Positions 1 through 64,000 of a stretch of 64,000 nt of DNA are shown here, in pieces (position 1 is the first letter of the stretch; every line of letters begins with the position of its first letter). The DNA lies in NCBI RefSeq assembly GCF_012843675.1, contig NZ_JABAFO010000003.1:1-64000 (forward strand). The letters are read 5' to 3'. The notes under the pieces were generated by a model, which was not told the DNA's origin, searched no databases, and saw nothing but the letters and a program-made list of their open reading frames with translations. The position numbers and the translations under genes were made by a program. The stretch is from Lactobacillus sp. MRS-253-APC-2B. GTDB lineage: Bacteria; Bacillota; Bacilli; Lactobacillales; Lactobacillaceae.

Positions 1-1
1 T

Positions 2-74
2 GGGCAGTTAGCTCAGCTGGCAGAGCAACGGACTCTTAATCCGTGGGTCCAGGGTTCGATCCCCTGACTGCCCA
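2..74 (+). tRNA. tRNA-Lys (anticodon CTT)
   Basis: A full cloverleaf can be folded. The acceptor arm pairs GGGCAGT (2-8) with ACTGCCC (67-73) and leaves A74 as discriminator. The D arm is GCTC/GAGC, the anticodon loop CTCTTAA reads CTT, and the T arm is CAGGG-TTCGATC-CCCTG. It decodes the lysine codon AAG. The 3' CCA is not encoded, since TCA follows A74, so it must be added after transcription. A terminator follows at once. Its promoter lies outside the window, so it could be the last gene of a longer tRNA transcript. Confidence 0.95.
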
Positions 75-81
75 TCATGTC

Positions 82-110
82 GCCATCGGCTTTTAGTCGG
101 TGGCTTTTTT
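82..110 (+). terminator. Terminator after tRNA-Lys
   Basis: GCCATCGGC pairs with GTCGGTGGC (two G-U pairs) around a short loop and is followed by a run of T. Confidence 0.85.
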
Positions 111-130
111 TATTTTCCAAATCCACACTA

Positions 131-168
131 TTAAAAAGAGGCTGGGAATTGACCCAGCCTCTTTTTAA
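131..168. terminator. Bidirectional terminator hairpin
   Basis: A perfect inverted repeat has 16-bp arms (131-146 and 153-168) around a 6-base loop. It has an A-run on one side and a T-run on the other, so it can stop transcripts from both directions. It lies downstream of the minus-strand zinc-ribbon gene. Confidence 0.85.
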
Positions 169-243
169 TAGATAATAGTACTCAGCTCAGCAGCTGGTAG
201 ATCAAACACTGATCAACCAACGTTTGATCAATTCAGCCATCCT

Positions 244-555
244 TTATTCTGCCAAATCAGCAGGCGTTGGGACAATCTTGGCATATTTTAGCCGGCCAAT
301 CTTATTTTCCTGACCGACATTAACCTCAAATTCATCCACAAAACCACAGTTGAGACAGGCAACCACAATCTGATAGCGCTGCGAATGATCATCATTGGTT
401 GCTTCCCAGTTGCGCTCAGCAATCACCAGTGGCTTTTGATGACATTTACTGCAGGCAATCTTTAAGCGGCGTTCCTCACGAAAAGGATCACCGGTTTTGC
501 CAACCATCCCCCAACGATCCTCGCCATAAACCTGATCAAAATTATTGTAAAACAT
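244..555 (-). CDS. Hypothetical protein with two CxxC pairs
   Basis: 103 residues, function not recognised. Two CxxC motifs (CSKC near residue 35, CLNC near residue 68) could form a single zinc ribbon or rubredoxin-like knuckle. There is no signal peptide or membrane segment, so the protein is probably cytosolic. The start has a good AAGGTGAG ribosome site lying in the 15-bp gap after the MFS gene, so the two are almost certainly co-transcribed, with this gene second. A bidirectional hairpin closes the unit at 131-168. Zinc binding is inferred only from cysteine spacing. Confidence 0.75.
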   Translation of the reverse strand: MFYNNFDQVYGEDRWGMVGKTGDPFREERRLKIACSKCHQKPLVIAERNWEATNDDHSQRYQIVVACLNCGFVDEFEVNVGQENKIGRLKYAKIVPTPADLAE

Positions 556-570
556 ACGCTCACCTTGAAT

Positions 571-1770
571 CTAAAACTGCTCGGCATCATGCTGACGGGT
601 CATGGCCACAGCAAAGACCACGACTTCAACGATCATGATTGAGACTGCACAGATAACAAACAACGGCCGGTAGGAGAATCTTTCAATAATCAGACCGCCA
701 AACAAGGGACCGATCGCTTTGCCGGTTGAAGCAAAAGCATTCAGCATTCCCTGATACTTTCCCTTATCATCAACCGGTGATAAAAGATTGATGATGGCTG
801 GGATCGTCGGAAAGGCCGTTGCCTCGCCAAGTGTCAAAACAATCATCGCCAAAACGAACATTGCATAGCTCTTGGCAAATAAAAGCAGGATAAACGATAA
901 TCCACATGTAAAAATCCCAAAGTAGACAAAGTAGTAGTCATTGGTAATCTTTTTGGTCAGCCAACTAATCACGGCCTGGAACAAGACAATCAAAATACCG
1001 TTGATCGTCCACAGCATACTATACAGCGTCATTGAAATACCCATATCCGTCATGTAGACCGACATGTTGCTCGACCATTGTCCATACATGATCCAGACAA
1101 TGGCAAATGAGATAAACAGCGTCCAGATGATCTGGGCATTGGCTGCTGGCAGCTTAGCATGCTTAGGACCAAAGTCTACGTCCACCGTATGATGATGGCG
1201 TGGCTTGATTGGTACGATATTGAAGAACAAGACTACGACCAGCAAGAAAAAGGCATACATAACCACTGTAATGGCAAACAGTGGCGACACACTGTTATGA
1301 GCCATCTGATAGAGCGGTCCGACAATCGTGGTTCCCAAGACCATCCCCAGGTTATTGGCAAAATAAAGCATGTTGAAGACAAAGCGACCATCATGGCTGC
1401 GTACCCGCGTCCCAAATGAGTTGACCATCGTAATGATCCAGCCGTTAAAAAAGCCGATGATCGTCAGCATGACCGGATAGATTGGCCAACCGTTTCTAAA
1501 AATCAAAATTGCCATTGAGACCATCGCTAAAATCAGACCGCCAATCATCAAATGCCGCGGATTTTTGCGATCAAACAGCATCCCGGCAATATAGCTGCCG
1601 ACAACATTGGCACCAGAATAAAACAGCAGCACAACTCCTGAAACAGTCAATGACTGATGCAGCTGGTCATGGATATAGATTGTCGTCAATGGCCAGATAA
1701 AGCTGTTGCCAATGCTTCCCAAAAACGATCCCAAAAGCAGCCACTGCAATTTAAATCCCGTTTTCTTCAT
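571..1770 (-). CDS. MFS transporter, probable drug/metabolite exporter
   Basis: 399 residues with about 12 hydrophobic segments, the usual length of a 12-helix major facilitator. The loop after helix 2 contains GMLFDRKNPRH, a fair match to the family motif A (GxxxDRxGRR). The protein begins right at the first membrane helix and has a polar tail. Start at ATG 1770 follows a GGGGAG ribosome site. It is the first gene of a two-gene unit with the small CxxC protein. The family mostly exports drugs or small metabolites by proton antiport; the substrate cannot be read from sequence. Confidence 0.85.
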   Translation of the reverse strand: MKKTGFKLQWLLLGSFLGSIGNSFIWPLTTIYIHDQLHQSLTVSGVVLLFYSGANVVGSYIAGMLFDRKNPRHLMIGGLILAMVSMAILIFRNGWPIYPVMLTIIGFFNGWIITMVNSFGTRVRSHDGRFVFNMLYFANNLGMVLGTTIVGPLYQMAHNSVSPLFAITVVMYAFFLLVVVLFFNIVPIKPRHHHTVDVDFGPKHAKLPAANAQIIWTLFISFAIVWIMYGQWSSNMSVYMTDMGISMTLYSMLWTINGILIVLFQAVISWLTKKITNDYYFVYFGIFTCGLSFILLLFAKSYAMFVLAMIVLTLGEATAFPTIPAIINLLSPVDDKGKYQGMLNAFASTGKAIGPLFGGLIIERFSYRPLFVICAVSIMIVEVVVFAVAMTRQHDAEQF

Positions 1771-1831
1771 TTACCCGCTCCCCTTCTTTTCAACATTTCT
1801 CTCTTAATCTTAGTGCAAAATCAATACAAGA

Positions 1832-1871
1832 CAACAAACAAGCAGCTGCTGATTACTCAACTGCTGCTTGT
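1832..1871 (-). terminator. Possible terminator after dnaB
   Basis: CAAGCAGC pairs with GCTGCTTG across a roughly 15-base loop just beyond the dnaB stop codon. The T-tract on the minus strand is interrupted (TTTGTTGT), so termination may be weak. Confidence 0.5.
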
Positions 1872-1874
1872 CGT

Positions 1875-3278
1875 TTAAGCCGGTTCGGTATGCTGATAGT
1901 CAACTGCGGCGAACTTGTTATAGGCTTTGTTAAAGAGCAGCTTGACGGTTCCCCGTGGGCCGCTCCGGTTTTTTTCGATGATGATCTCGACTTCACTCAA
2001 GCTTTGGTCGGGATCATTAAACGTTTTTTCTTCTTTTTGATCATCATCATCGTCGGCACCTTCACGCTCATAATAATCAGCACGGTACAGGAAACTGACG
2101 ATATCGGCATCTTGCTCGATCGATCCAGATTCACGAATATCAGAAAGTACCGGTCGCTTGTCTTGACGCTGCTCAACGCCACGCGAAAGCTGCGAAAGAG
2201 CGATTACCGGTACACTGAGTTCCTTGGCCAGCTTCTTGAGCTGTCGCGAGATCTCTGAGACTTCCTGCTGGCGGTTCTCCGGGTTGCTCCCTTCAATCAG
2301 CTGCAGGTAGTCAATCACAATCAGACCAAGGTTGCCGTTTTCCTTAGCCAGCCGCCGACACTTGGCCCGAATCTCCGGTACCTTGATCCCTGGTGTATCA
2401 TCAATATAAATATTGGCCTGCGCTAAAACACTGGAGGCAACCATAAAGTTGTTCCACTCATCCTGATTTAGTTGACCGGTTCTCAGGTGATTGGCATTGA
2501 TATTGCCCTGTGCGCAAAGCATCCGGTTAACCAGCGATTCGGCCCCCATTTCCAAACTGAAGATCGCAACCGTTGCATCCGAGCTGGTAGCTACGTTTTG
2601 GGCGATATTCAATGCAAAGGCAGTTTTCCCCATGGCCGGACGTGCGGCAATGATCACCAACTCATCATCATGCAGACCAGTCGTCATCTCATCCAACTGT
2701 GGATAACCGGTTGGCAGCCCCGTAACGTCGCTCTCGTTTTTAGAAAGCTCATAGACGTGATTGATTGAGTCATTTAAGACGGTATCAATTCTTTGAAAGC
2801 CTGCCCGATTACTGGATTCAGAAACCCGCAAAATTGATGTTTCAGCCTCGTCTAATAGCTCATTGACGCTTTCTTGGCCCTCATAGCTTTTCTGTACGAT
2901 TTCTGTTGCTACGTCAATCAGATGTCTAGCCGTAGCCTTATCATGAACGATCCGGGCATAGTAGCCGATATTGGCCGCAGTTGGCACTGATCCAGCCAGC
3001 TCAGCCAAGTATTCAACGCCGCCAATGTTATCCAATTGATGCTCGCTTTCCAGCTCACTTTTCATTGTCAAGACATCGATCGGCTTTTCCTGGTCGTTAA
3101 GCTTAACCATCGCCGCAAAGACGATCTGATGGGCACGCTGATAAAAATCATCTGAGGAAACGAACTCCATTGCTTCCTCAATGGCGCCATGCGATAGAAA
3201 AGCCGCACCCAAAACGGCTTTTTCAGCGGCCAGATCACGCGGTGCGGTGCGCGTTGAACTTAAACTGGCATTGTCCAT
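1875..3278 (-). CDS. dnaB: Replicative DNA helicase DnaB
   Basis: 467 residues, full length for the hexameric helicase that unwinds DNA ahead of the replication fork (called DnaC in Bacillus subtilis). The N-terminal DnaG-interacting domain covers roughly residues 10-120. The RecA-like domain carries Walker A (ARPAMGKTAFAL, about residue 212), Walker B (LIVIDYLQLI, about 322) and the later ALSQLSRGVEQR segment. An acidic stretch (EREGADDDDDQKEEK) lies in the C-terminal part. The gene follows rplI after 18 bp, the standard gdpP-rplI-dnaB order of lactic acid bacteria. Confidence 0.97.
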   Translation of the reverse strand: MDNASLSSTRTAPRDLAAEKAVLGAAFLSHGAIEEAMEFVSSDDFYQRAHQIVFAAMVKLNDQEKPIDVLTMKSELESEHQLDNIGGVEYLAELAGSVPTAANIGYYARIVHDKATARHLIDVATEIVQKSYEGQESVNELLDEAETSILRVSESSNRAGFQRIDTVLNDSINHVYELSKNESDVTGLPTGYPQLDEMTTGLHDDELVIIAARPAMGKTAFALNIAQNVATSSDATVAIFSLEMGAESLVNRMLCAQGNINANHLRTGQLNQDEWNNFMVASSVLAQANIYIDDTPGIKVPEIRAKCRRLAKENGNLGLIVIDYLQLIEGSNPENRQQEVSEISRQLKKLAKELSVPVIALSQLSRGVEQRQDKRPVLSDIRESGSIEQDADIVSFLYRADYYEREGADDDDDQKEEKTFNDPDQSLSEVEIIIEKNRSGPRGTVKLLFNKAYNKFAAVDYQHTEPA

Positions 3279-3296
3279 TTGCTGACGGCCTTTCGT

Positions 3297-3749
3297 TTAT
3301 TTGGCAGCTACGTGCACGTCAATCGTTGCCTCTACATCATGATGCAGTTTGATTGGTACGTGCACAAAGCCGGTTGCCTTAATTGGTGCAGGCAGCTCAA
3401 TCTTGCGCTTGTCGATCTTTAAGTTGAACTGATCTTCCAAAGCCTTGGCAATCTGCTTGGAGGAGACTGAACCAAAGATACGGCCATCGGTACCAGCCTT
3501 GGCACTCAATTCAACAACCGTGTCTTCTTGTTCCAGAACCTCTTTTAAGCGCTTGGCTTCTGCCAGTTCTTCTGCCTCATGTTTTTCGGCTGCCCGCTGC
3601 TGTCCCTTCAATTCACTCATGGCAGCTTTAGTGGCTTCCTTGGCCAGGCCACGCTTAATCAAATAGTTTTGAGCATAGCCATCGGGAACTTCTTTTAATT
3701 CACCGCGTTTACCACGGCCACGTACGTCTTTAATAAAGATAACTTTCAT
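3297..3749 (-). CDS. rplI: 50S ribosomal protein L9
   Basis: 150 residues, normal for bL9. The N-terminal domain begins [20 protein letters not shown], which matches the family signature, followed by a long charged helix (about residues 45-80) and the C-terminal RNA-binding domain. L9 binds 23S rRNA at the base of the L1 stalk. Its ATG overlaps the gdpP stop codon by 4 bp, so translation of the two is probably coupled. Confidence 0.97.
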
Positions 3750-5782
3750 TGTTGCTGCTCCTTTTCTGTTTCATTCTCAATCTGATCGTTTGTCGTTAAA
3801 AGTCTGATCAAATCTTCCTTAACCTCACTGACTGACTTACCGTCAATCTGGGTCGCGGCATTGGCCAGATGACCACCACCACCCATCTTTTCCATAATAA
3901 TCTGGACATTGATATTCCCCATCGATCGAGCCGAGATTCCAACCTTGTCGTTAGCACGCTTGGCAATTACAAACGAGGCATCGACCCCATCCATCTGCAG
4001 CAAGGTGTCGGCAGCTTGGGCAACAATGACCGGATCATAGGTGCGATCATCCTCACCAGCACATAACGCCATTTTATCATTATTCAAAAACTCAACGGTA
4101 GCAATCAGATGATTTCTTTCCATAAAACTATGGACATTTTCTTTCATGAAATATTGAATCATCAAACCATCCGCTCCAGCCGAACGTAAGTAGCTGGCCG
4201 CATCAAACGTCCTGGTACCGGCTTGCTGCGTAAACGACTTGGTATCAATCTGAATTCCCGTCAGCATTGCCGTTGCCTCCAGCTTATTTAACGACTCGCT
4301 TTCTCGTGGCTGATATTCAAACATTTCCGTAATCAACTCACAAGTCGAGCTGGCGTAAGGCTCAATGTAAACCAAGAGTGGATTTTCAGGAAATTCCTCG
4401 CCACGTCGATGATGATCGATGATAATCGTTCGGTCGGCCAGCCGCTCATAAAGCTGGGGTGAAATTGACATACTTGGCTTAGAGTGATCCACCATTACCA
4501 ACAGACTGCTGTCGGTGGCCTTACTAATGGCCTCATCCGGTGTGATAATCCGATCACGAATACTTTGATAGTCGTTGATCTCCATCATCAGCCGGGCAAT
4601 ATCGCTGTGAACCTTTTCCTTATCCAAAACAATCCAGCACTCATGACCATTCATTTCCGCAATTCTTCTAATTCCCAGACAGGCCCCTAAAGAATCCATA
4701 TCCGGGTTGGAATGACCCATTACAAAAACCTGGTCAGCCTGCGTCATCAGTTCCTGCAGTGCCTGACTGATCATCCGTGCTCTAACGCGAGTCCGCTTCT
4801 CCATTGGATTGGTACGGCCACCATAAAAGCGCGCCCGCTGATTCTCTTCTCTGACGACAACCTGGTCACCACCACGGCCAAGTGCCAGGTCAAGATTACG
4901 CTGGGCCATGTCAGCCAGTTTGATCAAATCACTTTGACCATATGCAATCCCCACGCTCAAAGTTACTGGCGAGTTTTGCTTGGAGGTATTTTCGCGAATC
5001 ACATCCAAAATCTTGAACTTTTGCTTCTCCAATTCAATCAGCGACTGATAGTGCCCGATCACGAAATAATTATCCTCATTGATTACTCGCAACAGCAGAT
5101 GATTGTCTTTAGCCCAGTGACTCAATTCTGAAGTCACATAGTTATGCAGATTAGAAACTGCCGAATCACTCATTCCCTGCGTCAGCTCAATATAATTGTC
5201 TAGATAGATATTTCCCAGGAAAATCTGTTCATGTCGATAGCGTTCACTGATCTGCTCATATTTGGTGACATCCAGCAGATAGCAGACATGATAGCGATCC
5301 TGCACTAAAAACTCAAATCGATGATCACGCCATGAAACGACTACCGGCCCTTTATCGTGACGATGCTTTTCGATCAGCTTAGCCAGCTCTTCATCAGCTT
5401 GATCCAGTGGCTTGCCAACAATATGCTCAAACTGAAAATAACGAGCCATATAAGGATTGATCCAACTAACGATACCGTTTTTGTTCAGCATTACCATTCC
5501 AATCGGCATCTCCAAAAGTGCCTCTTGCTGGCCGCGCTGCACCTGATAAGTCAGATTATTGATATATTCCTCAGTATCGACTACTAATCGCCGCAGCTGG
5601 TGGACGCTGATCCAGATCCCCACAAAAGCGATTACCAACAGGATCGTCCCCAGGATCCAGTTGGTATAAAAGGCCAGGATCAGACACATAATCGTCATCA
5701 AGGTCAGATAGCAAAAATTCCATCGAACTGCATGATTCTTGATTAAAAAATTCCAATTGCTATGTCGAAAGAAATTACCCAT
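3746..5782 (-). CDS. gdpP: Cyclic-di-AMP phosphodiesterase GdpP
   Basis: 678 residues. Two N-terminal membrane helices (about 15-60) are followed by a PAS-like domain (about 85-165), a degenerate GGDEF domain (about 175-305) and a DHH-DHHA1 phosphoesterase (about 340-660). DHH-family metal and active-site signatures are visible: [29 protein letters not shown] and C-terminal [10 protein letters not shown]. The family hydrolyses c-di-AMP, the second messenger that controls potassium and osmolyte uptake and wall stress in Firmicutes. Start at ATG 5782 has a TAGGAG ribosome site. It heads the gdpP-rplI-dnaB unit. Confidence 0.95.
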
Positions 5783-5873
5783 ATTCTTCTCCTATACGAC
5801 AATCTAGATATCCCTATCTTATCACAATCGGTTCTTCATCTCATCGTTGACGTTTTTCCCGATAAATAAAAGC

Positions 5874-5909
5874 AAAAAAAAACATGATGACACCAGCCAT
5901 CATGTTTTT
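5874..5909 (-). terminator. Terminator of the rpsF-ssb-rpsR operon
   Basis: AACATGATG (5881-5889) pairs with CATCATGTT (5898-5906). The A-run at 5874-5882 becomes the U-tract on the minus-strand transcript. Confidence 0.85.
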
Positions 5910-5923
5910 AATTATCCGCTGAA

Positions 5924-6160
5924 TTAGTCTTCAGCAACGAATGGCAGCAGACCCATGATCCGTGCACGCTTGATAGCGATCGTCAGACGACGTTGGTTCT
6001 TGGCGCTGGTACCCGTTACTCGACGTGGCAAAATCTTGCCCCGTTCAGAGATGAAACGCTTCAGCAAATCAGTGTCTTTGTAATCAATGTATTCGATGTG
6101 GTTAGCGGCGATAAAGTCGACCTTGCGACGACGACGACCGCCACGACGTTGTTGAGCCAT
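5924..6160 (-). CDS. rpsR: 30S ribosomal protein S18
   Basis: 78 residues, normal length. The body contains the family segment [20 protein letters not shown], which binds 16S rRNA next to S6 on the platform. The N-terminus is very basic (RRGGRRRRK). It is the last gene of rpsF-ssb-rpsR, separated from ssb by 38 bp with a good ribosome site (AAGGAGG) before the ATG. Confidence 0.97.
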
Positions 6161-6198
6161 GAAATTACCCTCCTTAAATCATGTATTTTGGTTTTAAA

Positions 6199-6942
6199 TT
6201 AAAATGGCAAATCATCTTCAGCCGTACCGTCAGCAGATTTAGCGTCATTAGACTTAGGTGCTGAGGCAGCATCACTTGAGTTAGCAGCAGGTTGACCGTT
6301 GGTTGGCAAGACACTGTCATTTAGATTAAACGTGCCATCATTGTTTGATGATGCAGCTGGCTGAGAGTCTTCATTGCCGAATGGAAAATCATTGTGGACT
6401 GGTGCTTCTTGACCAGGCATTGGCGCATTTTCAAAGGGATTACTGAATCCGCCTTGATTGCCAAAAGATTGATTTCCCATTGGTTGAGAAGCACGACCGT
6501 TGTCATAGCCTTGCTGATAGCCGCCGCCATTGTACTGCGACTGACCATTGTTCCAGCCGCCTTGATTACCACCAAAGCCGGACTGAGAACGACCGCCGCC
6601 ATTGTATGGCTGATTGCCACTGCGACGCGGCTCCAACAATGCAAAGTTATCAACCTGTACTTCCGTTACATAAACGCGCTGGCCTTGATTATTCTCGTAG
6701 CTGCGCGTCCGGAGCGAACCGTCAATTCCAACCAAGGCACCTTTATGAGTGAAGTTGGCAAAATTTTCGGCTGGCTTTCGCCAAATAACACAGTTGATAA
6801 AGTCGGCATCACGCTCACCTTGAGCATTCCGAAACTGACGATCAACGGCCAGCGTGAAGGAGGCCACTGATGTGCCGCCTTGAGTGTAGCGCAATTCAGC
6901 ATCTCTTGTCAGACGACCGGTTAATACGACGCGATTAAGCAT
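6199..6942 (-). CDS. ssb: Single-stranded DNA-binding protein, long linker
   Basis: 247 residues, clearly longer than the roughly 160-180 usual for SSB. Residues 1-107 form the OB-fold ([37 protein letters not shown]). A long disordered linker rich in G, N, Q and S follows, and the last residues DDLPF are the acidic tip that docks replication and repair partners. The protein coats single-stranded DNA as a tetramer. It sits between rpsF and rpsR, as in most Firmicutes. The extra length lies entirely in the linker. Confidence 0.96.
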
Positions 6943-6991
6943 GGACCTCGTACTCCTCTCTAAAACTTATTCAATTGGATTGCAACGCGAT

Positions 6992-7288
6992 TTAGGCTTC
7001 GCGCTTAACAATCATGTGACGCAGAATGTCGTCGCTGAACTTAGCCAGACGATCAAATTCGTTCAGAGCTTCGTCACTGTCAGCAGTCAGGTTGACTACG
7101 TGGTAAGTACCTTCCGTGTACTTAGCGATTGGGTAGGCAAACCGACGCGTTGACCAATCCTTTGAATCGATGATGTTGGCACCATTGTCCGTCAAAATCT
7201 TGTCAAAGCGAGCTACCAGTTCGCTCTTAGCAGATTCTTCGATGTCAGGACGAATGATGTAAGTAATTTCATATTTGCGTGTTTCCAT
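6992..7288 (-). CDS. rpsF: 30S ribosomal protein S6
   Basis: 98 residues, normal for bS6. It starts [18 protein letters not shown] and contains the conserved [17 protein letters not shown] strand. S6 forms a heterodimer with S18 on the 30S platform. It is the first gene of the rpsF-ssb-rpsR operon, with a strong AAGGAGG ribosome site and an upstream hairpin leader that may carry feedback control. Confidence 0.97.
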
Positions 7289-7410
7289 GAATGTTACACC
7301 TCCTTATGGACTCTGGCTCTTATCTTCAAGATTAATAAGAGCAAGGAGAGCAGACGTTTTGACGTATACTCACAGAAAAAGATATTAGCATAAATAAAAA
7401 TCAATTACAA
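7289..7410 (-). promoter_or_regulatory. rpsF promoter and hairpin leader
   Basis: A promoter reads TTGTAA (7405-7410), 17 bp, TAATAT (7382-7387) on the minus strand. The transcribed leader folds into an 8-bp hairpin, GCTCTTAT pairing with ATAAGAGC, with outer CTC/GAG pairs across an internal loop, and ends near the ribosome site. In many bacteria the S6:S18 complex binds a leader hairpin of this operon to repress it. Position and shape fit, but I did not find a clear CCG binding bulge, so that role is inferred. Confidence 0.6.
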
Positions 7411-7430
7411 GCGATTCAATCATCTGATCA

Positions 7431-7484
7431 AAAAAAGCTGAATTGTGGCCCTCTGTCTAAACTATATGCCGTAATTCAGCTTTT
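7431..7484 (-). terminator. Terminator of gyrA
   Basis: AAAAGCTGAATT (7433-7444) pairs with AATTCAGCTTTT (7473-7484). The A-run at 7431-7436 gives the U-tract after gyrA. Confidence 0.8.
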
Positions 7485-7493
7485 GCATTTTAT

Positions 7494-9995
7494 TTAGTTG
7501 GTTTCTTCTTCAGTTTCTGCAGCTGATGAATTCTCAGCAGTCGCATCATCTGTTTGATCTTCTTTGGCTACTTTGGCCATCGTTGCCACCTTAGAGTCAT
7601 CATCCATTCTGATCAGGTGAACCCCAACGGCTGCCCGACCAGTCTGCGAGACGGTCTCAATACCAAAGCGAATAATTACGCCCTTATCGGTAACCAGCAT
7701 GATGTCCTCATCGCCGCTGACTGTCGTCAAACCGGCCAACGGACCATTCTTGGCCGTTACGTTGACGGTCTTGATTCCTTTACCGCCCCGACCTTTGATT
7801 GGATATTCAGAGGCTGGCGTCTGTTTACCAAAACCGTTTTCGCTGATAACAAAGACATTGCCGTCACTGTTAAGCGGAGCGGCCCCAATGATGCAGTCGC
7901 CATCGCGCAGTTTGGCTCCACGTACGCCAGCTGCCGAGCGACCCATGGAGCGGACGTCTTCGGCATTAAAGCTGACTGCATAGCCCAGTCGCGTTCCTAG
8001 AATCATGTTCTGCTGACCATCGATGATATTGACGTGAATCAGCTCGTCACCATCATGGAGCTGAATAGCTTTCAGACCATTGCTGCGAATGTTGCGGAAG
8101 TCATCAACCGGAGTTTTCTTAACCGTTCCCTGCTTGGTAACAAAGAACAAAAACTTGTCGGCATCGTCAGCCGCATTGGAGACGTTGATCACGGCTGTAA
8201 TCTTTTCGTGATTATCGATCCCCAGCAGATTGATGATCGGAATTCCCTGTGCTGAACGACCGTACTCTGGAACCTCGTAGCCTTTCATCGAAAAGACCTT
8301 GCCCGAGTTGGTAAAGAACAGCAGGATATCATGTGTAGAACTTGAGATCAGATGCTCGATAAAGTCATCTTTATGCACGCCCATCCCTTTAACGCCACGG
8401 CCACCACGATTCTGTGACTTGAACTCATCAACCGGCAACCGCTTGATGTAGCCGTTATGCGTCAGCGTAACCACGATATCTTCTTCTTCGATCAGGTCCT
8501 CGTCTTCAATGTCGGTAATGTCACCGACTTGCAGCTCAGTCCGGCGCTTGTCGCCAAAACGACGCTGAATCTCCAGCAGTTCATCATAAATGATCTGGTT
8601 AATGCGTTCTTCATGCGCCAAAATGTCTTTGTAATCGGCAATGGCCTCAGTCAGCTTTTGGTGCTCGTTTTCAATCTTTTCGCGTTCCAGACCAGTCAGC
8701 CGAACCAGCCGCATATCCAAAATGGCTTGAGCCTGACGCTCATCCAGCGTGTAGCGATCAATCAGTTGACTTTTGGCGATCTCACTGGTCTGGGCCTCAC
8801 GAATGATTTTGATAATCTCATCAATGTGATCCAAGGCAATCAGCAGACCCTTGACAATGTGATCACGGCTCTGCGCTTTTTTCAGATCAAATTCGGTCCG
8901 CCGCCGGACAACGTTGATTTGATGCTCCAGGTAGTACTGCAGAATCTGTTTGAGGCTCAATACCTTTGGCGCCCCGTTGACGATGGCCAGCATGTTGAAG
9001 TTAAAGGTCGTCTGCATCAAAGTCATCTTGTACAAGTTGTTTAAGATGACCTCAGCACTGGCATCGCGCCGTACGTCAATGACAATCCGCATCCCTTCTC
9101 GGTCGGTTTCATCATTGATGTCGGTAATGCCTTCGATTTCTTTTTCACGAGCCAGCTCAGCAATTCGCTCAATCAAACGGGCCTTGTTGACCATGTATGG
9201 AATCTCGTGAACGACGATGCGCTGACGGCCATTCTTGGATTCTTCAATATCAACCTTGGCCCGCACAATAATCGTACCGCGGCCAGTCTCATAAGCCTTG
9301 CGAATGCCGGACTTGCCCATGACTACGCCCCCGGTGGGAAAATCGGGCCCTGGCAGCACCTTCATCAATTCTTCGGTCGTCACATCGGGATTTTGCATCA
9401 GCAGATGAATGGCATCGATAACCTCTCCCAGGTTGTGGGTTGGAATATTGGTTGCCATCCCCACGGCAATCCCAGAAGCACCGTTAACCAAAAGATTAGG
9501 GAACCGTGCTGGCAAAACGGTAGGCTCTTTTTCACTGCCGTCATAGTTATCCTGGAAGTCAACCGTATTCTTGTTGATATCGCGCAGCATTTCAACGGCA
9601 ATCTTACTCATTCGGGCCTCGGTATAACGCATGGCGGCTGCCCCGTCACCGTCAACTGAGCCAAAGTTACCGTGACCATCAACCAGCATGTAGCGATAGC
9701 TGAAGTCCTGTGCCATCCGTACCAAACCTTCATAAATCGAGGAGTCGCCATGAGGGTGGAATTTACCCATAACGTCACCTACGATACGTGCGGATTTTTT
9801 ATATGGCTTATCTGGCGTCACGCCTAATTCATTCATTCCATAAAGGATCCGCCGCTGAACCGGCTTAAGCCCATCGCGAACGTCAGGAAGTGCCCGCGCT
9901 ACGATAACGCTCATTGCATAGTCCAGAAATGAATTTTTCATCAATCCGGTCAGATTGACATCGGTAATCCGCCCTGGCATATCTTGATCTGCCAC
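7494..9995 (-). CDS. gyrA: DNA gyrase subunit A
   Basis: 833 residues. The N-terminal breakage-reunion domain has the catalytic tyrosine in [11 protein letters not shown] (about residue 123). The quinolone-determining region reads [17 protein letters not shown], with serine and glutamate at the usual resistance positions, so it looks wild type. The C-terminal DNA-wrapping propeller contains the GyrA box [10 protein letters not shown]. With GyrB it introduces negative supercoils using ATP. It follows gyrB after 22 bp in the recF-gyrB-gyrA unit. The last 25 residues are acidic and glutamate-rich. Confidence 0.98.
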
Positions 9996-10017
9996 GTTTT
10001 TTCCTCCTTAGCTGATT

Positions 10018-13091
<3,074 letters not shown>

Positions 13092-13094
13092 TGA

Positions 13095-13328
13095 TTACTC
13101 AGCCACGATCTCAACGTCTTCAATACCGCTGATCTCAACTTGATCGCCGGCACGCAGCTTACGCCCACGACGATCTTCCAACTCGCCGTTAACCTTGACC
13201 TCATGTTCGCGCAAAAACCACTTAGCGGCACCACCCGTAGGAATGATGCCTTCTTCTTTCAGCAGCTGCCCAAGCGTAATGAATTCACTGCTGATTGCGA
13301 CTTTTTTTGAATTTTGCATACTTTTCAC
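13095..13328 (-). CDS. yaaA: S4-domain RNA-binding protein YaaA
   Basis: 77 residues. It contains one S4 fold with the GGAAKWFLREHEVKVNGE segment typical of the small protein encoded between dnaN and recF in Firmicutes. The family is thought to bind rRNA or ribosomal particles; no enzymatic residue is present. A promoter TTGTTT, 17 bp, TATAAT (13350-13355) lies just upstream on the minus strand, so the yaaA-recF-gyr unit can be read independently of dnaN. Confidence 0.93.
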   Translation of the reverse strand: MKSMQNSKKVAISSEFITLGQLLKEEGIIPTGGAAKWFLREHEVKVNGELEDRRGRKLRAGDQVEISGIEDVEIVAE

Positions 13329-13349
13329 CTACTTTATGCTTGCTGTTCT

Positions 13350-13378
13350 ATTATAGCTTTTATAAGACGTAAAAACAA
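13350..13378 (-). promoter_or_regulatory. Promoter of yaaA-recF-gyrB-gyrA
   Basis: On the minus strand: TTGTTT, 17-bp spacer, TATAAT (complement of 13350-13355), 21 bp before the yaaA start codon. Close matches to both sigma-A hexamers. Confidence 0.7.
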
Positions 13379-13506
13379 ATTTAAGGGCGTTTTTAGGCCT
13401 TGTCAGCAAATATTATCCCAATTAATCATTTTTATCTAAAACAGGCTATTTTCGCTCAGAAAGCAAATTTAAGTGATTTAAGCGTTTTCTTGTATTAGAA
13501 AGTGAT

Positions 13507-13582
13507 TTATCCACAGATTTTCAACGATTTATTCACTTATCCACAATAAAAAGCATCCACTGTGGATAAGTGGATGCTTTTT
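13507..13582. other. DnaA-box group and dnaN terminator
   Basis: Three perfect DnaA boxes: TTATCCACA at 13507-13515 and 13537-13545, and TGTGGATAA at 13561-13569. The third box is exactly the 9-base loop of the dnaN terminator hairpin, whose 13-bp arms are 13548-13560 and 13570-13582 with the U-tract on the minus strand. The rest of the dnaN-yaaA gap (13379-13506) is AT-rich and holds nothing else I can name. Being close to dnaN, these boxes probably form part of an extended oriC. Confidence 0.85.
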
Positions 13583-13598
13583 CAACAGATTTAACTGA

Positions 13599-14738
13599 TT
13601 AGTAAGTCCGGACTGGCGTAATCAACTGAACAAAGTTGGCTTTTTCTTCAGTTGGAACCAACGTAAATGGCCGCAGTGCCGTCGTAAACGAAATCAAAAT
13701 CTTAGTCTGGCCAAACGACTTCAGTGCATCACGCATGTAGTCAGGGTTGAATGAGATTTCCAAAGGGTTGCCCACAATCTGATCAGCATTGATTTCTTCT
13801 TCAACGTTACCCACATCAGCTGACGTTCCAGAAACCGTGGCAATCTTGTTTTCTGGGTTGACAGTCAGCTTAACGACATTGTTGCGACTTTCATGAGACA
13901 GCAGTGAGGCCCGCTCGATTGATGCCAATAGGTCACTGGCCGTAATTTCGAGACGCGTATCGGACGTTTCCGGAATCAGACGGCTGGTTTCTGGATAATT
14001 GCCTTCCAACAGACGTGAGTAGAAATGAGTATTGCCAAAAATAAACAATGCTTGATTTTCCGTAATCTGCATTTTAACGCCATCTTTTTCATCACTGATC
14101 ATTTTTGCCAGTTCCGTCATGGATACCCCCGGCAAAACGATATCAAAATCAAGCCCTGCCGTTTCTGGTAATTCAACCTTACGTTGTGCCAACCTGTGAC
14201 TGTCCGTAGCTACCGCCGTCAAAACACCATTGTTCAGCATAACGTGAATCCCAGTCAAAATTGGTCGACTTTCTTGCTTGGAAACGGCAATCCGTGTTTG
14301 GTCAATAACTTCACGCAGCATGTCAGAAGCCAGTTCAACCGTATTTTCGCTTTCAACTTCTGGCAGGTGTGGATAATTGTTGGCATCCTGACCATTAATG
14401 GTAAATTCCGCCGTCCCTGACGTGATCCGTACCTGCAGACCATTAAAGACTTCAATCGTTGCCTGCTTGTCCGGCAGCTTTTTGATCACTTCGTTAAAGA
14501 AGCGAGCTGGCAAAACGATTGCCCCAGGTTCTTCAATTGACAACCCATAGTTGCTGTCAGCAGCCTCTAAGGTTGATTCGATCGTAATGTCAGCATCACT
14601 ACCCGTCAAAATAACACTGTGATCCGTTACGACCATCTTCAGACCAGTCAGAATTGGAATCGTAGTTTTGGATGAGATTGCTCGTAAGACATTATTGAGC
14701 TGATTAATAAAGGCTGGACGATTGATGGTAAATTTCAT
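13599..14738 (-). CDS. dnaN: DNA polymerase III sliding clamp (beta subunit)
   Basis: 379 residues, the expected three-domain clamp. It starts MKFTINRPAFINQLNNVLRA and contains the KPILTG-like segments TIPILTGL and RPILTGIHV that recur at domain boundaries. The C-terminal strands end in QLITPVRTY, the typical MPMR-like tail region. The dimeric ring encircles DNA and tethers polymerase. Start at ATG 14738 has an AAGGAGAG ribosome site. A TATAAT-containing AT-rich region upstream may serve as its own promoter besides read-through from dnaA. Confidence 0.98.
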   Translation of the reverse strand: MKFTINRPAFINQLNNVLRAISSKTTIPILTGLKMVVTDHSVILTGSDADITIESTLEAADSNYGLSIEEPGAIVLPARFFNEVIKKLPDKQATIEVFNGLQVRITSGTAEFTINGQDANNYPHLPEVESENTVELASDMLREVIDQTRIAVSKQESRPILTGIHVMLNNGVLTAVATDSHRLAQRKVELPETAGLDFDIVLPGVSMTELAKMISDEKDGVKMQITENQALFIFGNTHFYSRLLEGNYPETSRLIPETSDTRLEITASDLLASIERASLLSHESRNNVVKLTVNPENKIATVSGTSADVGNVEEEINADQIVGNPLEISFNPDYMRDALKSFGQTKILISFTTALRPFTLVPTEEKANFVQLITPVRTY

Positions 14739-14759
14739 AAGTGAATCTCTCCTTGTTGC

Positions 14760-14901
14760 TTTATATATATTATATAAACTTTAGTAGTAGTAATAGGACC
14801 TGTGGATAATGTGGAAAACCACGAGAAATGTTGTTAGATTAAGCTTTCATAACTGTGGAAAAACTGTGGATATCTTGGGGATAACTTTTGATTTTTCCAC
14901 A
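14760..14901. other. oriC unwinding region (dnaA-dnaN gap)
   Basis: From right to left: near-consensus DnaA boxes at 14893-14901 (TTTTCCACA) and 14865-14873 (TGTGGATAT); tandem boxes 14810-14818 (TGTGGAAAA) and 14801-14809 (perfect TGTGGATAA); a GACC clamp at 14797-14800; five triplets TAG-TAG-TAG-TAA-TAG at 14782-14796; then an AT-only stretch 14760-14778. This is the same order of parts as the Bacillus subtilis basal unwinding system, where DnaA loads from the boxes onto trios in the melted strand. The function is inferred from that match. Confidence 0.88.
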
Positions 14902-14902
14902 A

Positions 14903-16213
14903 TCAGGGCTGCAGCTCCATTCTAAGGTTGCGAATGTCATCTTGTAGATTATCGTCTTCTGCCAACTGATTTTCAATCTTATCAATGGCATGCAGCACCG
15001 TCGTATGATCCTTGCCGCCAAACTCCTTGCCGATTTTTGGCAACGAGCTTTCGGTCAGCTCGCGGGCAAGGTACATGGCAATCTGACGCGGAAAGACGAT
15101 CTGCTTGACGCGCTTTTTACCCACGATATCGGACTGACGAATATTATAATAGGCCGCAACCTTTTTTTGAATCAAGTCGATCGAAACAACCGCCTCATCG
15201 GCAGCCTCCATTCCCTTGAGCGTTTCATTGGCTAGGTCAATCGTGATGGGCGTGTGGTGAAGCTGGGCCGCCACGCGTACTCGTAGCAATGCACTTTCAA
15301 GCTCGCGGACATTGGTGTCGACCTTGCTGGCAATAAAGCTTAAAACGTCATTGGGAACGTTGATCTGTTCTTCTTCGGCCTTACTGCGTAAAATGGCCGT
15401 CCGTGTCTCCAGATCAGGTGACGTAATCTCAACGGGAACGCCCCAGACGAACCGTGAAACCAAACGATCCGTCAAATCAGGAATCTGCTTTGGGTTGCGA
15501 TCAGCAGTCAGCACGATCTGCTTGTTGTTGTCATGCAATGAATTGAAGGTATTGAAAAATTCCAGCTGCGTTCCTTCCTTATTAGAAAAGAACTGGACAT
15601 CATCCACCAATAAGGCATCCAGATCACGATACTCGCGTCGAAACTGTTCTTGATTATTATTTTTGATGGAATTGATGTAGTCATTAGTGAAGGTTTCACT
15701 GGTGACGTATTTGATTCTGGCATTGGGATTATGCCGCAGCATGTTATTGGCAATTGCCTGCATGAGGTGAGTCTTGCCCAGTCCTACTCCGCCATAGATT
15801 AGCAACGGATTATAAAGTCCGCCGGGTTGTTCAGAGGCTGCGTAGGCCGAGGCATAGGCCATCTGATTACTACGACCCTCAACGAAGGCCTCAAATGTAT
15901 ATTCAGGATTTAAGGGTGTTTGTTTGGTCATATTGCCGCCAGTTGGTGAAGGCGGGGTTAATAATTCTCTCTCAAGCGTATAACGCGGCTCAATGTGGAC
16001 CAGCGTCTCATTAAAAAGCAGGTCCTTGAGCTTGTCAGTCATTTCATTTTGCCAAAAGTCCCGGTGTGATTTGGTGGGCAGCTCAATGGTCAGTTGATCG
16101 TTTTCGAGAGAAATTGCTTTAGCTGGGGCGATCAGGTTGTTATAGGTTACGCTGCCAGTAGTTTTGCGAAACTCCTTTTGAACCGATTCCCAGAGAGAGT
16201 TTAGCTCAATCAA
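14903..16213 (-). CDS. dnaA: Chromosomal replication initiator DnaA
   Basis: 436 residues, normal. Domain I (about 1-80) binds DnaD- or helicase-type partners. Domain II is a short linker. AAA+ domain III has Walker A GGVGLGKTHLMQAIANN (about residue 143) and Walker B ALLVDDVQFF. Domain IV ends with the DNA-binding signature GKEFGGKDHTTVLHAIDKI. The start is TTG at 16213, chosen for the GAGGAGG ribosome site 8 bases before it. An extended -10 (TGCTAAAAT, 16251-16259 complement) lies upstream with a DnaA-box-like TGTGGAAAA close by, fitting autoregulation. Confidence 0.98.
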   Translation of the reverse strand: MIELNSLWESVQKEFRKTTGSVTYNNLIAPAKAISLENDQLTIELPTKSHRDFWQNEMTDKLKDLLFNETLVHIEPRYTLERELLTPPSPTGGNMTKQTPLNPEYTFEAFVEGRSNQMAYASAYAASEQPGGLYNPLLIYGGVGLGKTHLMQAIANNMLRHNPNARIKYVTSETFTNDYINSIKNNNQEQFRREYRDLDALLVDDVQFFSNKEGTQLEFFNTFNSLHDNNKQIVLTADRNPKQIPDLTDRLVSRFVWGVPVEITSPDLETRTAILRSKAEEEQINVPNDVLSFIASKVDTNVRELESALLRVRVAAQLHHTPITIDLANETLKGMEAADEAVVSIDLIQKKVAAYYNIRQSDIVGKKRVKQIVFPRQIAMYLARELTESSLPKIGKEFGGKDHTTVLHAIDKIENQLAEDDNLQDDIRNLRMELQP

Positions 16214-16250
16214 GTAAATTCCTCCTCAAGGTAAATAAAATCCAAAGAAT

Positions 16251-16570
16251 ATTTTAGCATCGATAGTCATAGTTTTCCACAAGGCTGTGTAAAAACTATT
16301 AACAAAATCCACAGACGTGTTGATAACTTTTCCACAGGCCTGTGGATTTGTGGAAAAGAAATAGTAAAAATAAAGTTAATCACTGGCAATCTGTGGATAA
16401 CTTCAGAGAATAAAAAGTGGTTTAATCATGTTTTCATAGTTATCCACAATCCTGTTGATAACTTTTTCCACAACCTGTGGGGAACTGTTTTTGCTTTGGA
16501 TAACTCTGTGGATAAATTAAAACATCCCTAGTTTTCCCATCATAACTGTGGAAAAAACTGGGGATAACTA
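16251..16570. other. oriC DnaA-box cluster (dnaA-rpmH gap)
   Basis: Perfect boxes: TGTGGATAA at 16392-16400 and 16507-16515, TTATCCACA at 16440-16448. One-mismatch boxes: TTTTCCACA at 16273, 16328 and 16464; TGTGGAAAA at 16349 and 16547; TTTGGATAA at 16495; TGGGGATAA at 16559. Boxes occur on both strands. This is the incA/B-like half of a bipartite Firmicute origin, with dnaA between the two halves. The dnaA promoter (extended -10 complement at 16251-16259) is embedded at the left edge. Confidence 0.92.
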
Positions 16571-16629
16571 TGGGGGATAGTTAGATAAAAAACGCCAAAA
16601 TAACGCAAGATAATCATTTATTCTTGGCG

Positions 16630-16721
16630 CAGGATGTGTTATACTTCAAAAGTATGTTTGAAGAGATTGTCTTTTTGGACTGTAAATAAAAATAATAAAT
16701 ACAAGCGAGGAGGTGCACTCA
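16630..16721 (+). promoter_or_regulatory. rpmH promoter region and leader hairpin
   Basis: An extended -10 (TGTGTTATACT, about 16635-16645) is followed by a small inverted repeat, CTTCAAA (16644-16650) with TTTGAAG (16657-16663). The strong ribosome site GAGGAGGTG (16707-16715) precedes the rpmH ATG. I see no good -35 hexamer. The hairpin overlaps the likely transcription start. Confidence 0.5.
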
Positions 16722-16856
16722 ATGAAGCGCACATTTCAACCAAAGAAGCGTCACCGCGCACGCGTTCACGGCTTCCGCAAGCGTATGAGCACGAGCAACG
16801 GCCGCAAGGTATTGGCTCGTCGTCGTCAAAAGGGCCGCAAAGTATTATCTGCATAA
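16722..16856 (+). CDS. rpmH: 50S ribosomal protein L34
   Basis: 44 residues: [20 protein letters not shown] followed by [18 protein letters not shown] and ending GRKVLSA. This is the complete L34 family sequence at its usual length, strongly basic as expected for a protein buried in 23S rRNA. It is the first plus-strand gene to the right of oriC, followed by rnpA, the near-universal bacterial order. Too short for most automatic ORF cut-offs. Confidence 0.98.
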
Positions 16857-16861
16857 AATCG

Positions 16862-16888
16862 GCCACTATTTAATTAGTGGCTTTTTTT
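16862..16888 (+). terminator. Hairpin between rpmH and rnpA
   Basis: GCCACTA (16862-16868) pairs with TAGTGGC (16875-16881) and is followed by seven T. It probably attenuates, lowering rnpA expression relative to rpmH, because rnpA lacks an obvious promoter of its own. Confidence 0.75.
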
Positions 16889-16972
16889 CTAAAAGGGGCC
16901 GGGGCATTCATCCACTGCATTACGTGCGGTTGTGCCTCAGCCCTTTTTGTATTTATAAAGGTTGGAGCGAAC

Positions 16973-17317
16973 ATGCGAAAGTCATACCGAGTAAAAAAGG
17001 AAAGTGAATTTCAGCGGGTCTTTGAAACTCATAATTCCGTAGCCAATCGAAAATTCATCATCTATCAAATGGAGAAACCAGGACAAAAGCATTTCAGAGT
17101 CGGCATCTCAGTTGGCAAGAAGGTTGGAAATGCCGTCCACCGCAACTGGCTGAAGCGACGCATCCGACAGACGCTGCTGGAAGTCAAGCCTGAGATCAAG
17201 TCTGACGTTGATTTTTTGATCATCGCGCGGCCAGCTGCCGATGGTCTGGAAATGGCTGAGGTTAAAAAGAACCTGGTTCATGCAATGAAACTGGCCCATC
17301 TGTTAAAAGAAGATTAA
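16973..17317 (+). CDS. rnpA: Ribonuclease P protein component
   Basis: 114 residues from ATG 16973, chosen because [17 protein letters not shown] is the family N-terminus and a GGTTGGAG ribosome site precedes it. An in-frame extension to 16877 would run through the intergenic hairpin's T-tract region and is not credible. The RNR motif region reads [15 protein letters not shown] (usual RNxxKRxxR), which contacts the P RNA. The protein aids 5' processing of tRNA precursors. The yidC start follows 14 bp later. Confidence 0.95.
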
Positions 17318-17331
17318 GAGAGGATCGCACT

Positions 17332-18165
17332 TTGAGAAAAGGACACAAGAAAATCTTAAGCCTGGCGGGAATTATGGGCTTGGCAGTCTTTTTGGCCGCC
17401 TGCTCCAATTCACCGATTAATAGTCATAGTACCGGCTTTTGGGATCATTACATCATCTATAACTGCTCACGATTCATTATTTGGCTGTCCAACAACTTTG
17501 GCGGCTATGGAATGGGGATCATCATCTTTACGATTATCGTGCGGATTGTTATTTTGCCGCTGATGGTGTACCAAACCAAGATGTCGGTCAAGATGCAGGA
17601 ATTGGCACCGCAGCTTAAGGAGATTCAAAAGAAGTATCCTGGACGCGATCGTGAATCACTGGAAAAGATGCAGGCAGCTCAACAAAAGCTCTACAAGGAT
17701 GCCGGCGTGCACCCATTTGCCTCGATGCTGCCACTGCTGGTTCAGCTGCCGGTTATGTGGGCATTGTATCAAGCCATCTGGCGGACGCACGTTTTACGCA
17801 GCGGGAGCTTTTTATGGCTGCAGTTGGGACACACTGACCCATACTATGTCCTGCCGATTCTGGCAGCTCTGTTTACGTTTATCAGTTCTTGGCTGTCGAT
17901 GGCTTCCATGCCAGAACAAAATGCCATGACTAAATCAATGACTTGGTTTATGCCAATCATGGTCTTCTTCATGGCTTTGGGCTTTAGTTCAGCCATCACG
18001 CTTTACTGGGTAGTATCCAATGCCTTTCAAGTTCTGCAGGTGCTGATCTTCCAAAACCCATTCAAGATTCGTCGGGAACGGGAAGAAAAGCAGGCTGCTG
18101 AGCGCCGGCACCGCAACAAGATTGCCAAGGCCAAGCGCAAGGCCTACCGTAGCAAGCGTAAATAA
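17332..18165 (+). CDS. yidC: Membrane protein insertase YidC/OxaA1
   Basis: 277 residues, starting at TTG 17332. It has a lipoprotein signal peptide with lipobox LAAC at residues 21-24, so Cys24 should be lipidated. Five hydrophobic segments follow. The hydrophilic-groove arginine is visible in IIIFTIIVRIVILPLM, and the two long charged cytoplasmic loop helices (QELAPQLKEIQKKYPG) are present. The basic tail (RRHRNKIAKAKRKAYRSKRK) contacts ribosomes. This is the Gram-positive SpoIIIJ-type insertase for membrane proteins, in its standard place between rnpA and jag. Confidence 0.96.
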   Translation: MRKGHKKILSLAGIMGLAVFLAACSNSPINSHSTGFWDHYIIYNCSRFIIWLSNNFGGYGMGIIIFTIIVRIVILPLMVYQTKMSVKMQELAPQLKEIQKKYPGRDRESLEKMQAAQQKLYKDAGVHPFASMLPLLVQLPVMWALYQAIWRTHVLRSGSFLWLQLGHTDPYYVLPILAALFTFISSWLSMASMPEQNAMTKSMTWFMPIMVFFMALGFSSAITLYWVVSNAFQVLQVLIFQNPFKIRREREEKQAAERRHRNKIAKAKRKAYRSKRK

Positions 18166-18175
18166 TTGGGTATAA

Positions 18176-18199
18176 GGGCGGGTTTGACCGCTCTTTTTT
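18176..18199 (+). terminator. Terminator after yidC
   Basis: GGGCGG (18176-18181) pairs with CCGCTC (18188-18193, one G-U) and is followed by six T. It lies before the jag ribosome site, so it probably attenuates rather than fully stops transcription. Confidence 0.65.
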
Positions 18200-18234
18200 G
18201 ATAATGTCTTTTACATTGAGGGGGAGCATTCACT

Positions 18235-19110
18235 ATGGAAACTTTTGAGGCGCAGACCATTGATGAGGCAGTTGCTGCCGCATCAACTGCCTTTCAAGCC
18301 GATCGTGATCAGCTTGAAATCCAGGTTTTAGAGCAGCCACGGCGCGGTTTTTTAGGGATTGGTCATCGTAATGCCAAAATTAAGGCAGCATTAAAACAGC
18401 CTGCTCAGGTTCAGCCAAAGCAAAAGCCGATTACTGAGCACGCTGCTTTCAAGGCGGATCAAAATACTGAAATGACTGCCAAGCCAGCATCGATCAAGCC
18501 AAAAGCCAAGGTCGAGTCGACTGCTGAATCGGCCTTAAATCAAGCCGGTAAACAAAGCAGCAAGCCATCAGCGAATTTAAAGCGCAACGTCAATGAGGCC
18601 GATGAGATTGATGCACAGGAAATGGAGCGTCGCCATCAGATCAATGTGCAAAAGATGAAGCAGGCTGCCCAGGCCCTCTGTGAGTATCTTAAAGACGTTT
18701 TAAAAGCATTAGGCGTAGTGGCTAAGCCTGAGATCGTCAAGCTTAAGGCTCATGAGCTGACAATTGATCTGCAGGCTGATAATTCGGGACGCGTGATTGG
18801 TTTTCATGGGCGGCGAATCAATGCTTTAGAACAGCTGGGAACGACTTTTTTGAACTACCATGGCGTTGACGATCCCGGTTTGGTACTGGATACGTCAAAC
18901 TATCGCAAGAAGCGGCAGCAGTCATTGGAAAAACTGGCCGCGCGCTGCGTAACCGAGGTGATTGCCACGGGTCAGGCAGTCTTTTTGGATCCAATGCCGG
19001 CTCGTGAGCGTAAGTATCTGCACCGCGTCTTAGAAGATAATCCACGGGTCAAGACCTATTCGCATGGTCGAGATCCTTACCGCAGCGTTGTCGTGGCCCC
19101 AAAGAATTAA
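18235..19110 (+). CDS. jag: RNA-binding protein Jag/KhpB
   Basis: 291 residues. The N-terminal Jag domain (METFEAQTIDEAVAAASTAF to about residue 55) contains GFLGIGHRNAKI. A low-complexity lysine/alanine linker covers about 56-135. A KH domain follows (DNSGRVIGFHGRRINALEQL, about 182-201), then a C-terminal R3H domain ending RVKTYSHGRDPYRSVVV. KhpB with KhpA binds RNAs and helps control cell length and division in streptococci and lactobacilli. GGGGGAG precedes the start. The linker length varies widely in the family. Confidence 0.93.
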   Translation: METFEAQTIDEAVAAASTAFQADRDQLEIQVLEQPRRGFLGIGHRNAKIKAALKQPAQVQPKQKPITEHAAFKADQNTEMTAKPASIKPKAKVESTAESALNQAGKQSSKPSANLKRNVNEADEIDAQEMERRHQINVQKMKQAAQALCEYLKDVLKALGVVAKPEIVKLKAHELTIDLQADNSGRVIGFHGRRINALEQLGTTFLNYHGVDDPGLVLDTSNYRKKRQQSLEKLAARCVTEVIATGQAVFLDPMPARERKYLHRVLEDNPRVKTYSHGRDPYRSVVVAPKN

Positions 19111-19265
19111 TTGATTGACAACCAAACGCTGAAAAACTAAAATAGCGATGTTAATTGAATTTACCGTTAGTTAGAGTAGTGAAAGTGCTTTGACCATGTT
19201 GCTCCCAGATTGGGGAAGGGCGTGGACTCGGCACTTTTTTTATTGGCAGCGGAAAGGAGCAGAAA
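19111..19265 (+). promoter_or_regulatory. mnmE leader with terminator-like hairpin
   Basis: AAAGTGC (19182-19188) pairs with GCACTTT (19231-19237), followed by a T-run to 19240. The 42 bases inside the stem contain a further TCCC/GGGA helix. The hairpin ends 26 bp before the mnmE start codon and leaves its ribosome site (AAAGGAG) free. It may simply end jag transcription or act as an attenuator of mnmE. The remaining bases show nothing specific. Confidence 0.5.
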
Positions 19266-20657
19266 ATGGCAAATTCAGAATTTGATACGATTGCAGCCAT
19301 CTCAACCCCAGTCGGTGAAGGTGGCATCTCGATTATCCGCATCAGTGGCGATGAAGCAATTGAAGTCGCCAAAAAGCTGTACCATGGCAGCAAGGATCTG
19401 GCAAAAGTGGCAACCAACACCATTAACTATGGGCACATCGTTGATCCCGACAGTGGTACGGAAGTTGATGAGGTCATGGTTTCAATCATGCGGGCCCCAC
19501 ATACCTACACCCGAGAAGACGTTGTTGAAATCAACTGTCATGGCGGACTGCTGGCCACCAACCGAATTCTGCAGCTGACGCTTAGCCATGGGGCACGACT
19601 GGCTGAACCGGGTGAGTTTACCAAACGGGCCTTTTTAAATGGTCGGTTGGATCTTTCACAGTCTGAAGCCGTGATGGATCTGATCCGTGCCAAAACTGAC
19701 AAATCAATGAAGGTCGCTCTCAACCAGCTGGATGGTGATCTGTCCCGCTTGATTAAGGCTTTGCGCAAGGATATTCTGGACGTTTTGGCACAGGTTGAGG
19801 TTAACATTGACTATCCAGAATATGACGCGGTTGAAGAAATGACGACCAAGATGCTGAAAGAAAAAGCCCAAGAGGTTCAGCAACGCATTCAAGCTCTTTT
19901 AAAGACCGCTAAGCAGGGCAAGGTGCTGCGTGATGGCTTGGCAACGGCAATTATTGGGCGGCCAAACGTCGGCAAGTCCAGCCTGCTTAACACACTTTTG
20001 CATGAGGATAAGGCGATCGTGACCAATGTGGCCGGAACCACGCGTGACGTGATTGAAGAATACGTTAACGTAGAGGGCGTGCCATTAAAGCTGATCGACA
20101 CGGCGGGGATTCGGCATACGGAAGATACGGTCGAAAAAATCGGCGTTGAGCGCAGTCGTCAAGCGATTGACACGGCAGATCTGGTACTGCTTTTGATCGA
20201 CAGCTCCAATCCATTAACCGATGAGGATCGCGACCTGATTAAGCTGACGGCTGGCAAGCCACGCATTGTGATCCTAAACAAGACCGACTTGGAAAATAAG
20301 ATCGATTTGGATGAATTAGGTCAATTGATCAATGGCGATCGGATTATTAAAACCTCAATCGTTGAACATCAAGGAATGGAAGAATTGGGTGAGGCAATCA
20401 GCCACATGTTCTTTGATGAGGGAATCGAAAGCTCGCAAAATACCGTTATGGTTACCAACGCCCGCCACATTGGACTGCTTCACCAAGCCAACGATGCCTT
20501 AAATGATGTCTTAAGCGGGATTGCGGCCGGTATGCCGGTTGATTTGGTACAGATTGACATGACGCGATGCTGGGAGCTTTTGGGTGAGATTACCGGTGAC
20601 AGCTATCAAGATGAATTGCTGGATCAATTGTTCAGCCAGTTCTGTCTAGGAAAGTAA
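19266..20657 (+). CDS. mnmE: tRNA modification GTPase MnmE
   Basis: 463 residues, normal. The N-terminal formyl-tetrahydrofolate-binding domain (about 1-120) contains [19 protein letters not shown]. The GTPase domain inserted in the helical domain has G1 [12 protein letters not shown] (about 227), G3 [10 protein letters not shown] and G4 NKTD. The protein ends with the CxGK motif QFCLGK. With MnmG it adds the carboxymethylaminomethyl group to wobble U34 of certain tRNAs. mnmG follows after 11 bp. Confidence 0.97.
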
Positions 20658-20668
20658 AGGAGATAAAA

Positions 20669-22591
20669 ATGCAGATTTCACAAGGTAAGCCGTTTGATGC
20701 CGGCAGCTTTGACGTAATTATTGTAGGTGCAGGTCATGCTGGTTCAGAGGCCGCACTGGCAGCCGCACGCATGGGCAACAAGACGCTGCTTTTGACGATC
20801 AGTCTGGAAATGGTTGCCTTTATGCCATGCAATCCATCAGTTGGGGGGCCGGCTAAAGGGATCGTGGTTCGTGAGATTGATGCCTTAGGCGGTGAAATGG
20901 GCCACAACATTGATAAGACCTATGTTCAGATGCGGATGCTCAACACGGGGAAAGGTCCAGCCGTCCGCGCGTTGCGGGCTCAGGCCGATAAACATGCCTA
21001 CCACCGGGCGATGAAACAGACGATGGAAGAAACGCCCAATCTGACGCTGCGACAGGCAACTGTTGATCAGCTGGTGGTTGAAGATGGCGCTTGTAAAGGA
21101 GTCATCACCAATACTGGGGCTCGCTATTTTGCCAAGGCCGTGGTATTGGCAACAGGAACGGCAGCCCGCGGCAAGATCATCATTGGCGAATTGATGTATG
21201 AGTCTGGTCCAAACAATACGCAGTCAGCGACTAAGCTGTCCGAGAATCTGGAAGAGCTGGGCTTCGATCTGCAGCGGTTTAAGACGGGGACGCCGCCACG
21301 TATCAACGGCAATACGATCGACTATTCGGTTACTGAAGAGCAGCCAGGTGACGAAAAGCCCCATCATTTCAGTTTTGATACGCCAGACAGTCAATACATC
21401 TCGGTCAGTGACCAGATTTCTTGCTGGCTGACCTACACTAATCCGACTACGCATCAGATCATTCGCGACAATCTCGATCGAGCACCAATGTTTACCGGAG
21501 TGATCGAAGGGGTCGGTCCACGCTACTGTCCTTCAATTGAAGATAAGATCGTTCGGTTTGCCGATAAGGATCGTCACCAGGTCTTTTTGGAACCAGAAGG
21601 CCGTGATACTGATGAATGGTACGTTGATGGCATGTCAACCTCAATGCCTGAAGAGATTCAAGAAAAAATGCTGCATTCCGTTAAAGGTTTGGAACATGCC
21701 AAACTGATGCGGCCGGGCTATGCCATTGAATATGACGTGGTTGCGCCATACCAGCTGCACCCAACGTTGGAAACCAAGCTGATCAAGAACTTGTTTACAG
21801 CTGGGCAGACTAACGGGACATCTGGTTATGAAGAGGCTGCCGGCCAGGGATTGATTGCCGGAATCAATGCCGGTCTGCGCGCCCAGGGCAAAGGACCATT
21901 TGTCTTGAAACGCTCGGATGCTTACATCGGCGTCATGATTGATGACCTGGTAACCAAGGGCACCAAAGAGCCATATCGTCTGCTGACCAGTCGCGCTGAA
22001 TATCGCTTGATTCTGCGTCATGATAATGCTGATCTGCGCTTAATGGAAAAAGGTCATGCAATCGGCCTGGTTTCTGATGAGCGTTTGGCCAAGATGGAGC
22101 ACAAAAAGGCATTGGTTGAAGCCGAGATTGCACGCTTGAAGAAGATTCGGATCAAGCCAGCCAATGAGGCAGCCAACAATCTGATTGAAGCGCACGGCGA
22201 CAATCCATTGAAAGATGCCATTGCGGCTGCCGACTTTTTGAAGCGCCCATATGTTGACTATCAAACACTGATGGAATTGATTCCTGATCCTGACGAGCCA
22301 CTCAGCCGCGAAGTAATTGAACAAGTTGAAATTCAATTGAAGTATGAAGGCTACATCAAAAAAGAAGAAGTCAAGGTAGAACGATTGAAGCGCATGGAAG
22401 CTAAAAAGATTCCAGCTGACCTGGACTACTCGGCAATTGATGGCCTGGCTACGGAAGGCCGTCAGAAGCTGGAGAAGATTCGGCCCGAAACTTTGGCGCA
22501 GGCATCGCGAATCAGCGGCGTCAACCCAGCTGACCTGGCAATTTTGAGTGTCTACTTACGTCAGGGACGTTTAGCTAAGCTTAAGGATTAG
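20669..22591 (+). CDS. mnmG: tRNA uridine-34 modification enzyme MnmG
   Basis: 640 residues. The N-terminal FAD site is [21 protein letters not shown]. GidA signatures are present: [11 protein letters not shown] and [19 protein letters not shown]. The C-terminal domain binds MnmE. The enzyme uses FAD, methylene-tetrahydrofolate and glycine or ammonia to modify tRNA wobble uridine. The start has AAGGAG just upstream. In many Firmicutes rsmG, noc, parA and parB follow; here they do not. Confidence 0.97.
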
Positions 22592-22701
22592 AGAAGCCCT
22601 TGAAGGTACCTTGGGTTTGGATTATCATTAAGGTTTCAGGGGGCGTTTTTTAAGGCGCCGTTTAGACAGTATCACTAGAAAAATATGAGGATGATTTTAA
22701 A

Positions 22702-23928
22702 GTGAATGATCAAATTGATTTCCAGCCAATTCTGCTGGGAACGGATTTTAACTGCTATGGCATGGCACGTTCTTTTTATGAAGCCTATGGAATTAAAAGC
22801 ATTGCCTATGGAGTTACACACATGGCACCAACTCGCTACACCAAGCTGGCTGATGTGCATGTAATTGAAGGATTTAATGAAGATCCAGGCTTTATCAAGT
22901 CGATGCGCGAGATTGCCAAGAACTTAAAGCCGGATAAAAAATACCTGCTGCTGTCTTGCGGAGATGGCTACACGGAGCTGATCGCCAAGCATTTGGACGA
23001 GCTGAAGCAATGGTTTGTCTGCCCATACGTTGACTACGATATGTTCCAAAAACTGGGTACCAAAGAAACTTTTTACGCCGCTGCGGAAAAGCATGGCCTG
23101 CCTTATCCAAAGACCAAGCTGATTGAGGCGGCTGAGTTTACGAAGCCAAAAGAAATTAAGCTGCCATTTGATTTTCCGATTGCCCTGAAGCCTTCCGACA
23201 GTATCGCCTGGCTGGACATTCATTTTGCCGATCGTAAAAAGGCCTATGTCTTGGATACGCGGGATCAGTTTGATAAGCTGCTGCCTGAGATTGCTCAGGC
23301 CGGCTATACTGGAAAGCTGATCGCCCAAGACTTTATTCCCGGCGATGATTCCAACATGCGCGTGGTCAACGCCTATGTTGGTCAGGATCACAAGGTACGC
23401 ATGATCTGTCTTGGTCATCCCCTGCTGGAAGATCCATCGCCAGTGGCAGTCGGCAACTACATGGTGATCATTCCAGAAAAGAACATGGAAATCTATCAAA
23501 CGATTCAAAAGTTCCTGGAAGAAATCAATTACGTCGGATTTGCGGACTTTGACATGAAGTACGACCGGCGCGATGGCAAATTCAAGATTTTTGAGATCAA
23601 TCTGCGGCAGGGTCGCAGCAGCTACTACTGTACTTTAAACGGCTATAACCTAGCCAAGTACGTGGTTGACGATGCCATCTATCATCGTCCATACGACCAT
23701 ACCGATTATGCAGACGGCAACAAGCTGTGGCTGAGCGTACCTAAGAAAGTCTTCTACAAGTATGCTAAAGAAGGCCCAGACAAGGAACGCGCCAAGCAGA
23801 TGCTTGAATCCGGCAATTGGGGTACAACGGCCTTTGACAAGCATGATACGCTCAAGCAACGGCTGCTGATGCACTACGCCTTTTCATTAATGCCTAAGAA
23901 GTACAAGGAATACTTCGTGCAGCGCTAA
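22702..23928 (+). CDS. aslA: D-aspartate ligase, ATP-grasp family
   Basis: 408 residues, starting at GTG 22702. The N-terminus (FQPILLGTDFNCYGMARSFY) closely resembles the Enterococcus faecium D-aspartate ligase as I recall it. The ATP-grasp core includes FPIALKPSDS, a lysine-containing ATP strand, and FKIFEINLRQGRSSYY with the metal-binding E and N residues. The enzyme couples the beta-carboxylate of D-aspartate to the side-chain amine of the third-position diamino acid in the wall precursor, making the cross-bridge. Its neighbour asnH fits amidation of that D-Asp. No aspartate racemase is visible in the window. Confidence 0.85.
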   Translation: MNDQIDFQPILLGTDFNCYGMARSFYEAYGIKSIAYGVTHMAPTRYTKLADVHVIEGFNEDPGFIKSMREIAKNLKPDKKYLLLSCGDGYTELIAKHLDELKQWFVCPYVDYDMFQKLGTKETFYAAAEKHGLPYPKTKLIEAAEFTKPKEIKLPFDFPIALKPSDSIAWLDIHFADRKKAYVLDTRDQFDKLLPEIAQAGYTGKLIAQDFIPGDDSNMRVVNAYVGQDHKVRMICLGHPLLEDPSPVAVGNYMVIIPEKNMEIYQTIQKFLEEINYVGFADFDMKYDRRDGKFKIFEINLRQGRSSYYCTLNGYNLAKYVVDDAIYHRPYDHTDYADGNKLWLSVPKKVFYKYAKEGPDKERAKQMLESGNWGTTAFDKHDTLKQRLLMHYAFSLMPKKYKEYFVQR

Positions 23929-23955
23929 TTTATTCAAGAACATAGGAGAGTCATT

Positions 23956-25872
23956 ATGTGTGGAATTGTTGCATTTGTGGATAATGAAAAACCACAAGTC
24001 AAAGAAAGCCTGATTCAAAAAATGATGGACCGGATCATCCACCGTGGTCCCGATGATGCTGGCCAATTCGTCGATGAACACGCGGCTTTGGGACATCGAC
24101 GCTTGAGTTTCGTTGATGTTAAGAGCGGTAAGCAGCCGATCTTTAATGAAAACGAAAACCTGGCTATTTTGTTTAATGGTGAAATCTACAACTTCCAGCC
24201 GCTGCGCGAGGAACTGATTGCAGCAGGACACCATTTCTCAACTAAGACGGACACGGAAGTCATTTTGCATGGTTACGAGGAATGGGGCGATGATGTCTGC
24301 AAAAAGCTGCGAGGGATGTTTGCCTTTGTCATCTGGAATCGCCAAACCCAAGAAATGTTTGGTGCGCGCGATCACTTTGGTATCAAGCCACTGTATTACG
24401 CCAAGATGAATGGCACCTTCTTTGTCGGTTCTGAGATCAAGGCCTTTTTGGAACACCCAAGCTTTGACAAGCAGCTGAACAAAGAGGCCCTCAAGCCTTA
24501 TCTGACATTCCAATACCCAATTACCCGGGAAACGTTCTTCAAGGGTGTCTACAAGCTGCCGGAAGGTCATTCTTTCCACTACACTAAGGATGGTCAGTTC
24601 TCAATGACCGAATACTGGGATGAGGACTTTGAGCCAGCCGATGAGACCTTTGATGAGGCCGTTGACAAGATTGAAGCTGCCGTTACCGAATCGGTTAAGG
24701 CGCACTCTTTTGCCGATAAGGGTATTAAAGTCGGTTCATTTCTTTCAGCCGGGGTCGACTCCAGCTATGTTACGGCCATGATGCGTCCTGACAACACGTT
24801 CTCAATCGGCTTTGACAGTACCTATGATGAAACCAAGGAAGCACGTGAGCTGGCTGCCAAGCTGAATTTGAAAAACACAGATGCCAAGCTGACCAATGAA
24901 GAAGCCTTTCACACCTTCCCGTTGATTCAATACTACTTGGATGAACCGGACTCTAATCCATCCGTCGTACCGCTGTACTTTTTGACCAAGTTGGCCAAGG
25001 ACAACGGCTACAAGGCGATGCTTTCAGGTGAAGGGGCTGATGAGCTGTTTGCCGGCTACATTGATTATGGCTTCTATACCAAGTCCAAGCTGATTCGCTG
25101 GATTACTGATCAGCTGAAGAAAAAGCCGCGGCAAAAGCGCTACGAGATTGCCGAAAAGCTTAAAAACAAGCATTTCCATGGTCAGGCGCACATGTATGCC
25201 AACCTGGCGCCAGCCCGTGACACCTTTATTGGTGAAGCCTATATCTTCAGTCCAGAACAGGCCCAAAGCATTCTGCAGCCTGAATTTGACTGTGGTCCAA
25301 CGGTTAAGCAGATCGTTGACCCATATTACGACAAGGTTGAAGACAAAGATATTGATGAGGTTGCCAAAAAGCAGTACCTTGATCTGCACTGCTTTATGCC
25401 AGGTGATATTTTGCTGAAGGCCGATAAGATGAGCATGGCCAACTCGCTGGAACTGCGGGTGCCTTTGTTGGACCGTGAAATGATGAAGGTTGCTCAGACC
25501 ACGCCAACCAAGTACCTATTCAACGCTAAGGGTACCAAGTGGGCTTTCCGGATGGCTGCCAACCGTCACCTGCCAGAAGAATGGGCAACGCGGCCTAAGA
25601 TGGGCTTTCCTACGCCAATTCGGGCCTGGCTGCGTGAAGACAAGTACTACCAAGAAGTTCGCGAATTATTCAGCCAGGATTTTGTCAAAGAATTCTTTGA
25701 TCAAGACAAGATCTTGAAGATGGCTGAAGACAACTTCCAAGGCAAGACTGACGATCGGCGTAAAATCTGGACCGTCTACACGTTCTTAGTCTGGTACAAG
25801 CTGTACTTTATCGACAACTTCAAGCCTGATGAATCAGCAATTGATCAAACCAAGCAAAAGGCGGCGAACTAA
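23956..25872 (+). CDS. asnH: Glutamine-dependent asparagine synthase, probable wall amidase AsnH
   Basis: 638 residues. The N-terminal class II glutaminase begins MCGIVAFVDNEK, where Cys2 is the nucleophile after Met removal, and has RHxGPDD-like HRGPDDAG. The C-terminal synthetase domain has the PP-loop SFLSAGVDSSYVTAMM (usual SGGxDSS) and LSGEGADELFAGY. Members of this family either make free asparagine or, in Lactococcus and lactobacilli, amidate D-Asp in the peptidoglycan bridge. Immediate linkage to the D-Asp ligase and murE favours the latter. Its stop codon abuts the murE start with no gap. Confidence 0.83.
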   Translation: MCGIVAFVDNEKPQVKESLIQKMMDRIIHRGPDDAGQFVDEHAALGHRRLSFVDVKSGKQPIFNENENLAILFNGEIYNFQPLREELIAAGHHFSTKTDTEVILHGYEEWGDDVCKKLRGMFAFVIWNRQTQEMFGARDHFGIKPLYYAKMNGTFFVGSEIKAFLEHPSFDKQLNKEALKPYLTFQYPITRETFFKGVYKLPEGHSFHYTKDGQFSMTEYWDEDFEPADETFDEAVDKIEAAVTESVKAHSFADKGIKVGSFLSAGVDSSYVTAMMRPDNTFSIGFDSTYDETKEARELAAKLNLKNTDAKLTNEEAFHTFPLIQYYLDEPDSNPSVVPLYFLTKLAKDNGYKAMLSGEGADELFAGYIDYGFYTKSKLIRWITDQLKKKPRQKRYEIAEKLKNKHFHGQAHMYANLAPARDTFIGEAYIFSPEQAQSILQPEFDCGPTVKQIVDPYYDKVEDKDIDEVAKKQYLDLHCFMPGDILLKADKMSMANSLELRVPLLDREMMKVAQTTPTKYLFNAKGTKWAFRMAANRHLPEEWATRPKMGFPTPIRAWLREDKYYQEVRELFSQDFVKEFFDQDKILKMAEDNFQGKTDDRRKIWTVYTFLVWYKLYFIDNFKPDESAIDQTKQKAAN

Positions 25873-27402
25873 ATGCTGACGGTTAAACAGACGGTAGCCG
25901 CTCTCAAGGAACGAGACCTGTTTAAGGAAATCATCGTTGACGGTCAGTGGCTGTATGATGTACCAGAAAAAATTGCCGATCTTGAGTTCAAGGAGCTTTC
26001 GTATGACTCGCGCGCAATTAAGCCGCAGACGCTTTTTATCTGCAAGGGTCAGCGCTTTAACCCGCAGTATCTGGTGGATGCAGTCAAAAAAGGCGCCACA
26101 GCTTGTCTGACTCAGCAGGTGTATGACGAGGAACTGGCTGGGCAGAACGTCTGGCAGATTGTCGTTACCGATGTGCAAAAAGCCATGGCAACGGTGGCAA
26201 GAGCTTTTTATGGCGATCCCGAAAAAGATCTGACGCTGATCGGTTTTACCGGTACCAAAGGCAAGACGACTTCAGTCTACTTTACGCGGCACATTTTGGC
26301 GCATGTCTTTGACAATCAGGTGGCGCAGTTTTCTTCGATTGCCGAGTGCCTGGATGGCAAAAACTTTATCGAATCGCATTTGACCACCCCTGAATCATTA
26401 GATTTGTACCGGATGATGCGCCAGGCGGTCAACAACGGGATGAAGTATCTGGTAATGGAGGTTTCTAGTCAAGCCTACAAGAAGTCGCGGGTTGATGGTC
26501 TGCATTTTGATATCGGCGTTTTCTTGAACATTTCGCGTGATCATATCAGCCCAGTTGAGCATCCAAGCTTTGACGACTATCTTTGGTGCAAGAGCCAGTT
26601 GGTAAAAAATGCCGATAAAATGATCATCAATCGTGAGATGCCTTACTTTGATCTGTTAGCCCAAAAAACGCACGCCTTTGGCAACCAATTGATCACCTAT
26701 GGCAGCGATGAGTCTGATGCCGACTATCGTTTTACCTTAGGCGAGCATGGTAACTTCAAGGTTGCTTCGTTTAATGATCAGCTGCCGGCCGTAAATGGCG
26801 ATTTTCGGGTCATGCTGCCTGGATCGTTTAACTGCAGCAATGCCACGGCCGCTTTGGCAGTCGCCGCGCAGCTAAGCAATAAAACCAGTGAGTTTGCGAC
26901 GGGGCTTTTAGAAACCAGGGTACCGGGCCGCATGGAGATCCTAAAGAACGAAAAAGGATATGTGGCCTGTGTTGACTATGCTCATAACTACCTAAGCATG
27001 AGTGAGAGTTTCAAGTTCTTAAAGCATGAGTATCCAGACGGCCGCTTGATCGTGGTTACCGGTTCAGTTGGCAGCAAGGCTGAGTCGCGGCGTCAGGATA
27101 TCGGTCGAGCACTGTCAGAATATGCCGATGTGGCCATCCTGACTGAAGATGACAACTACTTTGAGGATCCTAAAAAGATTATTCAGGCAATTCGCGACCA
27201 TATCGTGGATCCTCACGTTGAGATTCATGAAATTATCGATCGTGAAGAGGCCATTAAAACGGCCTTTCAAATGGCACGGCCAGGTGACGTCATGTTTATG
27301 GCCGCAAAAGGACGGGAGCAGTTCCTGCGCGAGAATGGTCATGACAAACCTTATGTCGGTGATTACCAGCTGACAGAGCAGTTGATGAAAGCGTATAATT
27401 AA
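25873..27402 (+). CDS. murE: MurE ligase, non-DAP type (first copy)
   Basis: 509 residues. Mur ligase layout: N-terminal UDP-binding domain with SYDSRAIKPQTLFICKG, central ATPase with the P-loop GFTGTKGKTTSVYFT (about residue 119), and a C-terminal amino-acid-binding domain. The substrate-side motif reads DDNYFEDP where mDAP-adding enzymes have DNPRxEDP; losing the arginine argues for L-lysine or L-ornithine as third residue. It adds that residue to UDP-MurNAc-L-Ala-D-Glu. ATG follows directly after the asnH stop codon, so expression is coupled to the aslA-asnH unit. Confidence 0.88.
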   Translation: MLTVKQTVAALKERDLFKEIIVDGQWLYDVPEKIADLEFKELSYDSRAIKPQTLFICKGQRFNPQYLVDAVKKGATACLTQQVYDEELAGQNVWQIVVTDVQKAMATVARAFYGDPEKDLTLIGFTGTKGKTTSVYFTRHILAHVFDNQVAQFSSIAECLDGKNFIESHLTTPESLDLYRMMRQAVNNGMKYLVMEVSSQAYKKSRVDGLHFDIGVFLNISRDHISPVEHPSFDDYLWCKSQLVKNADKMIINREMPYFDLLAQKTHAFGNQLITYGSDESDADYRFTLGEHGNFKVASFNDQLPAVNGDFRVMLPGSFNCSNATAALAVAAQLSNKTSEFATGLLETRVPGRMEILKNEKGYVACVDYAHNYLSMSESFKFLKHEYPDGRLIVVTGSVGSKAESRRQDIGRALSEYADVAILTEDDNYFEDPKKIIQAIRDHIVDPHVEIHEIIDREEAIKTAFQMARPGDVMFMAAKGREQFLRENGHDKPYVGDYQLTEQLMKAYN

Positions 27403-27448
27403 ATATGACTGTTAGGGAAGTCGATACTTTGACAGTTAACTGAAGATA

Positions 27449-27483
27449 AGGTCCAGTCTGTGGTGCGTTTACAGGCTGGACCT
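27449..27483 (+). terminator. Strong hairpin between the two murE genes
   Basis: A 13-bp stem (27449-27461 with 27471-27483, one G-U) closes a 9-base loop. The downstream sequence is only moderately T-rich, so it may terminate, process or stabilise the first transcript. The rest of the 27403-27621 gap is AT-rich. A possible promoter for the second copy (TTGGGA, 16 bp, TAATCT) lies near 27533-27560, but I hold it weakly. Confidence 0.6.
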
Positions 27484-27621
27484 ATTGTTGTCTTTTAAAG
27501 ACATCTTAAAAACAAGTTCTTGATGCTTTCGTTGGGAGTTCGCATTTTTTTCATAATCTTGTGCCAGAATACGAAACATGATCGAAAGACAATGAACGTT
27601 TAAATGAAAGGTGGGGGAGAA

Positions 27622-29151
27622 ATGCTGACGCTTAATCAAGCTGCCAACATTTTAAAACAGGATCAATTGTTGCGTGAAATCGTAATTGGTGATGATTGGC
27701 TTTTTGAGGTTCCAGCCAATCTTAAAGACCATAAGCTTCAATTCTTATCTTATGATTCGCGCCGCATTGAGCCTGATACGCTGTTTATGTGCAAGGGACT
27801 GCACTTTAACGAAAAATATCTGGAGGATGCAATTGCTAAGGGAGCCATTGCCTGCGTGACTGAAAACGTCTATGTCGGCAAAGATCAAGATCAATTCGTT
27901 CAGCTGGTAGTCAATGACGTCCAAAAAGCAATGGCTCTGTTGGCGCGCGAGTTTTACAACAACCCGCAGCGAGAGCTAAAGGTGATCGGCTTTACAGGAA
28001 CCAAAGGGAAAACAACGTCGGTCTATTTTACGTGTCATTTAATGAACCAGGTCTTTAACCAAAAGGTGGCCCAGCTGTCTTCAATTGCTGAATGTCTTGA
28101 TGGCGAGCACTTTGAAGAAGCCCATTTAACGACACCAGAATCACTGGACCTGTTTAGAATGATGCGTCAGGCTGCTGATAATGGCATGCAGTATCTGATT
28201 ATGGAGGTTTCCAGTCAAGCCTATAAGAAGTCACGGGTCTATGGTCTGCATTTCGATATTGGCGTCTTTTTAAATATTGCTGCTGACCATATCAGTCCGG
28301 TGGAACATCCAAGCTTTGAAGACTACCTGTACTGTAAGAGTCAGCTGATGCTCAACTCATCTAAGGTAATCATCAATCGAGATTGTCCTTATTACGAGCT
28401 GTTGGCCCAAAAAGCGCTGGCTGCTGGCAACCAGGTAATCTCATTTGGCAGCAGTCAGTCTAATGCCGACTATCGTTACGTGGTCGATTCGCCACATGAG
28501 TTTCACGTGGCGACGTTTAGCAGCCGCCAGCCTGAGCTTAATGGTGAGTTTAAGATCAATATTCCAGGTACGTTTAACGACAGCAATGCTCTGGCAGCAC
28601 TGATCGTGGGTCGTCAGTTCAGTGATGATACAGCAGCTTTTGCCAAGGGGTTGGAAGAAACAACGGTACCTGGCCGCATGGAGATGCTCAGCAATCACCA
28701 CGGGCTGTTGGCTTGCGTTGATTATGCGCACAACTACCTAAGCTTAAACGAAAGCTTTAAATACATGAAAAACACGTATCCCAACGGCCGCTTGATCGTG
28801 GTAATCGGTGCGGCTGGCGGCAAGGCTGAGTCGCGCCGTAAGGATATCGGTGAGGCACTGGCCAAATATGCCGATGTGGCAATCTTGACCAGTGAAGACA
28901 ACTTCTTTGAAGATCCGCACAAGATTGATGAGGAGATCAAGTCACATATCGACAATCCGGCAGTTGAAGTGCATATCAACGTGGATCGGGCAGTTGCCAT
29001 TCAGGATGCCTTTAAGCTGGCGCGGCCTGGTGACGTGATGTTTATGGCCGCCAAAGGTCGTGAGCAGTTCATGCATGAAAAGGGACACGATATTCCATAC
29101 GTTGGCGATTATCAGCTGACACAAAAATTGATGCGCGAATATGATGAATAA
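27622..29151 (+). CDS. MurE ligase, non-DAP type (second copy)
   Basis: 509 residues from ATG 27622, chosen over the ATG at 27604 because GGGGGAG lies between them and the product then starts MLTLNQ, aligning with the first copy and giving the same length. The two proteins align without large gaps and look about 60 percent identical by eye. The P-loop GFTGTKGKTTSVYFT is identical. The substrate motif differs: EDNFFEDP here, DDNYFEDP in copy one. Domain boundaries are the same. Both keep the TTPESLD and ACVDYAHNYLS segments, so both look active. A distinct third-position substrate is possible. Confidence 0.85.
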   Translation: MLTLNQAANILKQDQLLREIVIGDDWLFEVPANLKDHKLQFLSYDSRRIEPDTLFMCKGLHFNEKYLEDAIAKGAIACVTENVYVGKDQDQFVQLVVNDVQKAMALLAREFYNNPQRELKVIGFTGTKGKTTSVYFTCHLMNQVFNQKVAQLSSIAECLDGEHFEEAHLTTPESLDLFRMMRQAADNGMQYLIMEVSSQAYKKSRVYGLHFDIGVFLNIAADHISPVEHPSFEDYLYCKSQLMLNSSKVIINRDCPYYELLAQKALAAGNQVISFGSSQSNADYRYVVDSPHEFHVATFSSRQPELNGEFKINIPGTFNDSNALAALIVGRQFSDDTAAFAKGLEETTVPGRMEMLSNHHGLLACVDYAHNYLSLNESFKYMKNTYPNGRLIVVIGAAGGKAESRRKDIGEALAKYADVAILTSEDNFFEDPHKIDEEIKSHIDNPAVEVHINVDRAVAIQDAFKLARPGDVMFMAAKGREQFMHEKGHDIPYVGDYQLTQKLMREYDE

Positions 29152-29215
29152 GTTGTTAGTTTCTGTAAAAGTGTATTAAAATTGCCGTTAGAAAACTAAT
29201 CTGGGAGCAATTTTG

Positions 29216-29824
29216 ATGAAAGCTTTTAAAGAATTAATGAGTTGGATCGTACCGATTGCGATTGGCCTTTTGCTGGCACTTTTAATCAAACAGTTTGGGT
29301 TTCAGTTCGTACGGGTTGATGGTCCGTCAATGCAGCCCAACTTACAGAACAACGAGCGGGTGGTCTGCTTAAAACAGGCGAAGATTCACCGTGGCAGTGT
29401 AGTGGTATTTGATGCCAATGGCGTTGATCCGCAAGTTTCAGTAAAGACTGAGTACGTAAAGCGGGTTATTGGTCTGCCAGGCGATACGGTTGAGGCTAAA
29501 AACGGCAATCTTTACGTTAACGGTAAAAAGGTTGATCAAAGCTACATCAGCAAGAGCGAGCGTTCCAGCGGTACCGGAACCTGGACTTTGCACAGTATTT
29601 CCCAGGAAAACAGCTGGGTGCTGCATAATGGGGCCTACAAGGTACCAAAAGGCGAGTACTTTGTCTTGGGTGATCACCGCAGCGTCTCTAACGACAGCCG
29701 CTACTGGGGATTCGTACCTAAGAGCAAGATCGTCGGCGTCGTCAAGGTAGGTTTCTGGAATCGTACGCAGCCGGCTAAAAACAATATCAATCAGCAATGG
29801 AAGCATTTCTTTGCCGATAACTAA
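29216..29824 (+). CDS. lepB: Signal peptidase I
   Basis: 202 residues from ATG 29216, 8 bases after a GGGAG site (a TTG one codon earlier is less likely). One N-terminal membrane anchor (IVPIAIGLLLALLIKQF) precedes the catalytic serine in RVDGPSMQPNL and the catalytic lysine in EYVKRVIGLPGD. The family box GDHRSVSNDSR is also present. It cleaves secretory signal peptides outside the membrane. It lies 64 bp after murE2 and ends with its own terminator. Confidence 0.94.
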   Translation: MKAFKELMSWIVPIAIGLLLALLIKQFGFQFVRVDGPSMQPNLQNNERVVCLKQAKIHRGSVVVFDANGVDPQVSVKTEYVKRVIGLPGDTVEAKNGNLYVNGKKVDQSYISKSERSSGTGTWTLHSISQENSWVLHNGAYKVPKGEYFVLGDHRSVSNDSRYWGFVPKSKIVGVVKVGFWNRTQPAKNNINQQWKHFFADN

Positions 29825-29830
29825 CATCAG

Positions 29831-29859
29831 CAGCGTTCTTTAACGAGGACGCTGTTTTT
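29831..29859 (+). terminator. Terminator of lepB
   Basis: CAGCGT (29831-29836) pairs with ACGCTG (29849-29854), followed by five T. Confidence 0.75.
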
Positions 29860-29922
29860 GATTTGGTTGAACACATGCATTAAGATAATTTAGAAAAGCT
29901 AATCAAGTTAGGAAGATTCAAT

Positions 29923-31248
29923 ATGTCTGAGTTTAAAAAATTAACGCTGTCTCAGCTTCAAAGCTATGAGGCTGATTTTAATGCACGACCGGATGCGAAA
30001 ATTATCGCAAGAACGGTAATGAAAAACGGCATCAAGGCATCCAGCGAGGACCAAAACGTCAGTCAACGCAATCACCGCGTTTTTTCATATGAAGTCAAGA
30101 CGGGGAAAGTCTGCAATCAACGGCACAGTGGTCGCTGCTGGTCGTTTGCCGCGCTGAACACGCTGCGTCATTTATTTGCCAATCAGTATCACTTTAAGGA
30201 TTTTGAGCTGTCGCAGAACTATTTGTTTTTCTGGGATCGGGTTGAACGGGCCAACATGTTTTTGCAAAATATCATTTCGACGGCCAGTTTGCCATTTCAT
30301 GATCGTCTGGTCGATTTTTACGTTGCCTTTGCTGAAAATGATGGCGGGCAATGGGCCAATGCCGCTTCGATCATTGAAAAGTATGGCGTCGTACCTGAAT
30401 ATGCAATGCCAGATACTTATAACACCAAGAACACCGATGACATTGCTACAGTAATGAAAGATCTGATGCATAAAGACGCATTAGTGCTGCGTAAAATGAT
30501 CAATGAGCAGCACGCTGATCAAGCTGCGGTTCTGGCTGCCAAGGAAAAAATGGTCAGCGAGGTTTACCGACTGGCGGTTTATGCGTTTGGTATGCCGCCA
30601 AAGCGCTTTGATCTTGAGTTTGAAGACGATGACCACAAGTTGCACCGTCAGTCTGATCTGTCGCCACTGGAATTTTTCCATCAATATTGGCAGCTTGATT
30701 TACGCGATTACGTAGTTTTGACCAATGCGCCTGATCATGAGTTGAATCAGGTCTACTCAATGCCGCAGCAGGATAGTGTCGTAGGTGGTATTCCGATCCA
30801 ATTTGTCAATGTGGCTTTTGATCAGTTGCAAAAGAGCGTGGTCAGTCAGCTGAAAGCCGGTGAAACCGTGTGGGTCGGCAATGATGTCTTACAGCAGATG
30901 GATCGCAAGCGGGGAATCATGGATGCCAAGCTTTATCATCAAGAAGAGCTTTTGGACATTGATTACGTTATGAACAAAAAAGAACGACTGGAAACCAGAC
31001 AGGCTTGCGTATCACATGCCATGACGCTGACGGGCTTCAATGAAGTTGATGGTCAAATTGATCGCTGGAAGATCGAAAATTCATGGGGCGAGGAAAATGG
31101 CGAAAAGGGATATTTCGTGATGACTCAAAAGTGGTTTGAAGACTACACCTATGAAGCGGTTATCAATAAAAAATATCTTAGTGATGAGCTCAAGCAGCTG
31201 AGTACGCAAAAACCAGTTCAACTGACGGCCTGGGATTCACTGCAGTAA
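29923..31248 (+). CDS. Cysteine aminopeptidase, C1 family (PepC/PepE type)
   Basis: 441 residues, the size of lactobacillar PepC/PepE peptidases related to bleomycin hydrolase. The catalytic cysteine is Cys72 in QRHSGRCWSFAALN, histidine in SHAMTLTGF (about 366) and asparagine in ENSWGEENG. No signal peptide, so it is cytosolic and finishes degradation of imported peptides. PepC aminopeptidase and PepE/PepG endopeptidase differ mainly at the C-terminal end, which I cannot resolve here. AGGAAG precedes the ATG. It has a terminator shared with convergent pepD. Confidence 0.92.
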   Translation: MSEFKKLTLSQLQSYEADFNARPDAKIIARTVMKNGIKASSEDQNVSQRNHRVFSYEVKTGKVCNQRHSGRCWSFAALNTLRHLFANQYHFKDFELSQNYLFFWDRVERANMFLQNIISTASLPFHDRLVDFYVAFAENDGGQWANAASIIEKYGVVPEYAMPDTYNTKNTDDIATVMKDLMHKDALVLRKMINEQHADQAAVLAAKEKMVSEVYRLAVYAFGMPPKRFDLEFEDDDHKLHRQSDLSPLEFFHQYWQLDLRDYVVLTNAPDHELNQVYSMPQQDSVVGGIPIQFVNVAFDQLQKSVVSQLKAGETVWVGNDVLQQMDRKRGIMDAKLYHQEELLDIDYVMNKKERLETRQACVSHAMTLTGFNEVDGQIDRWKIENSWGEENGEKGYFVMTQKWFEDYTYEAVINKKYLSDELKQLSTQKPVQLTAWDSLQ

Positions 31249-31291
31249 AAAAACAGCGCTGATCGACAAATGCCGGTCAGGGCTGTTTTTT
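31247..31291. terminator. Bidirectional terminator between convergent peptidases
   Basis: An AAAAAACAGC/GCTGTTTTTT outer stem and CTGATCG/CGGTCAG inner stem are split by one mismatch. It has an A-run on the left and a T-run on the right, serving both convergent genes. Confidence 0.8.
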
Positions 31292-31296
31292 GGTTG

Positions 31297-32736
31297 CTAT
31301 AGATTTGGATCCATTTTAAAGGTTAGCTTGGACAGTTCTGCTCCCTTGGTCAGCAGATCAAACAGGTGTTGGCGGGCACGATCGTTGAAGTGCTTAGCAA
31401 TATCATGGTTCTGCGAGGTCAGATAGCTGGTTAGACGCTGGCCTTCCAACATACCGACTTGATCGTCAATAGCTTTGATTTTGCGCCTTGCCCAGGCCTG
31501 CAGCTCATTTTGATAGTCCAGGTTGTCTTTGGCAAATTCAGCATAATGGCTCTCAACTACGCTTGCCAGTGCTTCATTTAACCAATAGGCACTGCTTAGA
31601 TCCATCTTGGCTGGAAACTCGCGGTATGAGGCATCGGTATCATTGACATTGGCAAAGAAAGGAACGTAGGCACAAAACGTCGGGACGCCAAATTCGACCC
31701 ATTGAATGCACTGGGCACCACCATAGGAGTCATTGCGGGCTTGCAGAATATGCGACTGCGCCGTTCGCGAAAGTGCGATGGAACGATAGCGCCGGCGCTG
31801 TTCTGGCGTACCGCTCCCCAGTGGATCATAAGGCGTTTCGTTATAGTGCGATTTTAAGACGTATTGAATGTCTTCAACGCTGATTTTATGATCGGGCTTG
31901 CGAATAAACGGCATATCGGCTGACTCAGGCGTTTGATCCTCGGTTAGGCTGGGACTTAGATAACGCTGTGCGAACCAGACGCGCGGCGTGTTGTAATGAT
32001 GATCCTGCTTGGTATTGGTACCAAAGATATGACGAAAGTTCCAACGCTCATCGTCAGGATTCAGGTGATTATTCTCAACAAACAGCCGGATACCATCTGC
32101 CCAGGCAAAATTTTTATCATCACCAAAGTCAATGTCTTCAATGGCAATCTGGTTGGCCGCCACGGCATAACAGTCATCAGGGATGCGGACGGCAACCCAA
32201 TAGTGCCCCGTGGCGATTTCCATGTACCAAACCTCATTTTGATCGATAAACTGGATACCGTTGCCTTCAGCCGCACCATATTTGGTAATTAGGCGACCTA
32301 GATATTCAACGCCTTCCCTAGCTGAATGGATATATGGCAGCACCAGTGTCGTCAGTGAGTCTTCGGCCAGACCGTTTTTGACGTATGGATCATAGGCCAG
32401 TACTTTGGGATTGGCATAGACGGATTCCGTAGCACTTTCACCGACACCAGCCTCGTTAAAGCCGTCCTCTTCGTTTGGACCCTGGGTTTGATCAACGCTT
32501 GGTGTAGATGTGTAGCGCATACCGTCAGCTGGCAGTGGCACGGTTAATTGATTATAGGCCGAGACGTAGGTTGCGTGACGATCTTTAACGGCAGGCTGCA
32601 CCAAAAAGCGCTTGGGCTCGATTGCCTTGACACGATCCTCGTTGCGCGAGATAAAAGTTGAGCCGTCAGTTGAAGCATGTTTGCCGACCATCATCGACGT
32701 GCAGGCTGATTTCTTGAAACGATTCCATGGAGACAT
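31297..32736 (-). CDS. Dipeptidase, C69 family
   Basis: 479 residues from ATG 32736. A longer reading to 32772 is rejected because that ATG overlaps a TATAAT -10 box (TATAATG), so it would not be in the mRNA. The N-terminal nucleophile family signature is KKSACTSMMVGKHASTDGS, with the cysteine (about residue 11) exposed by self-processing. LAB PepD enzymes of this family cut a wide range of dipeptides in the cytosol. It is convergent with the C1 peptidase. The 'DGSTFISRNED' stretch is also typical. Confidence 0.92.
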   Translation of the reverse strand: MSPWNRFKKSACTSMMVGKHASTDGSTFISRNEDRVKAIEPKRFLVQPAVKDRHATYVSAYNQLTVPLPADGMRYTSTPSVDQTQGPNEEDGFNEAGVGESATESVYANPKVLAYDPYVKNGLAEDSLTTLVLPYIHSAREGVEYLGRLITKYGAAEGNGIQFIDQNEVWYMEIATGHYWVAVRIPDDCYAVAANQIAIEDIDFGDDKNFAWADGIRLFVENNHLNPDDERWNFRHIFGTNTKQDHHYNTPRVWFAQRYLSPSLTEDQTPESADMPFIRKPDHKISVEDIQYVLKSHYNETPYDPLGSGTPEQRRRYRSIALSRTAQSHILQARNDSYGGAQCIQWVEFGVPTFCAYVPFFANVNDTDASYREFPAKMDLSSAYWLNEALASVVESHYAEFAKDNLDYQNELQAWARRKIKAIDDQVGMLEGQRLTSYLTSQNHDIAKHFNDRARQHLFDLLTKGAELSKLTFKMDPNL

Positions 32737-32859
32737 TTGCTCTTCGACCTTTCTAATATGAATTTTCCCCATTATAGCGCGTTTGACCTAGAAACGATAA
32801 ATTATCCAGCTTACCATTTAAACGGCTGAAAAAAGCGCTTAACAGGGCTGTAAAATAAT

Positions 32860-32895
32860 AAAAAGCTGTCTGGCTAAATACCAAACAGCTTTTTG
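32860..32895 (-). terminator. Terminator of thrS
   Basis: AAAAGCTGT (32861-32869) pairs with ACAGCTTTT (32886-32894 region), with TGG/CCA pairs inside. The A-run gives the U-tract on the minus strand. Confidence 0.8.
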
Positions 32896-32896
32896 A

Positions 32897-34702
32897 TTAG
32901 TCTTCGCGCGAGTAGGTTGCAATATCGTGCAGAATCTCATCCATAAAGGCATCTACGGTCATACCGTTTTGATCCTTTTCACCGTACTTACGAACGGAAA
33001 CCGAGTTGTTGGCCTGTTCATCATCACCGACAACCAGCGTGTATGGAACTTTTTGCGTTTGGGCTTCACGAATCTTGTAGCCCATCTTTTCGTTCCGGTG
33101 ATCAACCTTAACCCGAATCTGAGCTGCCTTGAATTTCTTGGCCAGTTCATCAGCGTAGTCGCCATGCTTGTCATCGGAAACTGGGATAATAACGACTTGT
33201 TCAGGTGACAGCCAGGTTGGGAAGGCACCCTTGTAGATTTCCGTCAGGTAAGCAACGAAGCGTTCCATCGTGCCGACAACCCCACGGTGAATCATAACTG
33301 GACGGTGCTGCTTGCCGTCTTCACCAACATAGTGCAGATCGAACTTTTCAGGCAGCATGAAGTCCAGTTGAATCGTAGACATCGTTTCTTCGTTGCCCAG
33401 GGCCGTCTTGGTTTGGATATCCAGCTTTGGACCGTAGAAGGCAGCTTCACCTTCAGCTTCATAGTATTCCAGACCCAGTGAGTCCATAGCAGCCTTCAGC
33501 ATGGATTGCGAACGTTCCCACATTTCGTCGTTGGCAAAGTACTTTTCCGTGTTCTTAGGGTCACGGTATGACAGACGGAACGTGTAGTCAGTAATGTCAA
33601 AGTCCTTGTAAACGTCCATAATCAGCTTCAAAATCTTGGCAAATTCGTCTTGGATCTGGTCCAGAGCAACGAACGTGTGGCCATCGTTAAGCGTCATTTC
33701 ACGAACCCGTTGCAGACCAGAAAGCGCGCCGGACTTTTCGTAACGGTGCATCATTCCAAGTTCGGCAATCCGCAATGGCAATTCACGGTAGGAACGAATG
33801 TGGTGCTTGTAGACTTGAATGTGACTTGGGCAGTTCATTGGCCGTAGTTCGAGCATTTCACCGTCACCCATGTCCATTGGTGGGAACATGTCTTCGCGGT
33901 AGTGAGCCCAGTGACCAGAAGTCTTGTAGGCATCCAGGTTCATCAAAACCGGCGTGTAGACGTGTTCATAGCCATCAGCCAGTTCCTTGTCGATGATGTA
34001 GCGTTCAATCGTCCGACGAATCGTGGCACCCTTTGGCATCCAGTATGGCAGACCGGCACCAACCTTAGGATCAACAAAGAACAGATCCAACTGGTTACCG
34101 ATGACACGGTGGTCGCGTTCCTTGGCTTCTTGACGAGCCTTCAGATCGGCTTCCAGATCGTCTTTCTTGTAAAAGGCCGTCCCATAGATCCGCTGTAGCA
34201 TTGGGTTGGATGACATGCCTTTCCAGTAGGCACCGGCAACGCTGAGCAGCTTGTAGTTTTTGACCAGGTTGGCGTAAACCAGAATTGGAGCACTGGCAAC
34301 GGCCATTACACCATCCAGATCATACATGGCAACCTTGCCGTCCTTAGCGTTTTCGTTGATCAGTTCAGTTGAGAATGGATCGTCCTTGACGCTAGCCAGG
34401 GCATCATCTACGCTGACCTCTTTGAACTCAACCTTGGCTTCTGACTTGGCAATAGACTTGATGGCTGCTTCTAATTGTGGCAGTTCGTCAGCAGAAACCT
34501 GCTGTTCATCTTTGTCGGAGTCAACGTAGAAGCCGTCTTCTTCGACCGCATCGGCACCCAGACGAATGCCGGCAAATTCTTTTTGCAGTGCAGCCTTCAG
34601 CATCAGAGCGGATAATTGACGCAGGGCGTCCAAACTTTCTTTTGAGTCGCGGTCAATCTTGTTGACTGAGCCATCGACGTTCATAACAGCAACTTGAGCC
34701 AT
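32897..34702 (-). CDS. thrS: Threonyl-tRNA synthetase lacking TGS and editing residues
   Basis: 601 residues against about 640-645 usual. The class II core and anticodon-binding domain are intact: motif 2 and zinc ligands in [19 protein letters not shown] and [14 protein letters not shown], and the C-terminal VRKYGEKDQ region. The N-terminal TGS domain is missing. The editing domain remains in outline ([26 protein letters not shown]) but its HxxxH motif is replaced by RQLSALML and the CxxxH by VASAPILVY. It should charge tRNA-Thr but not clear mischarged Ser by the usual zinc-like site. A T-box leader controls it. Confidence 0.92.
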
Positions 34703-34729
34703 GTAAAATCTCTCCTTTGTGGTAATAAA

Positions 34730-34983
34730 AAACGTCCCTTTGACTGTCTAAGACAATCAAAGGGACGTTGGTTGGTAACATAATCAGCGTGGTTCCACCC
34801 TAATTTACGGCGCACTAATGGCGTCGCCTCTTAAGTGTGGTAACGGACACGACCCGACTGACCTTATCTCGGCCAGTGACAATTCAAAAAGGTGGTACGC
34901 TGATGTGCTTGGTCAACGGTACTTCCAGCCAAGGTACCGACTCCCTGGATAACCAGCCGCATCAGGCATGTCCTTTGTCATTA
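34730..34983 (-). promoter_or_regulatory. T-box riboswitch upstream of thrS
   Basis: The minus-strand leader contains the conserved T-box AGGGTGGAACCACG (complement of 34784-34802). A long stem I with a candidate specifier ACC (threonine) lies near 34895. The terminator AACGTCCCTTTG... pairs with its partner before a TTTTTT run (34730-34770). Uncharged tRNA-Thr pairs with specifier and T-box, forms the antiterminator and allows thrS transcription. The T-box itself is unmistakable; the exact specifier position was placed by eye. Confidence 0.93.
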
Positions 34984-34989
34984 GTTTGA

Positions 34990-35018
34990 ATTATATGCAC
35001 CTGTCTGGATCGTGTCAA
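34990..35018 (-). promoter_or_regulatory. thrS promoter
   Basis: Perfect hexamers: TTGACA (complement of 35013-35018), 17 bp, TATAAT (complement of 34990-34995). It fires into the T-box leader. Confidence 0.9.
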
Positions 35019-35038
35019 GACTGATTTGAAAATCTTGA

Positions 35039-35920
35039 CTATTGAGCACCGCCATCCTGGGTAGGGCCACCGGTGTTGCCGCTGACGGATTCAGAAGGCG
35101 TATTGGTATTGGTTGAACTGCTGTTGCCGTTGCTATTGCTACTGTTGCCACTATTGCCAGAGTTACCGTAGTTGCTGCCGCCTTGATAGCTGCTATTGCC
35201 ATTGCCGGTTGTTTGGTTATTGTTGTTGGCAGTTGTTTGACTGGATGAGCTGGCCGCTGGAGTAGATGATGAATTCGTCGTAGTACTTGGTACGTAATAC
35301 GAATCCTGATCATTGGTGTCGTAGTTGGCTTCATAAGATGAGCTGGAAGAAGAATGCTTCTTTTTGTGGCTGCTGGACTTCTTTGAGTTGCTGGATTTTT
35401 TCTTAGAAGACGTGGAGACGGTCGTATCGCTGGAATTGTCGGTCACGGGATTCTGCTGCTTGACGGCAAAGACGATGACCATGACGATCAAGACTGCTAA
35501 AAGGATTCCCAAAGCAATTTTAAAGGGACGATGACCAGGCTTTTTGTTTTTTGGTTGCTTGTTTTTGCCTGATTTAGCGCCTAAGCTGGTCATTTTAGCG
35601 GCAGTTGCCTGACCATTGCGCGAGCCCAGTCGATCCTGGCTGCGACTGGAACGAGTGTCATTGCTGATTGGCTGGGAGTTCATGCCAGAGCGCGTACCAT
35701 TAGTAGTTGGCTGAGCATTAATACTCAGATCGGAATTGCTTTGCGATGAGCGCTTGGCTTGCTTATCTAATTTAAACGTTGGCGCAGCTTCTTTTTTAGC
35801 CGTGCGATCAGCTTTTTTATCAAAGAAGAAATGCGTCTTTTTTTCTGGGCGCTTGTTTGGTTGATCGTATAGTTCAACTCGGCTTGGGCGTCGCTTTTCT
35901 TTATTATCGTGGTTGTCCAA
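35039..35920 (-). CDS. Serine-rich single-pass membrane protein
   Basis: 293 residues, unrecognised. I prefer the TTG start at 35920 because GAGGTG lies 6 bases upstream; a GTG at 35929 sits inside that ribosome site. Residues 1-130 are basic and hydrophilic. One membrane segment follows (FKIALGILLAVLIVMVIVFA, about 132-152), then about 140 residues of Ser/Thr/Asn/Gly low complexity with poly-Ser and lysine (KKKSSNSKKSSSHKKKHSSS). By the positive-inside rule the tail faces outside, possibly as a glycosylated or wall-spanning stalk. No sorting motif or LysM is seen. It may be co-transcribed after mntH or have its own promoter. Confidence 0.75.
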   Translation of the reverse strand: MDNHDNKEKRRPSRVELYDQPNKRPEKKTHFFFDKKADRTAKKEAAPTFKLDKQAKRSSQSNSDLSINAQPTTNGTRSGMNSQPISNDTRSSRSQDRLGSRNGQATAAKMTSLGAKSGKNKQPKNKKPGHRPFKIALGILLAVLIVMVIVFAVKQQNPVTDNSSDTTVSTSSKKKSSNSKKSSSHKKKHSSSSSSYEANYDTNDQDSYYVPSTTTNSSSTPAASSSSQTTANNNNQTTGNGNSSYQGGSNYGNSGNSGNSSNSNGNSSSTNTNTPSESVSGNTGGPTQDGGAQ

Positions 35921-36004
35921 AATATTCACCTCAAAATTATTTTGGCCGCGCAGTCAGCATAACGCGGCTGATGCCTAAACACAGGATATTATACACCAAA
36001 AATA

Positions 36005-36044
36005 CTAAAAACCGTTCGAAGCAAAGCGTTCAAACGGTTTTTTA
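36005..36044 (-). terminator. Terminator of mntH
   Basis: AAACCGTT (36009-36016) pairs with AACGGTTT (36033-36040) with an inner GAA/TTC helix. A-run on the left gives the minus-strand U-tract. Confidence 0.8.
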
Positions 36045-36069
36045 TTGATAAATTAAAATATTTATTTTA

Positions 36070-37665
36070 TTAATCTTGACTAGCTGGCTTTTGATCATCT
36101 TTGGATTCCCAAGGATGATGAATGCCTTCTGCAACGAGCCGCTTGTTGCCTTTGTACATGTCGTAGATCGTCCAAGCTAACAGCAATAAGATAGCCACAA
36201 TGGAGATCCAAGCCAATACATCAGCCGTACCCTTTTGCCAGATGCCAAAGCCTTCGAAAGTACTTGGCAGATTGTAGAGGTTTAGGAATGTCAGCGAAAT
36301 AACTGACAGCCAACCACAGACCTTAACCCAGCCAGAGTTTTTGAACTCACCCATTTCATCTTTGCTGTCGGTCATCAAAAGCAGTGGCAGCATTGAGAAC
36401 GGCAAGGCAAAGGCCAAGAAGACCTGTGAGTTTTCCATCAGCATGTTCAACGCAGCGTGTTGCTGAATGGCATTGTCCTTAGCCGTCATCGCCACACACA
36501 GCAGTACTGGTACAACGGAGATTAAACGGGTAACCAGCCGCCGAGCCCATAATGGCATCTTCATGTGAACAAAACCTTCCATGATAACCTGACCAGTCAA
36601 GGTACCGGTAATCGTAGAATTTTGCCCAGAAGCCAACAGCGCAACTGCAAACAGTGTTGACAGCAGACCGGACTTGGCTACTGAGATCAAAATCGGGTTG
36701 CTCAGCATTGACGTGTTGCTTAATGCCTCATACAGACCAAAGAAAGAAGTATCCTTAACCGTACCAGATTTAAATACGGCAACCCCCATAATCAAAAGCA
36801 GACAGTTAACCAAGAAGGCAGCTGACAGCTGAATGTTGGAGTCCCAAGCAGTAAAACGGATCGTCTGCTTGATGTCTTCTGCATCAGTATGATCGATTTT
36901 ACGCGTTTGCGAAATAGCGGAGTGTAAGTAGAGGTTGTGAGGCATTACAGTCGCCCCGATAATCCCCAAAGAGCCAGACAGCGGCGTAATACCCAAGCGT
37001 TGTGGTTCAGTTGCTACGGCACCTGCTGAAGGAAGCAGACCGGCAAAAGCAGCGCTCCAGTTTGGATCGGATAGTGCAACTTCATAAACAAAGACGAACA
37101 GGATAACTAAAATCAAGCAGACAACAATTGCTTCAATCTTGCGGAAACCGATTTTAGTCAACAGCAGCAGAACTAAGACGTCCAATACTGTGATGAAGAC
37201 CGCTGGAATCAATGAAATATGGAATAAAAGGTTTAGGGCGATTGCCGCACCAATAACTTCGGCAATATCAGTTGCCATAATTGCAAGCTCGGTCATAATC
37301 CACAAAACGATACCGAGCGCCTTCCCTGTACGAGCTCGAATGGCTTGGGCCAAGTCCATTTCACTCACGATCCCAAGTTTGGCAGCCATGTATTGAAGCA
37401 GCATCGCAATCAAACTTGAAATCAGGATGGTCGTCATTAAGGTATAACCGAATGCCTGACCACCAGTGATCGAAGTAGACCAGTTACCAGGATCCATGTA
37501 GCCGACAGCAACCAATGCGCCAGGTCCGGAATAAGCTAAAAGTGTCTTCCAGAAACCTTTACCTTTAGGAACTTCAACGGTGCCGTTGATTTCTTCAAGT
37601 GATTTGCCGTTAGCATACTCGATCAGTTTGTGCTTGCGGCGTTGGTCATTCGTGTTGTTATCCAC
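36070..37665 (-). CDS. mntH: Manganese transporter MntH (Nramp family)
   Basis: 531 residues with about 11-12 membrane helices. The two Nramp metal-site motifs are present: DPGNW in helix 1 (GYMDPGNWSTSI) and MPHNLYLHS in helix 6. The transport motif around helix 8-9 (GQNSTITGTLTGQ) is also conserved. It imports Mn2+ with protons; lactobacilli accumulate manganese as an antioxidant. GTG start at 37665 with AAGGTGGG upstream. A palindrome like a DtxR/MntR operator lies 73 bp upstream. Confidence 0.95.
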   Translation of the reverse strand: MDNNTNDQRRKHKLIEYANGKSLEEINGTVEVPKGKGFWKTLLAYSGPGALVAVGYMDPGNWSTSITGGQAFGYTLMTTILISSLIAMLLQYMAAKLGIVSEMDLAQAIRARTGKALGIVLWIMTELAIMATDIAEVIGAAIALNLLFHISLIPAVFITVLDVLVLLLLTKIGFRKIEAIVVCLILVILFVFVYEVALSDPNWSAAFAGLLPSAGAVATEPQRLGITPLSGSLGIIGATVMPHNLYLHSAISQTRKIDHTDAEDIKQTIRFTAWDSNIQLSAAFLVNCLLLIMGVAVFKSGTVKDTSFFGLYEALSNTSMLSNPILISVAKSGLLSTLFAVALLASGQNSTITGTLTGQVIMEGFVHMKMPLWARRLVTRLISVVPVLLCVAMTAKDNAIQQHAALNMLMENSQVFLAFALPFSMLPLLLMTDSKDEMGEFKNSGWVKVCGWLSVISLTFLNLYNLPSTFEGFGIWQKGTADVLAWISIVAILLLLAWTIYDMYKGNKRLVAEGIHHPWESKDDQKPASQD

Positions 37666-37693
37666 GGTAAACCCACCTTTCTTAATTGAAAAT

Positions 37694-37751
37694 TTGCATT
37701 ACCCAATAAAAAACGTTTAATGCAATAAAACACCTTTGTTAGGCTAACATA
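37694..37751 (-). promoter_or_regulatory. mntH control region with MntR-like operator
   Basis: GTTAGGCTAAC (37738-37748) is an almost perfect palindrome resembling DtxR/MntR-family sites (TTAGGTTAGCCTAACC-type). Nearer the gene, TTGCATTA (37694-37701) and TAATGCAA (37718-37725) form a second inverted repeat that could fold in the mRNA leader. Promoter hexamers are not clear to me. Repression by Mn-loaded MntR is inferred. Confidence 0.5.
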
Positions 37752-37950
37752 AAAATTAAAGTCCTGCAATGGAAGAATGCCTATCTAACGGTATTTTACA
37801 GCAATTTTACATTGGCAATCAAATGATAGCGATCTTGATATGCTTAATATTGAAACGCTTACGATTTTTTGTCGCGAAAAATTCAAAAAAATTAATCATC
37901 AAAAATCAAGCGTTATCATATAGTTAAAACGATCGCTTAATGTCAAACGA

Positions 37951-38003
37951 TTATCAAAAATAGTGATAACCGGTTGACATACGATTGAGACCTGGATTAT
38001 ACT
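37951..38003 (+). promoter_or_regulatory. Promoter and candidate operator of the alcohol dehydrogenase
   Basis: TTGACA (37974-37979), 18 bp, TATACT (37998-38003). Directly upstream lies an inverted repeat TTATCA (37951-37956) / TGATAA (37964-37969). The 37752-37950 stretch is AT-rich and contains further CGTT/AACG-type motifs but no gene. Confidence 0.7.
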
Positions 38004-38052
38004 ATTGGCAAAATTTAAATTAATGTTTTCACAAAGAAAGAGGTATAAATCA

Positions 38053-39063
38053 ATGAAGGCACTTGTATTACAAGGTATTAAAGATCTTGCCGTTCAAGAA
38101 TATGACATTCCTGAAATCAAGCCAGATGAAGTTTTGATTCACACGGCCTACGCTGGTATCTGTGGTACTGACAAGGCACTGTACGCTGGTCTGCCGGGTT
38201 CTGCTTCTGCAGTTCCACCAATCGTACTTGGCCACGAAAACTCTGGTGTCGTAGCCAAGGTTGGCGATGCCGTTACCAACGTTAAGGTTGGCGACCGCGT
38301 AACCGTTGACCCTAACATCTACTGTGGTCAATGCAAGTACTGCCGGACCTCACGCCCTGAACTGTGTGAACACCTGGATGCCGTTGGTGTTACGCGTGAC
38401 GGTGGTTTTGAAGAATACTTCACGGCGCCAGCCAAGGTTGTCTACCAAGTTCCTGACAATGTTTCCCTGAAGGCTGCAGCCGTTGTAGAGCCAATTTCTT
38501 GTGCAATGCACGGTGTTGACCTGTTGACTACGCACCCATACCAAAAAGCACTGGTCTTAGGTGACGGTTTTGAAGGTCAACTGTTTGCTCAAATCCTGAA
38601 GGCACGCGGCATTCACGAAGTAACGCTGGCAGGTCGCTCTGATGAAAAGCTGGCTAACAACCGCGAACACTTCGGCGTTAAGACGATCAACACGACCAAG
38701 GAAGAAATTCCAGCCGATGCTTTTGACATCGTTGTTGAAGCCGTTGGTCTGCCACAGACGCAAGAACAATGTCTGGCAGCCGCTGCCAAGGGTGCTCAGG
38801 TTCTGATGTTTGGTGTTGGTAATCCAGATGCTAAGTTCTCTGTCAACACTTACGACGTTTTCAAGAAGCAGTTGACGATTCAAGGTGCCTTCATCAACCC
38901 TTACACGTTTGAAGACTCAATTGCACTGCTGGCTAGCGGCAAGGTTGATCCACTGCCATTGTTCTCTCATGAACTGGCCTTCAATGAAGTAGAAGACTTT
39001 GTCAGCGGTAAGCTGGGCAAGGTTTCCAAGGCCGTTGTCAAGGTTGGCGGCGAAGAAGCCTAA
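38053..39063 (+). CDS. Zinc-dependent alcohol/polyol dehydrogenase (MDR family)
   Basis: 336 residues from ATG 38053 with AGAGG upstream; an in-frame extension to 38005 overlaps the promoter and is dropped. Catalytic zinc ligands: Cys37 (GICGTD), His61-Glu62 (GHENSG). Structural zinc ligands: Cys91, 94, 97, 105 (CGQCKYCRTSRPELC). The NAD site is GDGFEG. This is the sorbitol/butanediol/galactitol-phosphate dehydrogenase branch; the substrate cannot be fixed from sequence. Codon use looks highly optimised (many GTT, CTG, AAG), suggesting strong expression. It stands alone with its own promoter and terminator. Confidence 0.85.
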   Translation: MKALVLQGIKDLAVQEYDIPEIKPDEVLIHTAYAGICGTDKALYAGLPGSASAVPPIVLGHENSGVVAKVGDAVTNVKVGDRVTVDPNIYCGQCKYCRTSRPELCEHLDAVGVTRDGGFEEYFTAPAKVVYQVPDNVSLKAAAVVEPISCAMHGVDLLTTHPYQKALVLGDGFEGQLFAQILKARGIHEVTLAGRSDEKLANNREHFGVKTINTTKEEIPADAFDIVVEAVGLPQTQEQCLAAAAKGAQVLMFGVGNPDAKFSVNTYDVFKKQLTIQGAFINPYTFEDSIALLASGKVDPLPLFSHELAFNEVEDFVSGKLGKVSKAVVKVGGEEA

Positions 39064-39083
39064 CTCACTTAGATAAAATGTTC

Positions 39084-39116
39084 AAAACAGTCGTCAAAAT
39101 GGCGGCTGTTTTTTAT
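39084..39116 (+). terminator. Terminator of the alcohol dehydrogenase
   Basis: AAAACAGTCG (39084-39093) pairs with CGGCTGTTTT (39103-39112), followed by more T. Confidence 0.85.
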
Positions 39117-39125
39117 TGTCTAAAG

Positions 39126-39178
39126 TTGACACGGTGTCACTATCGCGGTATGATCACATAGTAGTTGACACGGTGTCA
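39126..39178 (+). promoter_or_regulatory. tetR-ABC promoter flanked by two identical operators
   Basis: The promoter is TTGACA (39126-39131), 17 bp, TATGAT (39149-39154). The 13-bp palindrome TGACACGGTGTCA occurs twice, at 39127-39139 (covering the -35) and 39166-39178 (just downstream of the expected start), centres 39 bp apart. The arrangement is typical of tight autoregulation by the TetR-family product of the first gene, 23 bp away. Confidence 0.88.
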
Positions 39179-39201
39179 CTTAATTAGGAGGGGGAATTCA
39201 G

Positions 39202-39738
39202 ATGCCGACCAGTACTTTTGAAAATTTGAATCATGAAAAACGGCAAAAAATTGAGCAGGCCCTGCTGCATGAGTTTAGTGAGCATTCACTGGCAACGGCA
39301 CAGGTAGCGCGGATCGTTAAAGAGGCCGAAATTGCTCGTGGCGCATTCTATAAGTATTTTGCCGACTTAAAAGATGCTTATCAGTATCTGTATGCTAAGG
39401 CAATGCAGGATATTCACCAAAACGTGGCAACCACGCCGCACCAGTTGATGAGTGCCCAGGACTATTTTGAATGGACGCGTGCATTCGTGCAAAAGGTCCA
39501 TGGCAGCCGCTATTATGATCTGATCAAGCTTCATCTGCGGTGTAACGAAGGAATACTGCCGATGCATCCAGTTTCGAAAATCCCGGCCTTGCAGTGGACC
39601 ATCATGACGATCAATCATGCGGCAATCAAGGAGTGCCTGAATTTTCCCGATGAACAGACAATGATTTTACAGCGTTTGTTGCAGGCTCTGCAGCGCTTAT
39701 TAGAAAACGAAGGTGATAAAAATGTTTCTGGCCGTTAA
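39202..39738 (+). CDS. TetR-family transcriptional regulator
   Basis: 178 residues. The N-terminal helix-turn-helix (about 10-55) includes LATAQVARIVKEAEIARGAF and YKYFADLKDAYQYLY, the TetR signature. The C-terminal half is the ligand/dimer domain with no recognisable ligand. AGGAGGGGG precedes the ATG. The twin palindromes in its promoter are the likely binding sites. It overlaps the permease gene by 17 bp, so regulator, permease and ATPase form one operon and the ligand is probably the exporter's substrate. Confidence 0.9.
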   Translation: MPTSTFENLNHEKRQKIEQALLHEFSEHSLATAQVARIVKEAEIARGAFYKYFADLKDAYQYLYAKAMQDIHQNVATTPHQLMSAQDYFEWTRAFVQKVHGSRYYDLIKLHLRCNEGILPMHPVSKIPALQWTIMTINHAAIKECLNFPDEQTMILQRLLQALQRLLENEGDKNVSGR

Positions 39739-40780
39739 GGAAATTCGTCATGAGAAGTTAAGATATGGCCTGATTATTGGCATGATTGTCTTGATCGGCT
39801 ACTTGATGTTTATGCTGATGGGCATGATGCTGGGGCTGGCTAATGAAAATACGGCTGCGATCGATTCGTGGGACGCCAAGAGCGTGGTTTTAAACAAGAA
39901 TTCCAATATCAATCTGAGTCAGTCGCTGATCGCCAAGCGGGATCTGCCTAAGCTAAACGATCATCAGGCATTAGTCGGGCAGACGCCGGCAGTGATTGAA
40001 AGAGCCAAGGGAACGACCGACAAGCAGACGATTCAGTTTGTTGGCCTGGACCGCTCGCAGTTTATCTACCAAAAGAAACTGAAGCTCAGCAGTGGTCACA
40101 AGCCGCATGACAAAAATCAGGTCGTGCTCGATGAAGGATTAAAGAGCAAAGGCTATCGGTTGGGCGATCAGATCACGCTTAACGGCAGTACGCAAAAATA
40201 TCGTGTTGTGGGTTTTGCTAAAGATGCCAAGTTGAATATTGCTTCAGTAGTCTACGGCAGCCTGTCAATCTGGCAGACCCTTAAAGGAACGGGGGATCAG
40301 TTCGCGGCTAGCGGAATTTTTTCTGATCAGAAGCAGACGGTCAAAAACAAAAATCTCAAGCAATACTCAATCGGTACCTTTATTGACAAATTGCCTGGAT
40401 ATGCAGCGCAGAACATGACATTTGAGTTTATGATCGCCTTTTTGATGGTGATTTCGCTGATCGTTATCACCGTTTTCTTATATATTCTGACGATGCAAAA
40501 GATTCCCAACTATGCAGTCCTAAGAGCACAGGGAATCCCAGCAGCCTATCTGATCGGGGCAACGATTGATCAGGCTGTGGTTTTGATGGTCAGCGGTACG
40601 CTTGGCGCCTTGCTGCTGATGATTGCTTCCAAGGCAGTTATGCCAAGCTCGGTACCAATGCTGATCAACTGGCCACTGACTGGGATCCTGAGTCTGGCAT
40701 TGGTCGTTTTGGGCGTTGCCGGTTCATTGCTGCCGGTCCGCATGATCAGTCGAATTGACCCATTAGATGCAATGAGATAG
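39722..40780 (+). CDS. ABC transporter permease, FtsX/MacB-like
   Basis: 352 residues from ATG 39722 (GAAGGTGATAA upstream). One N-terminal helix (GLIIGMIVLIGYLMFMLMGMM), a roughly 200-residue extracellular domain, then three C-terminal helices (FMIAFLMVISLIVITVFLYI, VLMVSGTLGALLLMIAS, GILSLALVVLGVAGSLLPV). This is the four-helix FtsX topology. It ends RIDPLDAMR, the usual close of such permeases. It pairs with the ATPase encoded 11 bp downstream and probably exports or senses a membrane-active compound. Confidence 0.88.
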   Translation: MFLAVKEIRHEKLRYGLIIGMIVLIGYLMFMLMGMMLGLANENTAAIDSWDAKSVVLNKNSNINLSQSLIAKRDLPKLNDHQALVGQTPAVIERAKGTTDKQTIQFVGLDRSQFIYQKKLKLSSGHKPHDKNQVVLDEGLKSKGYRLGDQITLNGSTQKYRVVGFAKDAKLNIASVVYGSLSIWQTLKGTGDQFAASGIFSDQKQTVKNKNLKQYSIGTFIDKLPGYAAQNMTFEFMIAFLMVISLIVITVFLYILTMQKIPNYAVLRAQGIPAAYLIGATIDQAVVLMVSGTLGALLLMIASKAVMPSSVPMLINWPLTGILSLALVVLGVAGSLLPVRMISRIDPLDAMR

Positions 40781-40791
40781 AGGTGAGCAGG

Positions 40792-41472
40792 ATGACGGCA
40801 ATTGAATTAAAAAATATTAACAAAGACTATGGGACTGGCATCAGTAAGGTTCAGGTGCTTTCAGACGTCAGCTTCAAAGCACACAGCGGCGAACTAAGCT
40901 TGGTTTTAGGGCCCTCTGGATCAGGCAAGAGTACTTTTCTGACGATTGCTGGTGGTCTGCAACGGCCAACCAGCGGCCAGGTATTGATTGATGGCCAAGA
41001 TATCAGTCAATTTTCAGAAAAGCAGCGAGATGAGATTCGCTTAAATCAAATCGGTTTTGTGCTTCAGTCTTACAATCTGCTTTCCTATCTGAGTGTTGCG
41101 GATCAATTTGCCTTGGTTGATCGTGTTCATAGAGGAAACCTTAGTTCGGATCGGCTGGAAAAACTGTTGCAGGAACTGGGTATCGATCAGCTTGTCAATA
41201 AATATCCCGATGAGCTTTCGGGAGGACAGAATCAGCGAGTCGCTATTGCTCGGGCGCTGTATACCGATCCAGCAATTATCCTGGCTGATGAACCAACAGC
41301 TGCTTTAGACAGTGAGCGGGTCAAGGTCGTAGGGCGCTTGATGAAGGAAATGGCAAAGCGGTATGACAAGGCAGTGGTCGTTGTCACGCACGATTTGCGG
41401 TTAAAGGATTTTGCCGATCGCATCTATCAGATCATGGATGGCAAGATGACTGAGCAGCTGCTGAATGCTTAG
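40792..41472 (+). CDS. ABC transporter ATPase, LolD/MacB-like
   Basis: 226 residues from ATG 40792, preceded by GAGGTGAG; a GTG at 40783 lies inside that ribosome site. Walker A GPSGSGKSTFLT (about 39), Q-loop LQSYNLL, signature LSGGQNQRVAIARAL, Walker B IILADEPTAALDS and H-loop VVTHD are all intact. It powers the preceding permease. Last gene of the tetR operon, followed by a clear terminator. Confidence 0.92.
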   Translation: MTAIELKNINKDYGTGISKVQVLSDVSFKAHSGELSLVLGPSGSGKSTFLTIAGGLQRPTSGQVLIDGQDISQFSEKQRDEIRLNQIGFVLQSYNLLSYLSVADQFALVDRVHRGNLSSDRLEKLLQELGIDQLVNKYPDELSGGQNQRVAIARALYTDPAIILADEPTAALDSERVKVVGRLMKEMAKRYDKAVVVVTHDLRLKDFADRIYQIMDGKMTEQLLNA

Positions 41473-41492
41473 ATAACTGCTAATTTTATGCT

Positions 41493-41536
41493 AAAACGCA
41501 TTATGCCGGTCAACAACTGGAGTAATGCGTTTTTGA
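41493..41536 (+). terminator. Terminator of the tetR-ABC operon
   Basis: AAAACGCATTA (41493-41503) pairs perfectly with TAATGCGTTTT (41523-41533), followed by T. Between here and 41630 a weak promoter (TTGAGA near 41587, 18 bp, TAAAGT) may serve the next gene. Confidence 0.85.
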
Positions 41537-41630
41537 TTTTAAGGATGATAAGAATAATTGCCCGAATAGACTGGATCTTTTACAATTTGAGAGACAGCTT
41601 TTGAAGATAATAAAGTATAAGGAGTTTTTT

Positions 41631-43613
41631 ATGGCATATTTGGAGCTTCATGATATCCATAAGTCATATTTCCTGGGAAAAGAAGAGTTTCCGGTTCTGA
41701 AAGGAATCGATCTTGAATTTGAACGGGGAGAATTTGTCTCAATCCTTGGGGAATCGGGGGGCGGCAAATCGACGCTGATGAACATCATTGGCGGCTTGGA
41801 TCGTGAATTTGATGGTGAAGTCATTGTTGATGGTCAAAAATTGGATCATCGGCAGGAAAAACAGATGGATAACTACCGGCGGGCGACGATTGGCTATATT
41901 TATCAAGCCTATAATTTGATCACGCATCTGACGGTTTTGGAAAACGTGCTGATTTCTTTGGATATGACGGATCTATCAGCAGAAGAACGAAAAAAACGCG
42001 CTGTGTCTTTATTGGAACAGGTTGGGTTGAAAGACCAGCTGCGTAAGTATCCACATCAGCTTTCCGGTGGGCAAAAACAGCGAGTTGCGATTGCCAGAGC
42101 CTTAGCCAGTGATCCACAAGTCATTATTGCTGATGAACCAACCGGGGCCTTGGATCGTCAAAATACGCAAGAAGTTCTGGAGCTGCTGGATGGCATCGCC
42201 AAAGATGGTAAGCTCGTCATTGCGGTAACTCACTCGCAAGACGTTGCCAATCATGGAACACGGATCGTGCATCTGGCAGATGGCAAAATCGATGGTGATC
42301 AGCGGCTGCGACCGGCCTATGTGCTGCCAAAAAGTCCTACGCATCTTAATTCGCGACCGCTGCCAGCATTAGCCAGTTTTAAAACGGCCTTTAAACATTT
42401 TAAATATAACTTTTGGCGCAATTCACTGATCATGCTGGGAACGGCAATCGGTCTGTTTGCAGTGCTTCTTTTCAGTGGCCTGGGCAATGGCGTTAATGGC
42501 TATATTGAAAATCAGATCAATTCGTTGGCCAATCCGCAGGTCATTACGGTTCTGCGCAATACCAGCGGTAAAAAAATGAATCAAGATCAGCTGCAGGCCT
42601 CGATGCAGAACATGGCAGCCAATCCGCAGGCAATGTTTTTAAAGACTCAGGATTTGAACCGCTTGAAAAACATTACTGGAGTTGCAAAAGTTCAGCCAGG
42701 CTACTCGATCGCTGCTTATAAGATCACTTATCAAAACAAGATTCAAAGTGGGACCAGTCTAAACAGCTGGAGCAAGGCCTACACTACCCATTCCATCAAA
42801 AAAGGTCACGTACCGCATGCCAACCAGATCATTTTAAACAAGCAGCAGGCCATTCAATTAGCAGGAGCCAAGCATTATCAACGCTTGCTTAATCAAAACG
42901 TAACGATCACGTTTAACTGGGTTAATACTGCTGGTCAGCCGACGCAGTCAACGCGAACGGTTAAGGTAGTTGGCTTTACGTCTGGAGTTTCGGCGACTAC
43001 AGCGATGAGCTATCAAACCATCAAGAGCATGCTTACCGAAAGTGGAGCATCTACGCAGCCAAACTATGCCGCGGTTAGCGTCAAGTCGTTGAATCAGGTT
43101 GACAAAGTAGCTGATAAAATCAATGATCTGCGTGATGCCAAGACCAATAAGCGCATCTTGGGCGCAATTACGGTTGGTTCTATGCTCAAGACCGTCAATA
43201 CCTATGTTCAGCTGGCTACGATCGTTTTAGCTGCAATTGCTGGCATCTCGTTGTTGGTATCGGCCTTGATGATCATTGTAACGATGTATATGTCGGTTTC
43301 GGAACGAACCAAGGAGATCGGCGTGCTGCGAGCGCTTGGGGAGCGCAAGGTAGACATCAGACGTCTGTTTACGGCTGAGTCACTGTTCATCGGCTTTTTT
43401 GCGGCAATTCTGGCGCTGGTGCTGGCCTATGGTGCTGAACTGATCCTGAATCATGGGCTGTACCATTTGATTAAATACAATATCGTACAGATTTCGCTTG
43501 GCAACGTTTTGTTTGCCTTTGCAAGCGCCCTGCTGATTGCCTTTTTAGCCGCTTTGATGCCGGCCAAACGAGCTGCCAAATTAAATCCGATCAAGGCATT
43601 GGCTGCCGATTGA
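41631..43613 (+). CDS. Fused ABC exporter, ATPase plus permease (MacB-like)
   Basis: 660 residues from ATG 41631 (AAGGAG upstream; the longer reading from 41601 has no such site). Residues 1-235 are an ATPase: GESGGGKSTLMN, LSGGQKQRVAIARAL, IIADEPTGALD, VTHS. Residues about 265-660 form an FtsX-type permease with a first helix near 275, a roughly 230-residue extracellular MacB domain and three terminal helices, ending KLNPIKALAAD. Fused single-chain exporters of this kind expel antimicrobial peptides or macrolide-like compounds as homodimers. The substrate is unknown. It lies outside the tetR operon's terminator, so control is separate. Confidence 0.88.
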   Translation: MAYLELHDIHKSYFLGKEEFPVLKGIDLEFERGEFVSILGESGGGKSTLMNIIGGLDREFDGEVIVDGQKLDHRQEKQMDNYRRATIGYIYQAYNLITHLTVLENVLISLDMTDLSAEERKKRAVSLLEQVGLKDQLRKYPHQLSGGQKQRVAIARALASDPQVIIADEPTGALDRQNTQEVLELLDGIAKDGKLVIAVTHSQDVANHGTRIVHLADGKIDGDQRLRPAYVLPKSPTHLNSRPLPALASFKTAFKHFKYNFWRNSLIMLGTAIGLFAVLLFSGLGNGVNGYIENQINSLANPQVITVLRNTSGKKMNQDQLQASMQNMAANPQAMFLKTQDLNRLKNITGVAKVQPGYSIAAYKITYQNKIQSGTSLNSWSKAYTTHSIKKGHVPHANQIILNKQQAIQLAGAKHYQRLLNQNVTITFNWVNTAGQPTQSTRTVKVVGFTSGVSATTAMSYQTIKSMLTESGASTQPNYAAVSVKSLNQVDKVADKINDLRDAKTNKRILGAITVGSMLKTVNTYVQLATIVLAAIAGISLLVSALMIIVTMYMSVSERTKEIGVLRALGERKVDIRRLFTAESLFIGFFAAILALVLAYGAELILNHGLYHLIKYNIVQISLGNVLFAFASALLIAFLAALMPAKRAAKLNPIKALAAD

Positions 43614-43636
43614 TTGCATAATATGCAGCTGTGATT

Positions 43637-43670
43637 AAAAAAGCTCAATAAAAAACGATGAGCTGCTTTT
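43637..43670 (+). terminator. Probable terminator after the fused ABC exporter
   Basis: AGCTCA (43642-43647) pairs with TGAGCT (43659-43664), flanked by A-run and GCTTTT. Confidence 0.6.
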
Positions 43671-43732
43671 AAGTGTTGGCAATTCATAGTATGATAAGAG
43701 CAATGAATTATTATGCATGCTGGAGGTAAACA

Positions 43733-44194
43733 ATGGATCGAAAAGAAAGACGCCAACTGATTCAAGAACTGGTAACGCAGCAGCGGATCAATACGCAGCA
43801 TGACCTGCTTGCAATGCTGGCTGAGCATGGCATTGATGCTACCCAGGCTACGATTTCGCGAGATATTCATGCGCTAAACATCGTCAAGGTTAGTGACCAG
43901 CATGGGCATACTTACTATTCGATTTTGCATACTCATGCGGATGAATATCAGCGCCTCTTCGATGGGATCAGCCATAACGTGGAAAAAGTCACCAACGTCC
44001 AATTCATCAATGTCATTCAAACGACATTGAACTCCAATTATGCAACCGTGCTGGCAGGCTTGTTCGACAATGCTCAGCTGCCTGAGGTTGTCGGTACGCT
44101 GGCCGGTAACGACACGCTTTTAACCATCAGCAAAAACAATGAGGATGCCCAGGCCATCAATCGCTTGATCAAAGAGCACATGACTGAAGACTAA
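43733..44194 (+). CDS. argR: Arginine repressor ArgR
   Basis: 153 residues, normal. The N-terminal winged helix (about 1-70) contains NTQHDLLAMLAEHGIDATQA and TISRDIHALNIVKV. The C-terminal hexamerisation domain has GTLAGNDTLLTISKN, equivalent to the GTxAGDDT arginine-binding loop but with Asn-Asp in place of Asp-Asp. An AT-rich ARG-box-like stretch, AATGAATTATTATGCATG, lies just before the ribosome site GGAGG, so autoregulation is possible. No arginine genes are nearby, so it acts at distant loci or on the arginine deiminase pathway. Confidence 0.92.
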   Translation: MDRKERRQLIQELVTQQRINTQHDLLAMLAEHGIDATQATISRDIHALNIVKVSDQHGHTYYSILHTHADEYQRLFDGISHNVEKVTNVQFINVIQTTLNSNYATVLAGLFDNAQLPEVVGTLAGNDTLLTISKNNEDAQAINRLIKEHMTED

Positions 44195-44197
44195 AGC

Positions 44198-44230
44198 AAA
44201 AGCGCACCGGATTATTTTCGGTGCGCTTTT
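44198..44230. terminator. Bidirectional terminator argR / ArsR-type gene
   Basis: AAAAGCGCACCG (44198-44209) pairs perfectly with CGGTGCGCTTTT (44219-44230) between two convergent genes. Confidence 0.88.
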
Positions 44231-44545
44231 TTATGACGATTTAACGATCTTTTCGGCATGACTAACCACATCGGCAATCAAGGTCATAACCTTGGGATCT
44301 TGTAAATGATAGATGATGGTCTTGCCATGCCGAACCTGCTTGACCAGTCCATATTTGCGCAGCAGCTGCAGCTGATGGGAAACGGCTGATTGCTCCCAGT
44401 TCAGTGCTTTACTGATTTCAGAGACGCTCATTGAATGCTGAATCAGCAAATACAGCAGCTGTAGTCGTTTAGGATGTCCCAAAAGCTTAAATAAACGACT
44501 GATCTCATCCAGGTCTTCGATTTCCATTGAACGGTAATTGATCAC
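44231..44545 (-). CDS. ArsR/SmtB-family transcriptional regulator
   Basis: 104 residues, starting at GTG 44545 with AAGTGG upstream. Winged-helix core: LFKLLGHPKRLQLLYLLIQH, SVSEISKALNWEQSAVSHQL, LLRKYGLVKQVRHGKTIIYHL. The CxC motif of arsenic/cadmium sensors in the recognition region is absent. The C-terminal helix has only scattered metal-binding candidates (DPK, SHAEK), less than the full CzrA zinc site. It may sense metal weakly or another signal. There is no adjacent metal transporter; its target is unknown. Confidence 0.88.
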   Translation of the reverse strand: MINYRSMEIEDLDEISRLFKLLGHPKRLQLLYLLIQHSMSVSEISKALNWEQSAVSHQLQLLRKYGLVKQVRHGKTIIYHLQDPKVMTLIADVVSHAEKIVKSS

Positions 44546-44665
44546 GACACCACTTACTTTCTCGGTAACGAATATTTAAACGTTATGCTTTCAATAATAG
44601 GTCGTTGCCATTTAAATTTCAAGCAGCGCGAAACGGTGTGTTAAGCGCTAAAATGATTTTGATAA

Positions 44666-44699
44666 AACAGCCAGTCGGAGATGAATCCGACTGGCTGTT
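44666..44699. terminator. Terminator of the LysM hydrolase gene
   Basis: AACAGCCAGTCGGA (44666-44679) pairs perfectly with TCCGACTGGCTGTT (44686-44699). The A-run beyond it supplies U on the minus strand. Confidence 0.85.
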
Positions 44700-44717
44700 A
44701 AGTGTAAATGCGATGAA

Positions 44718-46736
44718 TTACAGGCTCAGCTTCTGGCCAACGAAAATGACGTTTGGATCGCTGATGCCGTTTTGCTTGGCCAATGTCCGCCAGTTCAAGC
44801 CATTAGCCAAAGCGATGCCGTAAAGCGTGTCGCCGGACTTGACCGTGTAGCTGCCGCTGCTGGTTGAAGAAACAGTTTGAGAGCTGGCGGCGGTTACAGT
44901 CGCGCTGACCTTGATTACCTGACCCACATAAATGTCATTTGGGTTACTGATGCTGTTGGCTGATGCCAGTGCCTGATAGGTGGTACCGTATTTGGCAGCG
45001 ATGGCAGACAGCGTATCACCAGCCTTAACCGTGTAGGAAGAGGCAGTCGTTACAGTGTTGTTTGCAGAAGAACTGGTTGAACTGCTGGTCGAGGCATTTG
45101 AGCTGACTTTAAGTACTTGACCGACATAAATCAGGTTTGGATTGCTCAGTGAATTCAGTGAAGCCAGCGTGCTGCTGGAAGTACTGTAGCGAGATGCAAT
45201 GGCAGACAGCGTATCACCAGCTTTAACGGTATACGTACCAGCAGTCGTTGCAGCGGTTGATGACGATGTTGCCGATGACGAATTGGTTGTCTGGTTGTTT
45301 TTAAGCTTCAAGACTTGACCAACGTAGATCAGATTTGGATTGCTCAACTGATTAAGCGAAACAATCTGGTTAACCGTCGTATTATGTTGGCTGGCAATGG
45401 TAGACAGCGTGTCGCCTGATTTAACGGTGTAGCTGGCAGCTGATGCATCCGTATTCGTTGCAGCAGAACTGGACTGACTGGAAGAGCTGGAGTTTGAGCT
45501 GCTGTTTTGGTTAACCAACAGACGCTGTCCAACATAAATCAGGTTCGGGTTGGAAATGCTGTTCAATTGTGCCAGCTTGCTGGAAGTCGTGGAGAACTTC
45601 AAGGCAATTCCAGACAGCGTGTCGCCGCTTTGAACGGTGTAGTAGCCTTTGGAGCTGTCGGCATTGCCGCTGTTAGAGTAATTATAGTCATTCTTGTTGT
45701 TGATAACGGGCTGCTTGCCGGAAAAGGCAATGTTATCAAGCTGAGTCAGATTGTACATTTCCACCAGCTTAATCAAAGATGAGGCATACGATGGATCGGT
45801 AGCATAGCCATCTGCCTGCAGCTTGCGTGCTACGCTGGTGTAGGACTGGTCGCCCAGCAGGTTGGCATAACGACTGTTGCTGTACAAGAAGTTGCCGTGA
45901 TCCTCAACTGATTCGGAGTTGTTGGCATACTTGCGGAAGTTGTCGTATATGTAGTAGCTTTGACCATTGTAGACCTCACGTGTCTGCATCGTAACATATT
46001 GACCATTATAGCTGCCTTTGATCCCAAACAGGTTGTGGGCTGAAGTAGAAAGACCAGACTGCCCCCAGCCACTTTCTAAAATTGCTTGGGCAACGGTAAC
46101 GGAAGGTAAAACGCCATACTTGGTCCAACCATTGATCGCGCCTTGCGCAACGCTTTCGATAAAGTTTTGCGACTTGGCATTGCTGCTGAAGTAAAGCGAA
46201 CTCAGGTCAACTTGATTGCTTTGAGTACTTGCACTGGCTGCAGCCAGAGTCGTCGTTGCAGCAGACGCGGCTACTTGACTGGCAGTAGATTCGGCAGTGC
46301 TTGACTGGCTGGTAGCGGTACTTTGGACTGCGGTACTTGAGCTGGCACTGTTAGCAGATACAGCAGCAGATTCGGCCTGAACTGCGGTGCTGGCAACAGC
46401 GCTGGCAGTTGATGCAGTGTTTGTTTCAGTGGTGTTTTGTGAGGCAGTACTTTGAACGTCTGCTTCATTAACCTGACTGGCAGCGGCACTGGCTTGACTA
46501 GCTTGCGAGCTGGCAGCTGTAGCGCTGTCGTCAGCTTCCTGGCTGGCATCAGAACCGTTGGCATTGCCAGAAACGGTAATCTGATGCGTGGTCTGGTCGG
46601 TCTTTTGATCGGCATGGGCAACCGAGGCGCCCGCCGTCAGCATGGTTAAAGCGGCGATACTGGCAAAGACCCATTGTCGGCCGCTCTTGTACATCTTATA
46701 ATGCTGATGTGTTTCGTCGATGATTGGATTTTTCAT
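44718..46736 (-). CDS. Secreted glucosaminidase with five LysM repeats
   Basis: 672 residues. The N-terminus carries a KxYKxGKxW-type signal (KMYKSGRQW) and cleavage after VAHA (about residue 42). Residues 45-178 are a Ser/Ala/Thr-rich linker. A GH73 N-acetylglucosaminidase domain follows (about 180-340) with the catalytic Glu in [11 protein letters not shown] and the family patch [11 protein letters not shown]. Five LysM modules (about 364-672), each starting YTVxxGDTL and ending IYVGQ-like, bind peptidoglycan and are separated by Ser/Thr linkers. It is probably a cell-separation autolysin. The repeats are similar enough for recombination to change their number. Confidence 0.94.
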
Positions 46737-46739
46737 ACG

Positions 46740-46993
46740 TGAGCATACTCCTTTAAAAACTAGCTGATCAGTGGTTAAGTCGGCTATATATGTTAGAATT
46801 TATATTTTTTAATAATTCGTTAAGAATAGCAGCTAATTAAAAAGTAGCATTCACAACGGGTTACGTCAATTAATTTTTAAATGAAAACGACTAAAATCTA
46901 CTATAATTAATAGACTTTTATGCCTGAGAAATTTCTTCACTGATCGCAATATTAAACAAAGAATCACTTTTTAATTATTAAAAGTATGAAAAT
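46740..46993. other. AT-rich gap between divergent LysM hydrolase and MFS genes
   Basis: Contains the hydrolase ribosome site (AAAGGAG) and probable minus-strand promoter elements (TATATA near 46790). A plus-strand TATAAT at 46902-46907 has no convincing -35. No credible coding region is seen. Confidence 0.5.
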
Positions 46994-47030
46994 AAGATTT
47001 GAGTGCCGCGAAAGCGATTCAAATCTTTTT
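46994..47030 (+). terminator. Orphan terminator-like hairpin
   Basis: AAGATTTGA (46994-47002) pairs with TCAAATCTT (47019-47027). An inner CGC-GAAA-GCG has a GNRA tetraloop, and T-tract runs to 47030. No plus-strand gene lies between argR's own terminator and this hairpin, so it may end an unannotated small RNA or insulate the sucrose promoter. Confidence 0.55.
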
Positions 47031-47101
47031 GATAAACGATTGACAAAAGATGCACAAACAAGTTAAAATAACTCTCGATGAAATTGATAAACGTTTATCA
47101 A
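47029..47101 (+). promoter_or_regulatory. Sucrose operon promoter with LacI-type operators
   Basis: Promoter TTGACA (47040-47045), 18 bp, TAAAAT (47064-47069). The perfect 18-bp palindrome TTGATAAACGTTTATCAA lies at 47084-47101, right after the expected start. A half-matching copy, TTGATAAACGATTGACAA (47029-47046), covers the -35. The two sites are 55 bp apart (about five turns), suiting looped repression by the LacI-family regulator encoded downstream at 50001. Confidence 0.88.
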
Positions 47102-47144
47102 TCAGTTTGATGAAGCGTTAAATATATTTGTAGGGGAAAACAAC

Positions 47145-48374
47145 ATGGACAACAAAAAGTCGATTGTGACGAAACTGGCTTTCTTGTCGGTTTCTTTCAT
47201 GGTGACCAGTGCGTACGCGATTCAGGGATCGCTGCCACAGTTGAAGGCGGCTTTGCACATTACGCAAACGCAGTCTGAATACCTGGTTACGACACCATCT
47301 TTTGCCGTTATGATCTTTGTGGTACTTTCACCGCTGCTGCAGTCTTGGTTCCACATTTCTGACAAGAAGATCATCATGCTGGGGGTCTTCATCGTTGGTC
47401 TGGCTGGGCTGGTGCCAATGTTTGTCAGCAACTATGGCATCGTCTTGGCATCGCGATTAGTCTTGGGGGCTGGTTATGGTCTCTACAACTCGCAGGCCAT
47501 TTCGATGATCTCAGTTTGGTATGAGGGCAATGAGCGAGCTCAAATGCTGGGCTGGCGGGCGGCTGCCGAACAGATCGGTCAAGCCACGACCCTGTTTATT
47601 GCCGGACTGCTTTTGAGCTTGATTGGCTGGCGGCAGTCATTTCTGGTCTACGCACTGGCCTTCTTGGTACTGCTGTTCTTTGCCGCTCGCGTTCCGGACG
47701 ACAGCAAGGTTGAAGCAGTTGAGGAAAAGGAAGAAAAACAAGAAGCAGAATTGAAAGAAGCCATTGAAGGCGAAGGTAAGGGCAAGATCAGTCCAGTCGT
47801 CTATCTGCTCATTTTGTTTGCCTTCCTGTTGGTTGTTGACTATGTCGGCATGGAAAACCGTTTCTCTGGGGTAGCAGTAGCCATTAAGGGTGCCAGCTAC
47901 ACCGGTTCTTCCAACTTCTTGTCACTGATGCTGATTGGAGCAACGCTGGGTGGTTTGTTCTACGGCTCGATTAAGAAGGTTATGGGATTCGGGACGGTTT
48001 ACTTCGGTCTGATTCTGATGGCAATCTCGAACTTCCTGTTTGCCTATGGTGCCAGTCACCGCAGTTTTATGATGCTGGTAATCGGTCTGCTGTTGATCGG
48101 GTTCCCATTGCAGCTGGTCTCTCCTTTGATCTTTAACCTGCTGCCTGATCTGGCACCGGCTGAGCGTCAGCCGCTGATTACTTCAATGGTTCTGATCGGT
48201 TTTAACTTTGGGGCCTTTTTCTCACCAACGATTGCTGAATGGACCAATCACATCATGGGCCGGCCACAAGCTGGCTTGGACCTGGCAGCACCATTCGTGC
48301 CATACGGAATCGGCCTGTTGGTAATTGCCTTGGTTATCTTTATTGCAACTCGTCGTCAAGCTAAGAAAAACTAA
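47145..48374 (+). CDS. MFS transporter, probable sucrose uptake
   Basis: 409 residues, about 12 membrane helices with a charged central loop ([20 protein letters not shown]). It is the first gene after the operator-controlled promoter, and sucrose phosphorylase follows 23 bp later, so its likely cargo is unphosphorylated sucrose or a related glucoside. MFS families transport by proton symport or antiport; this one does not show the LacY-type GPH sequences I would recognise. Export cannot be excluded. The substrate is inferred purely from operon context. Confidence 0.82.
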
Positions 48375-48397
48375 CTTACATTTTTGGAGGATTAAAC

Positions 48398-49855
48398 ATG
48401 CCAATCAAAAACAAAGCCATGCTGATCACCTACTCTGACTCACTGGCTAAGAACATCAAGGAAACGCACGAAGTCTTAAACGAATACATCGGCGATGCAA
48501 TTGGCGGTGTTCACCTGCTGCCTTTCTTCCCATCAACCGGTGACCGTGGTTTTGCACCATACGACTACACGGTTGTTGACCCTGCCTTTGGTAACTGGGC
48601 CGATGTTGAAGCATTGGGTGAAGAATACTACTTGATGTTTGACTTCATGATCAACCACATTTCCAAGAAGTCGGTTATGTACCAAGACTTCAAGAAGAAT
48701 CATGACGACTCCAAGTATAACGACTTCTTTATTCGTTGGGAAAAGTTCTGGGCAGCTGCTGGTCCTGACCGTCCAACCAAAGAAGACGTTGACTTGATCT
48801 ACAAGCGTAAGGACAAGGCCCCAATGCAAGAGATCAAGTTTGATGATGGTTCCGTTGAGCATCTGTGGAACACGTTTGGTGAAGAACAAATCGACATCAA
48901 CGTTAAGAGCAAGGTTGCCCAAAAATTCTTCAAGCAAACGCTGACTGACATGGTTAAGCACGGTGCCGACCTGATTCGTCTGGATGCCTTTGCTTACGCT
49001 GTTAAGAAGATTGGTACCAACGACTTCTTTGTTGAACCAGAAATCTGGGATCTGCTGAATGAAGTGCGTGAGATTCTGGCACCATACAACGCTGAAATTC
49101 TGCCAGAAATCCACGAACACTACACGATTCCTGAAAAGATCTCGCAGCACGGCTACTTTGTATATGACTTTGCACTGCCAATGACGACGCTGTACACTCT
49201 GTACTCCGGCAAGACCAACCGTCTGGCTAAGTGGCTGAAGATGAGTCCAATGAAGCAGTTTACGACGCTTGACACGCACGATGGGATTGGTGTCGTTGAT
49301 GCACGCGATATTCTGACTGATGAAGAAATTGACTACGCTTCTAACGAATTGTACAAGGTGGGTGCCAACGTTAAGCGTAAGTACTCATCAGCTGCCTACA
49401 ACAACCTGGACATCTACCAGATCAACTCAACGTACTACTCCGCATTGGGCGATGACGACCGTGCATACCTGCTGGCACGTGCCTTCCAAGTATTCGCCCC
49501 CGGTATCCCAATGGTTTACTACGTTGGTCTGCTGGCTGGCTCCAATGACTTGGAACTGTTGGAAAAGACTAAAGAAGGTCGGAACATCAACCGTCACTAC
49601 TACACTAAAGAAGAAGTGGCCAAGGAAGTTCAACGTCCAGTCGTTGCCAACCTGCTGAAGATGCTGAGCTGGCGTAACGAATTTGCTGCCTTTGATCTGG
49701 ATGGCTCGATTGACATTCAAACGCCAACCGAAACGACGATCACGATTACTCGTAAGGACAAGGATGGCCAAAATGTTGCTGTTCTGGAAGCCGATGCAGC
49801 CAATAAGACGTTTAAGATTATGGCTAACGGCGAAACGGTTATGGAACAAAACTAA
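48398..49855 (+). CDS. Sucrose phosphorylase (GH13)
   Basis: 485 residues, normal for GH13 subfamily 18. The N-terminus shows [20 protein letters not shown]. The nucleophile is Asp196 in [13 protein letters not shown], acid/base Glu237 in ILPEIHEHY, and the transition-state Asp in LDTHDGIG, all offset by 4-5 from the Bifidobacterium enzyme. It converts sucrose and phosphate to glucose-1-phosphate and fructose inside the cell, saving ATP. The fructose can serve as electron acceptor in heterofermentative LAB. Ribosome site TTGGAGG. Codon use suggests high expression. The operon closes with a strong terminator. Confidence 0.95.
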
Positions 49856-49892
49856 TAAAGGTCTGTTTCAGTCAACCTGCAGAATAGTTCAC

Positions 49893-49928
49893 AAAAATCG
49901 CATCAGCTTTAAGCTGATGCGATTTTTT
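49893..49928 (+). terminator. Terminator of the sucrose operon
   Basis: A near-perfect inverted repeat (49893-49909 with 49911-49927) followed by T. It can act on both strands. Confidence 0.88.
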
Positions 49929-49962
49929 ATTTAAAGAACTAACGAATTGCTGCAGATTGGTC

Positions 49963-49968
49963 TATAAT
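49963..49968 (+). promoter_or_regulatory. -10 box of the LacI-family regulator gene
   Basis: TATAAT at 49963-49968, 33 bp before the start codon. No good -35 hexamer. No copy of the TTGATAAACG operator is present here, so this gene is probably not repressed by its own product. Confidence 0.6.
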
Positions 49969-50000
49969 AGTAGGACAATCATTTCAACGAGGTCAGAGAT

Positions 50001-50948
50001 ATGGTAGCTAAACTAAAAGACGTCGCTAAATTAGCTGGCGTCTCAGTCACGACGGTTTCTCGCGTTATCAATAATTATGGATCATTGAGCGAGAAAACCA
50101 TTAATAAGGTCCACGAGGCCATGCGTGAGCTGAACTATCAGCCCAATGCACTGGCACGTGCGATGCAGGGCAAGCCATCCAAGTTTATCGGCTTGATCTT
50201 CCCTAACATTATCAATCCGTTTTATGCAGAGCTGGTAAATGATCTGGAGTATCGCCTGTTTGCCAAGGGTTACAAGACGATCATTGCCTCATCAGCACAG
50301 AATCCGGATATTGAGCATGACTATCTGGCAATGCTGATGGCCAATCAGGTTGATGGCATTATATCAGGTTCTCATAATTTGGGAATCGAGGAGTATCAGC
50401 GCATTAAGGCACCAATTGTATCGTTTGACCGTTACCTGGCCGACAATATTCCGATCGTATCAGCTGACAGCTATCGTGGCGGTCAGATGGCAGCAGAATA
50501 TCTGATTTCCAAAAACGTCAAGCATCCTGCAGTTCTGATTGATGAAGATACTTCGGTTTCACCAACGTTGAACCGGGTTCAGGGAGCTGTCGACTGTTTT
50601 GCTGCGCATCGAATTGAATATGTACCATTGGATGCCAAAAAGACGGATCTTCAGGCAACTTTTCCTGGGAAATATGATGGCGTGGTGGCAACCAATGACG
50701 TTGATGCCATAAAGATTATCCACTTGGCTGTCAGAGCCGGCAAGCAAATTAACAAGAATTTCCATGTTACGGGATATGACGGCTCAAAAATGATTCGTGA
50801 GTTGTCACCGGAACTGCCAACGGTTCAGCAGCCAACCGCCGCATTGTCGGAGCTTTTGATTGATACGCTGATGAAGCGTATTAAGAATCCGGCTGCCAGA
50901 TTAAATCCCCAGCTATTGATGGTTGATTTTCATTATCCAGAGATCTAG
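50001..50948 (+). CDS. LacI-family repressor of the sucrose module
   Basis: 315 residues. The N-terminal helix-turn-helix is KLKDVAKLAGVSVTTVSRVI, followed by the hinge YQPNALARAMQG. A periplasmic-binding-like effector domain (about 60-315) follows. Its closest functional fit is ScrR: it lies directly after MFS-sucrose phosphorylase, and the palindrome TTGATAAACGTTTATCAA has the CG-centred form LacI-family proteins bind. Ribosome site GAGGTC is modest. It is separated from the operon by a terminator and has its own -10. CcpA is an alternative reader of the operator. Confidence 0.88.
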   Translation: MVAKLKDVAKLAGVSVTTVSRVINNYGSLSEKTINKVHEAMRELNYQPNALARAMQGKPSKFIGLIFPNIINPFYAELVNDLEYRLFAKGYKTIIASSAQNPDIEHDYLAMLMANQVDGIISGSHNLGIEEYQRIKAPIVSFDRYLADNIPIVSADSYRGGQMAAEYLISKNVKHPAVLIDEDTSVSPTLNRVQGAVDCFAAHRIEYVPLDAKKTDLQATFPGKYDGVVATNDVDAIKIIHLAVRAGKQINKNFHVTGYDGSKMIRELSPELPTVQQPTAALSELLIDTLMKRIKNPAARLNPQLLMVDFHYPEI

Positions 50949-51006
50949 CAGGACTGCGGATTGATCATAATGGGCTTATTTTGGCCGTTTAAGGTTATAT
51001 ATAAAT

Positions 51007-51037
51007 AAAAAACGCGCCTGTCTAAGACGCGTTTTTT
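51007..51037. terminator. Bidirectional terminator
   Basis: AAAAAACGCG (51007-51016) pairs with CGCGTTTTTT (51028-51037) between the convergent LacI gene and the small minus-strand gene. Confidence 0.85.
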
Positions 51038-51038
51038 A

Positions 51039-51230
51039 TTAGTGCTTAGCCTGCATGAAGCGCCGCAAAAGACTGGATTCTTCATCCGTAGCGTTATCGC
51101 TTTGAGATTTGATGTCATGAACGCGTTCAACCGACATTTGACTGCCAAATGCGACCTGGTTGTCGGTCATTTCGTGGATCCGTTCAAATTCAATGATTTC
51201 TGCTGCTAGACTGTTGACTGGTTCGCTCAT
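51039..51230 (-). CDS. Small helical protein, possibly HTH-like
   Basis: 63 residues. A good ribosome site (AGGGAGAAAG) precedes ATG 51230. The middle (MTDNQVAFGSQMSVERVHDI) reads like a helix-turn-helix. It resembles a short protein family I recall from Lactobacillus genomes (LBP_cg2779-like) with no known function; that match is from memory. No membrane segment. Single gene ending at a shared terminator. Confidence 0.7.
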   Translation of the reverse strand: MSEPVNSLAAEIIEFERIHEMTDNQVAFGSQMSVERVHDIKSQSDNATDEESSLLRRFMQAKH

Positions 51231-51325
51231 TAAAACTTTCTCCCTTCCTGGTCATCTTCAAAATGACGATGGCTGCATACGTACGATATTACAATATTTA
51301 TTGTAAACTTTTCTGACCGTATATG

Positions 51326-51853
51326 CTAGAAGGCTTGAATAATCTTTACGATCCCAATCACGACTAAGTAAAACGAAATCAGCCAGACCATGGTAATAGC
51401 CGAAAGCATTGGTGAGAAGAGCAAAATGACGCCGATAATCAATCCCAGAATATCAAGAATGAATAACAGCCAGTAATAGCCGACGCTTAGCTGACGGAAG
51501 AAGCCAGCAATCGTCAGCTCATTGGCAGATCCGATGATGAACCAGAGTGCGAAGACTACGGCGATGACGGTAGTGCCGAAGTTTTGATATACCAAAAAGA
51601 CAATCCCTAAAACAATGTCTAAGATACCAGTACCAAGCAGCCAACCGGAGCGATAGCCAATCCATTCCTGCATTTTGCTGCGTGCCCAGAGCTCATAGAT
51701 TCCCTTTAACAGCAACCCAATGCCGACCAAAAGACAAAGCAGATGTAACGACTTGTCTGGGTGCATGAATGAAACGCAGCCTAGTGCTACCAAAACGATG
51801 CCCAGGATCAGACTGGCCCAGTCGAAACGCTTTTTGTATCCGTCCATTTCCAT
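51326..51853 (-). CDS. HdeD/DUF308-family membrane protein
   Basis: 175 residues from ATG 51853, 8 bases after AGGGGG; an ATG at 51859 is too close to that site. Six hydrophobic helices, the HdeD-like layout, with repeated ILGIVLVALG / ILDIVLGIVFL / ILGLIIGVILL units that suggest internal duplication. HdeD aids acid resistance in Escherichia coli; the role in Firmicutes is unknown. A cre-like site lies about 115 bp upstream. No partner gene is adjacent on its strand. Confidence 0.82.
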   Translation of the reverse strand: MEMDGYKKRFDWASLILGIVLVALGCVSFMHPDKSLHLLCLLVGIGLLLKGIYELWARSKMQEWIGYRSGWLLGTGILDIVLGIVFLVYQNFGTTVIAVVFALWFIIGSANELTIAGFFRQLSVGYYWLLFILDILGLIIGVILLFSPMLSAITMVWLISFYLVVIGIVKIIQAF

Positions 51854-51968
51854 AATCATTACCCCCTTAGATGTGGAATGCAAACACAACATGGATAATT
51901 GCAAAAATATAAAGAGACAATAACTAATCAAATGTTAACTACACTAGCCACATCACCACTTTTATGGG

Positions 51969-51982
51969 TGAAAGCGTTTTTA
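51969..51982. promoter_or_regulatory. Candidate catabolite-responsive element (cre)
   Basis: TGAAAGCGTTTTTA matches 13 of 14 positions of the CcpA consensus TGWAARCGYTTWCA. It sits between divergent genes, about 115 bp before the DUF308 gene and 140 bp before the gene at 52121. The rest of the gap is AT-rich promoter sequence. Confidence 0.55.
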
Positions 51983-52120
51983 TTTATACTTCTATTGTAA
52001 CTTATTTTATTAATAACGGCATGAGAAATAAGGAACAATTGCTGCAATGTGTTACAATTTATGTATAGAATTCAATGTTGTCTGACGCATTCAATACGGT
52101 CATTATAGGAGCAAGAAATT

Positions 52121-52744
52121 ATGAATTGGAACTGGTTGGGCTGGCTGCTTTGGATTGCAGCCATTGTTTTTATGGTCTGGGTTACTCACTATATCCGCGT
52201 CAAGCAACTCATGCTGATTGCCAAGACGAAGCGACGTTTTGACAAGAAGCTGTTTGTACGCTACGTGGTACTGGTTGTTTTGGCAATTGGCTGGTTAGGC
52301 GGCATGGCATATTTATCGTTTTTCCGGCGCGTTTCCTATGACGATACTCAAGCCGTTAAGATAACGACTGAATATGAGGCGCTACAGCTGAACAGTCAAG
52401 ACAATGATTACTACTACGTGATTGCCAAGCATGCCCAGGGCGGTACGCGGCCGATCGTTTCCTACACCTACTGGACGGATAATGCCAAGATGACGACTGA
52501 TGCGCGGGGAACCACGATCGTTGACAGTGATCGACTGGTTACCGGACAGGCAGCCGGCTATCCATGGAACATGAAAAAGCTAAAGGCCTATGACTCAAAG
52601 ACGGGTCATGCTTTTGTTGCCGTAATGACGATCAAATATCGCGATACGATCTTAAACGGGATGGGCGTTCGTTGCGGCAAGCTGGCTGATACGCATACTC
52701 TGATCAGAATTCCGGCTGCCAATATGGTTGATCAAAAAAAGTAA
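52121..52744 (+). CDS. Membrane-anchored protein of unknown function
   Basis: 207 residues. Two N-terminal membrane helices (WLGWLLWIAAIVFMVWVTHY and YVVLVVLAIGWLGGMAYLSF) flank a basic loop (KTKRRFDKKLFVR). About 140 residues outside or inside follow, with no recognisable motif. It resembles short lactobacillar membrane proteins of unknown role (LVIS_2131-like, from memory). AGGAGC precedes the ATG. It has no visible terminator before the efp leader. Confidence 0.75.
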   Translation: MNWNWLGWLLWIAAIVFMVWVTHYIRVKQLMLIAKTKRRFDKKLFVRYVVLVVLAIGWLGGMAYLSFFRRVSYDDTQAVKITTEYEALQLNSQDNDYYYVIAKHAQGGTRPIVSYTYWTDNAKMTTDARGTTIVDSDRLVTGQAAGYPWNMKKLKAYDSKTGHAFVAVMTIKYRDTILNGMGVRCGKLADTHTLIRIPAANMVDQKK

Positions 52745-52784
52745 ATAAATAAGTGGGTTTGTCAAGGCAAATCAACTGATTACA

Positions 52785-52943
52785 TGATATAGTAAAAGGT
52801 GGATGCTAAAATTGCGACAGTGCAATGGCGAGCACACGATAAAAGGCGATGAACGACGCCTCGATCGCAAAGATTTGAACGATCAAAAGCTCACGGTAAG
52901 CGTGGGTTAAGTTCAGTAATTAATAAAAGGAGTACTTAGTACA
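52785..52943 (+). ncRNA. Structured 5' leader of efp (candidate cis-regulatory RNA)
   Basis: An extended -10 (TG-A-TATAGT, 52785-52793) starts a leader of about 145 bases. Four hairpins can be drawn: ATTGC/GCAAT (52811-52826); GGCG/CGCC (52845-52860); GATCG+CAA / TTG+CGATC (52863-52884); GCTCACG/CGTGGGT (52889-52907). Alternative pairings exist: GAGC (52830-52833) with GCTC (52889-52892), and CACG (52835-52838) with CGTG (52901-52904), which would break the last hairpin. AAAAGGAG at 52924 is the ribosome site. I do not recognise a known riboswitch. Confidence 0.5.
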
Positions 52944-53501
52944 ATGATTCAAACGATTGATTTGAAAAAAGGCATGGTTTTTGAACGTGGCGGTAAGCTG
53001 TTGAAAGTTTTGCAAATCAACCACCACAAGCCAGGCAAGGGTAACACGTTGATGCAAATGGACATCCAAGACGTTCGGACTGGCTCCATTGTGCACACGA
53101 CGATGCGTCCTTCCGAAAAGGTTGAACAAGTCAACGTCGACAAAAAGAACGCTCAATACCTGTACGATGAAGGCAACACGGCGGTCTTCATGGACATGGA
53201 AACCTACGAACAATACGAAATCAGTGATGAACAGCTGACTGAAGAAAAGAAGTACTTGGTTGAAAACATGCAAGTGCAAATGGACTTCGTTGGCAGCGAA
53301 CTGGTTGGTATTGAATTGCCAACGACGGTCGTTCTGACGGTTGAACATACGGAACCAATGATCAAGGGGGCTACGATCGATGGCGGTGGCAAGCCTGCTA
53401 CGATGAGCACTGGTCTGGTTGTCAACGTGCCAGCCTTCATCAAGAACGGCGACCAAATCGTTGTCAACACGATGGACGGCAGCTACAAGTCACGGGCCTA
53501 A
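52944..53501 (+). CDS. efp: Elongation factor P
   Basis: 185 residues, normal three-domain OB-fold protein. Domain I contains the loop HHKPGKG with the conserved lysine (about residue 32) that enters the peptidyl-transferase centre. The C-terminal domain contains GLVVNVPAFIKNGDQIVVNT and ends DGSYKSRA. EF-P rescues ribosomes stalled at polyproline. In Gram-positives the lysine is often left bare or carries 5-aminopentanol; no modifying enzyme gene is nearby. It is preceded by an unusual structured leader and followed by a terminator shared with nnrE. Confidence 0.96.
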   Translation: MIQTIDLKKGMVFERGGKLLKVLQINHHKPGKGNTLMQMDIQDVRTGSIVHTTMRPSEKVEQVNVDKKNAQYLYDEGNTAVFMDMETYEQYEISDEQLTEEKKYLVENMQVQMDFVGSELVGIELPTTVVLTVEHTEPMIKGATIDGGGKPATMSTGLVVNVPAFIKNGDQIVVNTMDGSYKSRA

Positions 53502-53509
53502 CTAAGATT

Positions 53510-53543
53510 AAAAAACGATTCGTCAAAGTGCGAATCGTTTTTT
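53510..53543. terminator. Bidirectional terminator efp / nnrE
   Basis: AAAAAACGATTCG (53510-53522) pairs perfectly with CGAATCGTTTTTT (53531-53543). Confidence 0.88.
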
Positions 53544-53549
53544 ATTTAG

Positions 53550-54215
53550 CTATTTTTGATCAGAGTGGGATTCATGCTCGTCAATCCAATAGGTTCCCAT
53601 ATCATCGGCAATGATTACGCGACCGGCATATTGCTGACCCTCATTTTTAGTCAGCCCCAGCTTGTTAAAGGCAAACGTAACGGTTAGATCGGCCTTGACG
53701 GCAGTACCCATGATCTCACCGGTATCGGTATTGATCCCTGATGGCATGTCCACGGCGACTTTGGCAGCTTTTGAATTGTTGATGGCGTTGATGACATCGA
53801 CATAATGTCCTGCAACCGGCCGATCAATGCCAATCCCAAAAATCGCGTCAACGATCAAGGTTGCATCGTTTAAGACGCTTGGATCGTTAGCCTCTGGAAT
53901 GCGATAGTATTGGCAGATGTGGTCTTGCACCTGATGTTCTTTTGAGGCATGGTCAGGATTGCCCACGTTTAGAATCGTTACGTTGGCCCCGGCAATTTTT
54001 AGCATGCGTGCAACTGCCAAGCCATCGCCGCCATTGTTGCCGCTGCCGGCCACGACGACGACATGTTTCAGATAGATCGGCAAGGCATTGAGAATCTCAT
54101 CACGAACGGCTAAGGCAGCGCGTTCCATCAAGACCAGCGAAGGAATACCAATTTGTTTGATGGTGTAGGTATCGCAGCGTTTCATCTGGGCTGCAGTGAC
54201 GATTGGTTTTTCCAT
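53550..54215 (-). CDS. nnrE: NAD(P)H-hydrate epimerase
   Basis: 221 residues: a stand-alone YjeF N-terminal domain. The nucleotide-binding signature is VVAGSGNNGGDGLAVAR, and the acidic catalytic segment AIFGIGIDRPV follows. It interconverts the R and S forms of damaged hydrated NAD(P)H so that a separate dehydratase can repair them. That dehydratase is not fused here, nor seen in the window. Ribosome site GGAG before ATG 54215. It is divergent from the next gene. Confidence 0.92.
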   Translation of the reverse strand: MEKPIVTAAQMKRCDTYTIKQIGIPSLVLMERAALAVRDEILNALPIYLKHVVVVAGSGNNGGDGLAVARMLKIAGANVTILNVGNPDHASKEHQVQDHICQYYRIPEANDPSVLNDATLIVDAIFGIGIDRPVAGHYVDVINAINNSKAAKVAVDMPSGINTDTGEIMGTAVKADLTVTFAFNKLGLTKNEGQQYAGRVIIADDMGTYWIDEHESHSDQK

Positions 54216-54313
54216 AAAATCATCTCCAAAATCCGGTTTCTTTTAGCGTACCACTTTATTGGCTCAACCTAAAAGCGTACACTAAACATACTTAGATAAA
54301 TGAGGTGAGCCTA

Positions 54314-54718
54314 ATGGATTTAAATGCATACCTGCCATATTTCAAGAGCATGATTGATCGTAAAATCGGCTGGACCATCAGCGATCCAGAAGATGGCATC
54401 GTACGTGTGGGCTACCCGCTGTATGATAAACCGATGCTGGAATTTACACGTCGATTCCGCGCCAGTGCCGAATATGATCCGCATTATCGCAAGACGCTGC
54501 GCGCTGCTCGTATCAAGCCGCGCGTCAATGAAAAAACCGTTGCCCAAGTCTTAGAGTCAAATGATGTCAGACTAATTGGCGCAATGGTCTCTTTGATTGT
54601 TGACTGGGAAGAGGTTGAGGAAGGAACCTGGGCCCAGGCGCTGCAGTCTGGTGAGATGTATAATCTGACCAAGCGCTTGGCTGAGTTGACCAAGTCCCAG
54701 CCGGTTAACAAAGAATAG
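54314..54718 (+). CDS. Conserved hypothetical protein (DUF6508-like)
   Basis: 134 residues from ATG 54314 with GAGGTGAG upstream; a GTG at 54305 lies inside that site. Visible features are YPLYDKPMLEFTRRF, a basic central region and the segment GAMVSLIVDWEEVEEGTWAQ. The last resembles a conserved block of DUF6508 proteins as I recall them. No signal, membrane segment or catalytic motif. The next gene begins 10 bp after its stop, so they form a pair. Confidence 0.7.
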   Translation: MDLNAYLPYFKSMIDRKIGWTISDPEDGIVRVGYPLYDKPMLEFTRRFRASAEYDPHYRKTLRAARIKPRVNEKTVAQVLESNDVRLIGAMVSLIVDWEEVEEGTWAQALQSGEMYNLTKRLAELTKSQPVNKE

Positions 54719-54728
54719 GGGAACTGCA

Positions 54729-55055
54729 ATGAGCAAAAAGGATCAGTATCCCGTCAGCCGCTACACTGGGCTGCCCGTTGAAGATAATGGTAATGGCGGC
54801 TATCAGCTGCACTATGATGCTAGTGGTCAGATCAGACTGCATACCTGGCGAACGGGAAAACATACCAAGGGAAAATTTCGGCATGTCGGTCAACTGATGA
54901 TGACGGAAAATGGGTTAATGGTTATGATTGTCAAAAGCGAGCCGATGGCATTCAAAGATCGTCACAGTGAAGTACCGTTGGGGAGATTTCTTTCTGTCGA
55001 TGCTGATGAGACAACCATTAATAAAGGACTGCAGATTTTGGATCAGCAGTCATAA
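54729..55055 (+). CDS. Hypothetical protein, paired with upstream gene
   Basis: 108 residues. Ribosome site AGGGGAA before ATG 54729. Mostly beta-rich and polar, with GNGGYQLHYDASGQIRLHTW and a C-terminal helix. No known family recognised, no membrane segment. Co-transcribed with the 134-residue gene upstream and followed by a strong terminator. Confidence 0.7.
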   Translation: MSKKDQYPVSRYTGLPVEDNGNGGYQLHYDASGQIRLHTWRTGKHTKGKFRHVGQLMMTENGLMVMIVKSEPMAFKDRHSEVPLGRFLSVDADETTINKGLQILDQQS

Positions 55056-55093
55056 AAAAGGCGCAGTCGTTAGGACAACGATTGCGCCTTTTT
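55055..55093. terminator. Bidirectional terminator
   Basis: AAAAAGGCGCAGTCGTT pairs with AACGATTGCGCCTTTTT (one G-U), between convergent genes. Confidence 0.88.
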
Positions 55094-55123
55094 GAACAAA
55101 TTGAATCAACCGCGTTAAAATGG

Positions 55124-55492
55124 TTATAGATTTAGCATCTGCTTGATTAGTTCGGTTAAAACAACGCCTTGATTATGCTCGCGGTCTTTGGCGCCGTAAA
55201 GCAGAATCACATTGTCAGACTGTAGATGGGCTTTAACGTCTTCCAGCAGCTTTAAAAAGGCGGGGTTGTCAGCCAGCTCTTTTAAATAGCGTTCTTTAAA
55301 CTCACCGAACTTTTCGGGATCATGGCCAAACCATTTACGCAGCCCTTCACTGGGGGCTGAATCTTTGGCCCAGTCGTTTAAATGAGCGTTTGCTTTGGAG
55401 ATGCCGCGGGGCCAGCGACGATCGATCAGGATGCGCCAGCCGTCCAGATCAGCGGGTTTGTCATAGATGCGTTCAAGCTTTAGTTCATTCAA
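55124..55492 (-). CDS. DUF488-family protein
   Basis: 122 residues, starting at TTG 55492, 8 bases after GAGGTG. The family pattern is visible: LERIYDKP, ILIDRRWPRGISK, DWAKDSAPSEGLRKWFGHDP and a conserved C-terminal LLYGAKD. DUF488 proteins are small cytosolic proteins of unknown activity, common in lactobacilli. Divergent from the DNA glycosylase gene with a 64-bp gap. Confidence 0.85.
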   Translation of the reverse strand: MNELKLERIYDKPADLDGWRILIDRRWPRGISKANAHLNDWAKDSAPSEGLRKWFGHDPEKFGEFKERYLKELADNPAFLKLLEDVKAHLQSDNVILLYGAKDREHNQGVVLTELIKQMLNL

Positions 55493-55556
55493 TATCGTTC
55501 ACCTCAAGTAAGATGGATTCTACGTCAATTAAAACACTTTTTAGGGATGGTGTCGC

Positions 55557-56192
55557 ATGCTTTCAGAATATCAAAAGTTTTTTACGGGACGCCCAACGCC
55601 ACAAATAGCTAAAGATCTCTTAGGACGACTGCTGATCTTTCATGGCCCTCAAGGCGATGTTGGCGGTTGGATCGTTGAAACCGAAGCTTATGTAGGTGAA
55701 CAGGACTCAGCCTCGCATGCTTTTGGCGGTCGTCGAACTGATTATTCAGAGTCGCTGTATGGCATGCCAGGGGATCTTTATATTTATCAGATTCGCTCTC
55801 ATTACTGCATCGATATCGTGGTACAGAATCAAGAAGAACCACAAGGAGTTTTGATTCGGGCAATCGAGCCGGCAGTTGGCGTGGAGCAGATGATCAAGAA
55901 TCGTGGCCAGGATGGTTTTAATCTGACCAATGGACCAGGTAAACTAATGCAGGCACTGGGTATCCAGTCGCGCTCAATGGATGGTCAGCCAATGGAAAGA
56001 GCTAAGCTAAAGGTTGACTTAAAAGCAGAGCGTCATGTACCTCAAAAAATCGAAGCTGGCCCACGGATCGGCGTCAATGCCAAGGGTAAGGATGCCCTAA
56101 AGCCCTATCGCTTTATCGTGGCCGGTAATCCATACGTTTCCAAGATGAAGCGACGTGATGCAGATGATTTAACGCATGGTTGGAGGAATTGA
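55557..56192 (+). CDS. 3-methyladenine DNA glycosylase (AAG/MPG type)
   Basis: 211 residues, normal. Family blocks are GRPTPQIAKDLLGRLL, GGWIVETEAYVGEQDSASHAF, PGDLYIYQIRSHYCIDIV and NLTNGPGKLMQALGI. The glutamate in ETEAYVG activates the attacking water, and tyrosines nearby flip the base. It removes alkylated purines, hypoxanthine and ethenoadenine to start base excision repair. Its stop codon is one base before the next gene's start, so it heads the MoxR cassette transcript or at least overlaps it. Confidence 0.94.
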   Translation: MLSEYQKFFTGRPTPQIAKDLLGRLLIFHGPQGDVGGWIVETEAYVGEQDSASHAFGGRRTDYSESLYGMPGDLYIYQIRSHYCIDIVVQNQEEPQGVLIRAIEPAVGVEQMIKNRGQDGFNLTNGPGKLMQALGIQSRSMDGQPMERAKLKVDLKAERHVPQKIEAGPRIGVNAKGKDALKPYRFIVAGNPYVSKMKRRDADDLTHGWRN

Positions 56193-56193
56193 A

Positions 56194-57354
56194 ATGTCAC
56201 TTAGCTATCAACAAATGAAAATTGCCGTCCCATTGGTAATCAAGGCTGGCAATGTTCCCAGTATCGTCGGTGAAGCGGGGATTGGCAAGTCAGCACTGGT
56301 TGAAGAGATCGCTGATGAAATGAATGCCAAGCTTTATACTACGGTCGTCAGCCTGTCAGAAAAAGGAGATTTGGCGATTCCAGTGCCACCGTTGACCGAT
56401 CGATCGTTTGTAGCTACGCAGCATTACGGTACGCTGGCCAATGTTCAGTTTGGTTATTCAGAGACGCTGGTAGCAATCGTCAAGCAGGCTGAGGCTCATC
56501 CAGATCAGCCAATCATCTGGTTTTTAGATGAGTTCAATCGTGGTACGCAAGCAGTTCAAAGCGAACTAATGAATTTAGTATTACAGCGGCAGGTCAACTC
56601 GCTGAAACTGCCAGATCAGGTTCATATCGTCATTGCCGAAAATCCCGACAGTACGATGGAAAACTTTGCTGACAGCGATTATGGCGTTACGGCTGGAGAT
56701 GCCGCCATTCGTGACCGAACCGTGCGATTGGTCATGAAGGCGGCTGTTGATGACTGGCTTAAATGGGCCCGGCAGATTCAACCAGATGGTCAGCCTCGGA
56801 TTCATGAACTGGTAGCTAAATATATTCGCCTGCACCCAAATCTTTTGGCACCAGCTGATCATGAAAAAGACCTTTATCCAACACCGCGATCCTGGGCACG
56901 GGTTTCTGGCAACCTAAAACAACTGGAGCAGTTAGCTGAGAACGTTCAGGAGACGTTGGCGGCGGATCTGTTTAGTGGTGATCTGGGGTCCGAGGTTGGT
57001 GCAGCTTTTGCTAAATTTGTTGCTCAAAAAGGTCAGCAGCTTTCAGTCGCCGATTTGATCGATCATTCAACGCAGCTGCAGTTTGTTGCTGAAGTCGATC
57101 GTTTGACGGCGGTCAGACAGTGGACCAAAGAACTGACCAAGTATCCAATCACTCAATATCCGGCTCAATTTAAGAACTGTCTGTACGCGCTCAGTCCGGA
57201 CGGTCGCTTTGCCGTGGTTCAAGAACTCGGTGAGCAAGAGGCAGCAGTTGATCAGATTAAGGAACTTTATCAGGCAGCTAATGAAAACCCAGGCGGCGAT
57301 GCTGAACAGCTGTATCGTCTGTTGGAGAAAATTACCGTTGAAGCTGGTGATTAA
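56194..57354 (+). CDS. MoxR-type AAA+ ATPase
   Basis: 386 residues from ATG 56194 (TGGAGG upstream). Walker A GEAGIGKSALVEEI (about residue 26), Walker B IIWFLDEFNRGTQAVQ (about 110), sensor-1-like IAENPD and an arginine-finger region around AAIRDRTVRLV. C-terminal about 200 residues form a helical extension. MoxR ATPases work with VWA-domain proteins as chaperones for metal insertion or complex assembly. Here the VWA partner starts directly after the stop codon, with no gap. Client protein unknown. Confidence 0.9.
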   Translation: MSLSYQQMKIAVPLVIKAGNVPSIVGEAGIGKSALVEEIADEMNAKLYTTVVSLSEKGDLAIPVPPLTDRSFVATQHYGTLANVQFGYSETLVAIVKQAEAHPDQPIIWFLDEFNRGTQAVQSELMNLVLQRQVNSLKLPDQVHIVIAENPDSTMENFADSDYGVTAGDAAIRDRTVRLVMKAAVDDWLKWARQIQPDGQPRIHELVAKYIRLHPNLLAPADHEKDLYPTPRSWARVSGNLKQLEQLAENVQETLAADLFSGDLGSEVGAAFAKFVAQKGQQLSVADLIDHSTQLQFVAEVDRLTAVRQWTKELTKYPITQYPAQFKNCLYALSPDGRFAVVQELGEQEAAVDQIKELYQAANENPGGDAEQLYRLLEKITVEAGD

Positions 57355-58617
57355 ATGACTGATTTAAATGAAGCCGCTAAGCAACGACTGACCAAGGCCG
57401 TTGTTCATCTGCTGACAACGCAGCGCTTGAGTGGCGAGGTGCTGTTAGAGATGCCCCGCACTAAGAATCAGGATCTGGATGCGCCAGTTGGTCTGGCTTG
57501 GCAGGACAATCAGCTGGTCTTGGAATATAACGATCAACAGCTCAGTGAACTGTCTACGAATCAATTAAATGTCAGATTGCAGCATGAGGTGCTCCATGCC
57601 ATCTGGCAGCATCCATTGCGCTACGTTAGCAGTACGCATCCAAGAAAAGTAGCGCTGGCAACGGATATTGCCGTTAATCAGTATCTAAAGACGCCGCCAC
57701 AAGGAACCATGACTTTGGCCGATTTGGAAAAGCTGCTGCAGCGACCTCTGGCAGCACATCGAGACTCCAGGTATTATTTACGCGTCTTGACGCATTTGAC
57801 ACCAGCTGAAAAAGGGCGAATTGAAAAAGCCTGGGGCAAGCTTGAAGATGATGATGAAAATGAGCATCAGCGTAATGAAAAAAAGGCTGGCAAGGCTCAA
57901 AAAGCCGCGGCCAGTCATCAAGGATGGCAGACGGATCAGTCGGTTGATAATCCCGATCTGCAAAAAGCACGCTTGAAGTCATTGCTTACTAAGGCCTGGG
58001 AAAGTCTCAGCCAAAAGAACCGTGGCCTGCTGCCAGGCGAGATTCAAGCCGAATTGGAGCGCTTAACGCATCCGGAGCCATTGAACTGGCGGCAGCTTTT
58101 GATTCGGCTGTTGGGCAAAATTCCAAGCGGTAAGCAGGATACCAGAGCCCGTTTTAATCGACGGCAACCGCTCAGAATGGAACTGCCAGGTCAGATTGAT
58201 CGTTTAAATGCTGATATCTATGCATTTGTTGATAATTCCGGATCAATGAGTGATCAAGAGGTAGCCAACGTTTTGACGCAGCTGCAGTATTTGGCAGCTC
58301 AATTGAACTTACAAGTAGAAATCGTACCTTTTGATGCCAAGGTGCATGATGAGGGCGTTATGCGTCTTTTACCCGGCAAAAGCGCATCTTATCGCCGAAC
58401 CGGTGGCGGTGGAACCTGCTTTCAAGCAATCTTTGACTGGCTGCAGCAAAATCATATCGATCGTCAACAGGCAACGATCGTAATTTTGACCGATGGCTGG
58501 GGTGAAAGCGAGCTCAATGTTCATGGCTATCGTAATGTTTTATGGCTGTTGAGTACGGAAAGCGAGTTGTCGGTCAAGAGTCCACAGATGCGTTCCGTTA
58601 AGATTGGGGGAAATTAA
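57355..58617 (+). CDS. Metallopeptidase-like plus VWA domain protein (DUF2201 type)
   Basis: 420 residues. The N-terminal part has a zinc-peptidase motif HEVLHAIWQHP (His77-Glu78...His81) and the DIAVNQYL stretch expected downstream. A lysine/alanine/glutamate linker covers about 165-195. The C-terminal VWA domain (about 285-420) has a full MIDAS: DNSGSMS, a GGGGT threonine and LTDGWG aspartate. No signal peptide; cytosolic. The combination is the usual partner of MoxR ATPases. Whether the HExxH cleaves peptides or only holds metal is unknown. Confidence 0.88.
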   Translation: MTDLNEAAKQRLTKAVVHLLTTQRLSGEVLLEMPRTKNQDLDAPVGLAWQDNQLVLEYNDQQLSELSTNQLNVRLQHEVLHAIWQHPLRYVSSTHPRKVALATDIAVNQYLKTPPQGTMTLADLEKLLQRPLAAHRDSRYYLRVLTHLTPAEKGRIEKAWGKLEDDDENEHQRNEKKAGKAQKAAASHQGWQTDQSVDNPDLQKARLKSLLTKAWESLSQKNRGLLPGEIQAELERLTHPEPLNWRQLLIRLLGKIPSGKQDTRARFNRRQPLRMELPGQIDRLNADIYAFVDNSGSMSDQEVANVLTQLQYLAAQLNLQVEIVPFDAKVHDEGVMRLLPGKSASYRRTGGGGTCFQAIFDWLQQNHIDRQQATIVILTDGWGESELNVHGYRNVLWLLSTESELSVKSPQMRSVKIGGN

Positions 58618-58618
58618 A

Positions 58619-58915
58619 ATGAACGAATATCCATTGCTGCCGCCAAGCTATATGCTGGCAGCTATGAAACATGATCAGACGTTTCAGCATGCCGCGGCAT
58701 TGCTCCATGATGACTGGGATCCAAATGAGGGCGGCCTGTTTCGCGAAATGCTGCAGGTAGCTGATATCGAAATGGCGCGTGCTCTGCAAAAGGCAGGGAT
58801 GATCAAGGGAAGCTGGCAGCTGGATGACTATGGCCAGGTTAAGGATCTTTTGGCCCTGCATGCAGAATGGTTCTCACCAGCGGCCCGCAATACGCTGCTG
58901 GCACCATTTGAATAA
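58619..58915 (+). CDS. Small hypothetical protein of the MoxR-VWA cassette
   Basis: 98 residues from ATG 58619, whose ribosome site (GGGGGAAA) lies in the end of the VWA gene. The two are separated by one base, so they are one operon. The sequence is acidic and helical (LLPPSYMLAAMKHDQTFQHA, FREMLQVADIEMARALQKAG). I do not recognise a family. Its placement suggests an adaptor or client of the AAA-VWA pair. Confidence 0.75.
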   Translation: MNEYPLLPPSYMLAAMKHDQTFQHAAALLHDDWDPNEGGLFREMLQVADIEMARALQKAGMIKGSWQLDDYGQVKDLLALHAEWFSPAARNTLLAPFE

Positions 58916-58928
58916 AATCAGCTGATAA

Positions 58929-58963
58929 TTTGGTTTCACGTGGAACCAAAAAATTGTTATGAT
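58929..58963 (+). promoter_or_regulatory. parS-like palindrome overlapping the pepO promoter
   Basis: GGTTTCACGTGGAACC (58932-58947) lies in a 22-bp near-palindrome (58929-58950). It matches 13 of 16 positions of the ParB site TGTTTCACGTGAAACA, including the CACGTG core. A -10 TATGAT (58958-58963) has TTCACG at -35 inside the palindrome, so an ordinary repressor operator for pepO is equally possible. Confidence 0.6.
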
Positions 58964-58995
58964 GTCTGCATTAAGAATATGGATGGAGTGATTAG

Positions 58996-60897
58996 ATGAC
59001 GATTGATATGGCAAAGGCCAAAGAAGACCTTTATGAGGCCGTCAACGGCGAATGGCTACAAACAGCCCAGATACCGGCTGATCGACCAGCAACCGGTGGC
59101 TTTAACAGTCTGGTTGATGATATTGATAAAACGCTGATGGATGATTTTGATGCGTTTTTAAACAAACAAAAGAGCAGTCAGGATCCCCGCTTTAATGAGA
59201 TGATCAAGCTGTATGGCTTAGCTAAGGATTTTAAGCGTCGTGAGCAAGAAGGCACGGCCCCATTAAAAAAGGCCCTGCAGCCGCTTGAAAGTCTGCAAAG
59301 CTATGCCGACTATCAAGAACACTGGGCCGAGCTGCTGCTTAATGGAACAGCTTCACCAGTGGTATTTGATATTGATGCCGATATGAAGAATGCACGCGTC
59401 TATGCCTTGTTTGCCGGAGCACCAAGTTTGATCCTGCCGGAAAAGAATTATTATGATCCGAAAAATCCTCAGGGTCCACAATTGATGCAGCTTTGGACAT
59501 CAATGATGACGACGCTTTTGGATAAGCTGGGCTATGAAGAAAAAGCAGCTCAAAAACTGATTGAAGAAACCAAGCGATTTGATGCCTTACTGGTTCCACA
59601 CGTCAAGAGTGCAGAAGAATCGGCTGACTACAGCAAGATGTACAATCCACAGCCGCTGGCAGAATTTGCAGGTCATACCAGTCAGTTGGATCTGGCCGCC
59701 GTGGTTGAGGAATTGGTGGGGGCCGAACCAGACAAGGTTATCGTAACGGAGCCTAAGTATCTGGAAGCACTGGATCAGATTTTGGCTGGCCATTTTGAAT
59801 GGTTCAAGAGCTGGCTGTTGGTTAATGCAATTCGCTCCATGGCTGGATTATTGACTGATAAGCTGCGTGAAATCAATGGCCGCTATAGTCGGGCGCTTTC
59901 TGGTGCCAAGCAGCCAGCTGATCAGCGCAAGTTTGCCTATCGTCTGGCACGTGGCACGTTTGATCAGGTCGTTGGCGACTATTACGGTAAAACTTATTTT
60001 GGGCCGCAAGCCAAGGCTGACGTACACCATATGGTTGAGCAGATGGTCAAGATCTATCAGCAGCGGTTGGCCAAGAACGACTGGCTGAGTGAAAAAACCC
60101 GGACCAAAGCAATCCTTAAATTAGACAAGCTGGGAATTCAAGTTGGTTATCCCGACCAGATTCCAGCGCTTTATGATCAATTAAAAGTTGATGCTCACGC
60201 TACGCTGTTGGAAAACATGATTCAATTGGGCAAGACAGCGACCAAGGAGATGTTTGGTCGCTGGAATCAGCCAGTTGATCGCCTGCGTTGGGAAATGAGC
60301 GCGGCTACGGTCAATGCCTACTATCACCCATTTAAAAACATCATCGTGTTTCCTGCGGCAATTTTGCAGGCACCATTCTACAGCCTTAAACAGACCAGCA
60401 GTGAAAATTATGGTGGGATCGGTGCGGTAATTGCTCATGAAATCTCGCATGCCTTTGACAACAACGGGGCGCTGTTTGATGAGTACGGCAATCTTAATAA
60501 TTGGTGGACCAAGGCAGATCTGGATCATTTTAAGCAATTGGCTCAAAAGATGATTGCTGAGTTTGATGGCTTGCCATTTGCAGGACAAAAGGTGAACGGT
60601 AAGCTGACGGTTTCGGAAAACATTGCTGATGCTGGTGGGTTAAGCTGTGCTCTGGCAGCAGCCAAAGAAGAAAAAGACTTTGACGCCCAGCGCTTCTTTA
60701 TTAATTGGGCCCGGATTTGGCGGATGAAGGCAACCGATCAGTACATGCAGCTGCTGCTTTCAATTGACGTGCATTCACCAAACAAGCTGCGGGCCAACGT
60801 GCAGGCGCAAAATCAAGACGAGTTCTACCAGGCATTTAACGTCCAGGCGGGCGATGGTATGTATCTGGCACCCGAAAAACGCGTCAACATCTGGTAG
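58996..60897 (+). CDS. pepO: Endopeptidase PepO (M13 family)
   Basis: 633 residues, the usual size of LAB PepO and neprilysin relatives. Zinc motif HEISH in VIAHEISHAFDNNG, third ligand in ENIADAGGL, NAYYHP substrate-binding motif at VNAYYHPFKN, and the family C-terminus RVNIW. No signal peptide, so cytosolic; it cuts oligopeptides up to about 30 residues, feeding PepC and PepD. Start ATG 58996 with GGAG. A macrodomain gene follows with its ribosome site overlapping the pepO stop. Confidence 0.96.
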   Translation: MTIDMAKAKEDLYEAVNGEWLQTAQIPADRPATGGFNSLVDDIDKTLMDDFDAFLNKQKSSQDPRFNEMIKLYGLAKDFKRREQEGTAPLKKALQPLESLQSYADYQEHWAELLLNGTASPVVFDIDADMKNARVYALFAGAPSLILPEKNYYDPKNPQGPQLMQLWTSMMTTLLDKLGYEEKAAQKLIEETKRFDALLVPHVKSAEESADYSKMYNPQPLAEFAGHTSQLDLAAVVEELVGAEPDKVIVTEPKYLEALDQILAGHFEWFKSWLLVNAIRSMAGLLTDKLREINGRYSRALSGAKQPADQRKFAYRLARGTFDQVVGDYYGKTYFGPQAKADVHHMVEQMVKIYQQRLAKNDWLSEKTRTKAILKLDKLGIQVGYPDQIPALYDQLKVDAHATLLENMIQLGKTATKEMFGRWNQPVDRLRWEMSAATVNAYYHPFKNIIVFPAAILQAPFYSLKQTSSENYGGIGAVIAHEISHAFDNNGALFDEYGNLNNWWTKADLDHFKQLAQKMIAEFDGLPFAGQKVNGKLTVSENIADAGGLSCALAAAKEEKDFDAQRFFINWARIWRMKATDQYMQLLLSIDVHSPNKLRANVQAQNQDEFYQAFNVQAGDGMYLAPEKRVNIW

Positions 60898-60906
60898 GTG
60901 AGATGC

Positions 60907-61416
60907 ATGGCCAAATCAATTCAAGTTGAGCAAGGCGATATTACCACGTATCAAGTTGATGCCATCGTCAATGCCGCCAATACAACGCTGATGGGCGGTG
61001 GTGGTGTTGATGGAGCCATTCATCGTGCTGCTGGTCCGGCACTTTATGCAGCCTGTGAGCAGTTTCATGGCTGTCCGACTGGTGAGGCGCGGATCACACC
61101 AGGCTTTCAGCTGCCAGCTAAATATATCATTCATACGCCAGGACCAATCTGGCGTGGCGGACAAAATGGCGAGCCCGAACTACTGGCTGCTTCATATTGC
61201 AATAGTCTGAAATTAGCTGAGCACTATCACTGTCGAACGGTTGCTTTTCCATCGATCAGTACGGGTGTCTATGCGTTTCCCGTTGAGCAGGCGGCAGCCA
61301 TCGCGATTAAAACGATTCGTGAATTTATGGCAGCCAGTCGATGGGTTCAAGAAGTCATCATGGTGGCTTTTGACCCTAAAACTGAGGCCGCCTATCAAAA
61401 AGCATTGTCAATATGA
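60907..61416 (+). CDS. Macrodomain ADP-ribose hydrolase/binding protein
   Basis: 169 residues from ATG 60907; the AGGTGAG ribosome site covers the pepO stop, so the GTG at 60898 is not used. Macrodomain motifs are VDAIVNAANTTLMGGGGVDG and FPSISTGVYAFPVEQAAAIA, the ADP-ribose loops of the MacroD/YmdB type with the catalytic-loop Asn, Gly-rich and Asp residues. Such proteins remove ADP-ribose from aspartate/glutamate or deacetylate O-acetyl-ADP-ribose. Coupling to a peptidase is not an obvious pathway. Confidence 0.92.
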   Translation: MAKSIQVEQGDITTYQVDAIVNAANTTLMGGGGVDGAIHRAAGPALYAACEQFHGCPTGEARITPGFQLPAKYIIHTPGPIWRGGQNGEPELLAASYCNSLKLAEHYHCRTVAFPSISTGVYAFPVEQAAAIAIKTIREFMAASRWVQEVIMVAFDPKTEAAYQKALSI

Positions 61417-61419
61417 AAG

Positions 61420-61453
61420 AAGACCCCTGGTTGGACAAGCCAGGGGTCTTTTT
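61420..61453 (+). terminator. Terminator of pepO-macrodomain operon
   Basis: AAGACCCCTGG (61420-61430) pairs perfectly with CCAGGGGTCTT (61440-61450), then T. Confidence 0.88.
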
Positions 61454-61522
61454 GAAACAGAGTAGAAATCAGTATGGTGTAGGTTAAAGTGACTGAACCT
61501 GAGCGGACGATTCAGATTCAGT

Positions 61523-61573
61523 TCCCCACTTATCCACAAGATGTTGTGGATAAGTGGGGATATCTGTGGATAA
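61523..61573. other. Distant DnaA-box cluster with 17-bp inverted repeat
   Basis: Three perfect DnaA boxes within 44 bp: TTATCCACA (61530-61538), TGTGGATAA (61545-61553) and TGTGGATAA (61565-61573). The first two form a perfect 17-bp inverted repeat (61523-61539 and 61544-61560) with a GATG loop. The second and third start exactly 20 bp apart. No T-tract follows, so it is not a plain terminator. The rest of the 61454-61747 gap holds no gene, and I see nothing else in it. About 45 kb right of dnaA. Confidence 0.88.
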
Positions 61574-61747
61574 CCCACAATATCTTGTGCCACTAACCTG
61601 CAACGTCATTTAGTATAACGAGATCAAAATCAGTTCGCAAGCCGCAAGTTTCCGATTGATCAACTGACTATTTCAGATTAAGCCGCTCAATCAAGCCTTA
61701 AGCCAGCCAAAGAAATTTTATGGCATTCCTGCTGATACGGATTTGAC

Positions 61748-62257
61748 TTAATTGACTTCATCGGGGTTAACTTTAACGGAAACAATCTTAACTCGGTATT
61801 CTCCTTGAGGTGCCGTAACCATTGCAAAATCATCGACACCCAGACCAGTGATTGCCTTGCCAAGTGGTGAGTCAAAAGCCAGCTTACCTTTTAAGATATC
61901 GGCTTCTTGGCGGCCAACCAGCGTATAGGTCTCGGTCTCATCATCATCGTCATACTGCAGCTCAACCGTGGATCCCATGCCGACTTTACCCGTATCTTTA
62001 GGCGTGATGACCTTAGCATAAGTCAGCTGCTTGTTTAGATAGCGCAGTCGGCTTTCTAGGTGCCGCAGCTCCCGTTTAGCAGTACTGTACTCAGTATTTT
62101 CAGAAAGATCGCCCAGTGCCCGAGCGGCCTTGAGACGAGCAATTTTTTCGGGGCGCTGCTTTTTAAGGGTTTCAATTTGATCTTCAATTTGGCGGTAGCC
62201 AGCAGCTGTCATTTCTTGATAGTAGAAGTCTGGTACCTTGATTTTTTTGGATGGCAT
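61748..62257 (-). CDS. Transcript cleavage factor GreA homologue
   Basis: 169 residues, about a dozen longer than typical GreA because of an N-terminal extension (MPSKKIKVPDFYY). The coiled-coil tip reads ALGDLSENTEYSTAKRE with the acidic residues (D and E) that hold catalytic Mg2+ in the polymerase channel. The C-terminal FKBP-like domain contains LAFDSPLGKAITG. GreA rescues backtracked RNA polymerase. Lactobacilli often have a second greA elsewhere, so this may be the paralogue. GGAGG precedes ATG 62257. No terminator recognised downstream. Confidence 0.9.
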   Translation of the reverse strand: MPSKKIKVPDFYYQEMTAAGYRQIEDQIETLKKQRPEKIARLKAARALGDLSENTEYSTAKRELRHLESRLRYLNKQLTYAKVITPKDTGKVGMGSTVELQYDDDDETETYTLVGRQEADILKGKLAFDSPLGKAITGLGVDDFAMVTAPQGEYRVKIVSVKVNPDEVN

Positions 62258-62362
62258 TTGATTTCCTCCAATTTTATAAGCTGTAAGCGAACGTGTGTAC
62301 TAAGTAATTATGTTATGATAGTTAATGAAATTCAAGTTGAAGCAACAGGAGTGAAATTTTTG

Positions 62363-63442
62363 ATGGATTATCAACAGAATCAGGCCCACGTACAAGCATT
62401 CTTAGTCGACGCGGCGTTTGATCGGTTGTCAAAAAATCAACAGGAGCATGCACAAAGTATTTTGCAGCAGGTCAATCAACTGATGGCAGATCGTCACCAG
62501 CTCGACGACTGCCATTGGACGAGTGCAGCGCTGGCAGCTGTTTTGGATCATGAACTGTACCAGGATGGTCAGGCATCATATCGCCAGGTGATTTCGACAA
62601 TCCCGGTTTTAAAAGCCTACCAGAAGTTTTTAAAAACTGATCAAGAAAAAGAACTAGCGCAAACCATGGACGAGCATCGCAAGACTATGCAGGCCAATTG
62701 GAAAGCAGCTGCTGATAAGTCGGATACCAAACCAGCAGCAAAGACGCCACAGAAATGGACGCCAGAAAGCTATCTGGCCTGGCAAAAAACAATGGTTGCC
62801 GTGGCGCCTGAGTCGAATCTGCTTAAAAATGTTGAGGGATTGGATGAGACCGATGAGCAGTATCTGATTGATGAGTTTTTGACCTTGATGAATCAAGAAG
62901 CACATCAATGGCCTGATACATGGACCTTTGATGCCTTGCAGCAGGTCTTGGGAATGACGATGCCGCTTGATCCACATATCAAACCATATCAAATCATTAG
63001 AATCGTAGCCTTGTTTGATGCCTTTTTTGCCTATCTGCATCAGCAAAACGATCTTGACGATGATCAGTATCAATTGGCTAAACGAACGCTTTTGCATATG
63101 CAGCCGGCCCAAGAAGCCCTGGCCTCGCTGAATCGTAAGGATCGTTTGACGCAGCTGGTAATGTCTTTAGCCCAGGCAGAAGGCGTTGACACCAGCAATT
63201 ATGAAAATGCCCAGAGGTGGATGGCTACGCACCGAACGCTTTTGACCAGCTTTGTAGGGACGATCATGCATCCATGGCGTGATTACGATGCGCGTGAACA
63301 AAACAATGAGATGGCCAAGCGGGTGGCTGAAAAGAAAATGGCACCGCAAGCCTCAACCGTTAAGAACGCAAACAGCAAAAAACACCCACCAGTCGGCATT
63401 TCATTTCGAAATCGGCGTCAAAAGAGTCGTCGCAAGCATTAA
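62363..63442 (+). CDS. Hypothetical helical protein with basic tail
   Basis: 359 residues from ATG 62363, with ACAGGAG upstream and a TATGAT -10 near 62315; an open extension to 62060 crosses greA and is rejected. All-helical by appearance, with hydrophobic heptad-like stretches but no membrane segment. A Lys/Ala/Pro linker lies about 125-150 (KSDTKPAAKTPQKWTPESY). The last 25 residues are strongly basic (RNRRQKSRRKH), suggesting nucleic-acid or ribosome contact. Not recognised. The next gene follows 17 bp later. Confidence 0.72.
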   Translation: MDYQQNQAHVQAFLVDAAFDRLSKNQQEHAQSILQQVNQLMADRHQLDDCHWTSAALAAVLDHELYQDGQASYRQVISTIPVLKAYQKFLKTDQEKELAQTMDEHRKTMQANWKAAADKSDTKPAAKTPQKWTPESYLAWQKTMVAVAPESNLLKNVEGLDETDEQYLIDEFLTLMNQEAHQWPDTWTFDALQQVLGMTMPLDPHIKPYQIIRIVALFDAFFAYLHQQNDLDDDQYQLAKRTLLHMQPAQEALASLNRKDRLTQLVMSLAQAEGVDTSNYENAQRWMATHRTLLTSFVGTIMHPWRDYDAREQNNEMAKRVAEKKMAPQASTVKNANSKKHPPVGISFRNRRQKSRRKH

Positions 63443-63459
63443 GCCAAGGGGGATTTTTT

Positions 63460-63786
63460 ATGAGTATTCAGATTCCAGAAAACATGGAAGAAGTTGCAAT
63501 GAAGATTGCGCAGTACCAGGTTCATGGTCAGCATCTGGAAATGGATGACGTCATTAAGGATGCCGTGCGCGATACCTTGCAGGAGTTTATGGATGAGGCC
63601 TTAGAGGGTCATTATGACGATGTTGCCTGGGCAGGCGAAAATCTAGTGGTGACCGACGTCATGGGTGAAAGGCTTGGGATGGCTGCGCCAATTCGTGACA
63701 GTTTTATCGAAGACTTCAAGACCGATGCTGATGAATTGGTACTGCGTTTGGAACAGCAGGCAGCTCAGATCGTTGGTGGCCGCTAA
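63460..63786 (+). CDS. Hypothetical acidic protein, paired with upstream gene
   Basis: 108 residues. ATG 63460 follows AAGGGGG by 8 bases. Very acidic (many D and E), with a first half like a short dimerising helix bundle (MEEVAMKIAQYQVHG) and no known motif. It is co-transcribed after the basic-tailed protein, and the opposite charges suggest they might bind each other; this is inference only. Confidence 0.72.
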   Translation: MSIQIPENMEEVAMKIAQYQVHGQHLEMDDVIKDAVRDTLQEFMDEALEGHYDDVAWAGENLVVTDVMGERLGMAAPIRDSFIEDFKTDADELVLRLEQQAAQIVGGR

Positions 63787-63887
63787 GCTGCAGCAGTCAA
63801 CAATGGCTTGACATGACCTTAACTAATGACGAGGGATCTTGCTAAGCAGTTGGATCGCTCATTATTAATCTTGATTGCTTATGCAAT

Positions 63888-63925
63888 AAAAAACGTCGAA
63901 TCAGCTTGCTGACTCGGCGTTTTTA
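63888..63925. terminator. Bidirectional terminator
   Basis: AAAAACGTCGAATCAGC pairs with GCTGACTCGGCGTTTTT with one G-U and one mismatch. It separates the plus-strand pair from the minus-strand gene at the edge. The 63787-63887 stretch has an imperfect inverted repeat (TAATGA... ...TCATTA) and no gene. Confidence 0.8.
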
Positions 63926-63930
63926 TTTGT

Positions 63931-64000
63931 CTAGAGATGTTCTTTGACGTCATAGGGCTGAGCTTTGGCGTGGTCAGCTGGTAAGGCGTCCTTGGCATAA
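63931..64000 (-). CDS. C-terminal fragment of a gene entering the window
   Basis: The last 22 codons of a minus-strand reading frame: YAKDALPADHAKAQPYDVKE followed by HL and a TAG stop at 63931-63933. The terminator just beyond supports a real gene end. Too short to identify. Confidence 0.55.
   Translation of the reverse strand, partial: YAKDALPADHAKAQPYDVKEHL

Follow-up and report, generated by a model that had tools for sequence, protein, structure and literature searches.

What is a group of three perfect DnaA boxes doing in a short non-coding gap far from the replication origin? The question is raised by a stretch of 64,000 nucleotides of the Lactobacillus sp. MRS-253-APC-2B genome (the window; positions 1 to 64,000 of contig NZ_JABAFO010000003.1), in which the gap at 61417-61747, between the ends of two convergent genes, carries three perfect copies of TTATCCACA. 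The original prediction saw here a regulatory element that restrains initiation. We found that the DnaA-box cluster is real and specific to the L. mucosae lineage. By analogy with the clusters outside oriC in Bacillus subtilis, the element is best explained as a lineage-specific DnaA sink that would restrain initiation, a reading to which we give a probability of about 0.65.

DnaA boxes and palindrome in the macro-domain/greA gap

The local architecture had been predicted correctly: there are three perfect 9-mer boxes in non-coding DNA, two of them within a 17-bp perfect inverted repeat and the third 20 bp on (Table 1). This last spacing separates the starts of boxes 2 and 3, which are in tandem on the minus strand, and at one mismatch or fewer these three are the only boxes between 60 and 62 kb. 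The comparison involves three genomes, namely the window's own (G000), a one-contig relative (G003), and L. mucosae (G021). In the two relatives the inner 14-bp arms of the palindrome are the same as in the window's genome, while its centre is different in all three, and the TTTTCCACA form taken by their third box is also frequent at the window's oriC. Since the macro-domain and greA-like genes are convergent, the gap is the promoter region of neither, and the boxes are not explained by a neighbouring promoter.

Table 1. Coordinates of the features in and around the macro-domain/greA gap and at the origin (window positions)
Feature	Position	Strand	Remarks
dnaA (context)	14903-16213	-	PF08299 (DNA-binding domain) and PF00308
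Perfect oriC boxes, dnaA to rpmH (context)	16392-16515		
Macro-domain protein gene (flank)	60898-61416	+	PF01661
Hairpin with T-run at the end of the macro-domain gene	61417-61453		Terminator-like by eye, both strands
Conserved block around the boxes	61461-61640		Alignment of G000 with G003 and G021
Perfect inverted repeat with boxes 1 and 2	61523-61560		Arms 61523-61539 and 61544-61560, 17/17 bp, 4-nt centre
DnaA box 1	61530-61538	+	TTATCCACA; perfect in G000, G003 and G021
DnaA box 2	61545-61553	-	TTATCCACA; perfect in G000, G003 and G021
DnaA box 3	61565-61573	-	TTATCCACA in G000; TTTTCCACA in G003 and G021 (L. mucosae)
CCACAATATCTTGTG, degenerate second copy of the palindrome core	61575-61589		Identical in G000, G003 and G021
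Promoter-like site TTGCGA-17-TATACT	61612-61640	-	Reads leftward through the boxes; prediction only
greA-like gene (flank, convergent)	61748-62257	-	PF01272 and PF03449

A perfect 17-bp palindrome between convergent genes resembles a terminator stem, and no terminator is seen on the minus strand from greA to the palindrome. The element might accordingly be a mere RNA hairpin, at a transcript end or in the 3' UTR of greA or the macro-domain gene, with an accidental likeness to DnaA boxes. We rejected the palindrome as an intrinsic terminator: it is followed by no T-run on either strand, and the sole terminator-like site of the scan (61565-61579) does not use its stem. The macro-domain gene is already ended by the hairpin at 61417-61453, which was not among the sites reported by the terminator/promoter scan, and two perfect boxes with a tandem third are very unlikely to arise by accident. 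An RNA hairpin as the whole explanation is, in our judgement, highly improbable.

Distance and difference from the origin

From the position of the oriC boxes, the cluster lies about 45 kb from oriC in the window, as had been predicted, and the distance is the same in G003. A DnaA-box cluster in a gap could in principle mark a second or backup replication origin. However, the AT content of the greA gap is 0.57 and reaches at most 0.70 in 40 bp, as against 0.68 and 0.85 in the dnaA-dnaN gap, which also holds TAGTAGTAG. Compared with the dnaA-dnaN gap, the greA gap has neither an AT-rich unwinding element nor a TAG-trio; it is therefore not an origin, and this reading is scarcely credible.

The origin region has features of its own. 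Near the dnaN end, three perfect boxes lie within 63 bp (13507-13595 of the window), and a terminator-like hairpin (AAAAAGCATCCAC / GTGGATGCTTTTT) has as its loop exactly the box at 13561-13569. A DnaA-trio-like repeat, TAGTAGTAG (14782-14790 of the window), stands beside AT-rich DNA between dnaA and dnaN.

Rarity and grouping of DnaA boxes

Perfect boxes number 13 in the window, whereas 100 shuffles averaged 0.36. When all 9-mers of the window that use three or more different letters are counted, only TTATCCACA has a trio of non-overlapping copies inside 60 bp, and it forms such triples at two places (13507-13561 and 61530-61565). The draft genome that we scanned (1,979,598 bases in 54 contigs) has 21 perfect boxes and 7 matches to the same pattern read backwards; the laxer pattern TTWTCCACA occurs at 46 sites across it. 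These boxes are not scattered as random clusters, the outcome that would have spoken against the original prediction. Tight groups are found at only three places in the assembly: at dnaA/oriC (13507-16555), in the greA gap, and upstream of rlmH (C45:128516-128783). Outside these groups, the only sites less than 500 bp apart are a pair separated by 331 bp (C1:71324 and C1:71655). The statement that no other perfect group exists outside the origin gaps thus holds for the window but not for the genome, with its four boxes upstream of rlmH. By the background rate, 5e-8 to 1.5e-6 triples as tight as that in the greA gap are expected per genome. A chance origin of the triple is ruled out by the shuffles, the genome-wide box list, and this expected number.

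Conservation of the cluster

A pattern search recovered the greA-gap cluster in 3 of 41 genomes of the genus (G000, G003, and G021), with one genome per species compared; G021 is identical to L. mucosae DSM 13345 over 3,024 bp. The conservation in relatives that had been anticipated is therefore present within the L. mucosae group and is narrow. When the conserved DNA served as the query, six of 50 genomes gave matches, and in three of these (G006, G017, and G035) the match covers only the palindrome and lies elsewhere in the genome. The greA neighbourhood was read in 30 of the 41 genomes, and absence in the other 11 comes from whole-genome searches. The macro-domain gene is present at 3 of 27 further greA loci, and elsewhere in the genus the gap mostly does not exist.

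Identity to G003 and G021 is 85-92% over 61461-61622, 77% over 61623-61683, and 48% over 61684-61747. This profile indicates that selection acts on a stretch of about 160-180 bp, which extends past the boxes. For the flanking genes, identity to the relatives is 47-55% at fourfold sites and 81-83% over the whole gene, a whole-gene value that the block exceeds only modestly. G003 and G021 are themselves 97% identical over 3 kb, which makes this in effect one comparison of two lineages. A small protein was considered and rejected: all three genomes keep a 41-codon frame open on the minus strand, yet it is not coding-like, since nine codon changes between G000 and G003 alter the residue and two are silent.

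Since conservation reaches past the boxes, a small transcript is possible. Transcription would start from the leftward promoter at 61640-61612, run for about 190 nt, and end at the terminator-like hairpin 61453-61417; the RNA would contain several stems, and DnaA, bound beyond the start site, would act as a repressor or roadblock. Several observations are consistent with such a unit. Conservation drops near the promoter-like site, whose -35 and -10 hexamers are both identical in the three genomes; a minus-strand stem (columns 126-136 with 146-156) stays paired despite one-sided changes, and one further base pair has changed on both sides. Against it, the alignment holds two independent lineages only, the covariation term, at +0.68, is not favourable, and a number of outer pairs do not hold. 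By eye on the alignment, the minus-strand RNA of the relatives would also lose the outer pairs of the palindrome. The scan found 1 promoter-like site where shuffled sequences gave a mean of 0.6, and the full block has no further copy among the 50 genus genomes. We also rejected a known RNA family for the block: no Rfam match reached the gathering level, the best being miRNA-type hairpins far below it that match the hairpin. A transcription unit of this kind is unlikely, although it is the leading alternative to a sink.

Proposed DnaA titration compared with known systems

Under the preferred reading, all three boxes, the opposed pair as well as the tandem third, would be bound by DnaA, probably in a cooperative manner. 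With only 45 kb to oriC, the greA-gap site would be duplicated soon after initiation and would then hold extra DnaA, and this titration would lower the free DnaA pool and restrain re-initiation, presumably alongside the rlmH cluster, which lies about 24 kb to the other side of oriC in G003. The retention of boxes 1 and 2 while the palindrome centre changes argues for a sink, as do the identity of the block relative to the fourfold sites and the presence of a DNA-binding domain in the window's DnaA. Against it, there are only three boxes (at one mismatch or fewer), the cluster occurs in the L. mucosae group alone, the flanking genes as wholes are nearly as conserved as the block, and conservation extends beyond the boxes, which titration alone does not need.

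The closest known systems are in B. subtilis, where six clusters lie outside oriC; a strain lacking all six initiates early, and restoring one cluster at various places partly relieves this, according to the passages seen of two sources (PMC5295017, PMC13220808). The clusters, which those sources and a third trace to Okumura 2012, are termed inhibitory because they sequester DnaA (PMC11019786, in part). In the portion consulted of another paper, they are not all near oriC, and six strong regions outside oriC hold 4-11 sites by a laxer matrix (PMC4447404). Like them, the greA gap holds a short intergenic group outside oriC with several boxes close together. It differs in its locus, its fewer boxes, its perfect palindrome, and its restriction to one group, and its binding by DnaA is a prediction. 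The locus thus adds to an already known kind of element, DnaA-box clusters outside oriC. If DnaA does bind the greA gap, titration as a means of controlling initiation would be found in lactobacilli as well as in B. subtilis.

The original prediction had named datA and DARS of Escherichia coli as parallels beside the B. subtilis clusters. The likeness to the latter, whose joint removal advances initiation according to the excerpts seen, is supported, while control of the DnaA nucleotide state, as at datA and DARS, has the opposed boxes as its sole support. If titration is right here, datA would share with the greA gap the property of a DnaA-box locus outside oriC that restrains initiation. In the sections seen, however, datA acts through ATP hydrolysis and combines five boxes with an IHF site, and its minimal form has three boxes with the IHF site (PMC5295017, PMC10380432), as against three boxes at one mismatch or fewer in the greA gap.

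In a DARS-like element, opposed boxes would bring two DnaA molecules together for nucleotide exchange, and initiation would be stimulated rather than restrained. The box order here is + - -. In the part of the source at hand (PMC10380432), a DARS core consists of boxes I and II, placed head-to-head, and a stimulating box III, and DARS1 and DARS2 share with the greA gap three boxes of which two are opposed. However, DiaA, Hda, Dam, SeqA, IHF, datA, and DARS are listed together as lacking in B. subtilis in the passages of a review (PMC13220808), and control in that species is described, again in excerpt, as acting on DnaA binding (PMC5295017). Within the family, opposed pairs with varying spacing are also seen at rlmH and oriC, and the geometry is therefore not special. 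Nor could the arrangement be lined up with the E. coli boxes: at two mismatches or fewer, boxes I-III were not assignable in two regions of E. coli MG1655, and we accordingly make no claim on geometry. We give a DARS-like function little chance.

An older cluster upstream of rlmH

The cluster at C45:128516-128783 lies between rlmH and htrA, and its four perfect boxes include TTATCCACAGAAATTGTGGATAA and an opposed pair. Within 550 bp upstream of rlmH (514 in one genome), at least one perfect box is found in 40 of 41 genomes of the genus and at least two in 39 of 41, with a total of 196 boxes upstream and 0 in the 550 bp downstream. The exception, G028, is a one-contig record that resembles a string of coding sequences placed end to end in sense orientation, nearly devoid of intergenic DNA. 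As this record is faulty and useless for non-coding work, the usable count is 40/40, with 1 to 6 perfect boxes per usable genome.

In the family, an opposed pair 1-12 bp apart occurs in 54 of 301 genomes, and the backwards control gave none. We read 30 of these 54 loci: 23 are beside rlmH, 2 beside htrA only, and 5 beside dnaA or dnaN. Across the class Bacilli, among the best 30 of 58 matching genomes, at least two perfect boxes lie within 700 bp upstream of rlmH in 12, from nine families, a number that counts the window's own family, just as the 30 loci include the window's genome. The same loci have one perfect box in 4 cases and none in 14, with totals of 41 boxes upstream and 1 downstream. 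The rlmH cluster is older than the greA-gap cluster, and it is common to the whole genus and part of Bacilli. The two are alike in being near oriC and in having an opposed box pair in the window's genome. They differ in that the rlmH cluster is present in all usable genus genomes and sits upstream of a gene.

One-contig G003 (2,356,337 bases), which starts with dnaA, has its rlmH cluster from 23,535, and its greA-gap cluster is located on the opposite side of oriC, at a distance of 45 kb from it. The window's own draft has the two clusters on unjoined contigs, so their relative placement is taken from G003.

We take the yydA gene of B. subtilis to be rlmH. The region upstream of yydA is among the eight strongest DnaA-binding regions of B. 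subtilis (PMC4447404, in part), and yyzF-yydABCD is listed as DnaA-regulated in the extract seen of another study (PMC8203912). Given this regulation and its place upstream of a gene, the rlmH cluster may act on transcription too. Several Gram-positive htrA genes adjoin rlmH, in a source whose passages at hand leave DnaA boxes there unmentioned (PMC12826053). Our literature search, outside which most subscription papers lie, returned no paper joining 'DnaA boxes' with 'rlmH'; within the portions of the sources that it covered, it did not contradict the earlier belief that the greA-gap element was undescribed in lactobacilli. A cluster found genus-wide and in part of Bacilli would be a more general finding than the one in the greA gap.

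A second cluster in the neighbouring group

G017 (L. coleohominis) carries TTATCCACAAGATCTTGTGGATAA between a nucleoside hydrolase gene, which it follows, and a TPP riboswitch (RF00059), which it precedes; the hydrolase is PF01156, as tested on the protein of the relative G006. A perfect box lies within 450 bp downstream of this gene at 8 of 27 loci (G006, G008, G010, G012, G015, G016, G017, and G035), and the three L. mucosae-group genomes have no box in that interval. These 27 come from 30 loci read among the matching genomes, three having been dropped because the gene start was not located. The nucleoside hydrolase protein tree, built on this one gene with 27 rows and rooted at the midpoint, recovers the L. 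mucosae group as one clade (100/99). Its neighbour is a group of 11 rows (84/90, below the starred level) that contains all 8 carriers and 3 non-carriers, and the other 13 rows, including G028, are non-carriers.

G006 shares a run of 22 identical bases with the greA-gap palindrome, and the cores of the two clusters are nearly the same. The nucleoside-hydrolase palindrome may reflect relocation or a separate origin, two histories that look alike in these sequences. One could imagine that Limosilactobacillus species pair an ancient rlmH sink, which other Bacilli share, with a second one that is exchangeable and differs in location from one sister group to the next: the L. mucosae group would have it in the greA gap and the neighbouring group downstream of the nucleoside hydrolase gene, perhaps because the palindrome was relocated. 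For the former group, this second sink would also lie inside a small DnaA-gated transcription unit reporting the initiator level. We regard this combined scheme as quite unlikely. The genus nevertheless offers a natural comparison, in which the rlmH cluster is present in all usable genomes and a second cluster varies between groups or is missing, and which allows the number, position, and neighbours of DnaA sinks to be asked about.

The palindrome TTATCCACAANNNNTTGTGGATAA occurs in 96 stretches of the genome contig collection, many of them from Chryseobacterium and Rubrobacter, and its centres are of 40 kinds when strand is disregarded.
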